NCBI RefSeq assembly: GCF_017347095.1
Contig: NZ_JADPRZ010000008.1
Coordinates: forward strand, 1 to 64,000
Length of the DNA: 64,000 bases
Source of the DNA: Sporosarcina sp. E16_8
GTDB taxonomy: Bacteria > Bacillota > Bacilli > Bacillales_A > Planococcaceae
Direction: 5' to 3'
Shown in pieces: positions 1-64,000 of the stretch (positions are counted from its first letter, which is position 1; every line of letters begins with the position of its first letter). A model generated the notes under the pieces. The model was given only the letters and a program-made list of their open reading frames with translations. It had not been told where the DNA came from and made no database searches. The position numbers and the translations under genes are program-made.

Positions 1-197
1 TATTGAACTCATTTCTTTATTTAGGGAATATTACATTTTTTTACTGCTATGCAACGCTAGTGAAAAATATCCGTGCACCACCTAATTGTGAAAAATGAAA
101 ATTATCTGAGTCCATGATAGACCATAGAAAAGCCAATGGGTAATAAAAAAGCAAACTCTTTATAGCCAGGAATTTTCCGTTTACAATTATTTTTCAT

Positions 198-278
198 TCA
201 CATCATAATAGTGGTTACGATAATCCCGAGAATGATCCCAAATGTAATGGTCGCACCAAATAATAATACTCGCTTCAA
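198..278 (-). CDS. possible 26-residue membrane peptide
   Basis: A short frame starts at TTG 278 with an AGGGATG ribosome-binding-like sequence six bases upstream. It encodes about 26 residues, nearly all hydrophobic after an initial Lys-Arg, which would make one membrane helix. A second short frame (about 31 residues) follows at once on the same strand down to about 100, so this may be the remains of a longer membrane protein gene. I do not recognise a family. Length alone makes the call weak. Confidence 0.2.
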   Translation of the reverse strand: MKRVLLFGATITFGIILGIIVTTIMM

Positions 279-678
279 TTCTACATCCCTTCATATAGTT
301 AGTACTTGAAGTATATTAATGGGGTCTGAAACATATTCAGTAAATAAATAGACAAGCAATATAGTTTTGAGGTGAAGCGGTTATAGGCTAGTTATTATAG
401 GTTGTCAGATCACTTTGTATTGTGAATTTGTGATGGTTTAATGCCGATTCAAGGCATTCTTCTGGCGATTGCCTTGATGTCTGCACTCGGCCCATCTATA
501 CCGAATGAATGTCAGTATCCTTTGTTTGTTTATATGGATGTGTGAATTGCTCTTTATTTAATGAGGACTAAAATTACCCACTTAAAATCGAATAGAACTC
601 GTCTACAAACTGAAATTCTATCATATAATCAACAAGTATTATGTGTCTGGAAATTCTAAAAAGATGGAGGCGAAATTA
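279..678. other. gene-free stretch before the symporter
   Basis: No convincing gene. A 34-codon frame at 441-545 (plus) encodes a hydrophobic peptide followed by a polar tail, but it has no good ribosome binding site and may be a transporter remnant. The promoter of the downstream symporter must lie here; I could not single one out. Confidence 0.3.
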
Positions 679-2133
679 GTGGAGGGTTTTGTAAATGGTC
701 TGAATAACATTTTATGGAGTATGCCGGTCATCTATATTTTACTTGCGGTCGGTTTGTTTTTCACTATATTGACACGCTTTTTGCAGGTAAGACACATTAA
801 AGAGATGGTCAGATTGATGTTTCAGGGGAAGAGTTCGAAAGCGGGTATTTCCTCCTTCCAGGCGCTATCGATTGCGCTTTCCGGGCGGGTCGGGACAGGA
901 AATATCGCGGGTGTGGCAACGGCAATTTATTTCGGAGGACCAGGCGCTGTCTTTTGGATGTGGGCAATTGCTTTCATTGGGGCCTCAAGTGCCTTTGTTG
1001 AATCAACACTAGCACAAATCTACAAAGTGAAACAAGATGGACAATATCGAGGTGGTCCAGCTTACTTTATTGAGAAAGGGATAGGCTGGAAGTGGTTTGG
1101 GACTTTATTTGCAATTGCAGCTCTGATTGCGATGGCGGTCCTCATGCCAGGCGTCCAATCCAATTCAATTGCCGTTGGGATGAATAACGCATTTAGTATT
1201 CCTCAATGGGGAACTGGACTTGTAATCGTAACTATATTAGGTTTCATCATTCTAGGTGGAGTCAAGCGAATTGCGAACGTTGCACAGATAATCGTTCCGT
1301 TCATGGCACTTGGATACATGTTGGTTGCACTTGTAATCATCGTAATGAATATCAATTTATTACCTGAAGTCTTCGCTTTGATTTTTAAAAGTGCTTTTGC
1401 AATGGATTCGGCTTTTGGTGGAATTATTGGTATGGCGATCATGTGGGGCGTGAAAAGAGGAGTATTTTCAAACGAAGCAGGGCAGGGAACTGGAGCGCAT
1501 GCGGCCGCGGCGGCAGAAGTATCCCATCCTGTCAAACAAGGTTTGGTTCAGTCGTTTTCCGTATATATTGACACATTGTTCGTCTGTTCAGCGACAGCAT
1601 TCATGATCCTGTTTACGGGAATGTATAACACGCAAGCAGAGGACGGCACACATATCGTTAATAATATCCCTGGTGTAGAACAGGGACCAGGGTATACACA
1701 GGCAGCTGTCGACAGTGCTCTCCCTGGTTTTGGAGCAGGCTTTGTAGCCATTGCACTCTTTTTCTTCGCATTTACTACAATCATGGCTTATTACTATATA
1801 GCAGAAACAAATATTGCTTACTTAACACGAAAAAAGAACAAGAAAACGGCTATGCTTTTGTTGAAAATCATTATTCTAATCACGACTTTTTGGGGAACAA
1901 TCCGATCCGCCGAGTTGGCCTGGGCACTTGGAGATGTAGGGTTGGGTATTATGGTTTGGCTGAATGTCATTGCAATCTTACTATTGACCAAACCGGCGCT
2001 ACTTGCCTTGAAAGATTACGAAAGTCAGAAGAAGTTGGGGCTAGATCCTGTTTTTGATCCCAAAAAGCTTGGTATTAAGAATGCGGACTTTTGGGAAAAT
2101 GAATACAAGCAGGATTCAGATGACCGTTTATAA
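679..2133 (+). CDS. sodium:alanine symporter, AGCS family
   Basis: Integral membrane carrier that imports alanine or glycine together with Na+. The 484-residue product has about ten hydrophobic segments and the family blocks TGNIAGVATAIYFGGPGAVF (about residues 72-91) and GGPAYFIEKG (about 126-135), both typical of AGCS carriers; the length is normal. I start at GTG 679 because GGAGG at 666-670 sits eight bases upstream and the protein then begins MEGFVNGLNNILWS, as homologues do. An earlier in-frame GTG at 643 lacks a binding site. It stands alone, closed by a terminator at 2249-2283. Substrate (alanine or glycine, possibly glutamine) cannot be fixed from sequence alone. Confidence 0.93.
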   Translation: MEGFVNGLNNILWSMPVIYILLAVGLFFTILTRFLQVRHIKEMVRLMFQGKSSKAGISSFQALSIALSGRVGTGNIAGVATAIYFGGPGAVFWMWAIAFIGASSAFVESTLAQIYKVKQDGQYRGGPAYFIEKGIGWKWFGTLFAIAALIAMAVLMPGVQSNSIAVGMNNAFSIPQWGTGLVIVTILGFIILGGVKRIANVAQIIVPFMALGYMLVALVIIVMNINLLPEVFALIFKSAFAMDSAFGGIIGMAIMWGVKRGVFSNEAGQGTGAHAAAAAEVSHPVKQGLVQSFSVYIDTLFVCSATAFMILFTGMYNTQAEDGTHIVNNIPGVEQGPGYTQAAVDSALPGFGAGFVAIALFFFAFTTIMAYYYIAETNIAYLTRKKNKKTAMLLLKIIILITTFWGTIRSAELAWALGDVGLGIMVWLNVIAILLLTKPALLALKDYESQKKLGLDPVFDPKKLGIKNADFWENEYKQDSDDRL

Positions 2134-2248
2134 TACTAGGCCAAACATCAATGTCTATTATTGGCATTAAATAGTGTTCAGAAATGAAAAGTATCAGATT
2201 CTAACATAAATAACAATAGTATCAGAATCAGTTTCCTGAGGTTTAGTT

Positions 2249-2283
2249 AAAATCAGCCATGTATGTGAATGGCTGATTTTTTC
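2249..2283 (+). terminator. rho-independent terminator of the symporter gene
   Basis: Inverted repeat AAATCAGCCAT / ATGGCTGATTT with an eight-base loop, followed by a T run. Confidence 0.85.
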
Positions 2284-2459
2284 GTTTCTTCACTTAATAT
2301 GGATGAATTGATCGCCTTTGAATGTCACGCAATAGTCCTGTTGTATGTGACTAAATTCGGGGGAATTGGTTGTGGTAAAATAGGACAACAGATGTTTTTT
2401 CGAAATTGAATGGAATTAATAGTAGACAGATTATACTCGATATAAATGGAGGGACAAAC

Positions 2460-3155
2460 ATGAGATTGAATCAATATATTAGCTCATCGGGACTTTGTTC
2501 AAGACGGAAGGTCGATGTGTTGATTAAAGAGGGAAAAGTGACTGTGAACGGGGAGCAGATTTCACTGGGGCATGTAATTAGTGAAGGGGATCGGGTAGAA
2601 GTGAATGGGCTTCTTATAGAAGCGAAAGAAAATGATATATATCTTATGCTCAATAAACCACCCGGTGTGACGTGCACCGCAGCGAGCCAAATTGAGGGGA
2701 ATATTATCGATTTCATCAATTACCCGGAACGAATTTTTCCTGTTGGAAGGCTAGATAAACAATCTGAAGGTTTAATTCTATTAACGAATGACGGTAGCAT
2801 TGTCAATGAACTTTTACTGGAAGAAAATAATCATGAAAAAGACTATATTGTAACAGTGGATAAAAAAATAACGGCAGTGTTTATGGAGGAAATGGCTAGT
2901 GGTGTAGAAATTTACAATCCTAGAAAAAAAGAAAATGTACGAACAAAGCCATGTAAAGTCGTTCAACTAGATGATACTTGTTTTAAAATCACCATATCAC
3001 AAGGGCTTAACCGGCAAATTAGAAGAATGTGCAGACGTTTTCAATTTACTGTCACTCGTTTGCAACGGGTAAGGATCAAGGAACTCCCACTTGGTGCGTT
3101 AGCTCTTGGTCAATGGCGTCAATTAACGGAAGAAGAAATAGCTGGGTTGAAATGA
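2460..3155 (+). CDS. rluF: 23S rRNA pseudouridine synthase, RluF/RluB-like
   Basis: Isomerises a specific uridine of 23S rRNA to pseudouridine in the cytoplasm. The 231-residue protein has an N-terminal S4 RNA-binding domain (about 1-60, containing SSGLCSRRKVD and VTVNG) and the RsuA/RluB/E/F catalytic domain, with the motif GRLDKQSEG at 96-104 placing the catalytic aspartate at D99. The later GLNRQIRRMCRRF block is typical of the RluF branch. The start is ATG 2460, preceded by GGAGGG; an upstream in-frame ATG at 2406 has no binding site. It appears monocistronic. The RluF assignment over RluB or RsuA rests on the C-terminal block and the short length. Confidence 0.88.
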   Translation: MRLNQYISSSGLCSRRKVDVLIKEGKVTVNGEQISLGHVISEGDRVEVNGLLIEAKENDIYLMLNKPPGVTCTAASQIEGNIIDFINYPERIFPVGRLDKQSEGLILLTNDGSIVNELLLEENNHEKDYIVTVDKKITAVFMEEMASGVEIYNPRKKENVRTKPCKVVQLDDTCFKITISQGLNRQIRRMCRRFQFTVTRLQRVRIKELPLGALALGQWRQLTEEEIAGLK

Positions 3156-3362
3156 AACGTGTATAACTAGGAATTCGGAAAGTTCACTAGTTTCGCGGAG
3201 GAGTACTGATTTATCTTTGTTGGTTTATCCGTACAGATGAATGGCTATAAAAAGTCTGACGCAGGAAGCTGAAAAGTTACGGGAGTGTAACTAATCCTTT
3301 TGGACATACTACAATTTGAACTAAAAAATTGATGTGATGTCTAAACGGAGGTGAAAGAAATA

Positions 3363-3515
3363 ATGCCAAGAAACAAAGATGCCAATAGTGATAGCAATAA
3401 CGATAAAGGGAAGAAAGCCACTAGTGTAACGCCTCAAGGAAATAGAGATACGGAATTCGGTGAAGAGCCAAAAAGTAAGTTAGAAGAAGCAGCCAAAAAG
3501 AAAAACACAAAATAG
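3363..3515 (+). CDS. small hydrophilic 50-residue protein
   Basis: A good GGAGGTGA ribosome binding site precedes ATG 3363. The 50-residue product begins MPRNKDANSD and is rich in Lys, Asn, Asp and Glu, with no hydrophobic core and a basic tail. Composition and size recall the minor small acid-soluble spore proteins or YfhD-like proteins of Bacillales, but I cannot place it in a family. It ends shortly before a two-way terminator. The strong binding site makes translation likely. Confidence 0.6.
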   Translation: MPRNKDANSDSNNDKGKKATSVTPQGNRDTEFGEEPKSKLEEAAKKKNTK

Positions 3516-3551
3516 ATTTTAGCTGCTCAACACATTGGTCTAAACAAATAG

Positions 3552-3587
3552 AAATGCCCTGCCTTAAAACAAGAGACAGGGCATTTT
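3552..3587. terminator. terminator between convergent genes
   Basis: AAATGCCCTG / CAGGGCATTTT stem with a short loop and a T run on the plus strand. It lies between the plus-strand small gene and the convergent minus-strand permease gene and may serve both. Confidence 0.75.
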
Positions 3588-3617
3588 GTAACTTCTCTAA
3601 GAACCATCGTTAACGCC

Positions 3618-4985
3618 TCAAAGGGCTTGAATCTTATTCCGGTGGTTTATTTTACGTATTTGATAAATCACAATCAGTAAAATAAACCAAACTGGAGTTA
3701 CGAACAAGGCAACACGAGTATCTTCGACAAGTGCTAGCACGACAATAACGAATGCTAGGAAAGCAAGGATCAAGTAATTGGAAAATGGATGAAGCGGCAT
3801 TTTAAACTTGCTCGCATTTGCAAGATCTGGTCTCGTTTTACGGTATTTCAAATGGCAGATGACAGTTATTCCCCAAATAAAGATGAAACATACTGTAGAA
3901 ATACTCGTAATCAGTGTAAATACTCCTTCTGGCATGACATAGTTCAAAACAACTGAGATTAGAATGACGACGGTTGAGAAGAACAATGCATTAGAAGGGA
4001 CTTTATTTGAAGTCAGTTTTGAAAATGGTGCAGGTGCATTATTATCTTTTGCAAGTGAGTATATCATTCGACTTGTACTAAAGACAGCGCTGTTACATGC
4101 CGATGCCGCAGATGTTAGCACGACGAAGTTAACGATACCAGCAGCTGCAGCGATACCAACTGCAACAAAAACTTGAACAAATGGGCTTTCCATTGGGTTG
4201 ATGGCATTCCACGGATAAATACTCATGATCACAATTAGTGCACCGATATAGAATATCAAAATCCGAATCGGGATATTATTGATTGCTTTTGGAATAACCT
4301 TTTCCGGGTTTTCTGTTTCCCCAGCTGTCAGCCCTACAAGTTCAATACCGGCAAACGCAAACACAACCATCTGGAATGAAAGGATAAAACCATGAATACC
4401 ATTAGGGAACATGCCACCATGGCTCCATAGATTTGAGAAGCTAGATGGTCCTGAATCAGTGGAAAAGCCTTTTATAATCATATAAATCCCAATAACAATT
4501 AATGCAAGAATCGCAATGATCTTAACTAATGCGAACCAGAATTCCATTTCGCCAAAAAGTTTCACGGTAGCAAGATTCATAAATAGTAAAACAACCAGCG
4601 CAATTAATCCTGGCATCCACTGTGGTACGTCGGGAAACCAAAACTGCGTATAAAGCCCGACTGCGGTTAAGTCGGCCATTGCGATAGAAATCCAGCAGAA
4701 CCAGTACGTCCAACCGGTGACAAATGCCGCCATGTTTCCCATATAGTCTTGTACAAAGTCAACAAAAGAATTATATTCCAAATTAGTTAAGAGTAGTTCT
4801 CCAAGTGCACGCATGATTAAAAAGCAAACTATGCCTGTAATCAAATAAGCGAATAAAATAGAGGGTCCCGCTAAATGAATCGACTTCCCTGCACCAAGGA
4901 ATAATCCAGTTCCGATTGCTCCCCCAATGGCAATTAGTTGTACGTGCCTGTTTTTAAGACCTCTTGACAATTGCTGTTCCTGCAT
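3618..4985 (-). CDS. cycA: AAT-family amino acid permease, CycA-like
   Basis: Proton-coupled amino acid importer with twelve predicted membrane segments in 455 residues. The opening LSRGLKNRHVQLIAIGGAIG, the segment MRALGELLLTNLEYNSF, the GWTYWFCWISIAMAD block and NLATVKLFGEMEFWFA closely match the D-serine/D-alanine/glycine carrier CycA (AapA in Bacillus) as I know it, so that is the best specific guess; other AAT carriers for GABA or proline are less similar. The ATG at 4985 follows a GGAGAGTGGG site. It is transcribed alone, with a terminator-like element convergent at its end. Confidence 0.85.
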   Translation of the reverse strand: MQEQQLSRGLKNRHVQLIAIGGAIGTGLFLGAGKSIHLAGPSILFAYLITGIVCFLIMRALGELLLTNLEYNSFVDFVQDYMGNMAAFVTGWTYWFCWISIAMADLTAVGLYTQFWFPDVPQWMPGLIALVVLLFMNLATVKLFGEMEFWFALVKIIAILALIVIGIYMIIKGFSTDSGPSSFSNLWSHGGMFPNGIHGFILSFQMVVFAFAGIELVGLTAGETENPEKVIPKAINNIPIRILIFYIGALIVIMSIYPWNAINPMESPFVQVFVAVGIAAAAGIVNFVVLTSAASACNSAVFSTSRMIYSLAKDNNAPAPFSKLTSNKVPSNALFFSTVVILISVVLNYVMPEGVFTLITSISTVCFIFIWGITVICHLKYRKTRPDLANASKFKMPLHPFSNYLILAFLAFVIVVLALVEDTRVALFVTPVWFILLIVIYQIRKINHRNKIQAL

Positions 4986-5154
4986 ATGTATTTCCCACTC
5001 TCCGCTTTTCTAGGATGTTCGCACTTTGGGTGTCTCACAATTTAGAATTGATATCCTAGTAAAATTTTAACATACTACCAATAAACTCAACAGCGGAAAA
5101 TTAATACTCAATATGTTTTGATAATTAAGCTTGATCGAAGACCATTTCCCATAC

Positions 5155-5211
5155 TAAAAAGTAAAAGCGCATTGGCTAACCAAGTTTGGCTGTTCAACAC
5201 GCTTTTACTAT
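5155..5211 (-). terminator. terminator of the HAD phosphatase gene
   Basis: Read on the minus strand, AGTAAAAGCG and CGCTTTTACT form the stem around a long loop, followed by TTTTT. It lies just past the stop codon of the minus-strand HAD gene. Confidence 0.7.
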
Positions 5212-5226
5212 ACATAAATTTCTATT

Positions 5227-5919
5227 TCAATAAGTAACCTGATGACCGAAATTAAATTCGTTCCAGTATTGAATTTCATATGTGGGACGCGCGGTAGTTG
5301 AATTTATCTTTTGTTGCGGATTGAACCAACAAGTATCGATTCCGAAGTTATTGCCGCCTTGAATATCAGATGAAAGTGAGTCTCCAATCATAAGGACTCG
5401 GGATTTGTCTGCTATTCCTAGTTTATTGAAGGTGTACTCGAATATCTCCGCCTGCGGTTTTTGGTAACCTGCCTCTTCAGATGTAATGATAGCTTCGAAT
5501 GAGTTTTTTAATACGGATCCATCTATTCGGGCCAACTGAACATCTTTAAATCCGTTAGTCAATATCGCCAATTTACAACCCGCCAGGCTAGTTAGCATTT
5601 CGGTCACACCTTCAATGAGATGGACTTCTTTACCCAAGTTTTCAAGATAAGTTTGTCCAAATACCTCGGCATTCATATCGAGACCGTGTTGCATGAACAA
5701 ACGCTTAAATCTTTCCGTTTTTAACTCTGCCAATGAAATACGTCCTTGTTCCAAATCATCCCACAGTACCTTGCTGATTGTGTTGTAACTAGCCCTGTAG
5801 TCCCTTAATCCATTCGGGAAACCACTTGATTGGAATGAATGAGAAAACGCGCTTTTTTCTGTTTCGCCAAAATCAAACAACGTATCATCTAAATCAAATA
5901 AGAATATATCATATATCAC
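5227..5919 (-). CDS. HAD hydrolase, YjjG-like pyrimidine nucleotidase
   Basis: Haloacid dehalogenase superfamily phosphatase. Motif I is FDLDDTLFDF near the N-terminus (nucleophile D9, acid/base D11), motif II is LTNG, and motif IV is in VLMIGDSLSSDIQGG, followed by NNFGIDTCWFN. This order and the 230-residue length match the YjjG/YfnB group, which dephosphorylates (non-canonical) pyrimidine nucleotides. I take GTG 5919 as start because AAAGGATGAG lies six bases upstream and the product then begins directly before motif I; the frame extends 18 codons further to ATG 5973 without a better site. The physiological substrate is inferred from the family. Confidence 0.82.
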   Translation of the reverse strand: MIYDIFLFDLDDTLFDFGETEKSAFSHSFQSSGFPNGLRDYRASYNTISKVLWDDLEQGRISLAELKTERFKRLFMQHGLDMNAEVFGQTYLENLGKEVHLIEGVTEMLTSLAGCKLAILTNGFKDVQLARIDGSVLKNSFEAIITSEEAGYQKPQAEIFEYTFNKLGIADKSRVLMIGDSLSSDIQGGNNFGIDTCWFNPQQKINSTTARPTYEIQYWNEFNFGHQVTY

Positions 5920-6030
5920 AAACGTCTCATCCTTTTCAAACAGCACTTTTTTATTATGATGCCAGTATAACATGATTTACCGTTTTAATATCCGCAATAG
6001 GTGCCACACAGATAACTACTTTAAGTCATC

Positions 6031-6073
6031 AAAAAAAGCGCGCGTGCAGAACTTGTTCATCTGCAAGCGCGTT
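6031..6073 (-). terminator. terminator of the urea channel gene
   Basis: On the minus strand a GC-rich hairpin, CGCGCTTGCAG pairing with CTGCACGCGCG, is followed by seven T residues directly after the stop codon. Confidence 0.85.
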
Positions 6074-6075
6074 AT

Positions 6076-7017
6076 TTAGATTTTCGGAAAAAACTTTCTT
6101 GCAGCTATAAATAACCAAGTACATACGATGAAAGGGAACGTTAGCGCAGGAAGTCCTAGTGGATTGAGAAGAAATTCTAATCCTGCAGTAACCGGAACTG
6201 TCAAAGTAGCAGCTATTATCCCAGTCAGTGGCGTTTTATCAGGTTTATTATCAAATACGAGACTTACGGCTATAATTGTCAAAACGGCGTTGTAATTATA
6301 CAAACCTAAATTCAAAGATTGCGGATCTACACCCATAAAATAGGCAGCTATCCAGGATACAAACGTACCAATAATCGCATAAATCCCGAATCGCCAACCT
6401 GCCAAGAAAAGCCCGACAAGAATGAGGGATCCTGTCAAAAGAGAATCAATGATGAAAACTTCACCGATTCCTTTTATCAAACCAACTATTAAAGTCGGCG
6501 TCCCCTCAGTTTCCAAATTCCAGCGTGCGGGGGAGCTTATGACAAAATCTGGATCCATGTGAAGTGCATCGGACCGGTAAGTAACTAGTAGTCCGATCCA
6601 TGTAATAAAAACGAACGGTATCGTTAGTATAGGAATTCCCCAATTTGCAATCCATTTCGTTAGTATAGCCATTGATAAAGCGGCAATTGCTGCAGAAATG
6701 AGAGCAATTAGCCAGCGATTCCCCCCAGTTAAAAAAAGAATTACGGCCATTCCACTTAGAACGGAATTGAAACTGTAAATCCCAGCATCAATCAGCGAAC
6801 GGTCTCCACCGCAATATTGTGCAGTAAGCGTTCCGACTAAAGAACAAAGAAAAGCCATTAGACCAAGAAATGGGAAGTGGAGCGTAATGCCCAAAAGAAT
6901 CAGAAACCCTGAAAAAGCATTATCAACTAGAATGACTTGTGAAAACCCTTTTAATGACGCCAAAATAAGAGCTGTAAACTTATTGGAAAGTGTGGGATTA
7001 GAATTAATTTGCTGCAT
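6076..7017 (-). CDS. urea channel, UT (SLC14) family
   Basis: Membrane channel for facilitated urea uptake. The 313-residue protein shows the internal duplication of the UT fold: GIYSFNSVLSGMAVILFL and GLYNYNAVLTIIAVSLVF are matching halves, and each half has the family's LPxxTxPF-type signature (GIPILTIPF and GLPALTFPF). The start ATG 7017 is preceded by AGGAGATG. It is transcribed alone; no urease or nickel gene is next to it in the window. The UT assignment is strong; urea as substrate follows from the family. Confidence 0.88.
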   Translation of the reverse strand: MQQINSNPTLSNKFTALILASLKGFSQVILVDNAFSGFLILLGITLHFPFLGLMAFLCSLVGTLTAQYCGGDRSLIDAGIYSFNSVLSGMAVILFLTGGNRWLIALISAAIAALSMAILTKWIANWGIPILTIPFVFITWIGLLVTYRSDALHMDPDFVISSPARWNLETEGTPTLIVGLIKGIGEVFIIDSLLTGSLILVGLFLAGWRFGIYAIIGTFVSWIAAYFMGVDPQSLNLGLYNYNAVLTIIAVSLVFDNKPDKTPLTGIIAATLTVPVTAGLEFLLNPLGLPALTFPFIVCTWLFIAARKFFPKI

Positions 7018-7208
7018 TTGGACATCTCCTGTGTATTATTTGCGTTAAAGAGTTCATAATTAGTTGTCCAATGAGCGCAAAAAATAGTGATAGTAAGTAC
7101 CTTTTAAATACTATTAAAGTATAGTACCACGAAAAGGGCTTTACTAATACAAAGAATAGTGTAGAATGTAAATTTGTAAATAAATAAAAACTCATTTAGG
7201 AGTGTCTA

Positions 7209-7654
7209 ATGAAATTTTCAGAGAAGAATGTACTGATTGCCACAGGGATATTGTTTATTATTGTCGTAGCCATGTTGTGAACTTTGGCAACCAATAGACT
7301 GCTGGGCAACTTGAGAAGAAGCCTACTATAGAACTTGCTTCATTATCTGATAGCATAGATGATGGGAAACTGACTTTGGAATTTAGAAAACCGACTAACG
7401 ATATTCAATAAGAATAATAATTCATTTTGTGGAGAGCCTAAACGGCAGAATCGGCAGAATGATTATTTACAAGTTGAAGCCTATATTCCTGGATTAATTC
7501 AAGGAGATATAGTAAGAATTGTAATAGAAGATACTACATCAAAAAGAATTTAAGATTAAATACAAAACTTCTCGAAATAGCGGCATTACGATTTAAGACA
7601 AATGTTGAACGCATTCAAGAGCTTTTAGGTGCAATATCCATGTTTTCATTATAA
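7209..7654 (+). pseudogene. decayed gene, family unknown
   Basis: A start ATG 7209 with AGGAGTG upstream opens a frame for a 23-residue N-terminal membrane segment that stops at 7280. Beyond it, coding-like stretches continue in shifting frames (for example a piece containing LTLEFRKPTNDIQ, then YLQVEAYIPGLIQGDIV, then LEIAALRFKTNVERIQELLG), up to a well-formed terminator at 7671. This looks like one membrane-anchored protein gene broken by several frameshifts. I cannot name the family. Confidence 0.45.
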
Positions 7655-7670
7655 GATTGAAAAACCTATG

Positions 7671-7705
7671 ACTGATTGTCTCCGAATATGGAGCAATCAG
7701 TTTTT
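7671..7705 (+). terminator. terminator downstream of the decayed gene
   Basis: ACTGATTG-CTCC / GGAG-CAATCAGT hairpin followed by TTTTT. It marks the end of a former transcription unit. Confidence 0.75.
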
Positions 7706-7862
7706 GAGTGTCCGAATATAGGGCTAGAAATGCATTCCTTTAAATTAAAATAATTGTCATCCCTTAATAGTAATTGAACCAATTGATTGTTTGTATACAT
7801 TTTTCATAAATACAGTGTCATACTTAAGAATAGACCAAATTTACGGAAGGAAGGCATGCTTA

Positions 7863-10800
7863 ATGGGACAAAAATCAACCATAAATGAAACGATGCGCTG
7901 TGGGCTTGAAATTACGGCTAATGCACGCAAAGAACTCATGAAATGGTCAACGGATGAGCACGCCTTTTTTTCGATGCAGGTTGCCTTCGATGTACATATT
8001 GAAAAGCGTCCCAATAATAGACAAGGCAATATGTCTTTTTCGTTGTTCTTTGATAATGGCTCGAACGAAGCTTTATCCAAGCGTTTAAACAATAGAGTAG
8101 CCGTAATGGAATGTGTTTATCAAAATGATGGTTTTTTAGCAACAGGTTTTCACATAAGGGGCCGTAGAGAACCCGTACAGACGAACAGGCGTCTTCCGGC
8201 ACGGTTGAAGTTTCTTGTAGGCCGCAGCACTGGAATTGCGATGCCTATTGATTTGTATACAAGCATCCGTGAATTGCCGATTGCCCAAGAACGCTCTGAG
8301 TATGTGAAGAAAAGAATTGCCAGCTGGGAAGGTTATTTGCGTATACAAGAAAGTAATGCGGATGTTGCAGATTTGACAACGGCTTTTTCAATGGCTAGTT
8401 TTAATGAAGATTTCAGTAAACTGAGTATTGTTTGTAGTGGATTAAAAGGAAATGAATGGAATACAATTAAAGGTTTTAGTGCCAAGATGAAAGGGCTACA
8501 ATATGACATTGGAAGCGTTATAAATGCAGATAGGTCTAAGAAAATTATTGAAATCGAACTAAGTCGGAATTATAAAGAAATGGCAAGACGGAATGAATGG
8601 CATCCGAAATCGTATAAGGAAGTTGTATTTAGTAATTTTGCTGAGCTTAGTCAGGTAAAAAGACTAAGGAAAGGTTTTAAAGATCTTCAAGATGGTCTAG
8701 CAGCCAATGCGAATTTAGAAAAAGTGCTTTTTGAGGAGCGACCAGTCGTTCGTATCTCGAAGAAACAGCAAGAACTAGTTTTTCATAACGAGTTAAATGA
8801 ATTCCAGCAAGAAGCCGTAACTGGCGCAATGACATCAAATGATCTGTACGTGATTCAGGGGCCTCCAGGGACTGGAAAGACGACGGTTATCTCTGAAATT
8901 TGTCATCAAAATGTCAAGGCAGGGTTGCGCACACTCGTAGCCTCACAAGCAAATCTAGCAGTGGACAATGCACTCGGCAGATTATTAGCCCATCAAGATA
9001 TTAGGATTTTACGTTATGGTCGGACAGATAGCATTGAAGAAGAAGGAAAAAAGTTTATTGAAGAAAATGTAGCATTGAACTGGAAAAACGAAACGTTAGA
9101 AGCTGTGAATAATCAGCTTCAGTCAAATTCTGAAAAAGAAGCGCAACTTCAGGATGATTTAGCTAGTTGTGAAGTACGATTGGGAAAAATTCAACTTGAC
9201 TTACTGTCATTAGATGAAAAAGTAAAGCAAAAAGAAGAGGCTGAAGCACAACACCTTGTCCTTTCTAGCGAAATCATGAAGCTCAGTAAAAAAGCAGAAA
9301 TCTATAAAAAAGAACGTGAAGAATTACTAGGTAATGAAGCTGCTTTAAATAAACTAGCCGATGTATTAAACGAGGAAATTAGTCGACTTGAACAAATTTT
9401 ACTAGTAGCAAATATTAGTCCAAAGACAATTGATAAGATGGAGAAATTAGAATTCCAATTAGAGAAAATGCGTCATTACATAAGCTATTATCAAACAAGA
9501 CAAATGATTGATGATACAGAAAATGCAATTGTAATTATAGGTAAAGAACTAGAACTGAAAAGTAATAAAATCGATACTATTCATGTATTTGTGAAACAGT
9601 TAGATTCAATAACCAAAATAGATTTATTGAAAAATCGGTTGGAGTTTTTCGGAATTGTACCGACCTTTAATATGAATTGGAAAATGACCGAACTAAATAA
9701 GGTGATTGATTCAATTAAATCTGACACGACCAGCGGCGAATACAGTGATTGGCAAGAACTACAAAACCGACTTTTAGCCGCTATAGAGATGATAGAGCGT
9801 TTGTTGAAAGAGCATGGATTTCTTCCAAATGCAGTTAGAAGAACAGTGAATCAAAAGTATAGTTCAGTGACAGATATTCATGGGCTCATTGATCGTGTTG
9901 GGAAATTTCTAATCGATCCATCGACTAAAAGTAGTCTTGAAACGAGGAATTATTCGGCTCGAAAATATGACAATCTCGATAAAATAGCCATTGCTTTGGA
10001 GATGTTACGTGAAAGAAAGAATTATGTGCAGACACAGGGCGGAAACTTGGAAAAGCAAAATCAAATCAGGTTGGATGCCGAAAAAATGTTTGCTGATATT
10101 AAGACAGAAATAATCGATCATACCCATCAATTCATTTCAGAAATAGAACAGGAAAGAAGCGCCATGCAGCGCAATGCAGAAAATCACCAAATAACACTAA
10201 ATGATCTCCAGCGTACAGCTGACAAACTTCAAAATGTGGTAGAAACTGTCGATGAAACGGTATCACTTAGTGAAGTGAAAGAACAATTGGTCCAAAAAGA
10301 ACGAGTCTATGCCGATTATTTGGATAAGAAGGAGATGCTTAAAGAATATACCAAGGGGTTAGATGCTAAAAACTGCGAAGTCGACGTTAATGCTCAAGCA
10401 TTGAAAAACAATAATGCGGCGCTTCAAGTCATAAGTGAAGAACTTGAATTGGTAAATGACGAGCGCCTTGAGCAGGAAAGCCTACTAGCACCTCTAATGG
10501 AACTGCTCGCCCAGAATCCCGAAGAACAGCGTCAACAAACGCAAACTTCATTAATGAATTTATCGGAAAAAATGAAAAAACTCAAAGTTGACAAAGAGCG
10601 CATGCCTATCAACCATTCACTTCAAGAAGAATGGAGGACACTGCTCACGGAAGCGAATGAATATGATCTTGACGAAATTCGGAAAATGTATGTACAACAT
10701 GCGAATGTAATCGGAACAACTTGCGTCGCGTCTGCGAGACGTGATTTCATGGAGGAGTATCCAACATTCGATGTGGTCATTATCGATGAGGTTTCTAAAG

Positions 10801-11723
10801 CAACCCCTCCCGAATTGTTGCTGCCAATGTTAAAAGGGAAAAAGATTATTTTAGTAGGGGATCATCATCAGTTACCGCCACTTATGGGGCAAGATACACT
10901 AGAGGAATTGCTTGAGGAAAGCGACAATGTTGAAGAAAAGAATGAACTAGAAAAACTATTGAAGGAATCATTATTTGAACGTCTTTTTAGAACATTACCT
11001 AAGCAAAACAAAACGATGCTTGCCATCCAGTATCGCATGCATGAAAGTATCATGGAAACAATTACGCCTTTTTACAAAGAAGGAAATTATGGTCTTCAAT
11101 GTGGTTTAACGGACTCCGATTCTGTTCGTGATCACCTTATAGAATCCCGCTATGTCCAAAGGAATGATCATCTTCTGTGGTTTGACATGCCGAACGAACC
11201 GAAGTATTTCGAGGAGAAGGTTAAAGGGGGAACAAGTCGTTTTAATCAGGCTGAATTGACAATGATTAAAAACCTTTTGATGGATTTAGATAAGGGCACT
11301 GAAAATGCGAAGAATGCAGGAAGAATAAAGCAGGAAGACAAAAAAAGTGTTGGTGTAATAAGTTTCTATGGTGAACAGGTGAAAAGGGTAGACCGATTGA
11401 TCCAACAAGAGTTAATTCCGCAGCATCTACATTGCAGAACTGGATCAGTGGACAAGTTTCAAGGCATGGAAATGGACGTCATTATTTTAAGTTTCGTTCG
11501 GAATCACCAGGATAAGGGTGGAGACATCGGATTTGCTAGGGACTATAGACGTCTAAATGTTGCTTTGTCTCGTGCACGTGAGTTGCTCATAATTGTGGGG
11601 AGTTCGGGTATGTTCACGATGAGGACGAAACACCCAAGTTCAAGGGAAATGTATGGCCGTCTTTTAGAAAGCATCAAATCGGAAAATGGGTTTAGAAATC
11701 TCGAAGGAATTATTAAATCGTGA
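7863..11723 (+). CDS. large SF1 (UPF1-like) helicase with coiled-coil insertion
   Basis: Predicted DNA or RNA helicase/translocase of 1286 residues. Motif I GPPGTGKTT lies at about 333-341, motif Ia (RTLVASQANLAVDNA) about 20 residues later, motif II VVIIDEVSKA near 970, motif III LVGDHHQLPP near 1000, motif IV QYRMH near 1055, motif V SVDKFQGMEMDVIILS near 1195 and motif VI RLNVALSRAR near 1230: the AAA_11/AAA_12 set of UPF1/Dna2-like SF1B helicases. Between motifs Ia and II is an insertion of some 550 residues that is mostly Glu/Lys/Leu-rich coiled coil. The 330-residue N-terminus is unrecognised. ATG 7863 is chosen for its GGAAGGAAGG site. The next gene starts just after its stop. Role unknown; repair, RNA turnover or phage defence are all possible. 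Confidence 0.88.
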   Translation: MGQKSTINETMRCGLEITANARKELMKWSTDEHAFFSMQVAFDVHIEKRPNNRQGNMSFSLFFDNGSNEALSKRLNNRVAVMECVYQNDGFLATGFHIRGRREPVQTNRRLPARLKFLVGRSTGIAMPIDLYTSIRELPIAQERSEYVKKRIASWEGYLRIQESNADVADLTTAFSMASFNEDFSKLSIVCSGLKGNEWNTIKGFSAKMKGLQYDIGSVINADRSKKIIEIELSRNYKEMARRNEWHPKSYKEVVFSNFAELSQVKRLRKGFKDLQDGLAANANLEKVLFEERPVVRISKKQQELVFHNELNEFQQEAVTGAMTSNDLYVIQGPPGTGKTTVISEICHQNVKAGLRTLVASQANLAVDNALGRLLAHQDIRILRYGRTDSIEEEGKKFIEENVALNWKNETLEAVNNQLQSNSEKEAQLQDDLASCEVRLGKIQLDLLSLDEKVKQKEEAEAQHLVLSSEIMKLSKKAEIYKKEREELLGNEAALNKLADVLNEEISRLEQILLVANISPKTIDKMEKLEFQLEKMRHYISYYQTRQMIDDTENAIVIIGKELELKSNKIDTIHVFVKQLDSITKIDLLKNRLEFFGIVPTFNMNWKMTELNKVIDSIKSDTTSGEYSDWQELQNRLLAAIEMIERLLKEHGFLPNAVRRTVNQKYSSVTDIHGLIDRVGKFLIDPSTKSSLETRNYSARKYDNLDKIAIALEMLRERKNYVQTQGGNLEKQNQIRLDAEKMFADIKTEIIDHTHQFISEIEQERSAMQRNAENHQITLNDLQRTADKLQNVVETVDETVSLSEVKEQLVQKERVYADYLDKKEMLKEYTKGLDAKNCEVDVNAQALKNNNAALQVISEELELVNDERLEQESLLAPLMELLAQNPEEQRQQTQTSLMNLSEKMKKLKVDKERMPINHSLQEEWRTLLTEANEYDLDEIRKMYVQHANVIGTTCVASARRDFMEEYPTFDVVIIDEVSKATPPELLLPMLKGKKIILVGDHHQLPPLMGQDTLEELLEESDNVEEKNELEKLLKESLFERLFRTLPKQNKTMLAIQYRMHESIMETITPFYKEGNYGLQCGLTDSDSVRDHLIESRYVQRNDHLLWFDMPNEPKYFEEKVKGGTSRFNQAELTMIKNLLMDLDKGTENAKNAGRIKQEDKKSVGVISFYGEQVKRVDRLIQQELIPQHLHCRTGSVDKFQGMEMDVIILSFVRNHQDKGGDIGFARDYRRLNVALSRARELLIIVGSSGMFTMRTKHPSSREMYGRLLESIKSENGFRNLEGIIKS

Positions 11724-11743
11724 TTTGTAGGGGGCTACTGTTT

Positions 11744-12496
11744 TTGAATGACTTAAAGGAAAGGTTAACGAAAGAACTGCAACAGGATTTTGATGTAAAA
11801 ATAATGGGCTCTCAGTCATGGAGTTTGCCTGTAAATTCAATTGAGATTGTATACCAAACCGTTATGCGGACTAAAGTAGATATTCTGATGAAAATGATGT
11901 TGATTGCATTTGGAAAAGCCGATATTGCAACAGCTGAAGAGTTGAGTGATATTCTTCTCGTCGAACAGCTTTTTATCAATGATTTAATCGATAAAATGAC
12001 TCGCTCAGGTGTAATCGAAAAAAGAGAAGGATTTTACTCTTTGACAGATGTTGGGGTACGGCAGTTTAAAACAGGGATTTTTGTCCATGAACCAGAAAAT
12101 GGCTCTAGACAGGCACTTTATAGTCCGTGCCATCAAACTTTTCTGAATGGAGAAATCAACTCTATTCCATATGAAGAGAAGGGAATATATCGCTTTAAAA
12201 ACGAATTCGACGATTGGTCTGTAGCGACACTTGAAGATACCGTTCTACTAGATGCGCTTAAAATAATGGGGGTAGAATCAGGTGAAGGAAACGTTCAGAT
12301 TGTTGTGTCCGAAATTATATCTGCTTCTGATATAGAAGTAGATTTGGTTCCTTGTATTGAATTTCATATGTATAACGAGGCTGAAGATTTACTTTATGCA
12401 AGGGTGTGGAATACGCTGTCGGAACACTGGGATGAAAAACTTGAAGCGCAATTGAATGAAAAAGAACGGAAGAAGTGGCGGGAGATTTATTTGTAG
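11744..12496 (+). CDS. winged-helix protein coupled to the helicase
   Basis: Unrecognised 250-residue protein. Residues about 55-110 form a winged-helix-like DNA-binding region (AEELSDILLVEQLFINDLID, then a Gly-Val-Ile-Glu wing and SLTDVGVRQF), while the rest is acidic with a mixed alpha/beta look and ends in a basic helix. I start at TTG 11744, nine bases after GTAGGGGG; an in-frame GTG at 11720 would overlap the helicase stop but has no site. The position directly behind the helicase gene and before a terminator implies a two-gene operon, so it probably works with the helicase, for instance as a substrate or target reader. That link is inferred from position only. Confidence 0.7.
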   Translation: MNDLKERLTKELQQDFDVKIMGSQSWSLPVNSIEIVYQTVMRTKVDILMKMMLIAFGKADIATAEELSDILLVEQLFINDLIDKMTRSGVIEKREGFYSLTDVGVRQFKTGIFVHEPENGSRQALYSPCHQTFLNGEINSIPYEEKGIYRFKNEFDDWSVATLEDTVLLDALKIMGVESGEGNVQIVVSEIISASDIEVDLVPCIEFHMYNEAEDLLYARVWNTLSEHWDEKLEAQLNEKERKKWREIYL

Positions 12497-12525
12497 TGAA
12501 CAGCTACAGACAGCTATCTACATTG

Positions 12526-12567
12526 AAAACGGGAGAATCCTTTAGGAGGGAATCTGCCGTTTTTTTA
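12526..12567 (+). terminator. terminator of the helicase operon
   Basis: Imperfect hairpin (AAACGG-AGA-TCC pairing with GGA-TCT-CCGTTT, two mismatches) followed by seven T residues. Confidence 0.7.
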
Positions 12568-12740
12568 TTGTATAAACTTCGTGTTGTCTAAGTAAAAAAT
12601 AATTGACAGAATGGCAGAAACGCGTATTGATAGGTCTCATTTGTTGGTGGATAGAATCAAAAACTTGTGCTACAGTTAATTCGCAGACAAGTTCAATTAG
12701 TTTTAGTCCATAAAAAATAAGAAATGTAGGGATGGAACAT

Positions 12741-13625
12741 ATGAAAATACTAGCAGTGGATATTGGGGGAACATCTATTAAGATGTGCATGGCTGATGAA
12801 AAAGGGAATGCTTCTGGATTTATAGAATTCGATTCTGAAGCTGAAAAGGGTGGACCGCATTTGGTTGATAATATAATCTCGAAAATTATCGAGGCTTATA
12901 TTGGATTCGATGCCATTGGTATTAGTACAGCCAGTCAAGTAAATAGTGAAGACGGCTCTATCATTTATGCGAATGAAAACTTTCCGAATTATACGGGTAT
13001 GAAAATAAAAACTATTTTTGAAGCTAAGTTCGGTGTACCTGTAAGAGTCGAAAACGATGTGAATGCGGCCGCTTTAGGGGAAAAACATTTTGGGGCTGGC
13101 AAGAAATTTGACGATTTCTTATGCTTAACTTATGGAACAGGTATAGGTGGCGCAATTGTAATGGATTCTACTGTTTATAAAGGGCTTAATGGAGGTGCAG
13201 GCGAATTTGGGCACCTGATTTTGCATCCGGGGGGCAAGAAGTGTAATTGTGGCTGTGTAGGATGTTATGAGATGTATGGATCGACCACCGCCTTAGTTAA
13301 AAAAGCATTGGAAATCGATAACAAATATATCAATGGGCGAATGATTTTTGAAGGCCTGGAAAAAGGCGATCTAGCGCTTGAGAAGGTGCTTAATGACTGG
13401 GTACTAGAAGTCGCATATGGCCTCGTCTCATTAACGCATATCTTTAATCCTCCTGCGATTATTATAGGCGGTGGCGTGATGGAACAAGATAGATTAATAG
13501 CAATGGTGACTAGCAAAGCAAAAGAATTAATGTTGAAAAGTTTTTCAAATGTGGAGATATTGAAAGCCTCGCTTGGAAATAAAGCAGGATTATTAGGGGC
13601 CGCGTCATTGCATATACCTAGCTGA
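12741..13625 (+). CDS. ROK-family sugar kinase
   Basis: Cytoplasmic ATP-dependent sugar kinase of 294 residues. The N-terminal phosphate-binding motif is [11 protein letters not shown], the second is [11 protein letters not shown], and the zinc-binding ROK signature [17 protein letters not shown] lies at about 157-178. It has no HTH domain, so it is an enzyme and not a repressor. Length fits glucokinase or BglK-type beta-glucoside kinases; substrate is unknown. ATG 12741 is chosen over the in-frame ATG 12732 because AGGGATGG overlaps the latter. It has its own terminator, but its position at the head of the sugar island suggests it phosphorylates a sugar released there. Confidence 0.85.
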
Positions 13626-13700
13626 AACTAGAGAAAGTATACACTATACAGGATTGTGAAAGTCGAAACTTTGAGAGATAGCTCCTTGTGTTACTTCTAT

Positions 13701-13740
13701 AAATGAGAGTGATCACATTAAGTGGTTAACTCTCATTTTG
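13701..13740 (+). terminator. terminator of the ROK kinase gene
   Basis: AAATGAGAGT / ACTCTCATTTT stem, with an inner CAC/GTG pairing, ending in a T-rich tail. Confidence 0.75.
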
Positions 13741-13793
13741 GTATTTGTACAAGATGACAACATTCAATTTAGAAAATAAGGAGTGATATAAGT

Positions 13794-14489
13794 ATGAATA
13801 ACAAAGCAGGTTTTATGGGTGGCTTGTATGCTATTAGTGAATGGATTATGAAGTTTTCTTTAATTAATCTGTTTTGGATACTTTTTAATATACCTATTGT
13901 TTTTTTACTTTTAAATCTATTAATCATTGAATCAATAGAAGAGTTACCTCTATTATTGATTCCCTTAATACTACTAATGCCAATTTTATTCTTCCCCGCA
14001 ACGACTGCAATGTTTGGGATGGTAAGAGGTTGGATTAGTAAAGATGAAGATAGTAGCCATCTTTTCAAGTCTTATTTGCAGTACTATAAAGAAAATTATA
14101 AAAGAAGTGCATTAAGTGGACTTCTTTTAACAATAGCTTGGATGATTTGGGCGGCAGATGTCTATTACTTCATTAATAAAAATAGCATTATGATGTTTCT
14201 TTTCATGATTATGGGTATTATTTTATTTGTCTTTTCAATCAATCTTTTTTCGGTTACTGTTCATTATCATATGAAATTGGTTCCTGCATTAAAAAATACG
14301 TTTCTTCTAACGATAGGAAGTCCAGTATTATTTATTGCGGTTGCAATTAGTAGTGGTGTAGTCCTATATATCAGCTTAAACGTTTTCAGGGTCTTCCTCC
14401 CCTTTTTAACAGGCTCCCTTATTGCGTTTTTATCCTTTTCCGCTTTTTATAGAAATCATCTCAAACTAACTGATAAAAGCGAAAACTGA
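13794..14489 (+). CDS. DUF624 (YesL-like) membrane protein
   Basis: A 231-residue membrane protein with about five hydrophobic segments and the N-terminal block GGLYAISEWIMKFSLINLFW, followed by a conserved FFPATTAMFGMVRGW segment, as in YesL/DUF624 proteins. Such proteins are regularly found beside CUT1 sugar ABC importers of Firmicutes, but their function is not established. A GGAGTGAT site precedes the ATG. It lies before the first importer operon, and a second DUF624 gene sits in the matching place of the second operon (29658-30356), which supports a link with these importers. Confidence 0.85.
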   Translation: MNNKAGFMGGLYAISEWIMKFSLINLFWILFNIPIVFLLLNLLIIESIEELPLLLIPLILLMPILFFPATTAMFGMVRGWISKDEDSSHLFKSYLQYYKENYKRSALSGLLLTIAWMIWAADVYYFINKNSIMMFLFMIMGIILFVFSINLFSVTVHYHMKLVPALKNTFLLTIGSPVLFIAVAISSGVVLYISLNVFRVFLPFLTGSLIAFLSFSAFYRNHLKLTDKSEN

Positions 14490-14548
14490 AATCACCTAAA
14501 GTTTAATGAAAACTAATAAATCAATTATTTGTATTGCGCAATTTGAAA

Positions 14549-14593
14549 TTGAATGTTAGTCTAAAGATGCGTAATTAATGCAACCGGTTTCAT
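14549..14593 (+). promoter_or_regulatory. promoter and LacI-type operator of importer 1
   Basis: TTGAAT (14549-14554), a 17-base spacer and TAATTA (14572-14577) make a sigma-A-like promoter. ATGCAACCGGTTTCAT (14578-14593) abuts the -10 box, where a bound repressor would block initiation. The same GCAACCGGTT core recurs at 18818-18832, so the LacI regulator at 17769-18788 is the likely ligand. The sequence also fits the CcpA cre consensus. Confidence 0.65.
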
Positions 14594-14644
14594 AAGCAGT
14601 CTGGGGGAGATAAATCTATAGGTGATAGATACTAGCGTGAAAAT

Positions 14645-14659
14645 ATGCAATCGCTTTCA
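14645..14659 (+). promoter_or_regulatory. cre-like site upstream of the binding-protein gene
   Basis: ATGCAATCGCTTTCA matches the Bacillus cre consensus WTGNAANCGNWNNCW at every fixed position. Lying inside the leader, it would allow CcpA to repress importer 1 when a preferred sugar is present. Confidence 0.6.
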
Positions 14660-14688
14660 TTGAGGAAAACAAAAAAGGAGAGATTATA

Positions 14689-15990
14689 TTGACGAATAAG
14701 AAGCATTTTATGGGTTTAGTTTCTGTACTGTTAATTTCTATTATTGCATTAGTGGGATGCTCAGCTTCGGAAGGTGAAGGAAAAGACACTTCATCTGCGG
14801 ATCAGGTTACAGTAGATATTTTTCAATTTAAAGTAGAGATTAAAGAACAATTTGAAAGCCTTGTAAAAGTATATGAAAAAGAAAATCCTAATGTGAAAAT
14901 TAATGTTAAAACTGTCGGCGGAGGAAGTGATTATGGTGGATTGTTGAAAACTTCATTCTCTTCCGGTGAAGCCCCAGACATTTTTAATGTCGGCGGACCA
15001 TCCGCTGTTGAAGAATATAGAGAGTACTTAGCGGATGTCTCTGATACCGAGGCAGCCAAAACAGCTAATGAAGGAACACTTAACACCGTAACAGACGGTG
15101 ATAAAGTGCTAGGATTACCGATAAATCAAGAAGGTTATGGATTGATTTATAATAAGAGGATTTTTAAAGAGGCAGGTATCAATCCCAATGATATTGTAAC
15201 TTTCAAGGATTTAGAGAATGCAGTTGAAACGATAGATAGCCAAAAGAAAAAACTTGGTATAGATGCTGTGTTTGCATTAGCAGCAAAAGAAAAATGGGTG
15301 ATTGGTAATCATTTAGCAAACATTTTCTTTGCCCCAGAATTTAATAATGATATTCTAGAAGCTTTTGATGCAAAGACAATCGCATTTGAAAAAAGCGATG
15401 AATTGAAAAGACACCTTGACTTGGAAAATAAATATTCAGTTCAGCCTGTCCTTAGCTTAGACTACTCTCAACAAGTGGAAGAACTATTCTCGTTAGAACG
15501 CGTAGCGATAATTCAACAGGGCAACTGGATTTATAATTCAGTTTATGATATGGATCCAGAACTAGCGGAAAATGGGATCGGTATTCTACCAGTTCCTCTT
15601 GAAGGATATGAAGGAAAGGTTCCAACAGGTGTCCCATCCTATTGGGCTGTAAATAGTAAGAGTGATCCAAAAGTAGTGCAAGCAAGTAAAGACTTCTTGA
15701 ATTGGATGTACACATCAGAAATAGGTAAAAATGCTGTACTGGAAGACTTTAAATTCATCCCAGCATATAAAAACTATGATGCAACAAAAATAGCAGATCC
15801 ACTTTCGCAACAAATTTATGACTATGCTTCTAAAGGGAACACGATTGAAGGATGGGTATTTTTAGCGTCTCCAACTTCTTGGAGTCAAGAAGTACTTGGC
15901 GTTAATATGCAAAAGTATTTAAGCGGTTCAATGGAATGGGATGACGTTATTTCTCAATCAAGAGCTAAATGGGAAGAAGAACGAAAATAA
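14689..15990 (+). CDS. sugar-binding lipoprotein of ABC importer 1
   Basis: Family 1 extracellular solute-binding protein, 433 residues, anchored outside the membrane by lipid on C24 of the lipobox ALVGC. The mature part has the usual type I pattern: FESLVKVYEKENPNVKINV near the N-terminus, the APDIFNVGGPSAVEEY block, and YGLIYNKRIFKEAGI. The start is TTG 14689 with AAGGAGAGA upstream. Two permease genes follow, with no ATPase gene, so the importer is of the CUT1 type sharing an ATPase. A hairpin right after the stop codon may raise its mRNA level over that of the permeases. The sugar is unknown. Confidence 0.9.
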   Translation: MTNKKHFMGLVSVLLISIIALVGCSASEGEGKDTSSADQVTVDIFQFKVEIKEQFESLVKVYEKENPNVKINVKTVGGGSDYGGLLKTSFSSGEAPDIFNVGGPSAVEEYREYLADVSDTEAAKTANEGTLNTVTDGDKVLGLPINQEGYGLIYNKRIFKEAGINPNDIVTFKDLENAVETIDSQKKKLGIDAVFALAAKEKWVIGNHLANIFFAPEFNNDILEAFDAKTIAFEKSDELKRHLDLENKYSVQPVLSLDYSQQVEELFSLERVAIIQQGNWIYNSVYDMDPELAENGIGILPVPLEGYEGKVPTGVPSYWAVNSKSDPKVVQASKDFLNWMYTSEIGKNAVLEDFKFIPAYKNYDATKIADPLSQQIYDYASKGNTIEGWVFLASPTSWSQEVLGVNMQKYLSGSMEWDDVISQSRAKWEEERK

Positions 15991-16009
15991 CAGGATTCAC
16001 AAGCAAATT

Positions 16010-16046
16010 ACAGCTAAAAAAAACCTAAGCCGTTTTTATTAGCTGT
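16010..16046 (+). other. intercistronic hairpin after binding-protein gene 1
   Basis: ACAGCTAAAAAAAAC pairs with GTTTTTATTAGCTGT with one mismatch. No T run follows directly, so it looks like an mRNA-stabilising or partial-termination hairpin between the binding-protein and permease genes. Confidence 0.55.
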
Positions 16047-16069
16047 ACTACATATTGGGGGTGCTAGTA

Positions 16070-16930
16070 GTGCGTAACCGTGATCTTTCATTTTGGCTAT
16101 TTATCATGCCAGCGATAGTAAGTTTATGTATTGTAATTATTGTTCCATTTATTTATGGTTTAATTTACTCCTTTACAAATTGGAATGGTATAGTGGCGAC
16201 TGAATTTATTGGGTTTAATAACTATATTACATTATTTAAAGATGCTGAATTTAGAGCATCCATTTGGTTTACTACTAAATTTGCTGTTACATCAGTCATA
16301 CTTCTAAACTTCCTGGGGTTAGGGCTAGCTTTGCTTGTGACTCGAAAAATGAAATCAAGTAACTTTATGAGAACGGTTTTCTTTATGCCAAACTTGATTG
16401 GTGGACTAATATTAGGGTTCATTTGGCAGTTTGTTTTTATCAGTGTTTTTGGAAGTATAGGGAAATCATTAGGGATTGAGGCATTAACGGGTTGGTTGTC
16501 TACGACAGCAACTGGTTTTTGGGGGCTAGTGATTTTGACATCTTGGCAAATGGCAGGCTATATTATGATAATCTATATTGCTTATTTAGAAAATATTCCG
16601 AAGGATTTACTTGAAGCGGCAGAAATTGATGGGGCATCTAGTTTTCAACGCTTTCGTAACATAACTTTCCCACTCGTAGCACCGGCATTCACCATTAGTA
16701 TGTTTTTAACGTTGTCTGGCTCTTTTAAAATCTATGACCAAAATTTATCATTGACGAATGGAGGACCTTATAACTCTACACAAATGGTTGCGATGAATAT
16801 TGTGAAAACAGCTTTTACTGAAAATAAAATGGCCTATGCTCAATCGCAAGCCGTTATTTTTTTCCTGATAATAGCATTTGTTGCAGTCACGCAAGTTTAC
16901 TACAATAAAAAACGGGAGGTGGATCTATAA
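16070..16930 (+). CDS. ABC importer 1 permease, MalF/UgpA-like
   Basis: Membrane subunit of the first sugar importer, 286 residues with six predicted helices. It opens with the LSFWLFIMPAIVSLCIVIIV helix and the SFTNWNG segment usual in CUT1 permeases. The cytoplasmic EAA loop EAAEIDGASSFQRFRNITFP lies near residues 182-201 and would dock the ATPase. GTG 16070 is chosen because TTGGGGGTG lies just upstream; an in-frame TTG at 16055 lies within that site. It overlaps the next permease gene by one base. Confidence 0.9.
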   Translation: MRNRDLSFWLFIMPAIVSLCIVIIVPFIYGLIYSFTNWNGIVATEFIGFNNYITLFKDAEFRASIWFTTKFAVTSVILLNFLGLGLALLVTRKMKSSNFMRTVFFMPNLIGGLILGFIWQFVFISVFGSIGKSLGIEALTGWLSTTATGFWGLVILTSWQMAGYIMIIYIAYLENIPKDLLEAAEIDGASSFQRFRNITFPLVAPAFTISMFLTLSGSFKIYDQNLSLTNGGPYNSTQMVAMNIVKTAFTENKMAYAQSQAVIFFLIIAFVAVTQVYYNKKREVDL

Positions 16931-17748
16931 TGAAGAAGAGTAAGCGTAAACTGTATATAATAGAGCTTCTTGGACTCTTTCTTGCTTTATTATGGCTATC
17001 ACCGTTCTATTTAATGATTGTTAATGCATTTAAAACAAAAAGAGAAATTTTTTCGGATGTACTTGGTCTACCTAAGGAACTCATGACAGATAACTTTGTT
17101 AAAGCGTTTAGTGATTTAGACTTTTTTAAATCCCTTTTCAACTCCGTTTTAATTACCGTTTTAGGTGTCGGGGTGATTATTATCTTTTCATCTATGGCGG
17201 GCTATGCACTTGCTCGAAACAAAAGTAAAATTAGTGGCATAATCTTGTTGGTATTCGTTGCTGCTATGTTAATTCCGTTCCAATCCGTTATGATTCCACT
17301 TGTATCTCTTTTCGGAAAAGCAGATATGCTGAATCGCCCAGGCCTAATATTAATGTATTTAGGATTCGGTTCTAGTCTATCAATTTTTTTATACCATGGG
17401 GCGATGACTGGAATATCTAATTCTATGGATGAGGCGGCAATTATAGATGGAGCGAATAAATTCCAAGTGTTTTGGAAAATAATTTTCCCATTACTAAAGC
17501 CTATTACTGTTACAGTAGGAATTTTAAATGTCATTTGGATTTGGAATGATTTCTTATTACCATCACTCATATTATCAGATTCAAATGCGACTATTCCTTT
17601 GAAAATGTATCTGTTCTTTGGTCAGTATACAAAACAATGGCATTTAGCATTAGCGGGGTTAACAATTGCAGTTATTCCGGTAATTATTGGTTACTTCTTT
17701 GCACAAAAGCAAATTATTGAAGGAGTATCGGAAGGTGCCGTTAAATAA
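16930..17748 (+). CDS. ABC importer 1 permease, MalG/UgpE-like
   Basis: Second membrane subunit, 272 residues with six helices; the EAA loop is EAAIIDGANKFQVFWKIIFP. The C-terminus (EGVSEGAVK) is the usual MalG-type ending. The start codon overlaps the preceding stop by one base, which indicates translational coupling and equal amounts of the two permeases. The lacI-like regulator follows 20 bases later, so importer and regulator probably share a transcript. Confidence 0.9.
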   Translation: MKKSKRKLYIIELLGLFLALLWLSPFYLMIVNAFKTKREIFSDVLGLPKELMTDNFVKAFSDLDFFKSLFNSVLITVLGVGVIIIFSSMAGYALARNKSKISGIILLVFVAAMLIPFQSVMIPLVSLFGKADMLNRPGLILMYLGFGSSLSIFLYHGAMTGISNSMDEAAIIDGANKFQVFWKIIFPLLKPITVTVGILNVIWIWNDFLLPSLILSDSNATIPLKMYLFFGQYTKQWHLALAGLTIAVIPVIIGYFFAQKQIIEGVSEGAVK

Positions 17749-17768
17749 GCGTAAAAAGGATGATGGTT

Positions 17769-18788
17769 ATGTCTGTAACAATTAAAGATGTTGCGGCTCA
17801 AGCAAATGTAGCCCCATCTACCGTTTCACGTGTAATTTCAGATAGCCCCCTCATTAGTGATAAAACGAAGAGAAAAGTCCAAAAAGTTATGGATGAAATG
17901 GGTTATCATTTAAACTATAATGCGCAAATGCTTGCTACACAATCAACAAAGACAATCGGTATTATTATGAAAAACTCTACGCCAGAATCCATGCATAACT
18001 CTTTTTTTCCGGAAGTCATTCGGGGAATCAGTGCCTTGTGCAGTAAGCATGATTTCAGTATCAGTCTAACTACAGGGGAATCTGAGGAAGAAATCTTTAC
18101 TGATACGGTAAAAATGGTGCGTGGAAAAAGAGTAGATGGCATGATTGTCTTATACTCAAAAAAAGATGATAAAGTGGTTCCTTATCTAATTGAATCTGGC
18201 ATTCCTTTTGTCGTCATCGGCAAACCTCTAATTGAATCCGGTAAGATCATGTTTGTAGATAATGACAACGTTCAAGCAGCGAAAGAAGCGACAGAGTTCT
18301 TACTAAACCTTGGCCATGAAAAAATTGCATTTATTGGAGAAGATGAGCAGTTTGAAGTAAGTGAAGCTAGATTAAATGGTTTCATTCAAGCAGTAAACGG
18401 AAAGAACTTAGATATTCGAGAGGAGTTCATCAAGAATATACAATTCGGTCTTAACCATGGCAAACAAATCGTCACTGAATTATTGGACTTAGCTGAACCA
18501 CCTACAGCACTAGTTGTATCAGATGACTTAAATGCGTTAATTGTGTTAACTGCTTTAAGTGAGAAAAACATCAAAGTACCAGATGATATGAGTATGATTG
18601 TTTTTAATAATTCAGTAATATCAGAAGTAGCCAATCCACCCTTAACGACAGTGGATACGCAAATATATCAATTAGGGTATGAATCAGCGAACTGCCTAAT
18701 CGAACTGGTGAAAGATCCGCAAATGTTTAGAAAAAGTGTTATCATACCAACTGTTATTGTGGAAAGAAATTCGTGTTTACCCTTGTAA
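17769..18788 (+). CDS. LacI-family repressor 1
   Basis: DNA-binding regulator of 339 residues. The N-terminal HTH is TIKDVAAQANVAPSTVSRVI, followed by a hinge helix with the canonical leucine (NAQMLATQ) that wedges into a central CpG, then a periplasmic-binding-protein-like effector domain. ATG 17769 is preferred to ATG 17760 or 17763 because AAAAAGGATG lies at the proper distance. Its probable operators are the two GCAACCGGTT palindromes at 14578 and 18818, on either side of its own operon, giving control of importer 1, of itself and of the ThuA operon. The inducer is likely the imported sugar or its derivative. Confidence 0.9.
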   Translation: MSVTIKDVAAQANVAPSTVSRVISDSPLISDKTKRKVQKVMDEMGYHLNYNAQMLATQSTKTIGIIMKNSTPESMHNSFFPEVIRGISALCSKHDFSISLTTGESEEEIFTDTVKMVRGKRVDGMIVLYSKKDDKVVPYLIESGIPFVVIGKPLIESGKIMFVDNDNVQAAKEATEFLLNLGHEKIAFIGEDEQFEVSEARLNGFIQAVNGKNLDIREEFIKNIQFGLNHGKQIVTELLDLAEPPTALVVSDDLNALIVLTALSEKNIKVPDDMSMIVFNNSVISEVANPPLTTVDTQIYQLGYESANCLIELVKDPQMFRKSVIIPTVIVERNSCLPL

Positions 18789-18817
18789 GTAGGGAGAATG
18801 CAAAATTTCAAGCATAA

Positions 18818-18832
18818 ATGCAACCGGTTGCT
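18818..18832 (+). promoter_or_regulatory. operator for LacI repressor 1
   Basis: ATGCAACCGGTTGCT contains the perfect 12-base palindrome GCAACCGGTTGC. It lies in the 84-base gap before the ThuA operon and matches the importer-1 operator at 14578-14593. It also fits the cre consensus, so CcpA binding is not excluded. Confidence 0.65.
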
Positions 18833-18872
18833 TGAATTCATGCAACAGATCATTTAGAAGGAGGAACTATTC

Positions 18873-19598
18873 ATGAAAATCGTCGTATGGAATGAAAATC
18901 GTCATGAACAAAAAAATCCAGTTGTCTCGGATATTTATCCAAAAGGAATCCACGGGGCAATTGCAAATTTTTTGAAACAGGACTCTAACCATGTAAAAAC
19001 AGCAACGCTTGACGAGCTAGAACATGGTTTAACGCAAGAGGTTTTGAATGATACTAATGTACTTGTTTGGTGGGGGCATGTTGCGCATGATGAAGTACAA
19101 GATGAGATAGTGGAAAGAGTTAAGAAGCGTGTATTGGAAGGCATGGGCTTGATTGTTTTGCACTCAGCTCATTTTTCTAAGATATTCAAGACATTGATGG
19201 GGACGACTTGTGATCTTAAATGGCGTGAAGCAGATGAGAAAGAACGATTATGGGTTGTTGATCCGAGCCATCCAATTACAGAAGGTATCGGGGAATATAT
19301 CGAACTTGAAAAGGAAGAGATGTATGGGGAGCACTTTGATATCCCAGCACCTGATGAGTTAGTATTTGTCAGTTGGTTTGAAGGTGGAGAAATATTTAGA
19401 AGTGGGGCCACATTTAAGCGCGGCAAAGGAAAGATATTCTATTTCCGTCCAGGGCATGAAACATACCCTACATACTACAATAAAGATGTACAACAGGTTA
19501 TTCGTAACGCAGTGAAATGGGCCGCGAATTCGAATACACCGACACCAATCTATGGTAATGCTAAGCCATTGGAGAAAATTGCGAATCATAACGAGTGA
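18873..19598 (+). CDS. ThuA-like protein (class I amidotransferase fold)
   Basis: A 241-residue ThuA-domain protein. ThuA occurs next to Gfo/Idh dehydrogenases in rhizobial trehalose and polyol use, where its partner ThuB makes 3-keto-trehalose. Recognisable are the start [37 protein letters not shown] and [26 protein letters not shown] site precedes the ATG. It heads a three-gene run with a dehydrogenase and a TIM-barrel protein, downstream of a repressor-1 operator. Action on a 3-keto sugar is inferred from the partners; the catalytic role of ThuA itself is not something I can read from the sequence. Confidence 0.85.
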
Positions 19599-19620
19599 AA
19601 ACAACTGGAGGGGTGAGTTA

Positions 19621-20646
19621 ATGTTGAAATTACGAGTTGCGGTTATTGGATGTGGTAGCATTGCTAAATATAGACATTTAGGAGAATTTAATAACCATTC
19701 AGGAGTAGAAATTATCGCTGTCTGTGACATTATAGAAGAAAGAGCACAAGATATTGCGCAACAATATGGAGCAAAAGCGTATACGAGCTATGAAGAGTTA
19801 TTAGAAGTGGAAAAACCTGATGCTGTGAGTGTTTGTTTACCAAACTATTTACACGCACCCGTTTCAATTGCTGCTTTACAAGCTGGTTGTCATGTTCTAT
19901 GTGAAAAGCCTATGGCAACATCGAGAGCAGAAGCAGTGGAAATGATTAAGGCTGCAAAAAATAATAATAAAAAATTAATGATTGCTCATAATCAACGTTT
20001 TGTACCATCGCACGCTAAGGCACGAGACTTAATTGCAAAAGGTGAAGTAGGTAAAATCTATAGTTTCAGAACTGCATTTGGACATGGCGGACCTGAAGGG
20101 TGGAGTATTGACGGAAAAGATAGTTGGTTCTTCAATAAAGATCAAGCTTTTATTGGAGCGATGGGGGATCTTGGCGTACATAAAGCTGATTTACTCCGCT
20201 ATCTACTTGGGGAAGAATTTGTAGAAGTTGCTGGTTTTATCGAAACAAGTGCAAAAGAGAATACAGATGTTGATGATAATGCTGTTTGTATTTTAAAGTC
20301 TGAAAGCGGTGTGATTGGAACGCTTGCAGCCAGTTGGGCTTATACGGCAAAAGAAGATAATTCCACAATTATCTACGGTGAACATGCTACATTACGTTTA
20401 GAAGATGATCCAAACTATTCGTTAATTGTGCAATATAAAAATGGAGAAGTCGTTAACTATGAATTGGGTGGAATTCAGTCTAATGCCGAAGGTGGTCAAA
20501 CAACGACGCATATTATCGATCATTTTGTTGACTCAATTGTGCAAGATACTGAACCACTTATTAATGGTGAGGAAGGCATGAAATCATTACAGGTAATCTT
20601 GGCAGCTTTGGAATCAATGGAAACAAAAAGAATCACCCAAATTTAA
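19621..20646 (+). CDS. Gfo/Idh/MocA sugar dehydrogenase A
   Basis: NAD(P)-dependent sugar or polyol oxidoreductase of 341 residues. The Rossmann motif is VIGCGSIAKYR at the N-terminus; the catalytic lysine is in CEKPMA (about 94-99), and the second catalytic pair is in MGDLGVHKADLLRYL, where Asp and His are spaced as in active family members. ATG 19621 follows GGAGGGGTGA; the frame is open 23 codons upstream but without a site. It is a close paralogue of the gene at 28504, with the same context. Oxidation of a glycoside, perhaps at C3, is a reasoned guess from ThuA and the TIM-barrel neighbour. Confidence 0.88.
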   Translation: MLKLRVAVIGCGSIAKYRHLGEFNNHSGVEIIAVCDIIEERAQDIAQQYGAKAYTSYEELLEVEKPDAVSVCLPNYLHAPVSIAALQAGCHVLCEKPMATSRAEAVEMIKAAKNNNKKLMIAHNQRFVPSHAKARDLIAKGEVGKIYSFRTAFGHGGPEGWSIDGKDSWFFNKDQAFIGAMGDLGVHKADLLRYLLGEEFVEVAGFIETSAKENTDVDDNAVCILKSESGVIGTLAASWAYTAKEDNSTIIYGEHATLRLEDDPNYSLIVQYKNGEVVNYELGGIQSNAEGGQTTTHIIDHFVDSIVQDTEPLINGEEGMKSLQVILAALESMETKRITQI

Positions 20647-20668
20647 CTAACCATTGGAGGTACGATTT

Positions 20669-21637
20669 ATGAAACTAGGCGTATTTGCTGTTTTATTTTC
20701 ACAAAAGCCATTTGAGGAAATGCTGGATTATGTAAAAGATGCAGGTTTGCAGGCGATAGAAATTGGAACAGGTGGAAATCCAGGGGACGCCCATTGTAAT
20801 GTAGATGAGCTACTTGCAAGTGAGGATAAGCGGAAGATATATCTGGATAAAATCCAATCTCGTGGATTAACGATTAGTGCATTCAGCTGTCATGACAATC
20901 CAGTTTCACCAAATAAACAAGTTGCTCAAAAAGCGCATGATACATTCGTAAAAACTGTTAAACTAGCACAGTTATTAAATGTACCTGTTGTCAATACATT
21001 TTCAGGGACACCGGGATCTCACGAGGGATCAACACATTCAAACTGGCCGATATCTCCATGGCCAACAGAGTACTCGGATATTTATAACTGGCAATGGGAA
21101 CAGAAACTCATTCCTTACTGGAAAGAACAAGGGAAATTTGCTGAAGATCATGGTGTAAAAGTAGGGATTGAGCTTCATGGTGGTTTTTCAGTACATACAC
21201 CATATACTCTATTGAAATTAAGGGAAGCAACCTCACCAGCTATCGGGGCCAATTTAGATCCAAGTCATCTTTGGTGGCAAGGGATCGATCCGGTCGCAGC
21301 TATTAAAATTTTAGGGAAAGAAAATGCCATTCATCATTTCCATGCCAAGGATACATTTATTGACCAGGATAATGTGAACATGCATGGCTTAACAGATATG
21401 CAACCGTACGGGGATGTACAATCACGCGCATGGACATTTAGATCTGTCGGTTGTGGGCATAGTATCCAGGAATGGTCCGATATGATGAGTGCTTTACGCA
21501 CATATGGCTATGATTATGTTGTGAGTATTGAACATGAAGATCCGTTAATGTCTGTTGATGAAGGGTTTTCACGTGCGGTGACGAATCTGAAATCTGTAAT
21601 GATTAAAGATAAACCTGCAGATATGTGGTGGGTGTAA
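20669..21637 (+). CDS. xylose-isomerase-type TIM-barrel protein A
   Basis: A 322-residue sugar isomerase/epimerase- or lyase-like enzyme. Four candidate metal ligands appear in the right order for this fold: Glu in GIELHGG, Asp in ANLDPSHLWW, His in HFHAKDT and Glu in SIEHEDP. GGAGGTACG precedes ATG 20669. It differs from the protein at 30428-31396 at only about 21 positions, though the two genes have many silent differences. In recently described pathways related TIM barrels rearrange or split 3-keto glycosides; that role would fit the neighbouring dehydrogenase. A terminator follows. Confidence 0.87.
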   Translation: MKLGVFAVLFSQKPFEEMLDYVKDAGLQAIEIGTGGNPGDAHCNVDELLASEDKRKIYLDKIQSRGLTISAFSCHDNPVSPNKQVAQKAHDTFVKTVKLAQLLNVPVVNTFSGTPGSHEGSTHSNWPISPWPTEYSDIYNWQWEQKLIPYWKEQGKFAEDHGVKVGIELHGGFSVHTPYTLLKLREATSPAIGANLDPSHLWWQGIDPVAAIKILGKENAIHHFHAKDTFIDQDNVNMHGLTDMQPYGDVQSRAWTFRSVGCGHSIQEWSDMMSALRTYGYDYVVSIEHEDPLMSVDEGFSRAVTNLKSVMIKDKPADMWWV

Positions 21638-21640
21638 CAA

Positions 21641-21694
21641 ACAAAAAAAGTTGCGTTGTATGAGGTTGATATTCATGCAGCGCAACTTTTTTAT
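21641..21694 (+). terminator. terminator of the ThuA operon
   Basis: AAAAGTTGCG / CGCAACTTTT stem with a long loop and a T run. The paralogous TIM-barrel gene at 31396 is followed by a terminator with the same CGCAACTTTTTT end. Confidence 0.8.
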
Positions 21695-21786
21695 CGGCTA
21701 AATTAATGCCTGTATTCATATAGTAGACCCATTCGATTGATCAACAACAAATTGTAGATAATCTAAAAAGGAAAAGAGTGTTATGA

Positions 21787-22827
21787 ATGAGTGTATTAAG
21801 AGTTGGAATTATCGGTGCTGGGGGAATTGCTAGTGATGTACATATCCCCAGTTATTTGAACAGCGCGTTTAAGGTGGAAATAGTCTCAATTGCTGATGTA
21901 ATAGTGGAACGTGCACAACAAGTTGCAGAAACATATACGATTCCTCATGTCTTTTCTTCTTATAAAGAAATGCTTGAGCACGTAGAATTAGATGCGGTAA
22001 GTGTTTGCGTACCTAATAAATTTCATGCGGAAGCTTCGATTGCGGCGCTCAAGGCAGGTTGTCATGTGTTGTGCGAAAAACCACCGGCAATGACTGTGGA
22101 AGAAGCAGAATTGATGGCGAAAACAGCTACCGAGTGTGGAAAAAAATTAACTTATGGCTTTCATTATCGCTACCTACCTGAAGTAGAAATTGCAAAATCG
22201 TTTATTGAAGCGGGAGAATTGGGTGATATATACGCTGCTCGTGTTCACGCTATTCGTAGAAGGGGTATTCCCGGTTGGGGGGTATTTACAAATAAAGAAT
22301 TACAAGGCGGAGGTCCGTTAATAGATATTGGCGTTCATATGCTAGATATTGCCCTCTATCTCATGGGCTATCCAGAGCCTGATGTTGTGTTGGGGAAAAC
22401 GCATCAACAAATTGGCCATAAAAAAGGAGTAGGGCTATTTGGTGATTGGGATCATGAAAACTATACCGTAGAAGATATGGCTGTTGGTATGGTGACATTT
22501 AAAAATGGAGCCACCTTAACATTGGAAGCTGCTTTTGCTGCAAATGTAGAAAAAGATGAGACAATGCAGGTTTCCTTGATGGGGAATAAAGGGGGAGCTG
22601 ATATTTTTCCTTTGAAAATTTATCAAGAGAAATATAACACATTAATTGATAGTACTCCTGCATATGTACCAGAAGTAAATGGGCATCAGCTTGAAATAAA
22701 TCAATTTGTAGAATGCTGCTTAGAAGGTAAGACTCCATTAAGTACGCCTGAACAAGGGCTCATCATTCAAAAAATCGTGAATGCTATTTATGAATCTGCG
22801 GAAACTGGGAAGGCGATAGAGTTTTAA
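21787..22827 (+). CDS. Gfo/Idh/MocA dehydrogenase B
   Basis: A 346-residue oxidoreductase with the dinucleotide-binding motif GIIGAGGIASDVH, catalytic lysine in CEKPPAMT (near 98), and LIDIGVHMLDIALYLMG supplying Asp and His. It is only distantly similar to dehydrogenases A and C. It lies alone between two terminators, after the ThuA operon, so it has its own promoter or depends on read-through. A second dehydrogenase acting at another carbon, or reducing the keto group again after epimerisation, would fit the known Ycj-type schemes; this is an inference. Confidence 0.85.
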   Translation: MSVLRVGIIGAGGIASDVHIPSYLNSAFKVEIVSIADVIVERAQQVAETYTIPHVFSSYKEMLEHVELDAVSVCVPNKFHAEASIAALKAGCHVLCEKPPAMTVEEAELMAKTATECGKKLTYGFHYRYLPEVEIAKSFIEAGELGDIYAARVHAIRRRGIPGWGVFTNKELQGGGPLIDIGVHMLDIALYLMGYPEPDVVLGKTHQQIGHKKGVGLFGDWDHENYTVEDMAVGMVTFKNGATLTLEAAFAANVEKDETMQVSLMGNKGGADIFPLKIYQEKYNTLIDSTPAYVPEVNGHQLEINQFVECCLEGKTPLSTPEQGLIIQKIVNAIYESAETGKAIEF

Positions 22828-22927
22828 AAAACTAGTTTAGGAATAATTTACTATGTCGGGCCTAACACGTTTCCTAAAATTTCAAATTGATATACAGATT
22901 GTTTAGACCTGGAAAATTAAATTTGGC

Positions 22928-22974
22928 GCGCTAGGTAATTTGCTAACTACAGCATTTACCTAGCGCAATTTTTG
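22928..22974 (+). terminator. terminator after dehydrogenase B
   Basis: GCGCTAGGTAA (22928-22938) pairs with TTACCTAGCGC (22956-22966), followed by AATTTTTG. The remaining bases to 23109 hold only a weak 26-codon frame at about 23000 with an AAAGGGGAAG site. Confidence 0.85.
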
Positions 22975-23109
22975 TAGGGGATTAAAGTAAAGGGGAAGAA
23001 TGAATAGCGATATCGATGTAGTTCAACTATCAAATTATTTAGAAATACATACTTCTAAAGCAATATCAGTGTTCATTTAACGGAATAAACTCAAAAGTAA
23101 ATTATTGTG

Positions 23110-23159
23110 TTGACTGAAACGGATAATGATAGTAATATTCAGTATGTAATCGATTACAT
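23110..23159 (+). promoter_or_regulatory. promoter and palindromic operator of LacI repressor 2
   Basis: TTGACT (23110-23115), exactly 17 bases, and TAATAT (23133-23138) form a good promoter. The perfect 16-base palindrome ATGTAATCGATTACAT at 23144-23159 covers the expected transcription start. An identical copy is at 24450-24465, which points to the repressor encoded between them. The palindrome also fits the cre consensus. Confidence 0.75.
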
Positions 23160-23190
23160 TAAAAATAGATTTCGAAAGTAGGCTGTTAAA

Positions 23191-24174
23191 ATGGCTACCA
23201 TTCAAGATGTCGCTCGAAATGCAGGGGTTTCAGTCGCGACAGTTTCAAGGGTGTTGAACAATCAGAATGTCGTAGCGAAGGAAACGGCAATTAAAGTAGA
23301 AAAAGCAATTAATGAACTAAATTATGAACCAAGTGTGCTAGGGCGTAACTTGAGGACGTCAGAAAGTAGGCTAATTCTTGTGCTGATTCCTAGTATTGCA
23401 AATCCATTCTACACTGAAATAATAAAAGGTATTGAAGATACTGCTATTGAACAAGATTATAACATCCTTCTTTGTGAAACAGGTTCCAATCCAAAAAGAG
23501 AAGCGATTTATATTAATTTAGTAAGGAATCGCCTAGCGGATGGAGTTATTTCCATGGATCCAGCTGTAGATAAGGTGAGGTTGACTGAGCTGGCTAAAAA
23601 GTATCCAGTTGTGCAGTGTAGTGAATATGACAAAGTTGGAACTATATCCTATGTAACTATTGATAGTGAATTAGCTGCATACCAAGCAGTAAGATACTTA
23701 ATTCAGATAGGTCATAAGAAAATTGGACTTATCAATTCAGATAATAAATATTTATATGCTCGTGATCGTTATGAAGGTTATATAAAAGCTCTAAATGAAT
23801 TTGATTTGCCAATTAACACTGATTGGATCTACAATGTTGAAAGTGTAAGATTTCAAGATGGCCAGCAAGCAATGAGGGGCCTATTAAATCAGCCCGATAG
23901 GCCAACTGCAATATTCGCTGATTCGGACGTATTAGCTATCGGTGCTTTAAAAGAAATTAATTCTAATGGATTGAATGTACCAAAAGATATTGCATTAGTC
24001 GGGTTTGATAATATTGATTTTTCAAATATGACTTATCCAACTTTAACTACTATTTCACAACCAATGTATAAAATGGGTAGTGCATCAGCGAATATGATTA
24101 TTCATAAAATTAAAGGAAAAAAAGTGGGGAATATTATTTTAGACCATGAACTTATTATTCGTGAGTCTACTTAA
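23191..24174 (+). CDS. LacI-family repressor 2
   Basis: A 327-residue regulator with the HTH TIQDVARNAGVSVATVSRVL and a canonical hinge (VLGRNLRT), then an effector-binding domain starting LILVLIPSIANPFYTEII. The operators are very probably the two identical ATGTAATCGATTACAT palindromes, one over its own promoter and one before the TIM-barrel/importer-2 operon. It is not a close copy of repressor 1, and the two operator types differ, so the duplicated halves of the island seem to answer to separate signals. Confidence 0.9.
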   Translation: MATIQDVARNAGVSVATVSRVLNNQNVVAKETAIKVEKAINELNYEPSVLGRNLRTSESRLILVLIPSIANPFYTEIIKGIEDTAIEQDYNILLCETGSNPKREAIYINLVRNRLADGVISMDPAVDKVRLTELAKKYPVVQCSEYDKVGTISYVTIDSELAAYQAVRYLIQIGHKKIGLINSDNKYLYARDRYEGYIKALNEFDLPINTDWIYNVESVRFQDGQQAMRGLLNQPDRPTAIFADSDVLAIGALKEINSNGLNVPKDIALVGFDNIDFSNMTYPTLTTISQPMYKMGSASANMIIHKIKGKKVGNIILDHELIIREST

Positions 24175-24552
24175 ATTTACGTTTAAAATAGATTGACAAT
24201 TCAACTAAATGTGTTTAGAATTTATTTTATACTTAAATTGGAATATGAAGCACTAATAAAGTCCACCATACCCTATTAGTATCTAAATGAATGAATTAGA
24301 TGACAAGATGAATATGTTATGGCTGTGTTGTTTATCTGTTATAAGAAATAATTTACCTATAAACACAATGACGATAGGGGGACAAGATTATGAAATTAGA
24401 TGTAAGTTAAGGTACCATACAATAATTCGGTTCTAATTTTAAAACACTAATGTAATCGATTACATTTCAGAAGTGAGAAGAATGTAAGCTTGGAAATCAA
24501 CGAATGAATTTTACATGGTAGCACCGAAATCTTAAAAAAGGGGAACTGACAA
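24175..24552 (+). promoter_or_regulatory. leader of the importer-2 operon with LacI-2 operator
   Basis: This 378-base gap holds the second copy of ATGTAATCGATTACAT at 24450-24465. A six-codon frame at about 24390 with a GGGGGAC site may be a leader peptide or a remnant. I see no terminator and no other gene. Confidence 0.6.
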
Positions 24553-25317
24553 ATGCAAAGTATACCAATTGCTCTTCAAATGTTTTCATTACGTAATGAA
24601 AGTGAAAAAGACTTTATCGGAACATTGAAAAAGGTTGCTGATATGGGGTACGACGGAATAGAGTTTGCTGGCTATGGGGGATTAGCCGCGGAAGAATTAA
24701 AAAAAGTATTGGATAATCTGGGTTTGAAAGCAGCTTCTAGCCATGTTTCACTTACCACACTAGAGACAGAGTTGGAGGAGATAATTAACTATCAGCATAT
24801 TATAGGTAGTAAAAACATTGTTTGTCCATATCTTCCACCGGAAAGACGGGAAAAAGAAGACTACTATAATCTAATTCCATTCCTAAACAAAGTGGGGGAA
24901 CGGTGTTTTGATGAAGGTATTACTTTCTCATACCATAATCATGATTTTGAATTAATTGAATTAGATAATGGGAAAAGACCACTTGAATTATTAATGGAAG
25001 AAACAAACCCTAAATGGGTTCAAACAGAATTGGATATTTATTGGCTAACTAAAGCTGGTGAGAATCCGGTCGAGTGGATAGAACGCTATCAAAATAGGAC
25101 TCCATTAATTCATTTAAAAGACATGACGACTGACGGTGAACAGTTTTTTGCCGAATTAGGCACCGGTGGAGTAGATATTGATGGGGTTTTAAAGCAAGCA
25201 AGCAATTCGAATGTGGAATGGTGGGTTATTGAACAAGATCAAAGTAGACGTACCCCACTTGAAAGCGCAAAAATTAGCATCGATCATTTAAAAACAAAAT
25301 TTGCGACTATTTCTTAA
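24553..25317 (+). CDS. sugar isomerase/epimerase-type TIM barrel B
   Basis: A 254-residue xylose-isomerase-like TIM barrel, shorter than proteins A and C and of a separate branch. It opens PIALQMFSLRNE and has the blocks GYDGIEFAGYGG, FSYHNHDFEL, TELDIYWLTKAG and PLIHLKDM, with E, H, D and H/E metal-ligand candidates. The same short type includes E. coli YcjR, a 4-epimerase of 3-keto glucosides, which makes a 3-keto sugar epimerase the best guess. It is the first gene of the importer-2 operon, 30 bases before the binding-protein gene, under a LacI-2 operator. Confidence 0.83.
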   Translation: MQSIPIALQMFSLRNESEKDFIGTLKKVADMGYDGIEFAGYGGLAAEELKKVLDNLGLKAASSHVSLTTLETELEEIINYQHIIGSKNIVCPYLPPERREKEDYYNLIPFLNKVGERCFDEGITFSYHNHDFELIELDNGKRPLELLMEETNPKWVQTELDIYWLTKAGENPVEWIERYQNRTPLIHLKDMTTDGEQFFAELGTGGVDIDGVLKQASNSNVEWWVIEQDQSRRTPLESAKISIDHLKTKFATIS

Positions 25318-25347
25318 ATACTAAACTTAACTAATAGGGGGATTAGA

Positions 25348-26625
25348 ATGAAAAGATTATTATTCATGTTAATAGCTTGTTCAATGTTGTTTTTAGTTGC
25401 ATGCGGAGGTAAAGATTCGTCTGAAGCAAAGGGGACTGCTTCTGACGAAAAGGTAATTGAGTTTTGGCATATTGAACCTGGTGAAAGAGGAAAAATATTC
25501 GAAGAAGTGGCACAGCAATTTGAGAAAGATAATCCGGGAGTTAAAGTAAAGTTAACCCGTATTCCTAATGATACATTTAAACAAAAGCTATCGGTAGCAA
25601 TGGCCGGTGGAGAGGTACCCGACATATTCCAAAGTTGGGGTGGCGGATGGTTAAAAAACTTTGCCGATGAAGGTAATGTGCTAGATATTACGGATGATAT
25701 AGATGAAGGCCATTTTAATCAGCTTGCTTTAGCTAATTCTACTTATGGTGATAAGGTATATGGGATGCCATTAGGTTTATCGATTGATGTCGTGTTTTAT
25801 AATAAAGAAATATTCGATAAATACGGATTAAAGGCACCAAAGACATTTGATGAATGGCTTAAAGTTATTGATGTTTTGAATGAAAATAAAGTTATTCCGA
25901 TAGCCCTAACAAACCAAACTAAATGGCCGGGAGCATATTATTTAATGAACTTTGCAGCTCGCATTGGCGGTCCTGATTTGTTTAACAGTGCGTTTAAACG
26001 TGAAGGTAAAGGATTTGATGATCCTGCATATGTCCAAGCGGGAGAATACATTCAAGAATTAGTGAAAAGAAATGCATTTAACCCAGGCTTTAACGGTGTT
26101 CCATATGATGAGGGACAAGGTCGGCAATTATTTTATTCAGGACAAGCGGCAATGATGGATATGACAATATCAATGCTAAATAATATTAGGGATGAAGCTC
26201 CGGAATTTGAAGAAAAGCTAGACTTTTTCCTTTTCCCTACAGTACCTGGAGGAAAAGGTGACCAAACACAAGTTGGTGGATCGGCATCCCCAGTTTTTTC
26301 AGTTTCGCAGGATAGTGAAGTTGCTGACTTATCGATAGCGTTAATCAAAGCACTTACAAGTGAAAAAATAGGACATGAATTTGTAAAACGTACTGGCGGT
26401 TTGAGTGCCGTTGCAGGAATAGAACCAGAAGATGAGTTAGTCAAACGGTTTTTTGAAATCACGGAAAGTGCTTCACACATCCAAATGCCTTATGACCAAA
26501 CATTACCGCCTGAATTAGGAGAAATTCATAAGGATACTACTCAAGCAATCTTTGGTTTGGATATGACACCAGAAGAGGCTGCAGAACAAATGGAGAAAAA
26601 AGCAGTGGAATTGTTAGACAAATAA
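25348..26625 (+). CDS. sugar-binding lipoprotein of ABC importer 2
   Basis: Family 1 solute-binding lipoprotein, 425 residues. Signal peptide with lipobox LVAC, lipidated at C19. The mature protein has EFWHIEPGERGKIFEEVAQQ, VPDIFQSWGGGWLKNFAD and YNKEIFDKYGLKAPKTFDEW, common to oligosaccharide-binding proteins. A GGGGGATT site lies before the ATG. It is not closely similar to the binding protein of importer 1, so the substrates may differ. Permease genes follow after a hairpin. Confidence 0.9.
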   Translation: MKRLLFMLIACSMLFLVACGGKDSSEAKGTASDEKVIEFWHIEPGERGKIFEEVAQQFEKDNPGVKVKLTRIPNDTFKQKLSVAMAGGEVPDIFQSWGGGWLKNFADEGNVLDITDDIDEGHFNQLALANSTYGDKVYGMPLGLSIDVVFYNKEIFDKYGLKAPKTFDEWLKVIDVLNENKVIPIALTNQTKWPGAYYLMNFAARIGGPDLFNSAFKREGKGFDDPAYVQAGEYIQELVKRNAFNPGFNGVPYDEGQGRQLFYSGQAAMMDMTISMLNNIRDEAPEFEEKLDFFLFPTVPGGKGDQTQVGGSASPVFSVSQDSEVADLSIALIKALTSEKIGHEFVKRTGGLSAVAGIEPEDELVKRFFEITESASHIQMPYDQTLPPELGEIHKDTTQAIFGLDMTPEEAAEQMEKKAVELLDK

Positions 26626-26633
26626 TAGAAGGG

Positions 26634-26655
26634 GGGGAGAGTCCATCATCTCCCC
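26634..26655 (+). other. intercistronic hairpin after binding-protein gene 2
   Basis: GGGGAGA pairs with TCTCCCC around an eight-base loop, nine bases past the stop codon and without a T run. It occupies the same place as the hairpins of the other two importers. Confidence 0.55.
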
Positions 26656-26689
26656 ATCTTCAATCAATAAATAAAGGGGGAGGAAAATC

Positions 26690-27631
26690 GTGGAGACAGA
26701 ACTTAGTCCTACAAATTCAAAGGTAGTAAAACCGAAACGTAGACCAACGAATAAGAAGGTTAAAAAAGCAATGACGATTAGCCTTTTTATTGCACCAGCA
26801 TTATTCATTTACTCTTTGTATGTTATTTATCCGATTTTAACTACATTAAACTATAGTTTTTTTGAATGGAATGGCATAAGCGATAAAGTTTTTATTGGTT
26901 TGGATAACTACGTTAAAATGCTTAACGATGATGTTTTTTGGATTTCTTTAAAAAATAATGCTTGGGTAGTACTGGCTTCGGTTTTCATTCAGATCCCATT
27001 AGGATTAGTCATGGCGCTATTGCTTTTCGCCCCTATTAGAGGGATTCGTTTCTTTAATGGTATTTACTTCATCCCCTTTCTTATGTCCACAGTCGCGGTC
27101 GGTATGTTATGGAGATTAATGTTCGATCCAATTAATGGAACAATTAATCAGTTGATAAACTTATTAGGACTTGAAAATGTCGCTTGGCTAAGCGAAAAGA
27201 ACACCGCCATATTTTCAGTGTTAATGGTTATCGTATGGCAGTTTTCACCATTCTATATGATTCTTTTTAAAGCAGGAATAGTTGGAATATCGGAGGAGAT
27301 GTATGAAGCTGCAGACATTGACGGGGCAAATTACCTACAAAAATTCGCGAAAATAACGTTGCCATTATTATCACCTACAATCGTAACATCGTCTATTTTA
27401 GCGATCGTAGGTTCCTTAAAATCATTTGATCTATTCTATATTATGACGGGTGGAGGACCGAACCATGGTACAGAGATACTTGGCACTTACATGTATAAAC
27501 AAGCTTTTATAAATTATAACATGGGGTATGGAAGTGCTATTGCTTTTGTTATGTTTGTGCTTGCTTTAGTTGTAGTAATAATCATTCAGTATCTTGATTA
27601 TTATCGTAAAAAGAAAGGTGATTTACTATGA
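26690..27631 (+). CDS. ABC importer 2 permease, MalF/UgpA-like
   Basis: A 313-residue CUT1 permease with a lysine-rich cytoplasmic N-terminus and six helices. SFFEWNGISDKVFIGLDNY is the typical segment after helix 1, and the EAA loop is YEAADIDGANYLQKFAKITLP. The start is GTG 26690 with a GGGGGAGG site. It overlaps the next gene by four bases. Confidence 0.9.
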   Translation: METELSPTNSKVVKPKRRPTNKKVKKAMTISLFIAPALFIYSLYVIYPILTTLNYSFFEWNGISDKVFIGLDNYVKMLNDDVFWISLKNNAWVVLASVFIQIPLGLVMALLLFAPIRGIRFFNGIYFIPFLMSTVAVGMLWRLMFDPINGTINQLINLLGLENVAWLSEKNTAIFSVLMVIVWQFSPFYMILFKAGIVGISEEMYEAADIDGANYLQKFAKITLPLLSPTIVTSSILAIVGSLKSFDLFYIMTGGGPNHGTEILGTYMYKQAFINYNMGYGSAIAFVMFVLALVVVIIIQYLDYYRKKKGDLL

Positions 27632-28449
27632 TTGCTAAACTGAAGCAAGGTTTACTATACCTATTTGCCTTAATTTTGTTGCTTTTTACAGCTTATCCGT
27701 TCGTATATATGATTTCAACGGCATTAAAGAGCCAACAGGAGTTTTACGAGTCCCCATTTGCTTTGTTTTCATCATTCAATTTTGAAAATGTCCAAACAGT
27801 CTTTGAAATGGGATTAACTCAATACTTTACAAATAGCGTATTTATAACTGTTACATCTGTTTTGGCCGTTATGTTATTTGCGTCAATGGCGAGTTATCCT
27901 TTAAGTAGAATGAAATTTAAATTGAGCGGTCTAGTATATATACTTTTTATCGCTGGAATGATGCTTCCAATCCATGCGACATTGATACCGATTTTTAAAC
28001 TTACACAAAGTATGGGATTATATAATAATTTATGGGCATTATTGGGACCGTATATAGCATTTAGTTTACCAATATCAGTTTTCATCTTGACACAATTTAT
28101 GCGGGATATTCCAAAGTCACTAGAAGAGGCTGCAGAGTTAGATGGAGCGTCGCACTTCAGTATATTTTGGAGAGTAATATTGCCAATGGTTTCGCCAGCC
28201 TTAATGACAGTACTAATTTATAATTTTATCCATTTATGGAATGAGTTTGTATTTGCTCTTGTGTTAATTTCTACGCCTGAAAAGATGACACTTCCACTTG
28301 GATTACAAAATTTCAAAGGAGAGTTTTCTGTTAATATCCCTGGACTAATGACTGCGTTGGCATTGGCTAGTATTCCGGTGCTTCTGGTTTACTTGTTTTC
28401 GCAAGAGAAAGTTACTACAGGATTAGCTGGTGGGGCAGTAAAGGAATAA
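27628..28449 (+). CDS. ABC importer 2 permease, MalG/UgpE-like
   Basis: A 273-residue permease with six helices; EAA loop LEEAAELDGASHFSIFWRVI and the usual GLAGGAVKE-like C-terminus. The ATGA overlap with the preceding gene implies coupled translation. As with importer 1, no ATPase gene is attached; the MsmX-like protein at 58956-60053 is the candidate. Confidence 0.9.
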   Translation: MIAKLKQGLLYLFALILLLFTAYPFVYMISTALKSQQEFYESPFALFSSFNFENVQTVFEMGLTQYFTNSVFITVTSVLAVMLFASMASYPLSRMKFKLSGLVYILFIAGMMLPIHATLIPIFKLTQSMGLYNNLWALLGPYIAFSLPISVFILTQFMRDIPKSLEEAAELDGASHFSIFWRVILPMVSPALMTVLIYNFIHLWNEFVFALVLISTPEKMTLPLGLQNFKGEFSVNIPGLMTALALASIPVLLVYLFSQEKVTTGLAGGAVKE

Positions 28450-28503
28450 TGGCTGTTTATTTATTTTGAGAAAATATATTATTATATGGGGGGATTGAAA
28501 TTT

Positions 28504-29541
28504 ATGGGGACATTAAAAATAGGAGTAATTGGGTGTGGAAGTATTGCAAGAAGACGGCATTTACTCGAATATGAGGCGAATTCAAAGGTAGAAATTATAG
28601 CAGTTTGTGATATCGTTTCCGAACGAGCGGATGAAATGGCTACTAAATATAATGCAAAAGCATTTGTTGATTACAAAGAATTATTAGCCATCGAAGATCT
28701 AGATGCTATTAGTGTTTGTCTACCGAATTATTTACATGCTACAGTTTCTATTGACGCTTTAAATGCAGGATGTCATGTGTTATGTGAAAAACCAATGGCG
28801 ATATCTAAAGAAGAAGCTGAAAGTATGATCAAAGTCGCTGAAAAAAATGATAAAAAGTTAATGATTGCCCACAACCAGCGATTTGTTTCGTCGCATCAAA
28901 AGGCGAAACAATTAATTGATAATGGAGAGCTCGGGAAAATTTATAGTTTTCGAACTACTTTCGGTCATCCGGGACCAGAGAAGTGGAGTATTGACGGAAA
29001 GGAAAGCTGGTTCTTTGATAAGGAAAAGGCATTTATTGGAGCTTTAGGAGATTTAGGTGTACATAAATCAGATCTAATGCGATATCTCTTGGGTGAAATT
29101 ACCGAAGTAAGCGCGTTTGTAGAAACAAACGCAAAAGAGAATACAACAATTGACGATAATGCCGTTTGTATCGTGAAGACGGCAAATGGTGTGATTGGTA
29201 CCCTAACTGCTAGCTGGACTTATGTGGCAGGAGGAGACAATTCTACAGTAATTTATGGTGAAAAAGCGACACTAAGATTAGAGAATGATCCAGTTTATTC
29301 TTTGATTGTACAGTATGTAAATGGAGAAACGGTAAATTATGAATTAGATAAGATTCAGACAAATGAAGAGGGCGGTCAAACAAATACTCATGTAATTGAT
29401 CATTTCGTCGATTCTATCATTCATAACACGGAACCACTAATTAATGGAGAAGAAGGCAAGAAGTCGTTAGAAGTTATTTTAGCAGCACTCGATTCGAGTG
29501 CAACAAAGAAAATTATTCAACTAAATGCGGAAAGTAATTAG
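28504..29541 (+). CDS. Gfo/Idh/MocA sugar dehydrogenase C
   Basis: A 345-residue oxidoreductase, paralogue of dehydrogenase A with the same motifs (VIGCGSIARRRH, CEKPMAIS, LGDLGVHKSDLMRYL) and high similarity throughout. GGGGGATTG precedes ATG 28504. It follows importer 2 directly and precedes a DUF624 gene and a TIM-barrel gene, mirroring the first half of the island with a changed order. It presumably oxidises the same class of sugar as its paralogue. Confidence 0.88.
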   Translation: MGTLKIGVIGCGSIARRRHLLEYEANSKVEIIAVCDIVSERADEMATKYNAKAFVDYKELLAIEDLDAISVCLPNYLHATVSIDALNAGCHVLCEKPMAISKEEAESMIKVAEKNDKKLMIAHNQRFVSSHQKAKQLIDNGELGKIYSFRTTFGHPGPEKWSIDGKESWFFDKEKAFIGALGDLGVHKSDLMRYLLGEITEVSAFVETNAKENTTIDDNAVCIVKTANGVIGTLTASWTYVAGGDNSTVIYGEKATLRLENDPVYSLIVQYVNGETVNYELDKIQTNEEGGQTNTHVIDHFVDSIIHNTEPLINGEEGKKSLEVILAALDSSATKKIIQLNAESN

Positions 29542-29657
29542 GTATAAAATAAAGATAATCACAACAATGTAGAATTGAAGAGGGTTCTTAGTAGAGTGGT
29601 ATTGTTCATTAAGCCCTTGAACATAAATGTATGATTATATTGGCAGAGGTGAATGAT

Positions 29658-30356
29658 TTGGAAAACTCTACTAGTCTCATGGGATCTCTTCACGGTTTAT
29701 GTGATTGGATTATGAGGTTCTCTATTATTAATATGCTTTGGATAATTTTTAATATACCTATTATCTTAGTAACTATACTAATGATTTTTACAGATCCCAA
29801 AGAAGGCTATTATACCTTGGCAGTATTGATTGCTCTATTAATGCCATTACTATTTTTTCCTGCAACAACAGCAATGTTTGCATCAGTAAGACAATGGGTT
29901 ATGCAAGGAACGATAAGCCCTTTGTTGAAATCTTATTGGGGTTATTATAAAGAAAATTATAAAAAAAGTTTTCTTGGGGGAGTTGTTTTAACAGCTGCCT
30001 GGACAGTATTGATTGCGGATTATTATTACTTTGTTAATAAAAGCACCCTTTGGTCATATATAGTACTCATAATAGGGATTTTCTTATTTGTTTTTTCGAT
30101 GAATTTCTTTTCAGTTGTATCACACTACAATTTGAAATTAGGGCAGTTATTTAAGAATGCATTACTTGTTACAATAGGGAACCCGTTATTGACTGTGGTG
30201 GTTTTTATCGGGAGTAGTATTATTTTATATGTAAGTTTCTATGTTCTACTATTTCTAATTCCGCTTTTTACAGGAATACTAATAGCCTACTTATCATTTG
30301 CACTTTTTTATAGAATGTATTTAAAAACAACGACTATACAAATGGATACGAATTGA
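29658..30356 (+). CDS. DUF624 (YesL-like) membrane protein 2
   Basis: A 232-residue membrane protein, paralogue of the one at 13794: the N-terminus MGSLHGLCDWIMRFSIINML aligns without gaps with GGLYAISEWIMKFSLINLF, and the FFPATTAMFASVRQW segment is shared. TTG 29658 is chosen because AGAGGTGA lies just upstream and the N-terminus then matches the paralogue; the frame extends to ATG 29631. Function unknown; association with CUT1 importers is the family's habit. Confidence 0.8.
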   Translation: MENSTSLMGSLHGLCDWIMRFSIINMLWIIFNIPIILVTILMIFTDPKEGYYTLAVLIALLMPLLFFPATTAMFASVRQWVMQGTISPLLKSYWGYYKENYKKSFLGGVVLTAAWTVLIADYYYFVNKSTLWSYIVLIIGIFLFVFSMNFFSVVSHYNLKLGQLFKNALLVTIGNPLLTVVVFIGSSIILYVSFYVLLFLIPLFTGILIAYLSFALFYRMYLKTTTIQMDTN

Positions 30357-30427
30357 ATAACAGCGGAAAGTAGTCTTGAACTTACTTGTTTAAAGCAGAA
30401 CTACTAAAAACTATGGAGGTTAGATAG

Positions 30428-31396
30428 ATGAAACTCGGTGTATTTGCAGTTTTATTTTCACAAAAACCATTTGAAGAGATGCTCGATTGTGTACAAGCCG
30501 CTGGTTTGCAGGCGATTGAAATTGGAACTGGTGGTAATCCCGGGGATGCGCATTGTAATGTCGACGAACTTCTCGCAAGTGAAGACAAGCGGAAAGAATA
30601 TCTAGAAAAAATCCATTCGCATGGATTAACGATTAGTGCATTCAGTTGCCACGATAATCCGGTTTCCCCAAATAAACAAGTGGCACAAAATGCGCATGAA
30701 ACGCTTGTAAAAACGATTAAACTCGCACAGTTACTAAATGTGCCTGTCGTTAATACATTTTCTGGAACACCCGGTTCACATGAAGGTTCCAAACATTCTA
30801 ACTGGCCAATATCCCCGTGGCCAACGGAGTACTCAGATATTTATAACTGGCAATGGGAACAAAAACTGATTCCCTATTGGAAAGAAATAGGGAAGTCGGC
30901 AGAAGATAGCGGCGTGAAAATCGGGATCGAGCTACATGGTGGATTCTCCGTGCACACCCCTTACACATTGTTGAAATTAAGAGAAGCGACTTCACCTGCA
31001 ATTGGTGCGAACCTAGATCCTAGTCATCTTTGGTGGCAAGGGATTGACCCGGTTGCGGCTATTAAAATTCTTGGAAAAGAAAATGCGATTCATCATTTTC
31101 ATGCGAAAGATACCTTTATTGACCAAGAAAATATCAATATGCATGGTCTAACAGATATGCAGCCTTACGGGGATGTACAATCGCGTGCGTGGACATTCCG
31201 CTCTGTCGGATGTGGTCATAGCATTCAAGAATGGTCGGATATGATGAGTGCACTTCGCACATATGGCTATGATTATGTTGTCAGCATTGAGCATGAAGAT
31301 CCATTGATGTCAGTAGACGAAGGATTTTCACGTGCAGTTACGAATTTGAAATCAGTATTAGTTAAAGATCAGCCTGCGGATATGTGGTGGGTGTAA
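30428..31396 (+). CDS. xylose-isomerase-type TIM-barrel protein C
   Basis: A 322-residue paralogue of protein A with about 21 differences, none in the presumed metal ligands (GIELHGG, ANLDPSHLWW, HFHAKDT, SIEHEDP). The genes differ at many third codon positions, so the copies are old and held by selection on the protein. GGAGGTTAG lies before the ATG. It closes the importer-2 operon before a terminator. Isomerase, epimerase or lyase action on a keto sugar is the family-level expectation. Confidence 0.87.
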   Translation: MKLGVFAVLFSQKPFEEMLDCVQAAGLQAIEIGTGGNPGDAHCNVDELLASEDKRKEYLEKIHSHGLTISAFSCHDNPVSPNKQVAQNAHETLVKTIKLAQLLNVPVVNTFSGTPGSHEGSKHSNWPISPWPTEYSDIYNWQWEQKLIPYWKEIGKSAEDSGVKIGIELHGGFSVHTPYTLLKLREATSPAIGANLDPSHLWWQGIDPVAAIKILGKENAIHHFHAKDTFIDQENINMHGLTDMQPYGDVQSRAWTFRSVGCGHSIQEWSDMMSALRTYGYDYVVSIEHEDPLMSVDEGFSRAVTNLKSVLVKDQPADMWWV

Positions 31397-31408
31397 GGAA
31401 ATGAGTAA

Positions 31409-31452
31409 TTGTGACATACGAACTTCTAGCTCATATGTCGCAACTTTTTTTG
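31409..31452 (+). terminator. terminator after TIM-barrel gene C
   Basis: GACATA / TATGTC stem with a loop of about 15 bases, then GCAACTTTTTTT. Its 3' end resembles that of the terminator behind TIM-barrel gene A, which suggests the duplicated segment included the terminator. Confidence 0.7.
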
Positions 31453-31507
31453 TTTATCTATTGGTCAAGTAAAATGGCATCAACTCAACTATTAAAAGGG
31501 AGATGGC

Positions 31508-32671
31508 ATGATGAAATCGATTAATATCGGGATGATAGGCTATAAATTTATGGGGAAAGCACACAGCAATGCTTACCGGGCATTGCCGATGTTTTTTCCG
31601 AAAAGCATTCAGCCTAAGATGAAAGTTATCTGTGGAAGAAATGAAGAGGCTGTCTCCGAAGCAGCTAAGCAATTCGGTTGGGAAGAATATACGACAGACT
31701 GGAAAGACCTTTTGAAACGGGATGATATTGATTTAATTGATATAAATGCACCGAGTAATGTACATAAAGAAATTGCGATTGAAGCCGCTAAAGCAGGCAA
31801 ACATCTTTATTGTGAAAAGCCATTAGCTTTTACATTAAAGGATTCTCGTGAAATGCTGCTGGCTGCTGAAAAAGCTGGTGTAAAGCATATGGTTGGCTTT
31901 AATTATCGTTTTACGCCGGCTGTCATGCTTGCAAAAAAAATAATTGAAGAAGGTCGTTTAGGGAAAATATATCATTACCGAGCGTGGTTTTTACAAGATT
32001 GGATTACAGATCCAGACTTCCCACTCGTATGGAGGCTCCAAAAAGAGATTGCTGGCTCGGGTGCCCACGGTGATTTGGGAGCGCATCTTATTGATATGGC
32101 CCATTATTTGATTGGTGAAATTTCAGAAGTAATTGGTATGAATGAAACATTTATTAAAGAAAGACCACTCCCCACAGAGATGGATGGGTTATCAGCAACA
32201 AGTGGAGAAGGCAGTGAAAAAGGGCCTGTTACGGTCGATGATGCAACATTATTTTTAGCGAAATTTGCAAACGGAGCACTTGGTAGCTTTGAAGCAACAC
32301 GTTTTGCGACAGGACATCGTAGTACGAATTCATTTGAAATCAACGGTAGTAAAGGAAGTGTTATTTTTGATTTTGAACGAATGAATGAACTGCAAGTTTA
32401 TTTTGAAAGTGACGCGGAAGATGTCCAAGGATTTCGACGTGTGCTTGCGACTGATTCTGCACATGCGTATTCGGAAGCATGGTGGCCAACTGGACATGCA
32501 ATTGGCTATGAGCATACTTTTACTCATGCCTTTGTTGAATTAATGGATGCTTTTCGTGAAGATAGGCAACCTGTCCCTAACTTTGAGGATGGGGTGAAAT
32601 GCCAACAAGTCCTTGAAGCAGTTGACATGTCAATTGAACAGAAACGATGGATTAAAGTATCTGACCTGTAA
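31508..32671 (+). CDS. Gfo/Idh/MocA dehydrogenase D
   Basis: A 387-residue oxidoreductase of a longer branch than A-C. The Rossmann motif is degenerate (GMIGYKFMGKAHSNAYR), the catalytic lysine lies in CEKPLAFT, and GDLGAHLIDMAHYLIG supplies Asp and His. An AAAAGGGAGATGG site precedes two adjacent ATG codons (31508 and 31511); either could be used. It starts a three-gene run with a ThuA gene and dehydrogenase E, closed by a strong terminator. Related proteins oxidise inositols or glycosides. Confidence 0.86.
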   Translation: MMKSINIGMIGYKFMGKAHSNAYRALPMFFPKSIQPKMKVICGRNEEAVSEAAKQFGWEEYTTDWKDLLKRDDIDLIDINAPSNVHKEIAIEAAKAGKHLYCEKPLAFTLKDSREMLLAAEKAGVKHMVGFNYRFTPAVMLAKKIIEEGRLGKIYHYRAWFLQDWITDPDFPLVWRLQKEIAGSGAHGDLGAHLIDMAHYLIGEISEVIGMNETFIKERPLPTEMDGLSATSGEGSEKGPVTVDDATLFLAKFANGALGSFEATRFATGHRSTNSFEINGSKGSVIFDFERMNELQVYFESDAEDVQGFRRVLATDSAHAYSEAWWPTGHAIGYEHTFTHAFVELMDAFREDRQPVPNFEDGVKCQQVLEAVDMSIEQKRWIKVSDL

Positions 32672-32699
32672 TAATTTTGGCGAAAGGAGCATTAATCAT

Positions 32700-33428
32700 A
32701 TGAAGAAAAAGGCACTCATTGTATATGGCGGTTGGGATGGTCATGAACCAAAAGAAGTGGCTGATATTTTTAAAGGAATCCTTGAAAAAGAAAATTTTGA
32801 CGTGGAAATGTCTGACACGCTTGATGCCTATGGAGACGTAAAAAAACTGAAAGGGTTAGATTTAATTGTCCCTCATTGGACAATGGGGGAGATTGAACAG
32901 GAATATGTGAATAATATTTCTGAAGCCGTGATGAGTGGTGTTGGACTAGCTGGATGCCACGGTGGGATGTGTGATTCCTTCCGGAAAAACGTAGACTGGC
33001 AGTTTATGACTGGTGGCAATTGGGTGGCGCATCCAGGAAATGATGGCATTGAATATAAAGTTAATATTAAGCATTCTTCGAGCAGTATTTTAGAGGGGAT
33101 TGAAGATTTTGAGGTTGTGAGTGAACAGTATTATTTACATGTTGATCCTGCTGTTGAAGTACTTGCAACAACCCGATTCCCAATCGCAGAAGGGCCTCAT
33201 TCTTTAAATAAGGCAGTGGATATGCCTGTTATTTGGACAAAACGTTGGGGGCTTGGTAGGGTGTTTTATAATTCAATAGGTCATTCAGCTAACATTGTGG
33301 CGATGCCAGAAGTATCAAATGTTATGCAGAATGGATTTTTATGGTCAGCAGAAGGAAAAGACCTGGCTGGGAAAGTTGCCAATTCAGGCAATGCTAGCCT
33401 ATATTCTGGTATGGGAGACAATCAATAA
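32700..33428 (+). CDS. ThuA-like protein 2
   Basis: A 242-residue ThuA-domain protein, clearly different from ThuA 1. It begins ALIVYGGWDGHEPKEVADIF and has GLDLIVPHWTMGEIE, GVGLAGCHGGMCDSF and WTKRWGLGRVFYNSIGHS. The segment AGCHGG has a cysteine at the nucleophile-elbow position of the amidotransferase fold, where ThuA 1 has LHSAH. CGAAAGGAG lies before ATG 32700. It sits between two dehydrogenase genes, so it probably handles their product. Confidence 0.85.
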   Translation: MKKKALIVYGGWDGHEPKEVADIFKGILEKENFDVEMSDTLDAYGDVKKLKGLDLIVPHWTMGEIEQEYVNNISEAVMSGVGLAGCHGGMCDSFRKNVDWQFMTGGNWVAHPGNDGIEYKVNIKHSSSSILEGIEDFEVVSEQYYLHVDPAVEVLATTRFPIAEGPHSLNKAVDMPVIWTKRWGLGRVFYNSIGHSANIVAMPEVSNVMQNGFLWSAEGKDLAGKVANSGNASLYSGMGDNQ

Positions 33429-33445
33429 AAAATGGGGGAAAGAAA

Positions 33446-34546
33446 ATGGGGAAAGTAAGAGTAGGTATTATAGGTTGTGGAACAATTAGTTCTATTTATA
33501 TGGAGAACATCCCGACCTTTGAAAATCTTGAACTTGTAGCGTGTGCAGATTTAGATATAGATCGGGCACGTGCTCAGGCGGAGAAATATCAGATTCCAGA
33601 AGCGTCCACAGTGAAAGTACTATTAGAAAATCCAAATGTAGATTTAGTTATTAATTTAACGATCCCTAAGGCACACGCTGAAGTCGCGATTGAGGCGCTT
33701 AAAAATGGCAAACATGTCTATGGTGAAAAACCATTAGCAGTCACACGTGAGGAAGGTAAAGAAATCTTGGCAGTTGCAAAAGAAAACGGGCTGTTTGTAG
33801 GAAGTGCTCCAGATACATTTTTAGGTGCAGGTGTCCAAACAGCTATCGATTTAATTGTAAAAGGGGAAATCGGGGTTCCGATTGGTGCTTCAGCCTTTAT
33901 GATTGGACGCGGTCCTGAACATTGGCATCCAGATCCGATTTTTTATTATAAGGAAGGCGGCGGTCCGATGTTTGATATGGGTCCCTATTATTTAACAGCA
34001 CTCATTGCTTTGTTGGGGCCTATTAAGCGACTTTCAGGTTCAGTTGGGATCAGTTATCCAGAACGAACCATTTTAAGCGAACCAAAAGCAGGAACAAAGA
34101 TTAAGGTAGAGACACCAACACATATTGCAGGAACGCTTGAATTTACTTCAGGAGCAATTGGAACGATTACTACTAGTTTCGATGCATTCGGTGGTACAAC
34201 TCTTCCGCCAATCGAGATATATGGAAGTGAAGGCACTATACTTGTTCCTGATCCCAATACGTTTGGTGGGCCTGTTCGACTTCGAAAGAGAGATGAGAAA
34301 GAATTTATTGATATCGAACTAACCCATAATCACGATGGAAACAGTCGCGGAATCGGTGTTGCCGACATGGCAAAGGCAATTTTAAGTGGTGGTTTATATC
34401 GAGCGAATGGAGAACTTGCTTACCATGTGCTTGAAGCAATGCATGGTTTTCATGATTCTTCTGAAAAAGGTTTATTCTATCAGATGCAAAGCACCTGCGA
34501 GAGACCAGAGCCATTGCCTGTTGACAATCAATTTTCACATGCGTAA
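33446..34546 (+). CDS. Gfo/Idh/MocA dehydrogenase E
   Basis: A 366-residue family member with Rossmann motif GIIGCGTISSIY and lysine motif GEKPLAVT. The second catalytic segment reads MFDMGPYYLTALIALLG: the usual histidine is replaced by tyrosine, as in the branch of the family with a DxGxYxL-type motif. GGGGGAAAG precedes the ATG. It is the last gene of the D-ThuA2-E operon. Substrate unknown; an epimerase- or hydrolase-like use of the fold cannot be excluded. Confidence 0.85.
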   Translation: MGKVRVGIIGCGTISSIYMENIPTFENLELVACADLDIDRARAQAEKYQIPEASTVKVLLENPNVDLVINLTIPKAHAEVAIEALKNGKHVYGEKPLAVTREEGKEILAVAKENGLFVGSAPDTFLGAGVQTAIDLIVKGEIGVPIGASAFMIGRGPEHWHPDPIFYYKEGGGPMFDMGPYYLTALIALLGPIKRLSGSVGISYPERTILSEPKAGTKIKVETPTHIAGTLEFTSGAIGTITTSFDAFGGTTLPPIEIYGSEGTILVPDPNTFGGPVRLRKRDEKEFIDIELTHNHDGNSRGIGVADMAKAILSGGLYRANGELAYHVLEAMHGFHDSSEKGLFYQMQSTCERPEPLPVDNQFSHA

Positions 34547-34620
34547 GCGTCAAATACTGCCCACCTATTTTCCGATCAATCTTAAACGAAACATCACACT
34601 ACTAAAAGAATAATAAGACA

Positions 34621-34674
34621 AAAAAATAGGCAACATCCTATTCAGAATCGAATAGGATGTTGCCTATTTTTTTT
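34621..34674. terminator. strong two-way terminator
   Basis: A 22-base perfect inverted repeat (34622-34643 with 34650-34671) around a six-base loop, A-rich on one side and T-rich on the other. It separates the plus-strand D-ThuA2-E operon from the minus-strand gene at 34835. Nothing else is seen between 34675 and 34834. Confidence 0.9.
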
Positions 34675-34834
34675 GGGGGAAACAGTTACGAAATAAAAGA
34701 CGCAAGTTTTTCAGTGGCCTTATCATACATTGACTTTTTTTATTTGGAGTGACTAACACTGGTGTAATTTATAGGGAGTTTATACCAGAATAGTAAAAAC
34801 GCAGTGTATCGTTTTTAATCTTTTATGTTTTGAA

Positions 34835-35773
34835 TTATGTGAGAACTCTTGTCACACTGCGAGAAATTTCATGCGTATTAATTGTAGATTCTAGTTGTTT
34901 ATTTTTGACGCATTTTATAAACTCTTCAACCTCATAGTACATAGAATCAAATTCATGCTTAACAGAGATATCCTCAGTTTGACCGTCTTTGTATTTAATA
35001 ATAATTTGTTTTGGATCACTGATTTTATCGATTTCGATGACACCATTCTCACCCTGTATTTCATTTGGGGAATGGGAATCTGAAATTTTGGAGTACATAA
35101 TAACTGCTTCAAATTCATCGTAATTCAAGATCATACTTCCTTGGCCATCCGCACCAGTGGATAGTAAATAAGTGTTTTTGAGTACAGATTTAGGTTCACC
35201 GACAAGATGAATAATAGGTGCGATACAGTAAACACCTAAGTCTGTTTTGGCACCATTCCCCAGTTCAGGTTTAAAAGCATTTTCAATAATACCTGCTTTG
35301 TATTTATCGTAACGCGAAGAGTATTGGTTATAATGAAATACGAATCGTCGGAGAGGGCCAATCTTATCTAGGTTCTCTTTCAAATTGAGAAATGTAGGTG
35401 TAACTGTGGATTTCATAGCTTCCATATAGGTTGTTTGATACTCAATAGATGCGTTGATTACTTGATCCATTTCATTTAAGGACGTGACAGCTGGTTTTTC
35501 GCAAAGAACATGAATACCGTTTTTCATTGCCAAAATACTTTGTTCTGCATGAAACGCATTTGGTGATGCAATATAAACGGCTTCAATAGTACCACTTTGA
35601 AACATTTCTATCATATCGGTATACACATGTTCGATATTATGCTTATCTGCGAACGCTCTCCCTGTTTCCTCAGTCCTTGAATAGACTGCGCCTACGCTAA
35701 ACTCTGGATGTTCTTTAGCTGCTTTAATAAGTCGATCTGTTATCCAATTCGTTCCGATAATTCCAAAGTTCAT
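34835..35773 (-). CDS. Gfo/Idh/MocA dehydrogenase F
   Basis: A 312-residue oxidoreductase with N-terminus FGIIGTNWITDRLI (the third glycine of the Rossmann motif is changed), lysine motif CEKPAVTSL and LGVYCIAPIIHLVG, again with Tyr at the place of the catalytic His. This branch includes proteins such as Bacillus YulF, for which no reaction is settled. ATG 35773 follows AAAGGGG; the frame is open 15 codons further upstream. It is transcribed alone on the minus strand between the sugar island and the gal operon. Confidence 0.8.
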   Translation of the reverse strand: MNFGIIGTNWITDRLIKAAKEHPEFSVGAVYSRTEETGRAFADKHNIEHVYTDMIEMFQSGTIEAVYIASPNAFHAEQSILAMKNGIHVLCEKPAVTSLNEMDQVINASIEYQTTYMEAMKSTVTPTFLNLKENLDKIGPLRRFVFHYNQYSSRYDKYKAGIIENAFKPELGNGAKTDLGVYCIAPIIHLVGEPKSVLKNTYLLSTGADGQGSMILNYDEFEAVIMYSKISDSHSPNEIQGENGVIEIDKISDPKQIIIKYKDGQTEDISVKHEFDSMYYEVEEFIKCVKNKQLESTINTHEISRSVTRVLT

Positions 35774-35819
35774 AGTAATAGCCCCTTTTGTTATATTGAT
35801 TGACATAAAGAATTTCATT

Positions 35820-35932
35820 TAATTCGCTGGGGTGCTTGGTGATGCCTCTCGCCCTAAGCCAAGCAGGTGCGCCGACAGTCTTATGGCTACGGTCATCCTT
35901 GAAAGGCGCATTCGCGCTATTTATATATAGGT
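35820..35932 (-). repeat. diverged copy of a short interspersed repeat
   Basis: The segment starts AATTCGCTGGGG, includes AGTCTTATGGCT and ends near CATTCGCGCTATTTATATATAG. Aligned with the reverse complement of the element at 62897-63019, it agrees over most of its length. It lies between dehydrogenase F and galM and carries its own TGCTTGG / CCAAGCA inverted repeat. Confidence 0.5.
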
Positions 35933-35988
35933 GTTCATTTGTTCAATATATAGTCAATAATAAGTATACCTTGCCGTATAAAATGAAT

Positions 35989-37026
35989 TTACCCCTTAAT
36001 GCCAAATGAAAAAACTGTCTGCTTCTCATATAATTCATGGGCCTTTAAGATAACGGGCGGAAAGTCATCGTGATGCAAGGAGGCAGGGGAAGCTTGTGTT
36101 TCAAAACAAACACCTAAATAAGGTTTTGATTTTCCTTCTGCTAACTCAAGGTCGTCTTCAAGGTTATTCGATGTGTACATAACGACGCCTGGTTGGGTGG
36201 TCTTAATCGTCATTACACGGCCACTCGTTTCTTCATTTACACTAACGTTTGGGCGGTTAGTTTGATTGAGAATAAAGTAATGATCATAGCCATGATTAGC
36301 AACTCTATTTTGCGCTGACAGGGAATTAATACCGTCAGCAAGTTTCCTTTCAGTTCGGAAATCAAATGGCGTCTTCGCTACATTGATCTTTTTACCAGTT
36401 GGAATTAGTTCCTTATCAAGTTCAACAAATTCATCACTCTCTATTGTAACATGATGGTTGTGAATCGAGGCCGCTAAATTGCCATTTAAATTAAAATAAG
36501 AATGATTTGTCATAGTAAGCACAGTCGTTTTGTTGGATGTCCCCGAATAATCAAGGATGAGCTCATTGTTATTAGTCAATGTATAGGTAACGGAAACCTT
36601 AATAGTACCAGGGTATCCACCTTCACCATCTAAACTTCTATGGCTTAATTTCACGCCGACTGTATCATCTGTTTGAAAGGGGCTAGCCTGCCAGATTACT
36701 TGATGAAATCCTCCATCTCCTCCATGTAAATGATGGCCACCTTCATTTGCTACCAATGTATATAGTTGATCTTCGATAGTAAATGAAGCATCTTGAATTC
36801 TTCCAGCAACACGGCCGACAATCGCGCCAAAGAAGTATGGGTTTTTTTCATAATCGACATAATTTTTATAGCCAAGGACCACATTTTCTAGTTGATTATA
36901 CCGGTTTGGAACGCTTATGTCAGTGATGATGCCACCGAAGTTCAAGAAGCTTACTGTCATGCCGGTATCATTCGTTAATGTATACAACTTCCATTTATTC
37001 AGTATATCTTGGGTTTTAATTTGCAT
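35989..37026 (-). CDS. galM: aldose 1-epimerase (galactose mutarotase)
   Basis: Interconverts alpha and beta galactose for galactokinase. The 345-residue protein has the family blocks NFGGIITDISVPNR, GRVAGRI, LTMTNHSYFNL, NHGYDHYFILN and CFETQASP; the catalytic His is in the NHSYFNL and YDHYF region and the Glu in CFETQ. I prefer ATG 37026 because AGTAGGTGG lies eight bases upstream; a GTG at 37038 is adjacent to the galT stop codon but has no site. It is the last gene of the minus-strand gal operon. Confidence 0.92.
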   Translation of the reverse strand: MQIKTQDILNKWKLYTLTNDTGMTVSFLNFGGIITDISVPNRYNQLENVVLGYKNYVDYEKNPYFFGAIVGRVAGRIQDASFTIEDQLYTLVANEGGHHLHGGDGGFHQVIWQASPFQTDDTVGVKLSHRSLDGEGGYPGTIKVSVTYTLTNNNELILDYSGTSNKTTVLTMTNHSYFNLNGNLAASIHNHHVTIESDEFVELDKELIPTGKKINVAKTPFDFRTERKLADGINSLSAQNRVANHGYDHYFILNQTNRPNVSVNEETSGRVMTIKTTQPGVVMYTSNNLEDDLELAEGKSKPYLGVCFETQASPASLHHDDFPPVILKAHELYEKQTVFSFGIKG

Positions 37027-37038
37027 CTCATTAGCCAC

Positions 37039-38517
37039 CTACTTATTTAATGTCTTGATAAATCGTTCACACTCACTTTGTACTTTGAAAACGCCTGCAT
37101 CTCCAAGCACTTTGGCGAATTTAATTCCAAGTTCTTTTTCTAAAATGGGTTCAATTTGCTTTAGGTTTGATAATTCTTCATGGTTAACTTTGATTTGCGT
37201 TGCCCATTCTTGATGATAGGGGGCTACAGCACTTGTTTGACCTAGTAAAAACTTCTTGATTTCAGCTAATTCATCTTTCAGACGCGCTGGTAATACTGCA
37301 AGACCCATTACTTCAATAAGTCCAATATTCTCTTTTTTAATATGATGGACATCTGCATGGGGGTGGAAAATCCCTAGTGGATGTTCATCGGTTGTTCGAT
37401 TGTTGCGTAAGACAAGATCAAGTTCATACTTGTTAGCGCGCATTCGGGCAATCGGTGTGATTGTATTATGTGGGGTATCATTACTAAATGCTCTGATATC
37501 CGCTTCCTCATCACTATAATTTTTCCATGTGGTTAGGAAATGGTCAGCTGCTTGAATCAATGGCTCAATCTCATAGCTCTGCAAGCGAATGGTTGTTAAC
37601 GGCCATTCCAGGACAGATGCAGTTATGTTTGAAAAATTTTCTAACGTAAACGAAAATGCATTTGTTGCAGTTGTCATTGGGAAATCATAACTTCCTGCTT
37701 GATAATGATCATGATTCAAAATAGATCCACCGACAATAGGTAAATCGGCATTTGAACCAATAAAATAATGTGGGAATTTCTCTATAAAAGTAAGTAAGCG
37801 TTTAAAAGTGTCCTTACTAATTTTCATATCACGATGTTCTTCAGCAAGTAAAATACTATGTTCATTATAATATACATATGGTGAATATTGCAGATACCAA
37901 TTTTCATTTACAAGTGGCACTTGAATGATACGATGATTCGCCCTAGCTGGATAACCTGTTCGACCAGTATATCCTTCGTTATCTATGCATAATAAACATT
38001 TTGGATAATCAATATCATGTTTCAATTCGCTTTCTCTCTTGATTTGTTCAGGGTCTTTCTCCGGTTTTGACATGTTAATGGTAATATCCATTTCACCATA
38101 GATTGTTGCAGCTTTAAAATGGATATTTTTCTTGATGCGGTTCATCTGAATATAATTGCTGTTTTTACTTAATTCATAAAAATAGTCTGTTGCTTCTTTT
38201 GGGGAGTTACTATATTTTTTTCGGAAAATTTCATTGATAACAGAAGGCCTCGCTAAAAAGCAATTCATAATTTTTGCCGAAAGTATTTCTTTGTCATCAA
38301 AAACAGTGTCAATGACATTATTTTCGGTAGCATAGGCAATGACTTTGTCGAGTAGATTTGGAATTGAATCATCTGTTGCGCCTTCAGTTGTTGCAGGCAT
38401 AGATGCGAGATGGAGCAATGCAAGTACTTGGTTCGTCACATAAATCTGGTCAGCTTTATCGATTAATCCCACTTCGATGCCTTTTTGAATGATGCCTCTA
38501 ATATCAGAGTAAATCAT
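37039..38517 (-). CDS. galT: UTP-hexose-1-phosphate uridylyltransferase
   Basis: Exchanges UMP between UDP-glucose and galactose 1-phosphate. At 492 residues it belongs to the longer Firmicutes type of GalT. Segments seen are [24 protein letters not shown] and, toward the C-terminus, [20 protein letters not shown], which carries the histidines expected at the active site. The start overlaps the galE stop by four bases (ATGA), so translation is coupled. With galE, galK and galM it forms a complete Leloir operon. Confidence 0.95.
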
Positions 38518-39518
38518 TTAGCTGTCACGTCCTTCTTATAACCATTAGGGTTGTTGAGATGCCAGTTCCAAGCATCTTGAATGATTTTTTCAATCGAAGT
38601 CCGTGTTGGCTTCCAACCTAGAAGGATAGCTGCTTTATCAGAGCTTGCGATTAAGATACTAGGATCACCGGCACGGCGTTCGCCTGGTTTCTCAGGGATT
38701 TCTTTACCTGTAACTGCCCGTGCTGTATCAATCATTTCTTTGACTGAAAATCCTTGATTACTGCCAAGATTAAAAATATCGCTTTCCCCATCATTGTTTA
38801 AATAATTTAGTGCTAATAGATGCGCATTGATAAGGTCTTCTACATGAACATAATCTCGAATACATGTGCCGTCAGGCGTTTCATAATCTTCTCCGAAAAC
38901 AGTGATATGTGAACGTTGATCGAGTGCTGCTTCGAGAATGATTGGTACGAGATGTGTTTCGGGATGATGGTCCTCACCAATTTCTCCAGATTCTCGTGCA
39001 CCTGCAACATTGAAATAGCGTAATGCAACATAGCGAATGCCATAGGCTTGTTCGCACCATTTCATCATTTTTTCCATCGTCAGTTTTGTTTCCCCATAAG
39101 TACTTGTTGGATTGGTTGGCATCTCTTCTGTAATTGGGACAGATTCTGGCTCCCCATAAGTAGCTGCCGTGGATGAAAAAATAATTTTTCTGACAGTAAA
39201 CTCAGTCATGACTTGCAGTAATACTTGAGTACCGTAGACGTTATTATCAAAGTACTCCAATGGTTTTTCCATTGATTCACCGACAAGAGAATTCGCTGCA
39301 AAATGAAATACTGCATCAATGGATTCATTGGTAAATACATTCCGCATAAACGCGATGTCTCGACTATCACCTTCGTAGAAAATTGCATTGGGATGGACAG
39401 CTTCTCTGTGCCCAGTTTGTAGATTATCAATCACTACGACATCCATCTGTTGATCAATTAACTGATAAACCGCATGTGAACCGATATATCCAGCTCCACC
39501 TAGAACTAATACACTCAT
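38514..39518 (-). CDS. galE: UDP-glucose 4-epimerase
   Basis: Interconverts UDP-galactose and UDP-glucose with bound NAD. The 334-residue short-chain dehydrogenase has the glycine-rich [16 protein letters not shown] at the N-terminus, the catalytic [10 protein letters not shown] and Tyr-Lys motif YGETK, and the later RYFNVAGA and HVEDLINAH blocks. The gene starts right after galK (ATG 39518 next to the galK stop) and overlaps galT. Confidence 0.95.
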
Positions 39519-40700
39519 TTAGTACACTCCTTCGGTAAGTTCTCTTGCTCCGTCACCAATGGTAGCGGTATAAAATGATGCCTTATAACCAATTTTTTCA
39601 CTGTAGATTTTATTTACATTGTTCTTAAAGTTATCGACTTTGTCTGTTTCAACAATTGCAATCGCACACCCACCAAAGCCAGCGCCAGTCATGCGAGCAC
39701 CTACAATCCCTGGTTGATCCCATGCTGCTTGGACAATCGTATCAAGTTCGATGCCTGTTACTTCATAATCTCGTTGAAGGGATAGATGTGATTCATTCAT
39801 TAATTGTCCAAAGGCCTTTAAATTGCTTTGTTGTAGTTGTTGAAGGGCAACAACTGTACGTGCATTCTCATAGACAGCATGTTTTGCCCGCTTTTGGTTC
39901 GTAGTATTAGTAATGAGGTGTTTGTGTGATTCAAATTGTTCTATCGTCAAATCACCAATACTCTTTATTTGAAGGACTGTTTGCAAGTCTACCAAAGCTT
40001 GCTCACATTGAGCGCGGCGTTCATTGTATTTTGAACCAGCAAGTGTTCGTTGTTTATTAGTATTAATGATGATTATCACATGGTCAGCAAGCTCAATAGG
40101 TGCATAGTTGTAAGCTAATGTTTGGCAGTTTAATAGGATGGCATGCCCTTTTTTACCTTTACCGATTGCAAATTGATCCATAATTCCACTGTTGACACCG
40201 ATATAATCATTTTCTACTTTTTGCCCAAGTTGGATCAACTGTACACGATCAATATTTAAATCAAATAGTCCTTCTAAAAGGACGCCGGTGACCATTTCAA
40301 TAGAAGCAGAAGAGGACAGTCCGGCACCGTTAGGAATGTCACCATAAAATAAGATATCCATTCCAGTCGTTATTTCGAATCCACTTTCCCTCATATAGTT
40401 AATCATACCTTTAGGGAAATTCGCCCAATCATGTACTTCATTATAGTCTAAATCGGCAAGATCACATTCGATGGTTCCTATATGGGAAAAGTTTAACGAA
40501 TAAAAACGTAACTTTTGATCATCACGTTTTTGAGCAAGTGCGTATGTTCCAAATGAAATTGAGGCGGGGAACACATGGCCACCATTATAATCCGTATGTT
40601 CACCAATTAGATTAATTCGTCCTGGTGCAAAAAACATACGTGGTATATTGATAACGTTGAAGGTAGATTGGAATTCATCTAGTAAATTTGGTTTTTTCAA
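39519..40700 (-). CDS. galK: galactokinase
   Basis: Phosphorylates alpha-D-galactose at C1 with ATP. The 393-residue GHMP kinase has the galactokinase signature GRINLIGEHTDYNGG, the ATP-binding loop GAGLSSSASIE and the C-terminal GARMTGAGFGGCAIA. The start is TTG 40700 with the strong site AGGAGGTAG. First gene of galK-galE-galT-galM. The leader on the minus strand contains an AT-rich AAGTTAATAAGTTAA stretch that may be a repressor site. Confidence 0.95.
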   Translation of the reverse strand: MKKPNLLDEFQSTFNVINIPRMFFAPGRINLIGEHTDYNGGHVFPASISFGTYALAQKRDDQKLRFYSLNFSHIGTIECDLADLDYNEVHDWANFPKGMINYMRESGFEITTGMDILFYGDIPNGAGLSSSASIEMVTGVLLEGLFDLNIDRVQLIQLGQKVENDYIGVNSGIMDQFAIGKGKKGHAILLNCQTLAYNYAPIELADHVIIIINTNKQRTLAGSKYNERRAQCEQALVDLQTVLQIKSIGDLTIEQFESHKHLITNTTNQKRAKHAVYENARTVVALQQLQQSNLKAFGQLMNESHLSLQRDYEVTGIELDTIVQAAWDQPGIVGARMTGAGFGGCAIAIVETDKVDNFKNNVNKIYSEKIGYKASFYTATIGDGARELTEGVY

Positions 40701-41149
40701 GGTTGCTACCTCCTGAAGTTAATAAGTTAATTTAATTAAGTTGAGTGTACTATACATTGAGGCAATATTCAAACTAACTAGTCCGATTTTATTATATATT
40801 CGAGTTTGAAGACATGGTTCGATTAGCTGGAGACGGGGTTATCTATTAGACAACGATCAAAAGAAGAGTGTAGATTCAGGAAATACTGAAAGTAAGAGTA
40901 TAAAATCTTGTAAAGTAAATCATTTACATCTATCATATATGGTAGTTGATTATTCTGTTTGTTTTCTTGGCAAGCTAAACTAATCGACTAAAAATAGTAT
41001 AATTAGCGTAAAGAAAAATGAGAGGATAATAAATATATAAACTTTTATTACGGATGACTTTTTATTATTGATTGGTACAGCGAAAGAATTACAAATTATC
41101 GATTAAAATAGCCAATAGAGTAGAAGTGAATTTTACAAGATAAGAAGCT
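40701..41149. other. gene-free stretch between galK and the uxaC remnant
   Basis: It contains the galK promoter on the minus strand (a TATAGT -10-like box near 40750) and AT-rich DNA. No frame, terminator or clear repeat was seen. Part of it may be the unrecognisably decayed 5' end of uxaC or its promoter. Confidence 0.4.
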
Positions 41150-41563
41150 AACTAGTATATCTGTACTATTGCTAGGCGGGGATCTCTATAAATAGAGAGT
41201 TGTATTGCAAATGGCATTGATGAGAGGGCTACAAAGGAAGAGGTAGTAGCTGTTTTTCTGAAATGACTACACGCTGGAAATTAGCTGCAAGAGAAATTAA
41301 ACAGTATAAAACCTATACATTACTAGCATTAGGTGAATTATATGCGGACAAAGGTTAGGTGACGCGAATGCATCTAAGTGCCTTTAGGGATAACAATACT
41401 AGAATGCCTCGTTTGCTTGGTCCAGATACTGGTTTTGATTCTATTGGTAATTTAATCATCGCTAATAAAGGAAGAAAGTTAAGTACCAATGAATATGGAG
41501 TTACTAGAAAAATATGATGCAAATAGTTACTATGAAAATTCAAATCGTTATTTTGGACTTTAA
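41150..41563 (+). pseudogene. uxaC: remnant of glucuronate isomerase gene uxaC
   Basis: Three pieces of UxaC are readable in order. First SVLLLGGDLYK, a stop in place of the conserved Trp, and then, after a frameshift, NGIDERATKEE, matching the family's GDHYKWRAMRANGI region. Second, LGELYADKG followed by [20 protein letters not shown] and TGFDSIGN, matching the GWVMQLHIGALRNNNTRM and [13 protein letters not shown] region. Third, the C-terminus ENSNRYFGL and a stop at 41561, matching the usual NAxRYF ending. A full UxaC has about 470 codons; this remnant has about 135, with stops, frameshifts and two large internal deletions. It cannot be functional. Confidence 0.8.
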
Positions 41564-41620
41564 GATACATTAATTTGAATTAAATCGTTGAAAATAGTAG
41601 ATAAAGAGAGGATGTATAAC

Positions 41621-43030
41621 ATGTCGAAACAACAAATTGGTGTAATTGGTTTAGCTGTTATGGGGAAAAACTTGGCGCTTAATATTGAAAGTAGAGGGTA
41701 TTCTGTTGCTGTCTACAACCGTACAGCTGCAAAAACAGATGAGTTTTTGGGAAATGAAGCAGTAGGCAAGAACTTTTTCGGTGCCAAGGGTATTGAAGAA
41801 TTTGTTAACTCATTGGAAGTACCGCGTAAAATTATGCTAATGGTTCAAGCAGGACAAGCAACAGATGCAACAATAGCATCCTTACAGCCGTATCTTGAAA
41901 AGGGGGATATCCTGATTGATGGAGGAAATACTTTATTCGAAGATACGATTCGCCGCAACAAAGATTTAGAGAAAACAGGCATCCATTTCATTGGTACAGG
42001 GGTTTCTGGGGGAGAAGAAGGTGCGCTAAAAGGTCCTTCGATTATGCCAGGTGGCCAAAAAGAAGCATATGATCTAGTTGCACCTATTTTTGATGCGATT
42101 GCTGCACGAGTAGATGGTGAATCTTGTAGTACATATATTGGGCCTGATGGTGCAGGGCATTATGTGAAAATGGTGCACAACGGGATTGAGTATGGGGATA
42201 TGCAATTAATCGCAGAGGCCTATTTCATATTGAAGCATGTCCTTGATCTTGATGTACAAGAACTACATGAAGTCTTTTCAGTATGGAATAAAGGCGAATT
42301 GGATAGTTACCTAATTGACATTACTGCCGAGATTTTTACAAAAATAGATGAAGAAACAGGTCAACCACTTGTTGATGTTATTTTAGATAAAGCAGGCCAA
42401 AAAGGGACAGGAATGTGGACAAGTAAAAATGCCTTGGATTTAGGCGTTCCACTACCATTAATTACTGAATCCGTATTTGCACGTTGCATATCTGCGATGA
42501 AAGATGAACGTGTCAGAGCAAGCAAAGTGTTAGCGGGGCCTGAGGTAGGCAGCTATGAAGGTAATAAAGAGGAACTCATTGAAGCCGTAAGAAAAGCATT
42601 ATATATGAGTAAAATTTGTTCCTATGCACAAGGTTTTGCACAAATGCGCGCGCAATCTGTAGAAAGTGGCTGGAATCTTCGCTATGGCGATATTGCGATG
42701 ATTTGGCGTGGTGGTTGCATTATCCGTGCTCAATTCCTGCAAAACATTAAAGATGCCTATGATCAAGACCCAAATCTAGAAAACTTATTGTTAGATGCTT
42801 ACTTTAAAGAAATTGTAGTAGGTTATCAATCTGCATTACGCGAAGTCGTATCAGTTGCAGTTAAACAGGGTATTCCCGTGCCATCATTCTCAAGTGCAAT
42901 TGCTTATTATGATAGCTATCGTTCAGAAAATCTTCCTGCAAATCTAATTCAAGCACAGCGCGACTACTTTGGCGCTCATACGTATGAGCGTAAGGATAAA
43001 GAAGGATCATTCCATACAAACTGGTTCTAA
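41621..43030 (+). CDS. gndA: 6-phosphogluconate dehydrogenase, decarboxylating
   Basis: Oxidative pentose phosphate enzyme converting 6-phosphogluconate to ribulose 5-phosphate, CO2 and NADPH. The 469-residue protein has the cofactor motif [14 protein letters not shown] followed by NRT (NADP preference), the substrate block [21 protein letters not shown]-like segment near 125-145, the catalytic [13 protein letters not shown] and the C-terminal HTNWF. ATG 41621 follows AGAGAGGATG. The gene is intact although it is flanked by decayed uronate genes on both sides, which suggests it is the one part of the old locus still needed. Confidence 0.95.
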
Positions 43031-43164
43031 GAGGAAAAGTACTGAGCCCTGATTGCAGGTGGGTGACTCTAATTGGTTTTAGTTGCGAGGTGTAATTATT
43101 AGTATTGATAGTGCACTCGACAATGAAAGGGCTGCTTCCCGTATATCAGAGCAAAATATAAGGA

Positions 43165-43206
43165 AAAATAGACCTCCCTTCTATAGATGGGGAGGTCTAT
43201 TTTTTA
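43165..43206 (+). terminator. terminator downstream of gndA
   Basis: AAATAGACCTCCC pairs with GGGGAGGTCTATTT around a short loop, followed by a T run. It lies about 135 bases past the gndA stop codon. Confidence 0.8.
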
Positions 43207-43296
43207 TTGCTATATATTCGACACTACTTATTTGGTGATAACTAGGTGATACATCTCACGAGTGTAACGAATAAATCTAGCGAAGGAGCTACACTA

Positions 43297-43425
43297 ATGA
43301 AAGTCAGCACAATAGCACCGCATCCTGCAGGCGCCGGAGCAATAAGACTTAGGAAGGATGCAGTTCAATCCATCCCTAGTGATCTTCTGGCGGGCTTATT
43401 GCGTGAGGCCATCGCCAAGCGATAA
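43297..43425 (+). other. short frame with hairpin, probably not a gene
   Basis: A 42-codon frame starts with MKVSTIAPHP after a CGAAGGAGC site. It overlaps a hairpin made by GCATCCT (from about 43319) and AGGATGC (about 43354) that looks like a small palindromic element. It lies in a run of decayed genes, so I doubt that it is translated usefully. Confidence 0.25.
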
Positions 43426-43489
43426 AGTGGTTTTGGAAGAACATTTTAATTGTTAAGTGCTGACTATATAGTTGCAATTTAGATAGAAT

Positions 43490-43643
43490 TGCTTCGTTTA
43501 TGGGGCACACATCTATGAATCGCTTTGGTGATCCGAAACAATTGAACGGAATGGTCCATTGGCTTGTATCAAATCGTGCATCTAGCTTTGTAACAGGAGC
43601 ACTATCACATTCCATTAACCACATCCGGGTTTGGGTGAACTAG
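43490..43643 (+). pseudogene. 3' remnant of a UxuB-type reductase gene (SDR family)
   Basis: The readable piece MNRFGDPKQLNGMVHWLVSN and RASSFVTGALSHSI matches the C-terminal end of short-chain dehydrogenases, whose usual pattern is RxGxPEEL...WLxSDxASSFVTG. Among these, the fructuronate reductase of Bacillus (YjmF/UxuB) is the best fit given the uxaC remnant 2 kb upstream. The rest of the gene is missing and the terminal GG-dipeptide region is garbled. Confidence 0.6.
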
Positions 43644-43732
43644 ATCCACTAGAAATTGAAAGGTCATCTGTAGGAGCAATTAAAGACGTGGTAGGTAAGG
43701 AGAATATAAGGCAAGAAGAACTTCTAACATGA
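43628..43732 (+). pseudogene. short unidentified gene fragment
   Basis: An open piece reads LDPLEIERSSVGAIKDVVGK followed by ENIRQEELLT and a stop. The AIKDVVGKENI pattern resembles the N-terminus of FAD-linked glycolate-oxidase-type enzymes, but there is too little to decide. It overlaps the UxuB remnant in another frame. Confidence 0.25.
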
Positions 43733-43828
43733 GGGGATTCTTGTGTGATCCATTCATTTATTTGTGTGAATGAAAACTATAAGCCTTTATCTCCAGCCAC
43801 TAAATGGCCATCAAATAAAATTAACAAA

Positions 43829-43869
43829 GAAAAAGCTCCTTCATTTGAGAGTGCTCAACTGAAGGAGGA
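43829..43869 (-). terminator. terminator of the Cof-type HAD gene
   Basis: On the minus strand CCTCCTTCA pairs with TGAAGGAGC, followed by TTTTTC, just after the stop codon at 43880. Confidence 0.75.
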
Positions 43870-43879
43870 TTATTTTAAG

Positions 43880-44746
43880 TTAAACCTGAAGTTGCAAGAT
43901 AGCTCGGATTGCCAATCCAACACCATCATGTTCATTTGTGGTTGTAATTTCAGTGCAAGCGGCTTTAATTTCTGCAGGGGCATTACCCATAGCAACAGAG
44001 CGTCCTGCACGTTCCATCATTGATAAATCATTATAGCTATCACCAATTACCATGACATTAGCCATTGAGATATCTTTACTCTTGGCATATTTTTCAACTG
44101 CTATTCCTTTTTGTGCATTGATATCTGTAATCTCTAGATTTCCCGCTCCTGAAGAACTGATAGCAAGTCCAGGTAACAGTTGAAGTGCTTTTCTAGCCTT
44201 ATCTAAATTCACTCTATTAAAAGACGTTCCAAATACTTTATAAATTTCACTTCCGCGTTGGTTAATGAGCTCATTATAAGAATCAACTTGGCGGATATAA
44301 CCTCGTTCTACTCTATTCATTACTTCTTGCCGGATTTTATCCACTGCGGGGATTTGGTTAGCTGCTTCAGCAAGTTGAATGAAAGTATCGATTTGATCTT
44401 CAATACTGTTAATATAAATTAGCGTATCAATAAATAGTTGATAATCTATTGTGTGAGCATCTAAAATAGATGTTATTTGTGAGATGTTATTTTCATCTAT
44501 ATGGGTTGCAGAAAGCAAATCCCCAAATGAATCTCTAATTTCTGCTCCATTAAGACAAATGTATGAAAGATCCAAACCACTATCACTAATAGGACCATAG
44601 GCCTCCGAGAAACCTCTTCCAGTAGCGATTACAACCTCAATTCCATTGGACTGTGCGGCTAAAATTGCTTGTTTGTTTTTAGTACTGATGGTGTGGTCAG
44701 GACTCAATATTGTTCCATCCATATCAATTGCAATTAGGCGTATCAT
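43880..44746 (-). CDS. Cof-type HAD sugar-phosphate phosphatase
   Basis: A 288-residue HAD hydrolase of the IIB (Cof/YidA) group. Motif I LIAIDMDGTILSP near the N-terminus gives the nucleophile and acid/base aspartates; motif II is VIATGRG, and motif III/IV is VMVIGDSYNDLSMMERAG with VAMGNAP following, typical for Cof proteins. AAAGGGG precedes ATG 44746; the frame runs 20 codons further without a better site. These enzymes dephosphorylate various sugar phosphates; the substrate is unknown. It is transcribed alone, against the neighbouring plus-strand genes. Confidence 0.85.
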   Translation of the reverse strand: MIRLIAIDMDGTILSPDHTISTKNKQAILAAQSNGIEVVIATGRGFSEAYGPISDSGLDLSYICLNGAEIRDSFGDLLSATHIDENNISQITSILDAHTIDYQLFIDTLIYINSIEDQIDTFIQLAEAANQIPAVDKIRQEVMNRVERGYIRQVDSYNELINQRGSEIYKVFGTSFNRVNLDKARKALQLLPGLAISSSGAGNLEITDINAQKGIAVEKYAKSKDISMANVMVIGDSYNDLSMMERAGRSVAMGNAPAEIKAACTEITTTNEHDGVGLAIRAILQLQV

Positions 44747-44913
44747 AATTGTCCCCTTTCTTAGTACATAGAGACTGATAATACCAATGAATGCGATATA
44801 TATCAACTTGCCAGTTCGACAGAGTTTTTTCTAACCCTAGCCAAAAAATATCGAAAATAAGAATAATCTGATGAAATGATTGAAAATGTCCTAACGAATC
44901 CTATAGAGATTTT

Positions 44914-45208
44914 AACCAGGCCAACTTAACGGGTGTATTTGAAAAGAATGTTGAAGAGTTGTTTACAAATGATGTTCATCTGTAAGAAAATGACAATCGC
45001 ACAGATGCTTACTGCGCAAGCTTGGTTAATCGATATGGATTTGGTTTAATGGCGATAAGCATTAGTTCTACATTCGATTTTTGGACTACTTAAATATGAT
45101 GTTACTGATTTTAAGAAAAGAGATTGTATTGTCCGACAGTCGGATGAAAAGCGCAATGGGGTATGTTCAATTTATGCGGCCAAAGACAATCGGAAACAAT
45201 TAGTATAA
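44914..45208 (+). pseudogene. decayed gene, possibly a PfkB-type sugar kinase
   Basis: Coding-like stretches in one main frame, broken by stops, include LTGVFEKNVEELFTNDVHL, TDAYCASLVNRYGFGLMAIS and a third piece with VTDFKKRD. The order and the YGFGLMAIS segment faintly recall 2-keto-3-deoxygluconate kinases. That would fit the uronate remnants nearby, but the match is weak. The rest of the 44747-45388 gap shows nothing else. Confidence 0.3.
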
Positions 45209-45388
45209 CTTTCAACCTTTCGCGAATTAAACTAAATTATCCGTGTACTCAACTAGAGAGATTAATGATAGTATAAAAGCTAAAGAGTGTTTCTTATATT
45301 TGAAAAAATGGCTTTAGGAAGTTCACCTCTTCAAGAAAAAGCGAAAAGTCATTGCAACTGCAAAGGTTAATATATATCCCCTAGTCAA

Positions 45389-45483
45389 AGTGGTTTATCC
45401 TATCAGGAAAAACCACGTTGGTTGATAGTGATAATATTTGTACTACCATCAAAGTAGGGATGTCCCTGTTCTGTCACTTTGAT
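45389..45483 (+). promoter_or_regulatory. inverted repeats before the ROK regulator gene
   Basis: GTGGTTTATCC (45389-45399) faces GGAAAAACCAC, an imperfect 27-base inverted repeat without a T tail. Further on, ATCAAAGT (45448-45455) faces ACTTTGAT (45476-45483) with the perfect AGGGATGTCCCT inside. Either could be the operator of the regulator that follows. Confidence 0.4.
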
Positions 45484-45507
45484 TATTAAAATAATAGGGG
45501 GGTTAAT

Positions 45508-46668
45508 ATGCGGCAAGGCACATTCCGGTGGATGAAATCGGTAAATAAGTCTATTATATTAAATAAAATACGGGCCGACGCACCCATCTCTAGGGCGCAA
45601 ATTGCCAAAGAGACAAAACTAACGCCACCAACAGTTAGTAGTAATGTGAAAGAGTTGATTGATCAAGGGATTGTGATAGAAAGCAAGCTTGGTGAGTCTC
45701 AAGGCGGCCGAAAGCCAACGATGCTCTTAATCAATAATCAAGGTTTCTATGTTGTTGGAGTAGATGCGGGACCGGAAATGATAGAGTGTATCCTTACCGA
45801 TTTATCTGGGGAAATTATTAAGCGAACTTCAAATAAGTTGACCACACCGATAACAAATACCGAGTTTCTGGCTGTTTTAAAAGAATGTATTCACAGTTGT
45901 TTACAAGGTATATCTACTACTCGTAAAAAAATTATTGGAATAGGTGTCGCAATGCATGGTGTTGTTGACGTTGGAGCAGGTACTTCACTGTTTGCTCCTA
46001 TTTTAGGTTTGACCAATATCCCGATTAAGGAAGAACTTGAAAAGGAATTTGAACTAGTAGTCAAAGTAGAAAACGATGCACGCGCAATGGCACTCGGGGA
46101 ATCTTGGTTTGGAGATCATGGTGAATTAACAAGTATGTTGGTTATGAATATTGGACGTGGTGTTGGCGCTGGGCTTGTCATTGATGGAAAGTTATACCAC
46201 GGGGCACAAGATATTGCCGGTGAAGTGGGACATATGACAATTGATTTGTACGGTGAAATTTGTGAGTGTGGTAATCGTGGATGTTTGCAAACGTTTACAA
46301 CCGGCCCAGCAATTGCTAGACGTGCAATGAAGGGGATATCTCCTGATCCAATCACTGCTGAGAAAGTATATGAATTAGCTATAGGTGGTAATGATGAGTT
46401 TGCGACCATACTTAAGGAAACCGGAAGAGTGATTGGGATAGGTTTAACAAATTTAATACATATTATTAATCCGCAAAAAATTGTTCTTGGTGGTGGGGTA
46501 ACAAAGGCCGAAGAACTAATTTTACCAGTCATACTAAAAACGATTGAAGAGCGTGCATTGACACCACGGGCAAAACAGACTGAAGTAACCATAACTAAAC
46601 TTGGTGATGATGCAACACTTATTGGTGCTGTGTCTTTACTTTTAGTAGATGTATTTGACCCAAATTGA
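45508..46668 (+). CDS. ROK-family transcriptional repressor (XylR/NagC type)
   Basis: A 386-residue regulator. Residues about 15-75 form a winged HTH (VNKSIILNKIRADAPISRAQ, then AKETKLTPPTVSSNVKELID), followed by a ROK domain with VGVDAGPEMIECIL, the GAGLVIDGKLYHGAQDIAGE segment and the zinc cluster CECGNRGCLQTF. The first sugar-kinase phosphate motif is not a proper DxGGT, so it should sense sugar rather than phosphorylate it. GGGGGG lies before the ATG. Next to the gal and pgcA genes it may control galactose or glucose-phosphate metabolism, or be the leftover regulator of the lost uronate genes. Confidence 0.85.
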   Translation: MRQGTFRWMKSVNKSIILNKIRADAPISRAQIAKETKLTPPTVSSNVKELIDQGIVIESKLGESQGGRKPTMLLINNQGFYVVGVDAGPEMIECILTDLSGEIIKRTSNKLTTPITNTEFLAVLKECIHSCLQGISTTRKKIIGIGVAMHGVVDVGAGTSLFAPILGLTNIPIKEELEKEFELVVKVENDARAMALGESWFGDHGELTSMLVMNIGRGVGAGLVIDGKLYHGAQDIAGEVGHMTIDLYGEICECGNRGCLQTFTTGPAIARRAMKGISPDPITAEKVYELAIGGNDEFATILKETGRVIGIGLTNLIHIINPQKIVLGGGVTKAEELILPVILKTIEERALTPRAKQTEVTITKLGDDATLIGAVSLLLVDVFDPN

Positions 46669-46751
46669 ATTTTCTACTAAACTAGGATAGATAGCTATGA
46701 GAAGAGTCTGAATAGAACGATTTTTTATCATTATTTTAGGAGGTCATTCAT

Positions 46752-48491
46752 ATGACGTGGCAAGTTGAAGCAGAAAAGTGGCTTAATCAAGAGAATCTAG
46801 AAGTTAGACTCAAACAGCAACTTATGATTGAAGAGAAAAATTCAGAATTGTTGGAAGACAGTTTTTATAAAAATCTCTCATTCGGCACGGCTGGCCTGCG
46901 CGGAGAACTCGGGTTTGGCACGAATCGGATGAATATTTACACAGTGAGGAAGGCGGCGCTTGGGCTTGTTTCCTATATTAATAGCTGTGGGGAAGCCGCG
47001 AGAAATAGAGGCGTCGTCATTGCATATGATTCGAGGCACCAATCTGCGGAATTTGGCCTTGAAGTGGCGAAAGTTCTTGGGTTCAATGGTATTCGCTCCT
47101 ATTTGTTTGACGAACTGCAATCTACTCCATTGTTATCTTTTGCAGTACGCGAATTGAATACGTTTTCAGGCATTGTCATAACAGCAAGCCATAATCCGTC
47201 AGAATACAACGGACTGAAGGTGTACGGAGAAGACGGTGGACAAGTTACTTTAGAAGCAGCAACTGCGATTACTACACATACGGAGAGTATCGATGATCTA
47301 TTTTCGGTGGAGGTAGCGGAAGAAGCTTATCTCTTAGAAAAAGGACTACTTACTTATTTGGATAATGATTTGAGTAATCGTTATTTATTGCATTTAGATG
47401 GAATACTTTTAAGTGGGGAACTAGATAAGAGTCTCTCGATTGTTTATTCCCCACTCCACGGGGCTGGTGGGAAATTAGTTTGTAAAGGACTAGAGGTAGC
47501 GGGCTTCTCGAACGTAACCATCGTCAGTGAACAGGCAATTCCAGATCCGGAATTTACGACCGTCAAGTATCCGAACCCTGAAGATCCACAAGCTTTTGAA
47601 ATGGCACTTACGTATGGTCATAGAGTGAAAGCGGATCTACTCATAGCAACGGATCCGGATGCGGACCGAATGGGTGTGGCAGTCCGAGGTTTAGATGGCG
47701 ACTATATATTTTTAACAGGAAACCAGATTGGTGCATTACTCGTAAATGCATTGTTGGAAGATAAATCAGACCGTAATGCAATGCCGGAAAACGGTATTGT
47801 TTTAAAGACAATAGTCACATCAGAGCTTGGCAGGGCCATTGCAGACAAGTATGGTGTTAAAACGATAGATGTATTGACAGGGTTTAAATTCATCAGTGAA
47901 AAAGTGTTAGAATTTGAAGAAACTGCAGAGTCAACTTTCTTATTTGGCTATGAGGAAAGCTATGGCTATTTGATTGGCGATTTCGTACGGGATAAAGACG
48001 CTGTTCAAGCTTCTGTATTAATTGCTGAAGTGGCTGCAAGTTATAAAGCAAACGGACAAACATTATTGGAAGGGCTACATGTGCTGTATGAAGAGCATGG
48101 CTATTACCAAGAAGGTTTGGAATCGATAACGCTAAGAGGGAAGACTGGCATGGTGAAGATTGATGAAATCGTAAATTATTTCAGGTCGACATCATTTGTT
48201 AACGAGTTTACTCAACCCCTTTCAATAATTGAAGATTATGCATCTGGTAATTCTGTTGTGGTTGAAACAGGGGATCGGCAGCCACTCGACTTGCCTATTG
48301 CGAATGCGCTTAAATTCAAGTTGTCTAATGATGCATGGTTTGCCATCCGTCCATCTGGAACAGAACCTAAAATCAAGTTCTATTTTGGGGTGAAGGGTGA
48401 AACAAAAGTCGAAAGTGATGAGGTTTTAGCAGCATTAAAAGCAGCCGTCATGACGATTGTTGAAAGGTTTACTTCCCACTTATTACAATAA
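46752..48491 (+). CDS. pgcA: alpha-phosphoglucomutase
   Basis: Interconverts glucose 1-phosphate and glucose 6-phosphate, linking the Leloir pathway to glycolysis. The 579-residue protein has the phosphoserine loop ITASHNPSEYNGLKVY (Ser near 146), the metal loop ATDPDADRMGVAV, the sugar-binding FGYEESYGYL and the phosphate-binding RPSGTEPKIKFY. The length fits PgcA of Bacillus. TAGGAGGTC lies before the ATG. It follows the ROK regulator by about 80 bases and may be cotranscribed. Confidence 0.93.
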   Translation: MTWQVEAEKWLNQENLEVRLKQQLMIEEKNSELLEDSFYKNLSFGTAGLRGELGFGTNRMNIYTVRKAALGLVSYINSCGEAARNRGVVIAYDSRHQSAEFGLEVAKVLGFNGIRSYLFDELQSTPLLSFAVRELNTFSGIVITASHNPSEYNGLKVYGEDGGQVTLEAATAITTHTESIDDLFSVEVAEEAYLLEKGLLTYLDNDLSNRYLLHLDGILLSGELDKSLSIVYSPLHGAGGKLVCKGLEVAGFSNVTIVSEQAIPDPEFTTVKYPNPEDPQAFEMALTYGHRVKADLLIATDPDADRMGVAVRGLDGDYIFLTGNQIGALLVNALLEDKSDRNAMPENGIVLKTIVTSELGRAIADKYGVKTIDVLTGFKFISEKVLEFEETAESTFLFGYEESYGYLIGDFVRDKDAVQASVLIAEVAASYKANGQTLLEGLHVLYEEHGYYQEGLESITLRGKTGMVKIDEIVNYFRSTSFVNEFTQPLSIIEDYASGNSVVVETGDRQPLDLPIANALKFKLSNDAWFAIRPSGTEPKIKFYFGVKGETKVESDEVLAALKAAVMTIVERFTSHLLQ

Positions 48492-48494
48492 GCG

Positions 48495-48614
48495 ATGAAA
48501 TTCTATACCGCTTTCGATAATGGCACGTTTACAGGTATTGATTTTTCAGGCTGGAGAAATCTACCTAGCGATAGCTGGGAAGTTACTGAGAAAATGTGGA
48601 ATTGGTTGTTGTGA
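48495..48614 (+). pseudogene. short orphan fragment after pgcA
   Basis: A 39-codon frame beginning MKFYTAFDNGTFTGIDFSGW overlaps nothing and lies three bases after the pgcA stop, without its own binding site. The regular coding look suggests the tail of a lost gene. I do not recognise it. Confidence 0.3.
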
Positions 48615-48678
48615 TTGGTGATGGGGGATTAAATTTAAGTGCAAAAGAAGTTCAAGATACGCCCTCTCCCTATATTGA

Positions 48679-48730
48679 AAAAAGTGAGACCCTTTCCACC
48701 GATTATGGTGAAAAGGTCTCACTTTTTTTG
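48679..48730 (+). terminator. terminator after pgcA
   Basis: AAAGTGAGACC with an inner CCACC pairs with GGTG and GGTCTCACTTT, followed by seven T residues. Confidence 0.88.
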
Positions 48731-48904
48731 TGTCGAATGTGATTTATGTCTTCAACTCTCTGTGTTTTAAAAAAGTTTAGGAGTTAATAATCATCAATTA
48801 GATAATTTACTCTGATAGCTAACTTAGTATTTCTCTATTCTCCAGGGGATTTACCGAGAGAAGCGCGAACTATTTTCTGGAGATAGTTACCACAGAAAAT
48901 TTAT

Positions 48905-48935
48905 TTTAGTAAACAAGATGCATTTGTTTACTAAA
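48905..48935 (+). promoter_or_regulatory. 31-base inverted repeat upstream of the msm operon
   Basis: TTTAGTAAACAA (48905-48916) and TTGTTTACTAAA (48924-48935) are perfect arms around seven bases. Arms start with TTTAGT like the repeat at 49197, so this may be a second, distal operator of LacI repressor 3. The remaining sequence to 49196 is AT-rich and shows no gene. Confidence 0.5.
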
Positions 48936-49196
48936 CAGATGTATTTTGCATCCCGTAATATTGATTATATAGGTCGAAGTATTAAATTACATATGTAAAC
49001 TTAGGATAGGTGCTTAACAGTACATCTGATGCTGTAACACCGTTGAGAAGCTTGAAAAAGGCATATTTTAGGGCTAAATTGGTGTTCTTTAGAATTAGAT
49101 AATCTATATACATTCTAGATAAACTCTTTAATACTATACTTTTTCAAGAAAAGGCTTGCGAATAATTAGAATATTTGATATATTACTTTTAATACG

Positions 49197-49215
49197 TTTA
49201 GTTAACTTAACTAAA
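49197..49215 (+). promoter_or_regulatory. operator of LacI repressor 3
   Basis: TTTAGTTAACTTAACTAAA is a 19-base inverted repeat with perfect nine-base arms around a single C, ending 15 bases before the repressor start codon. It lacks the central CpG of ordinary LacI-family operators. Confidence 0.65.
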
Positions 49216-49227
49216 AAGGGGAGGTGA

Positions 49228-50259
<1,032 letters not shown>

Positions 50260-50290
50260 AAGTAAAAAAATGTATTGGAGGATCATATAT

Positions 50291-51526
50291 ATGAAAAAAA
50301 TGATTTTGTTACTCGCGGCAGGTGTTCTATCCGTTGTTCTATTTGCCGGCTGTTCTAATGGAAATACCTCTAGTTCCAAAAGTGATGAAGTGAAAATTGA
50401 GTTCTTTCAATATAAAAGTGAAGCCATTCCTACTTTCGCTAAATTGATTGCGAAGTTCGAGGAAGAAAATCCAACGATTAAAGTCGAACAAGTAAGTCCG
50501 CCAGAAGCAGAAGTTGTTTTAAAAACGAGAGTCATGAAAAGTGATATACCCGATATCATTGGAATTGGCGCTAACAATAACTTTAAAGAACTATCAAAAG
50601 CAGGCGTATACAAAGATATGACAAATGATGAAAACCTAGATAATGTTCAACCTGCTTACTTGCAAATGTTGAAGGATGTCACAGGATTAGAAGAAATTTA
50701 TGCAGTTCCTTACGCAGCTAACGCAGTAGGTGTTATTTATAACAAAGCAATCTTCAAAGAGTTAGGACTCGAGGTACCGACAACATGGGATGAGTTTATT
50801 GCAGTTGCAGAAAAGGTGAAAGAATCAGGGAAAATACCTTTCTATTTCACATTCAAAGATGCTTGGACAACACTTCCAGCCTTTAATGTACTTGCAGCAA
50901 ATACACAAGGCGATGATTTTTATGATGAATTAAATAAAGGAAACGTGCTCGTTGGAACAAGATATAAGGAAGCAGCGGAAAAGTTTGTAAAGTTGCTCGA
51001 TTATGGGCATAAAAACCAACAAGGTGTCGCTTACAATGATGGGAACACCGCTTTCGCAAACGGAGAAAGTGCCATGTACTTACAAGGTATTTGGGCAATT
51101 CCTGAAATCAAAAAAGCGAATCCTGCTATTGATCTAGGTGTTTTCCCTTATCCACTAACAAATACGCCAGGGGAGAGTAATGTCGTTTCTGGAATCGATT
51201 TACTTTTAAGTATAGGCGCATCATCGAAGCATCCTGAAGAAGCGCAGAAATTTATCGAATTCCTATTAAAAGAAGAAAATATAACCATGTATATTCAAGA
51301 ACAAAATGCATTTCCAACGCTAAAAGGAATCTCACAAGAGGAGCCATCGCTTGAGGGCTTGAAAGAAAGCTTTGCAAAAGGGGCACTTGTCGATTTTCCT
51401 GACCATTATATACCCGTAGGTGTCACAGCTGATCAGTCCCTACAAATATTAGCTCAAAATAAAGATGTAGCTGCATTTTTAGATACGATGCAGAAAGACT
51501 GGGAAAAGGTTGAGGATCGAAAGTAA
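50291..51526 (+). CDS. msmE: alpha-galactoside-binding lipoprotein (MsmE/MelE-like)
   Basis: Extracellular binding protein of the third importer, 411 residues, with signal peptide and lipobox LFAGC (C21). Blocks FAKLIAKFEEENPTIKVEQV, DIIGIGANNNFKELSKAG and VIYNKAIFKELGLEVPTTWD are typical of raffinose/melibiose-type binding proteins. TTGGAGGAT lies before ATG 50291; the frame is open seven codons upstream. Raffinose, melibiose or stachyose as ligand is inferred from the alpha-galactosidase and sucrase genes in the same run. Confidence 0.9.
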   Translation: MKKMILLLAAGVLSVVLFAGCSNGNTSSSKSDEVKIEFFQYKSEAIPTFAKLIAKFEEENPTIKVEQVSPPEAEVVLKTRVMKSDIPDIIGIGANNNFKELSKAGVYKDMTNDENLDNVQPAYLQMLKDVTGLEEIYAVPYAANAVGVIYNKAIFKELGLEVPTTWDEFIAVAEKVKESGKIPFYFTFKDAWTTLPAFNVLAANTQGDDFYDELNKGNVLVGTRYKEAAEKFVKLLDYGHKNQQGVAYNDGNTAFANGESAMYLQGIWAIPEIKKANPAIDLGVFPYPLTNTPGESNVVSGIDLLLSIGASSKHPEEAQKFIEFLLKEENITMYIQEQNAFPTLKGISQEEPSLEGLKESFAKGALVDFPDHYIPVGVTADQSLQILAQNKDVAAFLDTMQKDWEKVEDRK

Positions 51527-51532
51527 TGCCAA

Positions 51533-51562
51533 AAGAGAAACTGAGTAAATTCAGTTTCTCTT
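51533..51562 (+). other. intercistronic hairpin after msmE
   Basis: AAGAGAAACTGA pairs perfectly with TCAGTTTCTCTT around a six-base loop, six bases after the stop codon. No clear T run follows, so the operon can read on into the permease genes. Confidence 0.6.
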
Positions 51563-51592
51563 CCTTTGATAAGGAAGGAAGGAGGAATAATA

Positions 51593-52522
51593 ATGAAAAA
51601 AGCTAGTCCTACTTTGACACCTCCCGTAAATTCAAGAAAAAAGGCGAAGCAGAGGTTTATAAAAAAAAATTGGGCTTTTTATGCAATGGTTATACCAGCT
51701 GTATTACTTTTCGCTACTTTTCATACCTTTCCCGCTTTACAGGGAATCTATTATTCTTTTACGAACTGGAACGGAATCAGTTTAGAGTATGACTTTGTGG
51801 GCTTTAAAAATTATTTGCATTTGTTTAAAGACAAAGTTGTAAAAGATTCGTACATATTTACGTTTTCATTCGCCATCATGGCTACAGTTCTTGTAAACGC
51901 AATTAGTTTAGTGGTTGCGATAGGCTTAAATGCGAAAATAAAAGGGCGTAACTTTTTCAGAGCCATTTACTTCCTCCCTAACATATTGGGTGTATTAATC
52001 GTTGGATTTATTTTCAACTTCTTTTTCACGAATATTCTTCCGACAATTGGTGAGCGATTAGATATCCAGTTTTTGATGGTAAATATTCTTGGCTCAGAAA
52101 AGTATGCATGGATGGGAATTTTGCTTGTTGTCGTTTGGCAAGCCTGCGCATTTAACATCATTCTTTACCTTGCTGGATTACAGACCGTGCCAGGTGAATT
52201 ATATGAAGCAGCTGGTTTAGATGGTGCAAACTATTGGCAGCAGTTTTGGAAAATAACATTCCCTATGATTGCCCCATTCTTTACGATTAATATGGTTTTG
52301 TCGATGAAGAACTTCTTAATGGTGTTTGACCAGATTGTCGCTATGACAGCTGGAGGACCAGGTCACTCGACGACATCCATTTCTCTACTAATTTATAAAG
52401 GTGGATTTCAAGGTGGGGAATTTGCATTCCAATCAGCGAACGCCGTTATATACTTCCTCCTGATTATGTTTGTCTCTATTTTTCAACTTAAAATCTTGCA
52501 AAAAAGAGAGGTGGATATGTAA
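51593..52522 (+). CDS. msmF: alpha-galactoside ABC permease (MsmF/MelD-like)
   Basis: CUT1 membrane subunit of 309 residues with a basic N-terminus and six helices. YYSFTNWNGISLEYDFVGF follows helix 1 and the EAA loop is YEAAGLDGANYWQQFWKITF. ATG 51593 follows AAGGAGGAATAAT; the frame is open nine codons upstream. It overlaps the next gene by one base. Confidence 0.9.
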   Translation: MKKASPTLTPPVNSRKKAKQRFIKKNWAFYAMVIPAVLLFATFHTFPALQGIYYSFTNWNGISLEYDFVGFKNYLHLFKDKVVKDSYIFTFSFAIMATVLVNAISLVVAIGLNAKIKGRNFFRAIYFLPNILGVLIVGFIFNFFFTNILPTIGERLDIQFLMVNILGSEKYAWMGILLVVVWQACAFNIILYLAGLQTVPGELYEAAGLDGANYWQQFWKITFPMIAPFFTINMVLSMKNFLMVFDQIVAMTAGGPGHSTTSISLLIYKGGFQGGEFAFQSANAVIYFLLIMFVSIFQLKILQKREVDM

Positions 52523-53340
52523 TGAAACAGCGAACAAACTGGCCTGTCACAATTCTGATTACACTTGGCTCGCTAATCATCCTTTTCCCATTATATATGT
52601 CCTTCTCAATTGCCCTGAAAAACCCACAGGAACTTGCTAAATCAGCACTGGCATTTCCAACCGTATTTCGCTGGGAAAACTTTACGAGAGCAATCGAGGC
52701 AACCAACTTTTTTAATGCGTTAAAAAACAGCGCGCTTATTACGGGTGTTACACTTGTGTTGACAATTTTATCTAATTCACTTGTAGCCTATGCAGTGGCA
52801 AGAAATATGCATAAGAAATTCTTTAAAGGCTTATATTTCTATTTTGTCAGTGCGTTATTTATTCCATTTCCAATAATCATGCTGCCCATTGTAAAGCAAA
52901 CATCCGCACTCGGACTAAATAACCCAGGTGGACTTATCTTACTGTATGTTGTATACGGTATGGCTATAAATATTTTCATCTATGTCGGGTATATCCGATC
53001 AATTCCCAAGGAGTTGGAAGAGGCTGCTATTATCGATGGATGCAATACATGGCAAGTATTTTGGAAAGTCATCTTCCCGCTTTTAATGCCGATTAATGCG
53101 ACGATTGGTATTTTGACATGTCTATGGGCGTGGAATGATTTCTTGTTGCCATTAATTATATTAAGTGATTCGGCTCATGCCACGCTCCCACTTGTTCAAT
53201 ATGTGTTCCAATCAGAATTTGGGACAGATTACAACTTAGCTTTCTCCTCTTATTTAATGGCATTGGCACCGATGGTTGTTGTCTACCTGTTTGCACAAAA
53301 ATGGATCATTGGCGGCGTTGTACAAGGATCGGTTAAGTAA
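52522..53340 (+). CDS. msmG: alpha-galactoside ABC permease (MsmG/MelC-like)
   Basis: Second membrane subunit, 272 residues with six helices; the EAA loop is LEEAAIIDGCNTWQVFWKVI and the C-terminus GGVVQGSVK is the usual MalG type. The one-base overlap with the gene before it implies coupling. No ATPase gene follows; the sequence continues with alpha-galactosidase. Confidence 0.9.
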   Translation: MKQRTNWPVTILITLGSLIILFPLYMSFSIALKNPQELAKSALAFPTVFRWENFTRAIEATNFFNALKNSALITGVTLVLTILSNSLVAYAVARNMHKKFFKGLYFYFVSALFIPFPIIMLPIVKQTSALGLNNPGGLILLYVVYGMAINIFIYVGYIRSIPKELEEAAIIDGCNTWQVFWKVIFPLLMPINATIGILTCLWAWNDFLLPLIILSDSAHATLPLVQYVFQSEFGTDYNLAFSSYLMALAPMVVVYLFAQKWIIGGVVQGSVK

Positions 53341-53373
53341 ACCTATAATATAGTTAAGGAGCTGAATATTAAT

Positions 53374-55563
53374 ATGGCGATACATTTTGATTCCAAGAAA
53401 AACAGATTTCATCTACAAGCAAATGATACGAGCTATGTCATGGAAGTTGTACGTGACGGCTATTTACTCCATCTGTATTGGGGTAGAAAAATAAACGACT
53501 TTAATTATTCAAATGAAATTCAACTTGTAGATCGTGGCTTCTCTGGGAATCCCTACAAGGAAGATCGTACGTTTTCGCTGGATACATTACCACAGGAATA
53601 CCCGCAATTCGGGAATACGGACTATCGCAAGCCAGCTTATCAGGTCCAACTTGAAAATGGTTCAACAATTAGTGATTTACGCTATGAGTCGCATGAAATC
53701 CGGAAAGGAAAGCCCGCATTACCAGGTCTTCCGGCTACTTATGTGGAAGACGATAATGAAGCGGAGACGTTAGAAATTGTCATGCGTGATGCGGAAACAA
53801 ATTTAAAGGTCGTGCTTAGTTATACCGTTTACGAACAGTTTAATGTCATTACGCGATCTGTAAAATTCCTAAACGAAGGAACAGCATCACTCAAACTATT
53901 ACGTGCTTTAAGCGTTAGCGTTGATTTTCGGGATGCAGATTTCGATATTATGCATCTTCATGGTGGTCATGTCAAAGAAAATCATATCGAGCGTCAGCCA
54001 CTTAGACTTGGTGTTCAATCTATTGAAAGTGCAAGAGGCGCAAGCAGTCACCAACATAATCCCTTCATAGCATTGCTGAGAAAAGGAGCGGACGAGCATA
54101 CAGGTGATGTATATGCGTTCAACTTTGTTTACAGTGGAAATTTCCTTGCCCAAGCAGAAGTAGATCAATTTAACAATACAAGAGTAACGATGGGCATCAA
54201 CCCATTCGATTTTAATTGGAAATTGGAACCAGGAGAGGCGTTCCAAACACCTGAAGCAGTAATGGTGTTTTCAGCGACCGGACTTGGAGGTATGTCGAGA
54301 ACGTTCCATGAGTTATACAGAACTAGGCTAATGAGGGGGATGTATAAGGAAAAAGAACGTCCGATTCTCGTAAATAACTGGGAAGCAACTTACTTTGATT
54401 TTAATACTGAAAAAATTATTGATATTGCCAAAACCGGTCAGGAGCTTGGAATTGAGCTAGTCGTTTTGGATGACGGTTGGTTTGAAAAAAGAAATAGTGA
54501 CCACTCATCACTTGGTGATTGGTTCGTAGACGTTGAGAAGCTGCCGAACGGACTTAATGATTTGGCTGGTCAAGTGGCAGAAATGGGTATGAAGTTCGGT
54601 CTGTGGTTTGAGCCGGAAATGGTTTCAGTTGACAGTAATCTTTACCGTGATCACCCCGACTGGTGCCTACATGTTCCGGGGCGCAATCGCTCCGAAAGCC
54701 GCAATCAGCTAGTCCTTGATTTTTCGAGGCCGGATGTTTGTGAGGAAATCACAAAGCGCGTCTGTGCCATTTTGGCAAGTGTGCCGATTTCTTATGTGAA
54801 ATGGGATATGAACCGCTCCATGACGGAAATTGGTTCCGCAGTACTTCCTGCTGACAGGCAAAGAGAAACGGCTCACCGTTACATGCTCGGCTTGTATAAC
54901 GTCATTGAGACCATCACTTCTCGTTTCCCTGAAATTCTATTTGAAAGTTGCTCTGGAGGGGGGGGTCGTTTTGACCCTGGTATGCTTTACTATATGCCTC
55001 AAACATGGACAAGCGACAATACAGATGCAATTTCACGCTTGAAAATTCAATACGGTACAAGTATGGTTTATCCCATAATTTCAATGGGTGCGCATGTATC
55101 AGCAGTTCCGAACCATCAAGTTGACCGGGTTACGTCGCTAGCTATGCGTGGAGATGTTGCGATGTCAGGGAATCTTGGGTATGAGCTTGATTTAACGAAG
55201 CTGACGGAAGCAGAAAAAATAACGGTTAAAGCACAAGTAGAAAGATATAAAGAAATACGCAAGCTTATACAGTTCGGTGACTTTTATCGTTTGAAGAATC
55301 CTTTTGAAGGCAATGAGACGGCTTGGCTGTTCGTCAATAAAGATAAAACAGAGGTCATCGCTTACTTGTTCCGCGTGCTTGCGGAGCCGAATGCAGCAAT
55401 TGGAAGCGTACGGTTATCGGGCATTGATACTACGAAGAAGTATGAATTGCTTGGAACAGATAAGGTATATGGCGGCGATGAACTAACCTTCGTAGGTTTA
55501 AGCATTCCAATCGATATGAAGGGTGATTTCCAAAGTCATGTCTGGCATTTCAAAGAATTATAA
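53374..55563 (+). CDS. alpha-galactosidase, GH36
   Basis: Hydrolyses terminal alpha-1,6-galactose from melibiose, raffinose and stachyose. The 729-residue protein has the GH36 layout: an N-terminal beta-sandwich (to about 330), a TIM barrel and a C-terminal beta domain. The barrel shows VVLDDGWFEKRN, FGLWFEPEMVS, the nucleophile in YVKWDMNRS (Asp near 479) and the acid/base in TWTSDNTDAISR (Asp near 548). There is no signal peptide, so it acts in the cytoplasm after import. B. subtilis has a GH4 enzyme at this place in its mel operon, so the enzyme family differs while the gene order is alike. Confidence 0.95.
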   Translation: MAIHFDSKKNRFHLQANDTSYVMEVVRDGYLLHLYWGRKINDFNYSNEIQLVDRGFSGNPYKEDRTFSLDTLPQEYPQFGNTDYRKPAYQVQLENGSTISDLRYESHEIRKGKPALPGLPATYVEDDNEAETLEIVMRDAETNLKVVLSYTVYEQFNVITRSVKFLNEGTASLKLLRALSVSVDFRDADFDIMHLHGGHVKENHIERQPLRLGVQSIESARGASSHQHNPFIALLRKGADEHTGDVYAFNFVYSGNFLAQAEVDQFNNTRVTMGINPFDFNWKLEPGEAFQTPEAVMVFSATGLGGMSRTFHELYRTRLMRGMYKEKERPILVNNWEATYFDFNTEKIIDIAKTGQELGIELVVLDDGWFEKRNSDHSSLGDWFVDVEKLPNGLNDLAGQVAEMGMKFGLWFEPEMVSVDSNLYRDHPDWCLHVPGRNRSESRNQLVLDFSRPDVCEEITKRVCAILASVPISYVKWDMNRSMTEIGSAVLPADRQRETAHRYMLGLYNVIETITSRFPEILFESCSGGGGRFDPGMLYYMPQTWTSDNTDAISRLKIQYGTSMVYPIISMGAHVSAVPNHQVDRVTSLAMRGDVAMSGNLGYELDLTKLTEAEKITVKAQVERYKEIRKLIQFGDFYRLKNPFEGNETAWLFVNKDKTEVIAYLFRVLAEPNAAIGSVRLSGIDTTKKYELLGTDKVYGGDELTFVGLSIPIDMKGDFQSHVWHFKEL

Positions 55564-55570
55564 GTAAAGT

Positions 55571-55622
55571 AAAAACGATGAGTATTCCCTGTTCAAAGGA
55601 ATGGGGAACATCGTTTTCTTTC
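55571..55622 (+). terminator. terminator after the alpha-galactosidase gene
   Basis: AAAACGATG with an inner TTCCC pairs with GGGAA and CATCGTTTT, followed by a T-rich tail. It separates the sucrase gene, which then needs its own promoter or read-through. Confidence 0.75.
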
Positions 55623-55700
55623 TATCTAGGTTGAATAACGTTAGTTTGTATGGCGTATTCAATACATCAACTTAATTATACATAAAAGTGAGGGATTATA

Positions 55701-57200
55701 GTGGTTACACTTCATCAAGAACGAATCATGAAGGCTGAAAAGGCTTTACAAGTGGCAAGTGGAAAAGTGAAAGATACGCCATACCGACTAGGCTATCATA
55801 TCATGGCTCCTGCACACTGGATTAATGATCCGAACGGATTAATTCAATGGAATGGGGACTATCATGTATTCTTTCAGCATCATCCATTTGGTGCGAAGGG
55901 AGGCCCAATGCACTGGGGACATGTGAAAAGTAAAGATCTTGTGCATTGGGAACATCTCCCCATCGCACTCGCACCAGGAGATGAGTTTGATAAAAGTGGG
56001 TGCTTTTCAGGAAGCGCCCTTGAACATGATGGGCAATTGCTCCTTTTTTATACAGGGCATAACAATTTGATTGAAGATGGCTCTGATTTTTTTGAAGTGC
56101 AATGTCTTGCAACAAGTAATGACGGAATTCATTTCGAAAAGCTGGTAAGTAATCCAATTATTTCGAAACCACCAGAAAATGGTTCTCTGCATTTTCGAGA
56201 CCCAAAAGTTTGGAAATACCAAGATACCTGGTATATGGTGTTGGGGAATCAAGTCGATGAATTAGGCAATGTACTTTTATATGAATCCCATGATTTGACT
56301 ACATGGGTCTATCAAGGCGTCATCGCACAGAGTGAAGGGGAGATGGGCTATATGTTTGAATGCCCGGACTTTTTTGAACTTGAAGGAAAGCATGTACTAC
56401 TATTCTCTCCCCAAGGAATTGAGCCAGAAGAGGATATATATCAGAATTTGTATCAGAACGGGACTTATATTGGTGATTTTGATTATTCAACAAAACAGTT
56501 CTCGCATGGTCAATTTACTGAGCTTGATAAGGGCTTTGATTTTTATGCAGGACAGACCTTACTCGATGATCGCGGAAGACGAATTTTGTTAGGCTGGATG
56601 AGCATGTGGGAAACTACGATGCCAGAACAAGAACATGGTTGGGCTGGGGCCCTAACCTTACCGAGAGAGTTGAAGTTCAATAATCATGGTGAACTTTCAA
56701 TGACTCCAATTGAGGAACTTCAAAAATTGAGAACGGTAAAAAATGTAGTTGAGAAAACTATGATTAACGACAACGTTCGATTATCAACTATCAAAGGTGA
56801 TCAGCTTGAAATTATTGCTGAGTTTTCGTTAAAAAATAGCACTGCTGAAAAATTCGGTCTTAATATTCGTTGCTCTGCAGATGGAGAGCAGAAAACAGAG
56901 ATTTTTTATCAAGTGGCTGAAGGTAAAGTTGGGATTGACCGTAATCATTCAGGGCATGGAGAGGGTGGAATTAGACAGAGCATCATTCACGGACGAGACT
57001 GTGAAACTCTCAAACTCCATCTGTTTATAGACCGATCATCTCTTGAGTTATTTGTCAACGACGGCGAAACAGCGATGACTGCCCGTATCTATCCAGATCA
57101 AACGAGCATATCTGTAGAATTATTCAGTGATAGTGGAGAAACAAAACTGATTAAGCTCGACGCGTGGGAATTGAAGGATAGTTGGATGGGCATTTCTTAA
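55701..57200 (+). CDS. sacA: sucrose-6-phosphate hydrolase / sucrase, GH32
   Basis: Beta-fructosidase of 499 residues splitting sucrose or sucrose 6-phosphate. The nucleophile is in HWINDPNGLI (Asp near 43), the transition-state stabiliser in HFRDPKVW (near 168) and the acid/base in MFECPDFF (Glu near 219). A C-terminal beta-sandwich with DRSSLELFVNDG completes the family fold. There is no signal peptide. The start is GTG 55701 after GAGGGATT. Beside an ABC importer and alpha-galactosidase, and without a PTS gene, free sucrose left from raffinose is the likely substrate. Confidence 0.93.
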   Translation: MVTLHQERIMKAEKALQVASGKVKDTPYRLGYHIMAPAHWINDPNGLIQWNGDYHVFFQHHPFGAKGGPMHWGHVKSKDLVHWEHLPIALAPGDEFDKSGCFSGSALEHDGQLLLFYTGHNNLIEDGSDFFEVQCLATSNDGIHFEKLVSNPIISKPPENGSLHFRDPKVWKYQDTWYMVLGNQVDELGNVLLYESHDLTTWVYQGVIAQSEGEMGYMFECPDFFELEGKHVLLFSPQGIEPEEDIYQNLYQNGTYIGDFDYSTKQFSHGQFTELDKGFDFYAGQTLLDDRGRRILLGWMSMWETTMPEQEHGWAGALTLPRELKFNNHGELSMTPIEELQKLRTVKNVVEKTMINDNVRLSTIKGDQLEIIAEFSLKNSTAEKFGLNIRCSADGEQKTEIFYQVAEGKVGIDRNHSGHGEGGIRQSIIHGRDCETLKLHLFIDRSSLELFVNDGETAMTARIYPDQTSISVELFSDSGETKLIKLDAWELKDSWMGIS

Positions 57201-57327
57201 CTAACGTGTAACCGAGTGTTTCAAACGCATTGATCATACATCCATTGGTTTACCAAGAAATAATAGACTTATCCATGATAAATAAACCAGCATACTGATA
57301 AATTCAACTGAATAATAAAAACCCTCC

Positions 57328-57362
57328 TACTCTATTATTTAATGCAAGGCATAATAGAGTAG
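57328..57362. other. hairpin downstream of sacA
   Basis: CTACTCTATTAT and ATAATAGAGTAG are perfect 12-base arms around 11 bases. There is no T run on the plus strand, so it is a poor terminator, though it may end or stabilise the sacA transcript. Confidence 0.45.
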
Positions 57363-57491
57363 AAGAGATTGATTAACTTCCGATTTCTCACACCACCGTA
57401 TCAAACAGGACTTTTAGAAATTGTCTAGTCACATTTACGCATGTTAGCCCATTCGTATGCTATATCTTCCACAAAAACCAAAATAAATTGA

Positions 57492-57758
57492 TTGACAATT
57501 TTGAATTCCGGTTCTATAATTCGTTGTAAGCTCTTATATTAGTTTTTAGATAAAAACTAAAACGTTTTCGAAAATTAACAAAATGAACTTCTCAATCAAA
57601 ACGCATATTTTTTTAAACTAATACAAAAACGTGGAGATTAAAGGGCGTATTAAGTTAGGAATGAGGCTGCAAAAAGATAATATGCTTGTTCTACTAGAAG
57701 CACTTAATATTTATTAGTCATCTCAAAAACGCCAAAGGGAATTTCTTTAGGCGTTTTT
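57492..57758 (+). ncRNA. candidate small RNA or leader unit with orphan promoter
   Basis: TTGACA (57492-57497), 17 bases and TATAAT (57515-57520) form a perfect sigma-A promoter. The palindrome AAAACGTTTT at 57559-57568 lies about 35 bases past the start point. A hairpin with AAACGCC-AAAG / CTTT-GGCGTTTTT (57725-57758) closes the unit. Only a 29-codon frame (57631-57717) without a good binding site lies between. The unit would give an RNA of about 230 bases. It may instead be the shell of a deleted sugar gene. From 57759 to 57924 I see only the leader of the next gene. Confidence 0.4.
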
Positions 57759-57924
57759 ACATTACTTGGTTCTACTGTGATAGCCTCACGTTTATGTTGG
57801 AGTGTAGTTACAAAAAGGGTATCATCTAATTGCAAGGCGTATATATGTATTAATGTGGTACTATTAAATTTGACGCAATAGTCTAAAGTGTAAATGCTTT
57901 TTGAAAAAAGAAAGGGGTGTTTTG

Positions 57925-58809
57925 ATGATCAATCAATTACGTAAAATTTATTCGTCACTCCTTGTATATTCAGAGGGACATGATAACTTAGATACTACAT
58001 ATAAGTGGTTTGTGACAGGTGAAAATGAAATTGTTGGTATTCATGACGAGGAATTAACCTCTAAAGACGTATCATTATTAACTACTTTTTTATTACCATA
58101 TAATATAAATTTACCAATACCTACTGATGAAGAACGAAAATGGAAAAATGCTATTCATGCGACTGAATCAAGTGCTAACTTTGAAATTAAAAATCCCTAT
58201 CGTTTTATCTACTTTTCAATCAAAAAAAATCAAATTGACCCTACTGTATTTAAAGATGCTATTCATGAGCTTTTTGCTAATCCTGTACCTATTTTATGGG
58301 GAAATGGACATGAAGGGATAATAATAGAAGAACAGATTGACTATGAAGATAGTATCTCATTTGAAGAGATTAAAGATATACTCATGAGCGATTTATCTGT
58401 AAAAATCCACTTCTTTATTGGATCTTATAAGGAAGGTTTGGAGGACATCGCGCAGTATTATCACTCATTAACAAATGCAGCTAAGAAAGTATTTGTATAT
58501 ACGAATAAAACAGTAGTAACGTATATTGATGCTGTACCTTATTTACTCATTAATCAAACAGAACCAGACCTACGTTCGGATATTGGTAAAACTGTTTTAC
58601 AAGAATACATAAACGATGAAGAAACACTGAAAATGATCGAAACGTTTCTTCAATGTAATTTAAATATATCAGAGACAGCAAAGGTATTGCATATGCACCG
58701 CAATAGCCTCCAATATCGTTTGGATCGTTTTTTTGAAAAGACGGGAATAGATGTGCGACAATTTCATCATGCAATGACAGTTTACCTTGCCCTTCTAGCA
58801 AGAAAGTAA
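57925..58809 (+). CDS. PucR/CdaR-type HTH regulator
   Basis: A 294-residue protein whose C-terminal 60 residues are a PucR-type HTH: FLQCNLNISETAKVLHMHRN followed by SLQYRLDRFFEKTGIDVRQF. The N-terminal 230 residues are not recognisable and presumably sense a signal. AAAGGGGTG lies before ATG 57925; the frame extends eight codons upstream. It stands directly before the shared ATPase gene, so control of that gene, and thereby of several sugar importers at once, is an attractive inference. Confidence 0.82.
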   Translation: MINQLRKIYSSLLVYSEGHDNLDTTYKWFVTGENEIVGIHDEELTSKDVSLLTTFLLPYNINLPIPTDEERKWKNAIHATESSANFEIKNPYRFIYFSIKKNQIDPTVFKDAIHELFANPVPILWGNGHEGIIIEEQIDYEDSISFEEIKDILMSDLSVKIHFFIGSYKEGLEDIAQYYHSLTNAAKKVFVYTNKTVVTYIDAVPYLLINQTEPDLRSDIGKTVLQEYINDEETLKMIETFLQCNLNISETAKVLHMHRNSLQYRLDRFFEKTGIDVRQFHHAMTVYLALLARK

Positions 58810-58840
58810 CACTATTTATTTGGAAACGTCGTTCATAGTA

Positions 58841-58877
58841 AATATGCACGAAGACTATCCAGATCTTTGTGCATATT
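58841..58877 (+). other. hairpin between the regulator and ATPase genes
   Basis: AATATGCAC-AAGA pairs with TCTT-GTGCATATT around a short loop. The following bases are not a clean T run, so it may be a weak terminator or an mRNA boundary. Confidence 0.45.
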
Positions 58878-58955
58878 CACCATTACTAGAATAGTATAAA
58901 TAATGTATGCTATTAGTAGTTAATGAAAGCACTTACATACTCTGGAGGGAATAAA

Positions 58956-60053
58956 ATGGCAGACTTAAAATTGGTAAATATAAGAAAAGTATATGACAAA
59001 GATGTGGTTTCTGTTAAAGATTTTAGTTTGGAAATTAGAGATAAAGAATTTTTAGTATTAGTTGGTCCATCAGGCTGTGGAAAATCAACAACACTGAGGA
59101 TGATTGCTGGTTTGGAAGAAATATCAGGAGGCGATCTTTACATTGGTGATAAAAGAGTGAACGATGTCCCACCAAAAGATCGTGACATCGCTATGGTTTT
59201 CCAAAACTATGCATTATATCCACATATGGATGTTTACAATAATATGGCGTTTGGTTTGAAGCTTCGTAAATTTAAAAAAGACGAAATAAAAAAACGGGTT
59301 GATAATGCAGCTAAGATATTGGGACTTGAAGACCTGTTAACGCGTAAACCGAAGGCTCTATCAGGTGGTCAGCGTCAGCGTGTTGCTTTAGGACGTGCAA
59401 TTGTACGGGATGCCGAAGTATTCTTAATGGATGAGCCCTTGTCTAACTTAGATGCTAAGCTACGTGTACAAATGCGTGCAGAGATTCAAAAACTACACAG
59501 ACGCCTGCAAACAACAACCGTTTATGTAACACATGATCAAACGGAAGCAATGACAATGGCGACGCGCCTTGTTGTCATGAAAGATGGATATATTCAACAA
59601 GTAGGGGCTCCTAAAGAAGTTTACGATGAACCTAATAATGTTTTTGTTGGTGGATTTATCGGTTCTCCTGCAATGAACTTCTTGAACGGTAAATTAGAAG
59701 AGAATTATTTTGTTATGGACGATGTGAAAATTCTTGTACCTGAAGGGAAGATGAAATATCTTCGTGAGCAAGGTTATGTCGGTAAAGATATCATTCTTGG
59801 GGTTCGTCCGGAAGATATTCATGATGAACCGCTATTCCTAGATTTTTCTCCTGAAACAAAAATCAAGGCCTCGATTGAAGTTGCTGAATTAATGGGAGCA
59901 GAAATTATTCTTTATTCTAAAGTAAATGACCAAGATTTCGTTGCACGGGTTGATGCACGTTTCAGCGTTGCAGCAGGCGAAACAGTCGACTTAGCATTTG
60001 ATCTTAATAAAGCGCACTTTTTCGATTGTGAATCAGAATTACGTATAAAATAA
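58956..60053 (+). CDS. msmX: multi-importer sugar ABC ATPase (MsmX/UgpC-like)
   Basis: ATP-binding subunit for CUT1 sugar importers, 365 residues. Walker [10 protein letters not shown] at 37-45, Q-loop in [12 protein letters not shown], signature LSGGQRQR near 135, Walker [15 protein letters not shown] near 155-168, then H-loop [12 protein letters not shown]; the last 130 residues are the regulatory TOBE domain with [18 protein letters not shown] precedes ATG 58956. A near-cre sequence ATGAAAGCACTTACA (one mismatch in the CpG) is at 58922-58936. None of the three importers in this window has its own ATPase, so this protein is the likely partner of all, as MsmX is in B. subtilis. Confidence 0.93.
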
Positions 60054-60064
60054 GAGTGTAACGT

Positions 60065-60105
60065 AAAGCCGCCAAGGGAATCGAGTCTCCTTTGGCGGCT
60101 TTTTA
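60065..60105 (+). terminator. terminator of msmX
   Basis: AAGCCGCCAA-GGGA and TCTCC-TTTGGCGGCTT form a GC-rich hairpin followed by TTTTT. Confidence 0.9.
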
Positions 60106-60125
60106 ATTGTATTTTTTGATGTTGA

Positions 60126-60175
60126 AAGTGATTGTCGAATACCACTTGTTTTTAGCTGGTGTTCGACAATCACTT
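60126..60175. other. long inverted repeat after msmX
   Basis: Nineteen-base arms starting AAGTGATTGTCGAA and ending TTCGACAATCACTT, with one mismatch, around a T-rich loop of 12 bases. It has no adjacent gene end and follows a proper terminator, so its role is unclear. Confidence 0.5.
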
Positions 60176-60289
60176 AATTATGTTATTTGAAATCTGATGA
60201 GAGTCAGATACCATTAACTTTGTTTAAAAACTAAAAGATTTGGACAAACTAAGTAATCAAGATATAAACATGGAAAGGAGAGTATACAA

Positions 60290-60442
60290 ATGAATGAGAA
60301 AAAGCCTCCACATGAACAATTGACCGATAAAAATAATGGATTGTCTTCAGCGCAAGAAGTACTGTATCAGGAAGAATATAAAAAAGCGGATAAAGAGGGC
60401 GAGAAAGAAGAAAAAGATAGGGATAATAACAAAAAAGGCTGA
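60290..60442 (+). CDS. small highly charged 50-residue protein
   Basis: AAAGGAGAGT lies before ATG 60290. The product begins MNEKKPPHEQLTDKNNG and ends in a Lys/Glu/Asp-rich tail; it has no hydrophobic part. A terminator follows at 60507. It is the same length and kind as the protein at 3363-3515, though not obviously homologous. Size and composition suggest a spore or stress protein, without proof. Confidence 0.6.
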   Translation: MNEKKPPHEQLTDKNNGLSSAQEVLYQEEYKKADKEGEKEEKDRDNNKKG

Positions 60443-60506
60443 AGTTTGCATATGGAATAAACTGATTTCCAAGAAATTTTACCCTCTACTAATAAGATTA
60501 TTTCCA

Positions 60507-60543
60507 GAAAAAACGGTTGCACAATAAATGCAACCGTTTTTGA
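60507..60543 (+). terminator. terminator of the small charged-protein gene
   Basis: AAACGGTTGCA pairs perfectly with TGCAACCGTTT around a seven-base loop, followed by a T run. Confidence 0.85.
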
Positions 60544-60568
60544 TATTGGGAAATAAATTTATATCTAA

Positions 60569-60649
60569 CTATATGCTGAACAACTGAATTTCCTATATAA
60601 ACTGAGCGAAGGCATCCCCTAACACCGTAGCGAATTCAATGGGATTTCT
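60569..60649 (+). repeat. short copy of the interspersed repeat
   Basis: Shares CTATATAAACTGAGCGAAGGC and GTAGCGAATTCAA with the element at 62897-63019, in the same orientation, but lacks about 40 central bases and has no matching 3' inverted end. Confidence 0.6.
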
Positions 60650-60695
60650 TAATCTCACTATTTCCAGGTTGATTCTAAGCACTAACAAACTTTAT

Positions 60696-61511
60696 TTACT
60701 GTTGATTGTAAAATTCATCTATCGGTATAAATAACCCGACTTTTCCATACGTTTCTTGATCTAACGTGGCGAAAATTATGCCAATCACCAGCCCATTTCT
60801 ATTTAGTACAGGGCTGCCGCTATTTCCTCGATAAACGGGTGCTTGCATCATTACGACAGGTACATCCCAATACGGTAGCTGGATATAATCAATAATCGTG
60901 CCTTCATTTGCAATGCCCTTAAAACTTAAAGGATTGCCAATAAAGTTGATGGCTTCATTAGTTGTAAAACTCGTTTTTTCAGCGAGTTCTAAATAGGGTA
61001 GATCTTGTCCATAGACTTTCAGTACAGCGAGATCGACTGAAGGATATGTATGCACAACGTCTGCCGTTAAACGACCTTCTTCTGGGAAGTAGACATTTAC
61101 AGTATCGCTACCTTCGACAACATGATAGTTCGTTAGAATAATTCCTTCACTCGAAATGGAGAAACCTGTGCCTTTGCTTTCAGCGGACTGAATAACAACG
61201 ACAGATTTCTTATAAGTTGCAATGTTTTCTTGCTTCGATAATTTTGAGGAAGTCTGTAAGAATTCAATAGCTGGAATTGAATAAACTTCAAAAATAATCG
61301 CAAATGTATTGAAAACCATCACAATGGAGATGAGCCAAAATAGCCATTTTGGAAATGGACGCTTAGTTTTGCGGTTGTTTTTTTCTTGCGCCTCTCTAAA
61401 AAGGGCCAGCTGTTGTGCTTCTAATACCAGTTCTTGCAATTCTTCATCATCAATTTCTTCATTTGAATCAACGTTATTTAAATCAGGCGATTGTTTTTCA
61501 TTCGACTCCAT
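60696..61511 (-). CDS. membrane-anchored trypsin-like serine protease
   Basis: A 271-residue protein with an acidic cytoplasmic N-terminus (about 1-50), one membrane helix (WLFWLISIVMVFNTFAIIF) and an exported S1C-type protease domain. The catalytic residues are His130 in LTNYHVVEG, Asp in SVDLAVLKVYG and Ser (about 232) in YRGNSGSPV. There is no PDZ domain after it, so it is shorter than HtrA/DegP. I take ATG 61511; the frame is open 15 codons upstream. It diverges from the exported-protein gene at 61719, and the two may be controlled together. Likely role is surface protein processing or quality control. Confidence 0.85.
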   Translation of the reverse strand: MESNEKQSPDLNNVDSNEEIDDEELQELVLEAQQLALFREAQEKNNRKTKRPFPKWLFWLISIVMVFNTFAIIFEVYSIPAIEFLQTSSKLSKQENIATYKKSVVVIQSAESKGTGFSISSEGIILTNYHVVEGSDTVNVYFPEEGRLTADVVHTYPSVDLAVLKVYGQDLPYLELAEKTSFTTNEAINFIGNPLSFKGIANEGTIIDYIQLPYWDVPVVMMQAPVYRGNSGSPVLNRNGLVIGIIFATLDQETYGKVGLFIPIDEFYNQQ

Positions 61512-61718
61512 ACACCCACACACCCTAACTATTAAATACATATCGTTATAGTTCATTATAGCAAAGGAAAGAATACAAGGTTTTCTTCTTTTATTTGTTT
61601 GTCATAATTATGTAGTCAGCGCATATAATGAATAGTTCAATGACATTTAAATGGAAGAATGAATATTGTCCAAGCGTCTTCTTATTACACTATTATTTTT
61701 AAAAAAGGGGAATGAATT

Positions 61719-62807
61719 ATGAGTAGGGAAAAGCAGAGGATGTTTGTCGTTTCAATTGCGTTGGCACTTGGGATTGGTGGAGTGATGCCTTCTTATACTT
61801 CCGCGGCAGTGGAACAAACTAAATCACAAATTCAAATCGGACAGATTGTCAAAGGGACAGTCGTTGAAAATTGGGGTAATGAAATAATCGTTAAAGGTGA
61901 TAGCGGTGAACGCTACCATGTTGGATTGCATACTTTTGCTGAAGAGCAAATCCAGGCTATGAATTTCTCAGTTGGAGCTTTGGTGCAAATCGAAGGAGAA
62001 GTCTTGGAAAGCATTGCCGATTTTTATAGCGTTGACTACTTTGTTAAAAATCTACCACTCGGCGTAACAGAAGATGAAATTAATAAGCTTGAACTACTTT
62101 ACAATGAGGTAATGACTTTAGAAAAGAATGAGTTATGGGAGGAGGCAGGAGAATTATGGACACAAATAAATCGCATAATAAATCCGCATTATCTTGCCAA
62201 TTGGGAGCCTGAACCATTTGACGTTTATATAAGTATGTTTGAATATCCATTTACGAGTGATGAACTGCTGCAAATGGAAGAACTATATAATCAATGGATT
62301 TCACTTGCAAAGAGTGGGGCGGAGATAGAATCTGGTGTGAAGATCGACCGATTATTTGAAATTGTCAATAGTTATTTTGTAGAGCCAACATTTGATGAGT
62401 ATATTATACAGTTAGGAACGACTATTTCCAAAAAGGATTACCCGGTGATTAAGAAATTATATGAGGATGCTCACCAAGCTAGTAGCGACGGAGACGACCA
62501 ACTCGCGATGGATAAATGGGAGGCATTTGACTTGGTGATGCGCCCGTATTATCGTGCTGCCAATCCAATGCCAACATTTAATGAACAAATGGCTAATTAT
62601 GATTTCGAAGTATCTAAGGAAGATCTGTCTAAACTACAAAAAGTTTACACGAGCATCATTGACTTAGAGCTTAATGGTAAATATGAAGAAGTAGATAATC
62701 AATGGGAGTCTTTTTATAGCATTTTAGAGCCATATTTTTCAACGAATATAAATATCCCATTCCGTGCCTCGGAAGTCATTATTAACGGTGAGACTTTTCA
62801 CAGATAA
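61719..62807 (+). CDS. exported protein with four internal repeats
   Basis: Unrecognised 362-residue protein. It has a signal peptide (hydrophobic from about 9 to 24, likely cut after TSAA), then a small beta-rich domain (about 35-105, IGQIVKGTVVENWGNEIIVK). From about 110 to the end are four units of some 57 residues with a shared helical pattern: xFxxYxxxxxxxxSxxELxxLxxLY, then a second helix with a central Trp or Leu, and a Pro-Tyr-(Y/F/L) at the end (NPHYL, NSYFVEP, RPYYRAA, EPYFS). AAAGGGG precedes the ATG. It faces away from the protease gene. A cell-wall or peptide-binding role is only a guess. Confidence 0.75.
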   Translation: MSREKQRMFVVSIALALGIGGVMPSYTSAAVEQTKSQIQIGQIVKGTVVENWGNEIIVKGDSGERYHVGLHTFAEEQIQAMNFSVGALVQIEGEVLESIADFYSVDYFVKNLPLGVTEDEINKLELLYNEVMTLEKNELWEEAGELWTQINRIINPHYLANWEPEPFDVYISMFEYPFTSDELLQMEELYNQWISLAKSGAEIESGVKIDRLFEIVNSYFVEPTFDEYIIQLGTTISKKDYPVIKKLYEDAHQASSDGDDQLAMDKWEAFDLVMRPYYRAANPMPTFNEQMANYDFEVSKEDLSKLQKVYTSIIDLELNGKYEEVDNQWESFYSILEPYFSTNINIPFRASEVIINGETFHR

Positions 62808-62820
62808 AGCTAATGTTAGA

Positions 62821-62847
62821 ATGCCTATCATTTCGATAGGCATTTTT
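62821..62847 (+). terminator. terminator of the repeat-protein gene
   Basis: ATGCCTATC / GATAGGCAT hairpin with a short loop, followed by TTTTTG. Confidence 0.85.
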
Positions 62848-62896
62848 GTGTTGGATTAAATGTAACGTACTATTTTTTATACACTGAAACTCTGAT

Positions 62897-63019
62897 CTAT
62901 ATATGTTGAACAAATGAATTACTATATAAACTGAGCGAAGGCGGCTTACAAGGGGTAGCCGAAGCTCTAAGACTAGCCCCGTAGCGAATTCAAAGGGATT
63001 CTCATTGCAACATATATAG
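62897..63019 (+). repeat. MITE-like repeat with 12-base inverted ends
   Basis: CTATATATGTTG (62897-62908) and CAACATATATAG (63008-63019) are perfect terminal inverted repeats. The 123-base body includes ACTGAGCGAAGGC and GTAGCGAATTCAA, which recur at 60569-60649 and, diverged and inverted, at 35820-35932. There is no frame for a transposase. From 63020 to 63240 I see no gene, only the leader of the ATPase gene. Confidence 0.6.
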
Positions 63020-63240
63020 CTAGACGTCTGCGTAAAGAGGGGACTCGGATAATACACTCGAAATTCACTACAGCTTTCTAATGTTAATCTGAATAACTAA
63101 TGACTAGTAAGGCCATATTAATAAGTAAATCACATTTTTCACCTCTGGCATAAGCAATTAATAAATTCCTTTTTAGATGCATTTATCGTTAAAAATAATA
63201 GCTTATTTTCATATTAAGTAGTATTCATAGGGGGACCTCC

Positions 63241-64000
63241 ATGAAAAGTATAGTCAGGGTAACCAAAGTAGAAATAACCAATTTGAAAAATGTTAAAAAT
63301 GGTGCGTTTCACACAAATTCAACATTCAATACGTTAGAGAAAGCGGATGTCATAGGGTTTTATGGTCAAAATGGCTCGGGGAAAACTGCGGCAGTGGAAG
63401 CGTTCAATCTTCTAAAGACTTTATTATCAGCCAATCTTGATGCACCCCTTCCTAAGCTCACATCTAACTTGCTGTATTTTAACGAAAAGGCTATTCGCTT
63501 ATTGTTTCAATTTATTGTTGAAAATCAATTCGGTGAATACTTCGTAAACTACTCAGTTTCTTTGTCGGCGGGAAAAGGAAGGTATCAAGTTGTCCAAGAA
63601 CGAGTAGTATATCGTGAAAATAAGGAAAATGAGCGATTCAAAGTTCTAATTTCAAAAACTGTTAAAGGCTTAACGATAGGAGATAATGAATCACATGAAA
63701 TGACTGAAACTGCAAGGGTTTCAGTCATGGTAGCCAATCGAATGGCTACTAGTAACTCAACTTCATTTGTGTTTAGAGAGGAATTAAAGGATGTATTTGA
63801 AGTGCTCTTAGAAGAAACAGAAACTGAAATTATGAAAAACCTTTCAGATGACCTCAATCGAGATTTACACGTTATTGATACGATTCAATATGGTCTATTA
63901 GTTGCTAATCTTGTTATGCCTTTTAGTGTTCATTTGGAAAGAAAACGTGGACATATACCTTATGAGATGCAAGATACAATGGTGTTGCCATTGGATTTGT
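63241..64000 (+). CDS. AAA-family ATPase, N-terminal part (runs off the window)
   Basis: A frame open from ATG 63241 (site AGGGGGA just upstream) to the window edge, 253 codons without a stop. The N-terminus VTKVEITNLKNVKNG and Walker A GFYGQNGSGKTA (42-49) are those of the AAA_15/AAA_21 (OLD/RecF-like) ATPases, where the first strand precedes a FKNxKN-type segment. The Walker B, signature and any C-terminal Toprim or other domain lie outside. Such ATPases are often parts of phage-defence systems, sometimes with a second gene downstream. The assignment to ATPases is firm; function is open. Confidence 0.82.
   Translation, partial: MKSIVRVTKVEITNLKNVKNGAFHTNSTFNTLEKADVIGFYGQNGSGKTAAVEAFNLLKTLLSANLDAPLPKLTSNLLYFNEKAIRLLFQFIVENQFGEYFVNYSVSLSAGKGRYQVVQERVVYRENKENERFKVLISKTVKGLTIGDNESHEMTETARVSVMVANRMATSNSTSFVFREELKDVFEVLLEETETEIMKNLSDDLNRDLHVIDTIQYGLLVANLVMPFSVHLERKRGHIPYEMQDTMVLPLDL

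Follow-up and report, generated by a model that had tools for sequence, protein, structure and literature searches.

In the 64,000 nt stretch of DNA that was analysed (hereafter, the window), two neighbouring genes encode a UPF1-like SF1 helicase and an elongated winged-helix (wHTH) protein. Judged by their sequences, they belong to a published class in which a UPF1-like helicase gene is followed by one for an elongated wHTH protein, as in CnuH/CnuE and MkoA/MkoB. The reading we favour, with somewhat better than even confidence, is that the pair constitutes a CnuH/CnuE (MkoA/MkoB-like) helicase-adaptor complex, the adaptor of which has no effector domain, and that it has been fixed in the core genome of the family.

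Organisation of the locus

Both genes, and all other features described below, are on the forward strand. The helicase gene (7863..11723) is a 1,286 aa open reading frame with an ATG start. The frame of the partner gene (11744..12496; 250 aa) extends back to a GTG at 11720; however, the start is probably the TTG at 11744, which is preferred because it lines up with the start codon (ATG) of a close orthologue and has GGGGG ahead of it, and this would leave a gap of around 20 nt between the two genes. Downstream, an intrinsic terminator is predicted: positions 12525..12564 fold into a hairpin (-20.7 kcal/mol, z -4.78) with a U tract behind it. None of 200 shuffled sequences is equally stable, and this structure is absent from the list produced by a consensus scanner. 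Upstream are the remains of a small broken gene (7209..7547), which has tblastn matches in two frames (E = 4.8e-21 and 5.1e-12) to a 133 aa ORF that is open in a close relative, where it precedes the helicase. Both the terminator and the decayed neighbour had been proposed when the sequence was first read without database searches (the sequence-only reading), and both withstood this analysis. A third component encoded by the decayed gene was considered and rejected, as the relative's counterpart is a small ORF with no Pfam match and no sign of belonging to the pair.

The eight neighbours tested in the window comprise transporters, a pseudouridine synthase, HAD, ROK and DUF624 proteins and a sugar-binding protein, with no defence genes among them. 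The genes flanking the pair mostly change from genus to genus, on which grounds a conserved housekeeping operon was rejected.

A UPF1-like helicase with a coiled-coil insertion

The helicase matches the AAA_11 and AAA_12 families of Pfam (AAA_12 at 6e-44), the MkoA model of PADLOC (E = 1.6e-111, 372 bits) and, in a sequence search of the PDB, SMUBP-2/IGHMBP2 (1.8e-37), which is also matched by its structural model (Foldseek E = 2.5e-8). A pattern scan found all of the SF1 patterns sought, which we take to be motifs I, II, III, QYRM, V and VI, in each of 19 aligned orthologues, bearing out the claim of the sequence-only reading that the UPF1-like motifs are all present. With these motifs, two RecA domains, a stalk and a 1B barrel, the protein belongs with the UPF1-like SF1 helicases.

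At the N terminus, residues ~11-120 (7893..8222) form an extra beta-rich domain in the structural model (mb401ec776c0d; pLDDT 87-93 per block), which lies outside the structural matches to UPF1/IGHMBP2, whilst residues ~129-290 (8247..8732) form stalk helices and a 1B beta-barrel as found in those proteins, the matched stretch being residues ~141-290. Hence the description of the first 330 residues as unknown holds for the former region but not for the latter. The RecA1 segment (8763..9122), a part poorly resolved in the N-terminal model, contains motif I (GPPGTGKT; residues 333-340, nt 8859-8882) and motif Ia, at around residues 360-371; its dN/dS was 0.037 and 0.015 in two comparisons, the third being saturated. 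There follows a helical coiled-coil insertion, delimited by orthologue alignment at residues ~421-920 (9123..10622), and then a segment (10623..11720) that bears motif II (VIIDE; residues 972-976, nt 10776-10790) and RecA2, the latter with the remaining motifs. An insertion of about 550 residues between motifs Ia and II had been claimed, with coiled coils likened to those of SMC proteins; the insertion and its coiled-coil character stand, but its variable coiled part is nearer 500 aa, and the likeness to SMC proteins is weak (SMC_prok_B, E = 0.011). The insertion evolves at roughly double the rate of the protein as a whole, with dN/dS of 0.22-0.30 in three comparisons against 0.10-0.13 for the entire helicase. 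No kinase domain was found on the helicase with Pfam or PADLOC.

Distribution and selection

Within the genus, 58 of 61 genomes carry the partner; across the family, 131 of 151 do. The helicase occurs in the same 58 genomes of the genus, adjacent to the partner in 55 of them, and both genes have been kept in the three where they are apart. A complete orthologous helicase was found in none of the 16 partner-lacking genomes searched; presence and absence of the two genes are joint where both were checked. There is almost always one match per genome, the helicase tree tracks genus labels, and a dN/dS of ~0.1 in both genes indicates purifying selection. Distances between helicases and between partners are correlated (r = 0.94), as expected for linked, vertically inherited genes. 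No partner match was found in plasmid or phage records; 101 plasmid records match the helicase, none across more than 80% of the query, as does one phage record, covering 24%. In a search of the phylum, 4 of 398 genomes matched the profile at E ≤ 1e-60, one of them (G882) through the motor only; the misses are weak evidence, as just two candidates were scored per genome. A recent mobile defence island was rejected given the near-universal presence of the pair, usually with one match per genome, and a tree ordered by genus.

The sequence-only reading had suggested a role in defence, against which homologues in a conserved housekeeping context in all relatives would have counted. This was found in part, since the pair occurs in nearly all sampled relatives, but the context is not conserved. 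The defence-type interpretation holds for the architecture, in the match to MkoA and the resemblance to the CoCoNuT class as described in print, but not for behaviour as an accessory island. The neighbours tested in the window are not defence genes; related pairs lie inside a BREX operon, beside Qat, or beside hsdR and toxin-antitoxin genes. These relatives, together with canonical Mokosh, the faster evolution of the coiled coil and the B. cereus group, where 'Mokosh' calls (chiefly of type II) are likewise near-universal at 93.8% according to a passage of PMC11811056, favour active defence against phages or plasmids by a system that has simply become fixed in the family. The helicase would then sense replication intermediates or foreign nucleic acid, whilst the partner would recruit an unlinked nuclease or shut the cell down. 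However, the near-universal presence of the pair, usually with one match per genome, the tree ordered by genus, its neighbours in the window, the lack of an effector in the operon and the failure to match the partner on plasmids or phages lead us to regard this as rather unlikely.

The winged-helix partner

The AlphaFold2 model of the partner (pLDDT 92.7) has long strand segments at residues 18-44 and 184-211 and, as anticipated, a winged helix (residues 43-112; 11870..12079), which VIA-align matches to winged helices of the MarR type and of Csa3, with Z up to 11.7 and an rmsd of 2.1 over 71 residues against 2wte_A. A Foldseek search with the model and a search of a viral fold library returned nothing at E ≤ 0.001, and the best E value in a PDB sequence search was only 0.22. 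An identity as an Rrf2/IscR regulator was rejected, the matches being weak and under the cut-offs (Pfam 0.029, NCBIfam 7e-5). The C-terminal half (residues 113-250; 12080..12493) is modelled as a beta-rich extension with a terminal helix, and the overall length varies between 243 and 297 aa in 80 sequences. No effector domain rose above noise in Pfam, PADLOC, NCBIfam or PHROGs, in agreement with the earlier remark that no nuclease is seen; Pfam detects no PLD domain, compared with PLDc_2 at 1.1e-9 in the partner at locus L207.

A profile of the partner aligns colinearly with one of nine MkoB-like partners (hhalign prob 93, E = 3.1e-7), scoring 57.7, whereas 200 column shuffles reach 24.4 at most and the reversed control 18.0. 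The alignment covers the N-terminal half of the MkoB-like proteins, in which this shared module is followed by PLD or DarT, and the last ~60 residues are without confident alignment. By this comparison the partner is kin to the MkoB N-terminal module beyond the wHTH itself, but the link is remote: the three cyanobacterial partners alone give E = 6.6e-5 (prob 64), or 3.1e-4 (prob 39) with L204 as master, the direct PADLOC MkoB match has E = 0.0037, and a plain HMM search of MkoB-like ORFs with the partner profile found nothing at E ≤ 1. When 420 ORFs were ranked by the partner profile, the 20 orthologues were followed by L071 (from genus g9), L205, L207, L203 and L208, with L204, L206, L209, L210, L214 and L215 low in the single-sequence ranking. 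Inspection by eye shows a similar layout, a beta-hairpin then a wHTH, in annotated PIN partners, but hhalign gives no significant match. At E ≤ 0.001, the 454-position MkoB model finds a match in 41 of the 200 genomes examined across the class, chiefly in short winged-helix stretches, a few of which belong to core partners; at E ≤ 1e-8, it matches 5 of the 151 family genomes in which the partner was counted.

The core distribution, the likeness to IGHMBP2/UPF1 and the MarR-type fold would also suit a plain housekeeping helicase for RNA or DNA, acting in repair, on R-loops or in transcript turnover, with a co-transcribed wHTH protein that is just a transcription regulator and a likeness to defence systems that reflects shared descent of the motor only. 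The kinship of the partner beyond the wHTH, the joint absence of the genes and the retention of both where they are apart argue against this, making it improbable. More doubtful still is that nothing is missing, the partner's C-terminal half being in fact a small effector or enzyme that has gone unrecognised: H130, C204, N223 and D230 are invariant in all 53 rows (R150 and R220 nearly so), and no solved fold was matched to this half, which the structural search barely covered, but it overlaps the region ahead of the effector in MkoB-like proteins (with low confidence at the end), has no effector family match, and in the g9 partners of the alignment H130, C204 and D230 are not found together.

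A possible motor-less relative

In four of the eight sampled genomes of g9, one genus of the family, a divergent wHTH partner (E = 7e-10 against the partner) adjoins a coiled-coil protein of ~1000 aa that has neither Walker A nor RecA2. At full length, this protein matches the helicase with E = 2.6e-5 (prob 75), a comparison made without a shuffle control. Its sub-regions are not significant or are marginal: the motif-II-like stretch scores 14.7 (shuffles up to 22.1), the N-terminal block alone 33.2 (shuffles up to 30.5), and the single sequence against the helicase profile has a prob of 0.7. Hence the case for a derivative of the helicase is made only by the full-length comparison and the partner match. 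A bolder and less probable reading is that a defence-type sensor module is now core machinery without an effector, having in g9 lost its motor too, such that the ancestral selected activity would be that of a recognising scaffold of coiled coil and wHTH, to which motor and nuclease are add-ons.

Proposed function and implications

If the pair is an effector-free helicase-adaptor complex, the helicase would load on single-stranded nucleic acid, with RNA likelier than DNA given the UPF1/IGHMBP2-like 1B barrel, and the elongated partner may dock on the coiled-coil insertion, in keeping with the published CnuHE model. ATP-driven movement would remodel or clear a nucleic acid-protein complex, with the partner recognising the substrate or relaying the state; in relatives, this would switch on a domain carried by the partner as a fusion, either a nuclease or one of DarT type. 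As no effector is seen here, the role left to the complex would be surveillance and clearing without a nuclease or, alternatively, recruitment of a host nuclease in trans. The physical interaction, ATPase activity and substrate are all putative. 'Effector-free' is a safer term than 'disarmed', as the trees lack a reliable root.

For Mokosh and CnuHE modules, the prediction is that infection is sensed and an effector then fired. The pair would represent the helicase-wHTH half alone, as core genes in culturable bacteria and with an apparent motor-less derivative. It would allow sensing to be separated from killing, and could reveal what such complexes recognise. Defence finders that call 'MkoA' by sequence may be counting core genes. 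A core gene may nonetheless serve defence.

Comparison with known systems

No name or function for the pair appears in the titles, abstracts and passages of the literature searched. Operons of a UPF1-like helicase, a wHTH and an effector have been published as CnuH/CnuE of CoCoNuT systems; in the relevant passages, CnuH bears, beyond Walker A, a helical insertion that is in part coiled coil, and CnuE is an elongated wHTH protein with a C-terminal effector, generally a nuclease (PMC11090510). The pair resembles these in its large insertion, similarly placed and partly coiled-coil, and in its downstream elongated wHTH gene, as judged from the model set beside the description of CnuE. It differs in that no effector was recognised on the wHTH protein, its genes are core genes of the family, and there is no McrB/McrC-like gene, as in CoCoNuTs, among the eight window neighbours tested.

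Mokosh, said in a passage of PMC11291487 to degrade viral transcripts, resembles the pair in its type I form, as the helicase matches the MkoA model and the partner is related to the MkoB N-terminal module. However, the helicase has no Ser/Thr kinase domain, whilst those of L208 and L214 hit the kinase-type models of PADLOC at 1e-47 to 1e-50, and the partner has no PLD nuclease. The helicase is also outside the Mokosh rows of the motor tree, a quick tree with several long branches in which the core (21 rows) and Mokosh (6 rows) each fall on one side of a starred branch.

The L204 locus, embedded in BREX on a Nostoc plasmid, likewise has a helicase that lacks a kinase and is annotated at a similar length (1246 aa), and an overlapping downstream partner with an N terminus that matches MkoB models; unlike the pair, it lies between pglX and pglZ, its partner bears a DarT ADP-ribosyltransferase, and an ADP-ribosylglycohydrolase gene follows. 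With IGHMBP2 and UPF1 the helicase shares the RecA motor, stalk and 1B barrel, but it scores 245.6 against the cut-off of 348.9 for the IGHMBP2 family TIGR00376, and is distinguished by its long coiled-coil insertion, extra N-terminal domain and wHTH partner gene.

Locus and protein architecture

The helicase gene (7863-11723, forward strand; 1286 aa) is separated by about 20 nt from that of its 250 aa winged-helix (wHTH) partner, which has a TTG start at 11744 and a stop codon at 12494-12496 on the same strand and is followed, again on the forward strand, by a terminator hairpin (12525-12564). A small broken ORF remains upstream of the helicase; one flank encodes a Na/alanine symporter, pseudouridine synthase, amino-acid permease, HAD hydrolase and urea transporter, and the other ROK, DUF624 and sugar-binding proteins. 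The host genome is 4.38 Mb in size, and the nearest named helicase, that of Sporosarcina sp. BP05, is 89% identical.

All the SF1 motifs scanned are present in each of the 19 aligned helicase orthologues. Residues ~141-290 correspond to the stalk and 1B barrel of IGHMBP2/UPF1 (Foldseek, best entry E 2.5e-8; the VIA-align Z scores of 6-8 are supportive only), and residues ~11-120 form an additional, unassigned beta-rich domain. The variable part is the insertion (residues ~421-920), with dN/dS of 0.22-0.30 in comparisons with three other loci (L076, L077 and L079); the RecA1 values were 0.037 and 0.015, the third comparison being saturated. Both genes are under purifying selection, dN/dS against these loci being 0.10-0.13 for the whole helicase and 0.10-0.16 for the partner. 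The confident model of the partner (pLDDT 92.7) comprises a long strand segment, probably a hairpin, at residues 18-44, a winged helix at residues 43-112, a second long strand segment at residues 184-211 and a C-terminal helix; the winged helix was also recovered by fold search, which was effective for residues 43-112 only. The architecture is that of a helicase and wHTH module, in neither member of which was an effector domain recognised.

Distribution of the pair

With the family defined by code f1 of the genome library, which we take to be Planococcaceae in GTDB and, for many members, Caryophanaceae at NCBI, the partner was detected in 58 of 61 genomes of the window's genus and in 131 of 151 family genomes, spanning 17 of 19 genera; the 131 include G151, whose match is a weak one to the divergent form of the genus g9. 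It was also detected in 237 of 261 order genomes, the matches listed all belonging to this family, and in 37 of the 348 genomes of the class sample, of which 31 are in the family and the remainder have two full-length partners (G350 and G572) and four weak ones. From the best 80 of 158 loci, the named carriers include Sporosarcina, Psychrobacillus, Lysinibacillus, Ureibacillus, Rummeliibacillus and Planococcus, along with the Bacillaceae Domibacillus, Halalkalibacter and Mesobacillus.

The helicase occurs in the identical set of 58 genus genomes, as a single match in 56 (two with one internal stop) and split into two pieces in the other two. Comparison of coordinates places the genes adjacent to one another in 55 of these genomes; in G013, G039 and G057 they lie apart, both having been kept. 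A search of 16 partner-less genomes found no helicase in 13, a helicase fragment truncated by the end of a contig in G025 (beyond the 58), and a more distant relative only in G015 and G126. Where checked, the pair is retained jointly. At least part of the helicase stands beside the partner in 79 of the 80 named loci (best 80 of 158), being partial in L117 and L126 and absent from L080. Across 20 regions from 17 genera together with the window, helicase and partner were each present in 19 of 21, and the next commonest neighbour cluster in five.

Two of the records containing this Bacillales pair or its partner, L080 (NZ_JADHDX010000005.1) and L117 (CABYSN010000067.1), are titled Arthrobacter beigongshangensis and Planctomycetes bacterium respectively, which points to wrong labels or to contamination, either in the titles or in the bins.

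The partner had no match in the 72,556 plasmid and 50,697 phage records searched, and none of the helicase matches in 101 plasmid records covered more than 80% of the protein. The model PDLC03922 for MkoB, the partner of the Mokosh helicase MkoA, had matches at E<=1e-8 in five of these 151 family genomes, confined in three to the C-terminal part. The sequence-only reading had suggested genome surveillance, for example plasmid or phage defence; what speaks against the pair serving defence alone is its distribution, and this leaves room for such a role. The helicase might load on RNA or ssDNA, with the wHTH partner docking on its coiled coil and ATP driving remodelling, and the pair could have a core surveillance role that does not involve cutting.

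Descent and a putative motorless derivative

A 78-row helicase tree (FastTree) is grouped by genus label, requiring 21 changes over 15 groups, against a mean of 46.5 when labels were shuffled (0 of 200 as low), with several genera, such as Lysinibacillus and Bacillus, not forming single clades. Helicase and partner distances are correlated (r=0.94 over 77 rows, with no value above 0.09 in 1000 permutations), for which shared descent alone could be sufficient. In a motor-domain tree, a quick search with long branches and a midpoint root, the core helicases form one clade (99*), adjoined by cyanobacterial, PIN and Aliarcobacter rows, and Mokosh rows lie across a starred branch from them.

No helicase orthologue was found in any of five g9 genomes searched, G126 having the more distant helicase only. 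Four of eight g9 genomes have an ORF of ~1000 aa, 33-36% identical to that of G151, followed after 15-84 nt by one of ~240 aa; the other four have neither. The loci compared here are L071 6262-10038 (G151), L224-L227 and L220-L223. The longer ORF encodes a coiled-coil protein, and the shorter is a divergent partner, matching over nearly its whole length (E 7e-10; score 70.1, at most 22.4 in 100 shuffles). Patterns for Walker A and motifs III, QYRM, V and VI were absent from all four of the longer ORFs scanned, a loose motif II pattern occurring once, at one C-terminus. This ORF aligns with helicase residues 16-287, in the N-terminal region (E 2.6e-5, probability 75; marginal for the N-terminal block alone), and looks like a putative helicase stripped of its motor, without Walker A or RecA2.

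Relationship to Mokosh and CoCoNuT systems

PADLOC matched the helicase to MkoA (E 1.6e-111) and the partner to MkoB at E 0.0037 only. The gene downstream of the helicase was inspected in ten plasmid records. It encodes a PLD-type partner in Cyanobacterium and Aulosira, as it does behind a kinase-helicase in Pseudanabaena; a DarT-type partner, within a BREX operon, in Nostoc; an unassigned partner, beside Qat, in Aliarcobacter; a 204 aa protein with no match to the window's partner in Thermomicrobium; and a PIN-annotated protein in four of the ten. The N-terminal ~270 residues are common to the partners of Cyanobacterium, Aulosira and Nostoc (31-33% identity to the Nostoc one), which differ beyond them; the effector is therefore exchangeable.

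MkoB-like partners were missed by a plain HMM search with the partner profile. Aligned with nine of them, the Aliarcobacter row being left out, the profile was colinear (E 3e-7, probability 93). Its score was 57.7, whereas 200 column shuffles reached at most 24.4 and reversal gave 18.0. The match was weaker to the three cyanobacterial partners alone (E 6.6e-5, probability 64), or with the Nostoc partner (L204) as their master (E 3.1e-4, probability 39). When 420 single ORFs were ranked, the top five after 20 orthologues were L071 (g9), L205, L207, L203 and L208, with L204, L206, L209, L210, L214 and L215 lower or in the noise. The pair is demonstrably akin to MkoA/MkoB-type modules.

Several such modules were seen in other settings. 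In the Nostoc sp. C052 plasmid (L204 5599-12362), a BREX operon holds one between pglX and pglZ, comprising a kinase-less MkoA-like helicase, an ADP-ribosylglycohydrolase, and a partner that is a fusion of an MkoB-like N-terminus with a DarT ADP-ribosyltransferase. Within the window's genus, L214 5246-10125 (G034) and L215 4696-9581 (G015) each contain an MkoA-like helicase gene and an MkoB-like partner of ~578 aa, that of G034 coming on top of the core pair. At L228 6397-8256, L229 6683-8845, L230 6901-9366 and L232 6973-9375, plasmid helicases of this family precede the PIN-annotated proteins, which have N-termini that, by eye only, resemble the partner's hairpin-wHTH layout.

The class of helicase with an elongated wHTH protein is already known, and no name for the effector-free, family-core form was found in the literature searched. 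According to an account of CoCoNuT systems, helicases of this UPF1-like family typically have a gene downstream for an elongated wHTH protein, to which effectors of various kinds, mostly nucleases, are fused; the insertion of the CoCoNuT helicase CnuH is coiled coil in part, and a multimer model suggests that the wHTH contacts it (PMC11090510). Mokosh has been described as combining a COG1112 helicase with a PLD nuclease, type I also having a kinase (PMC11672841). In the B. cereus group, 'Mokosh', mostly type II, is reported from 93.8% of assemblies, the calls coming from PADLOC and scarcely any from DefenseFinder (PMC11811056); here too, a core UPF1-like helicase may have been scored as a defence gene.
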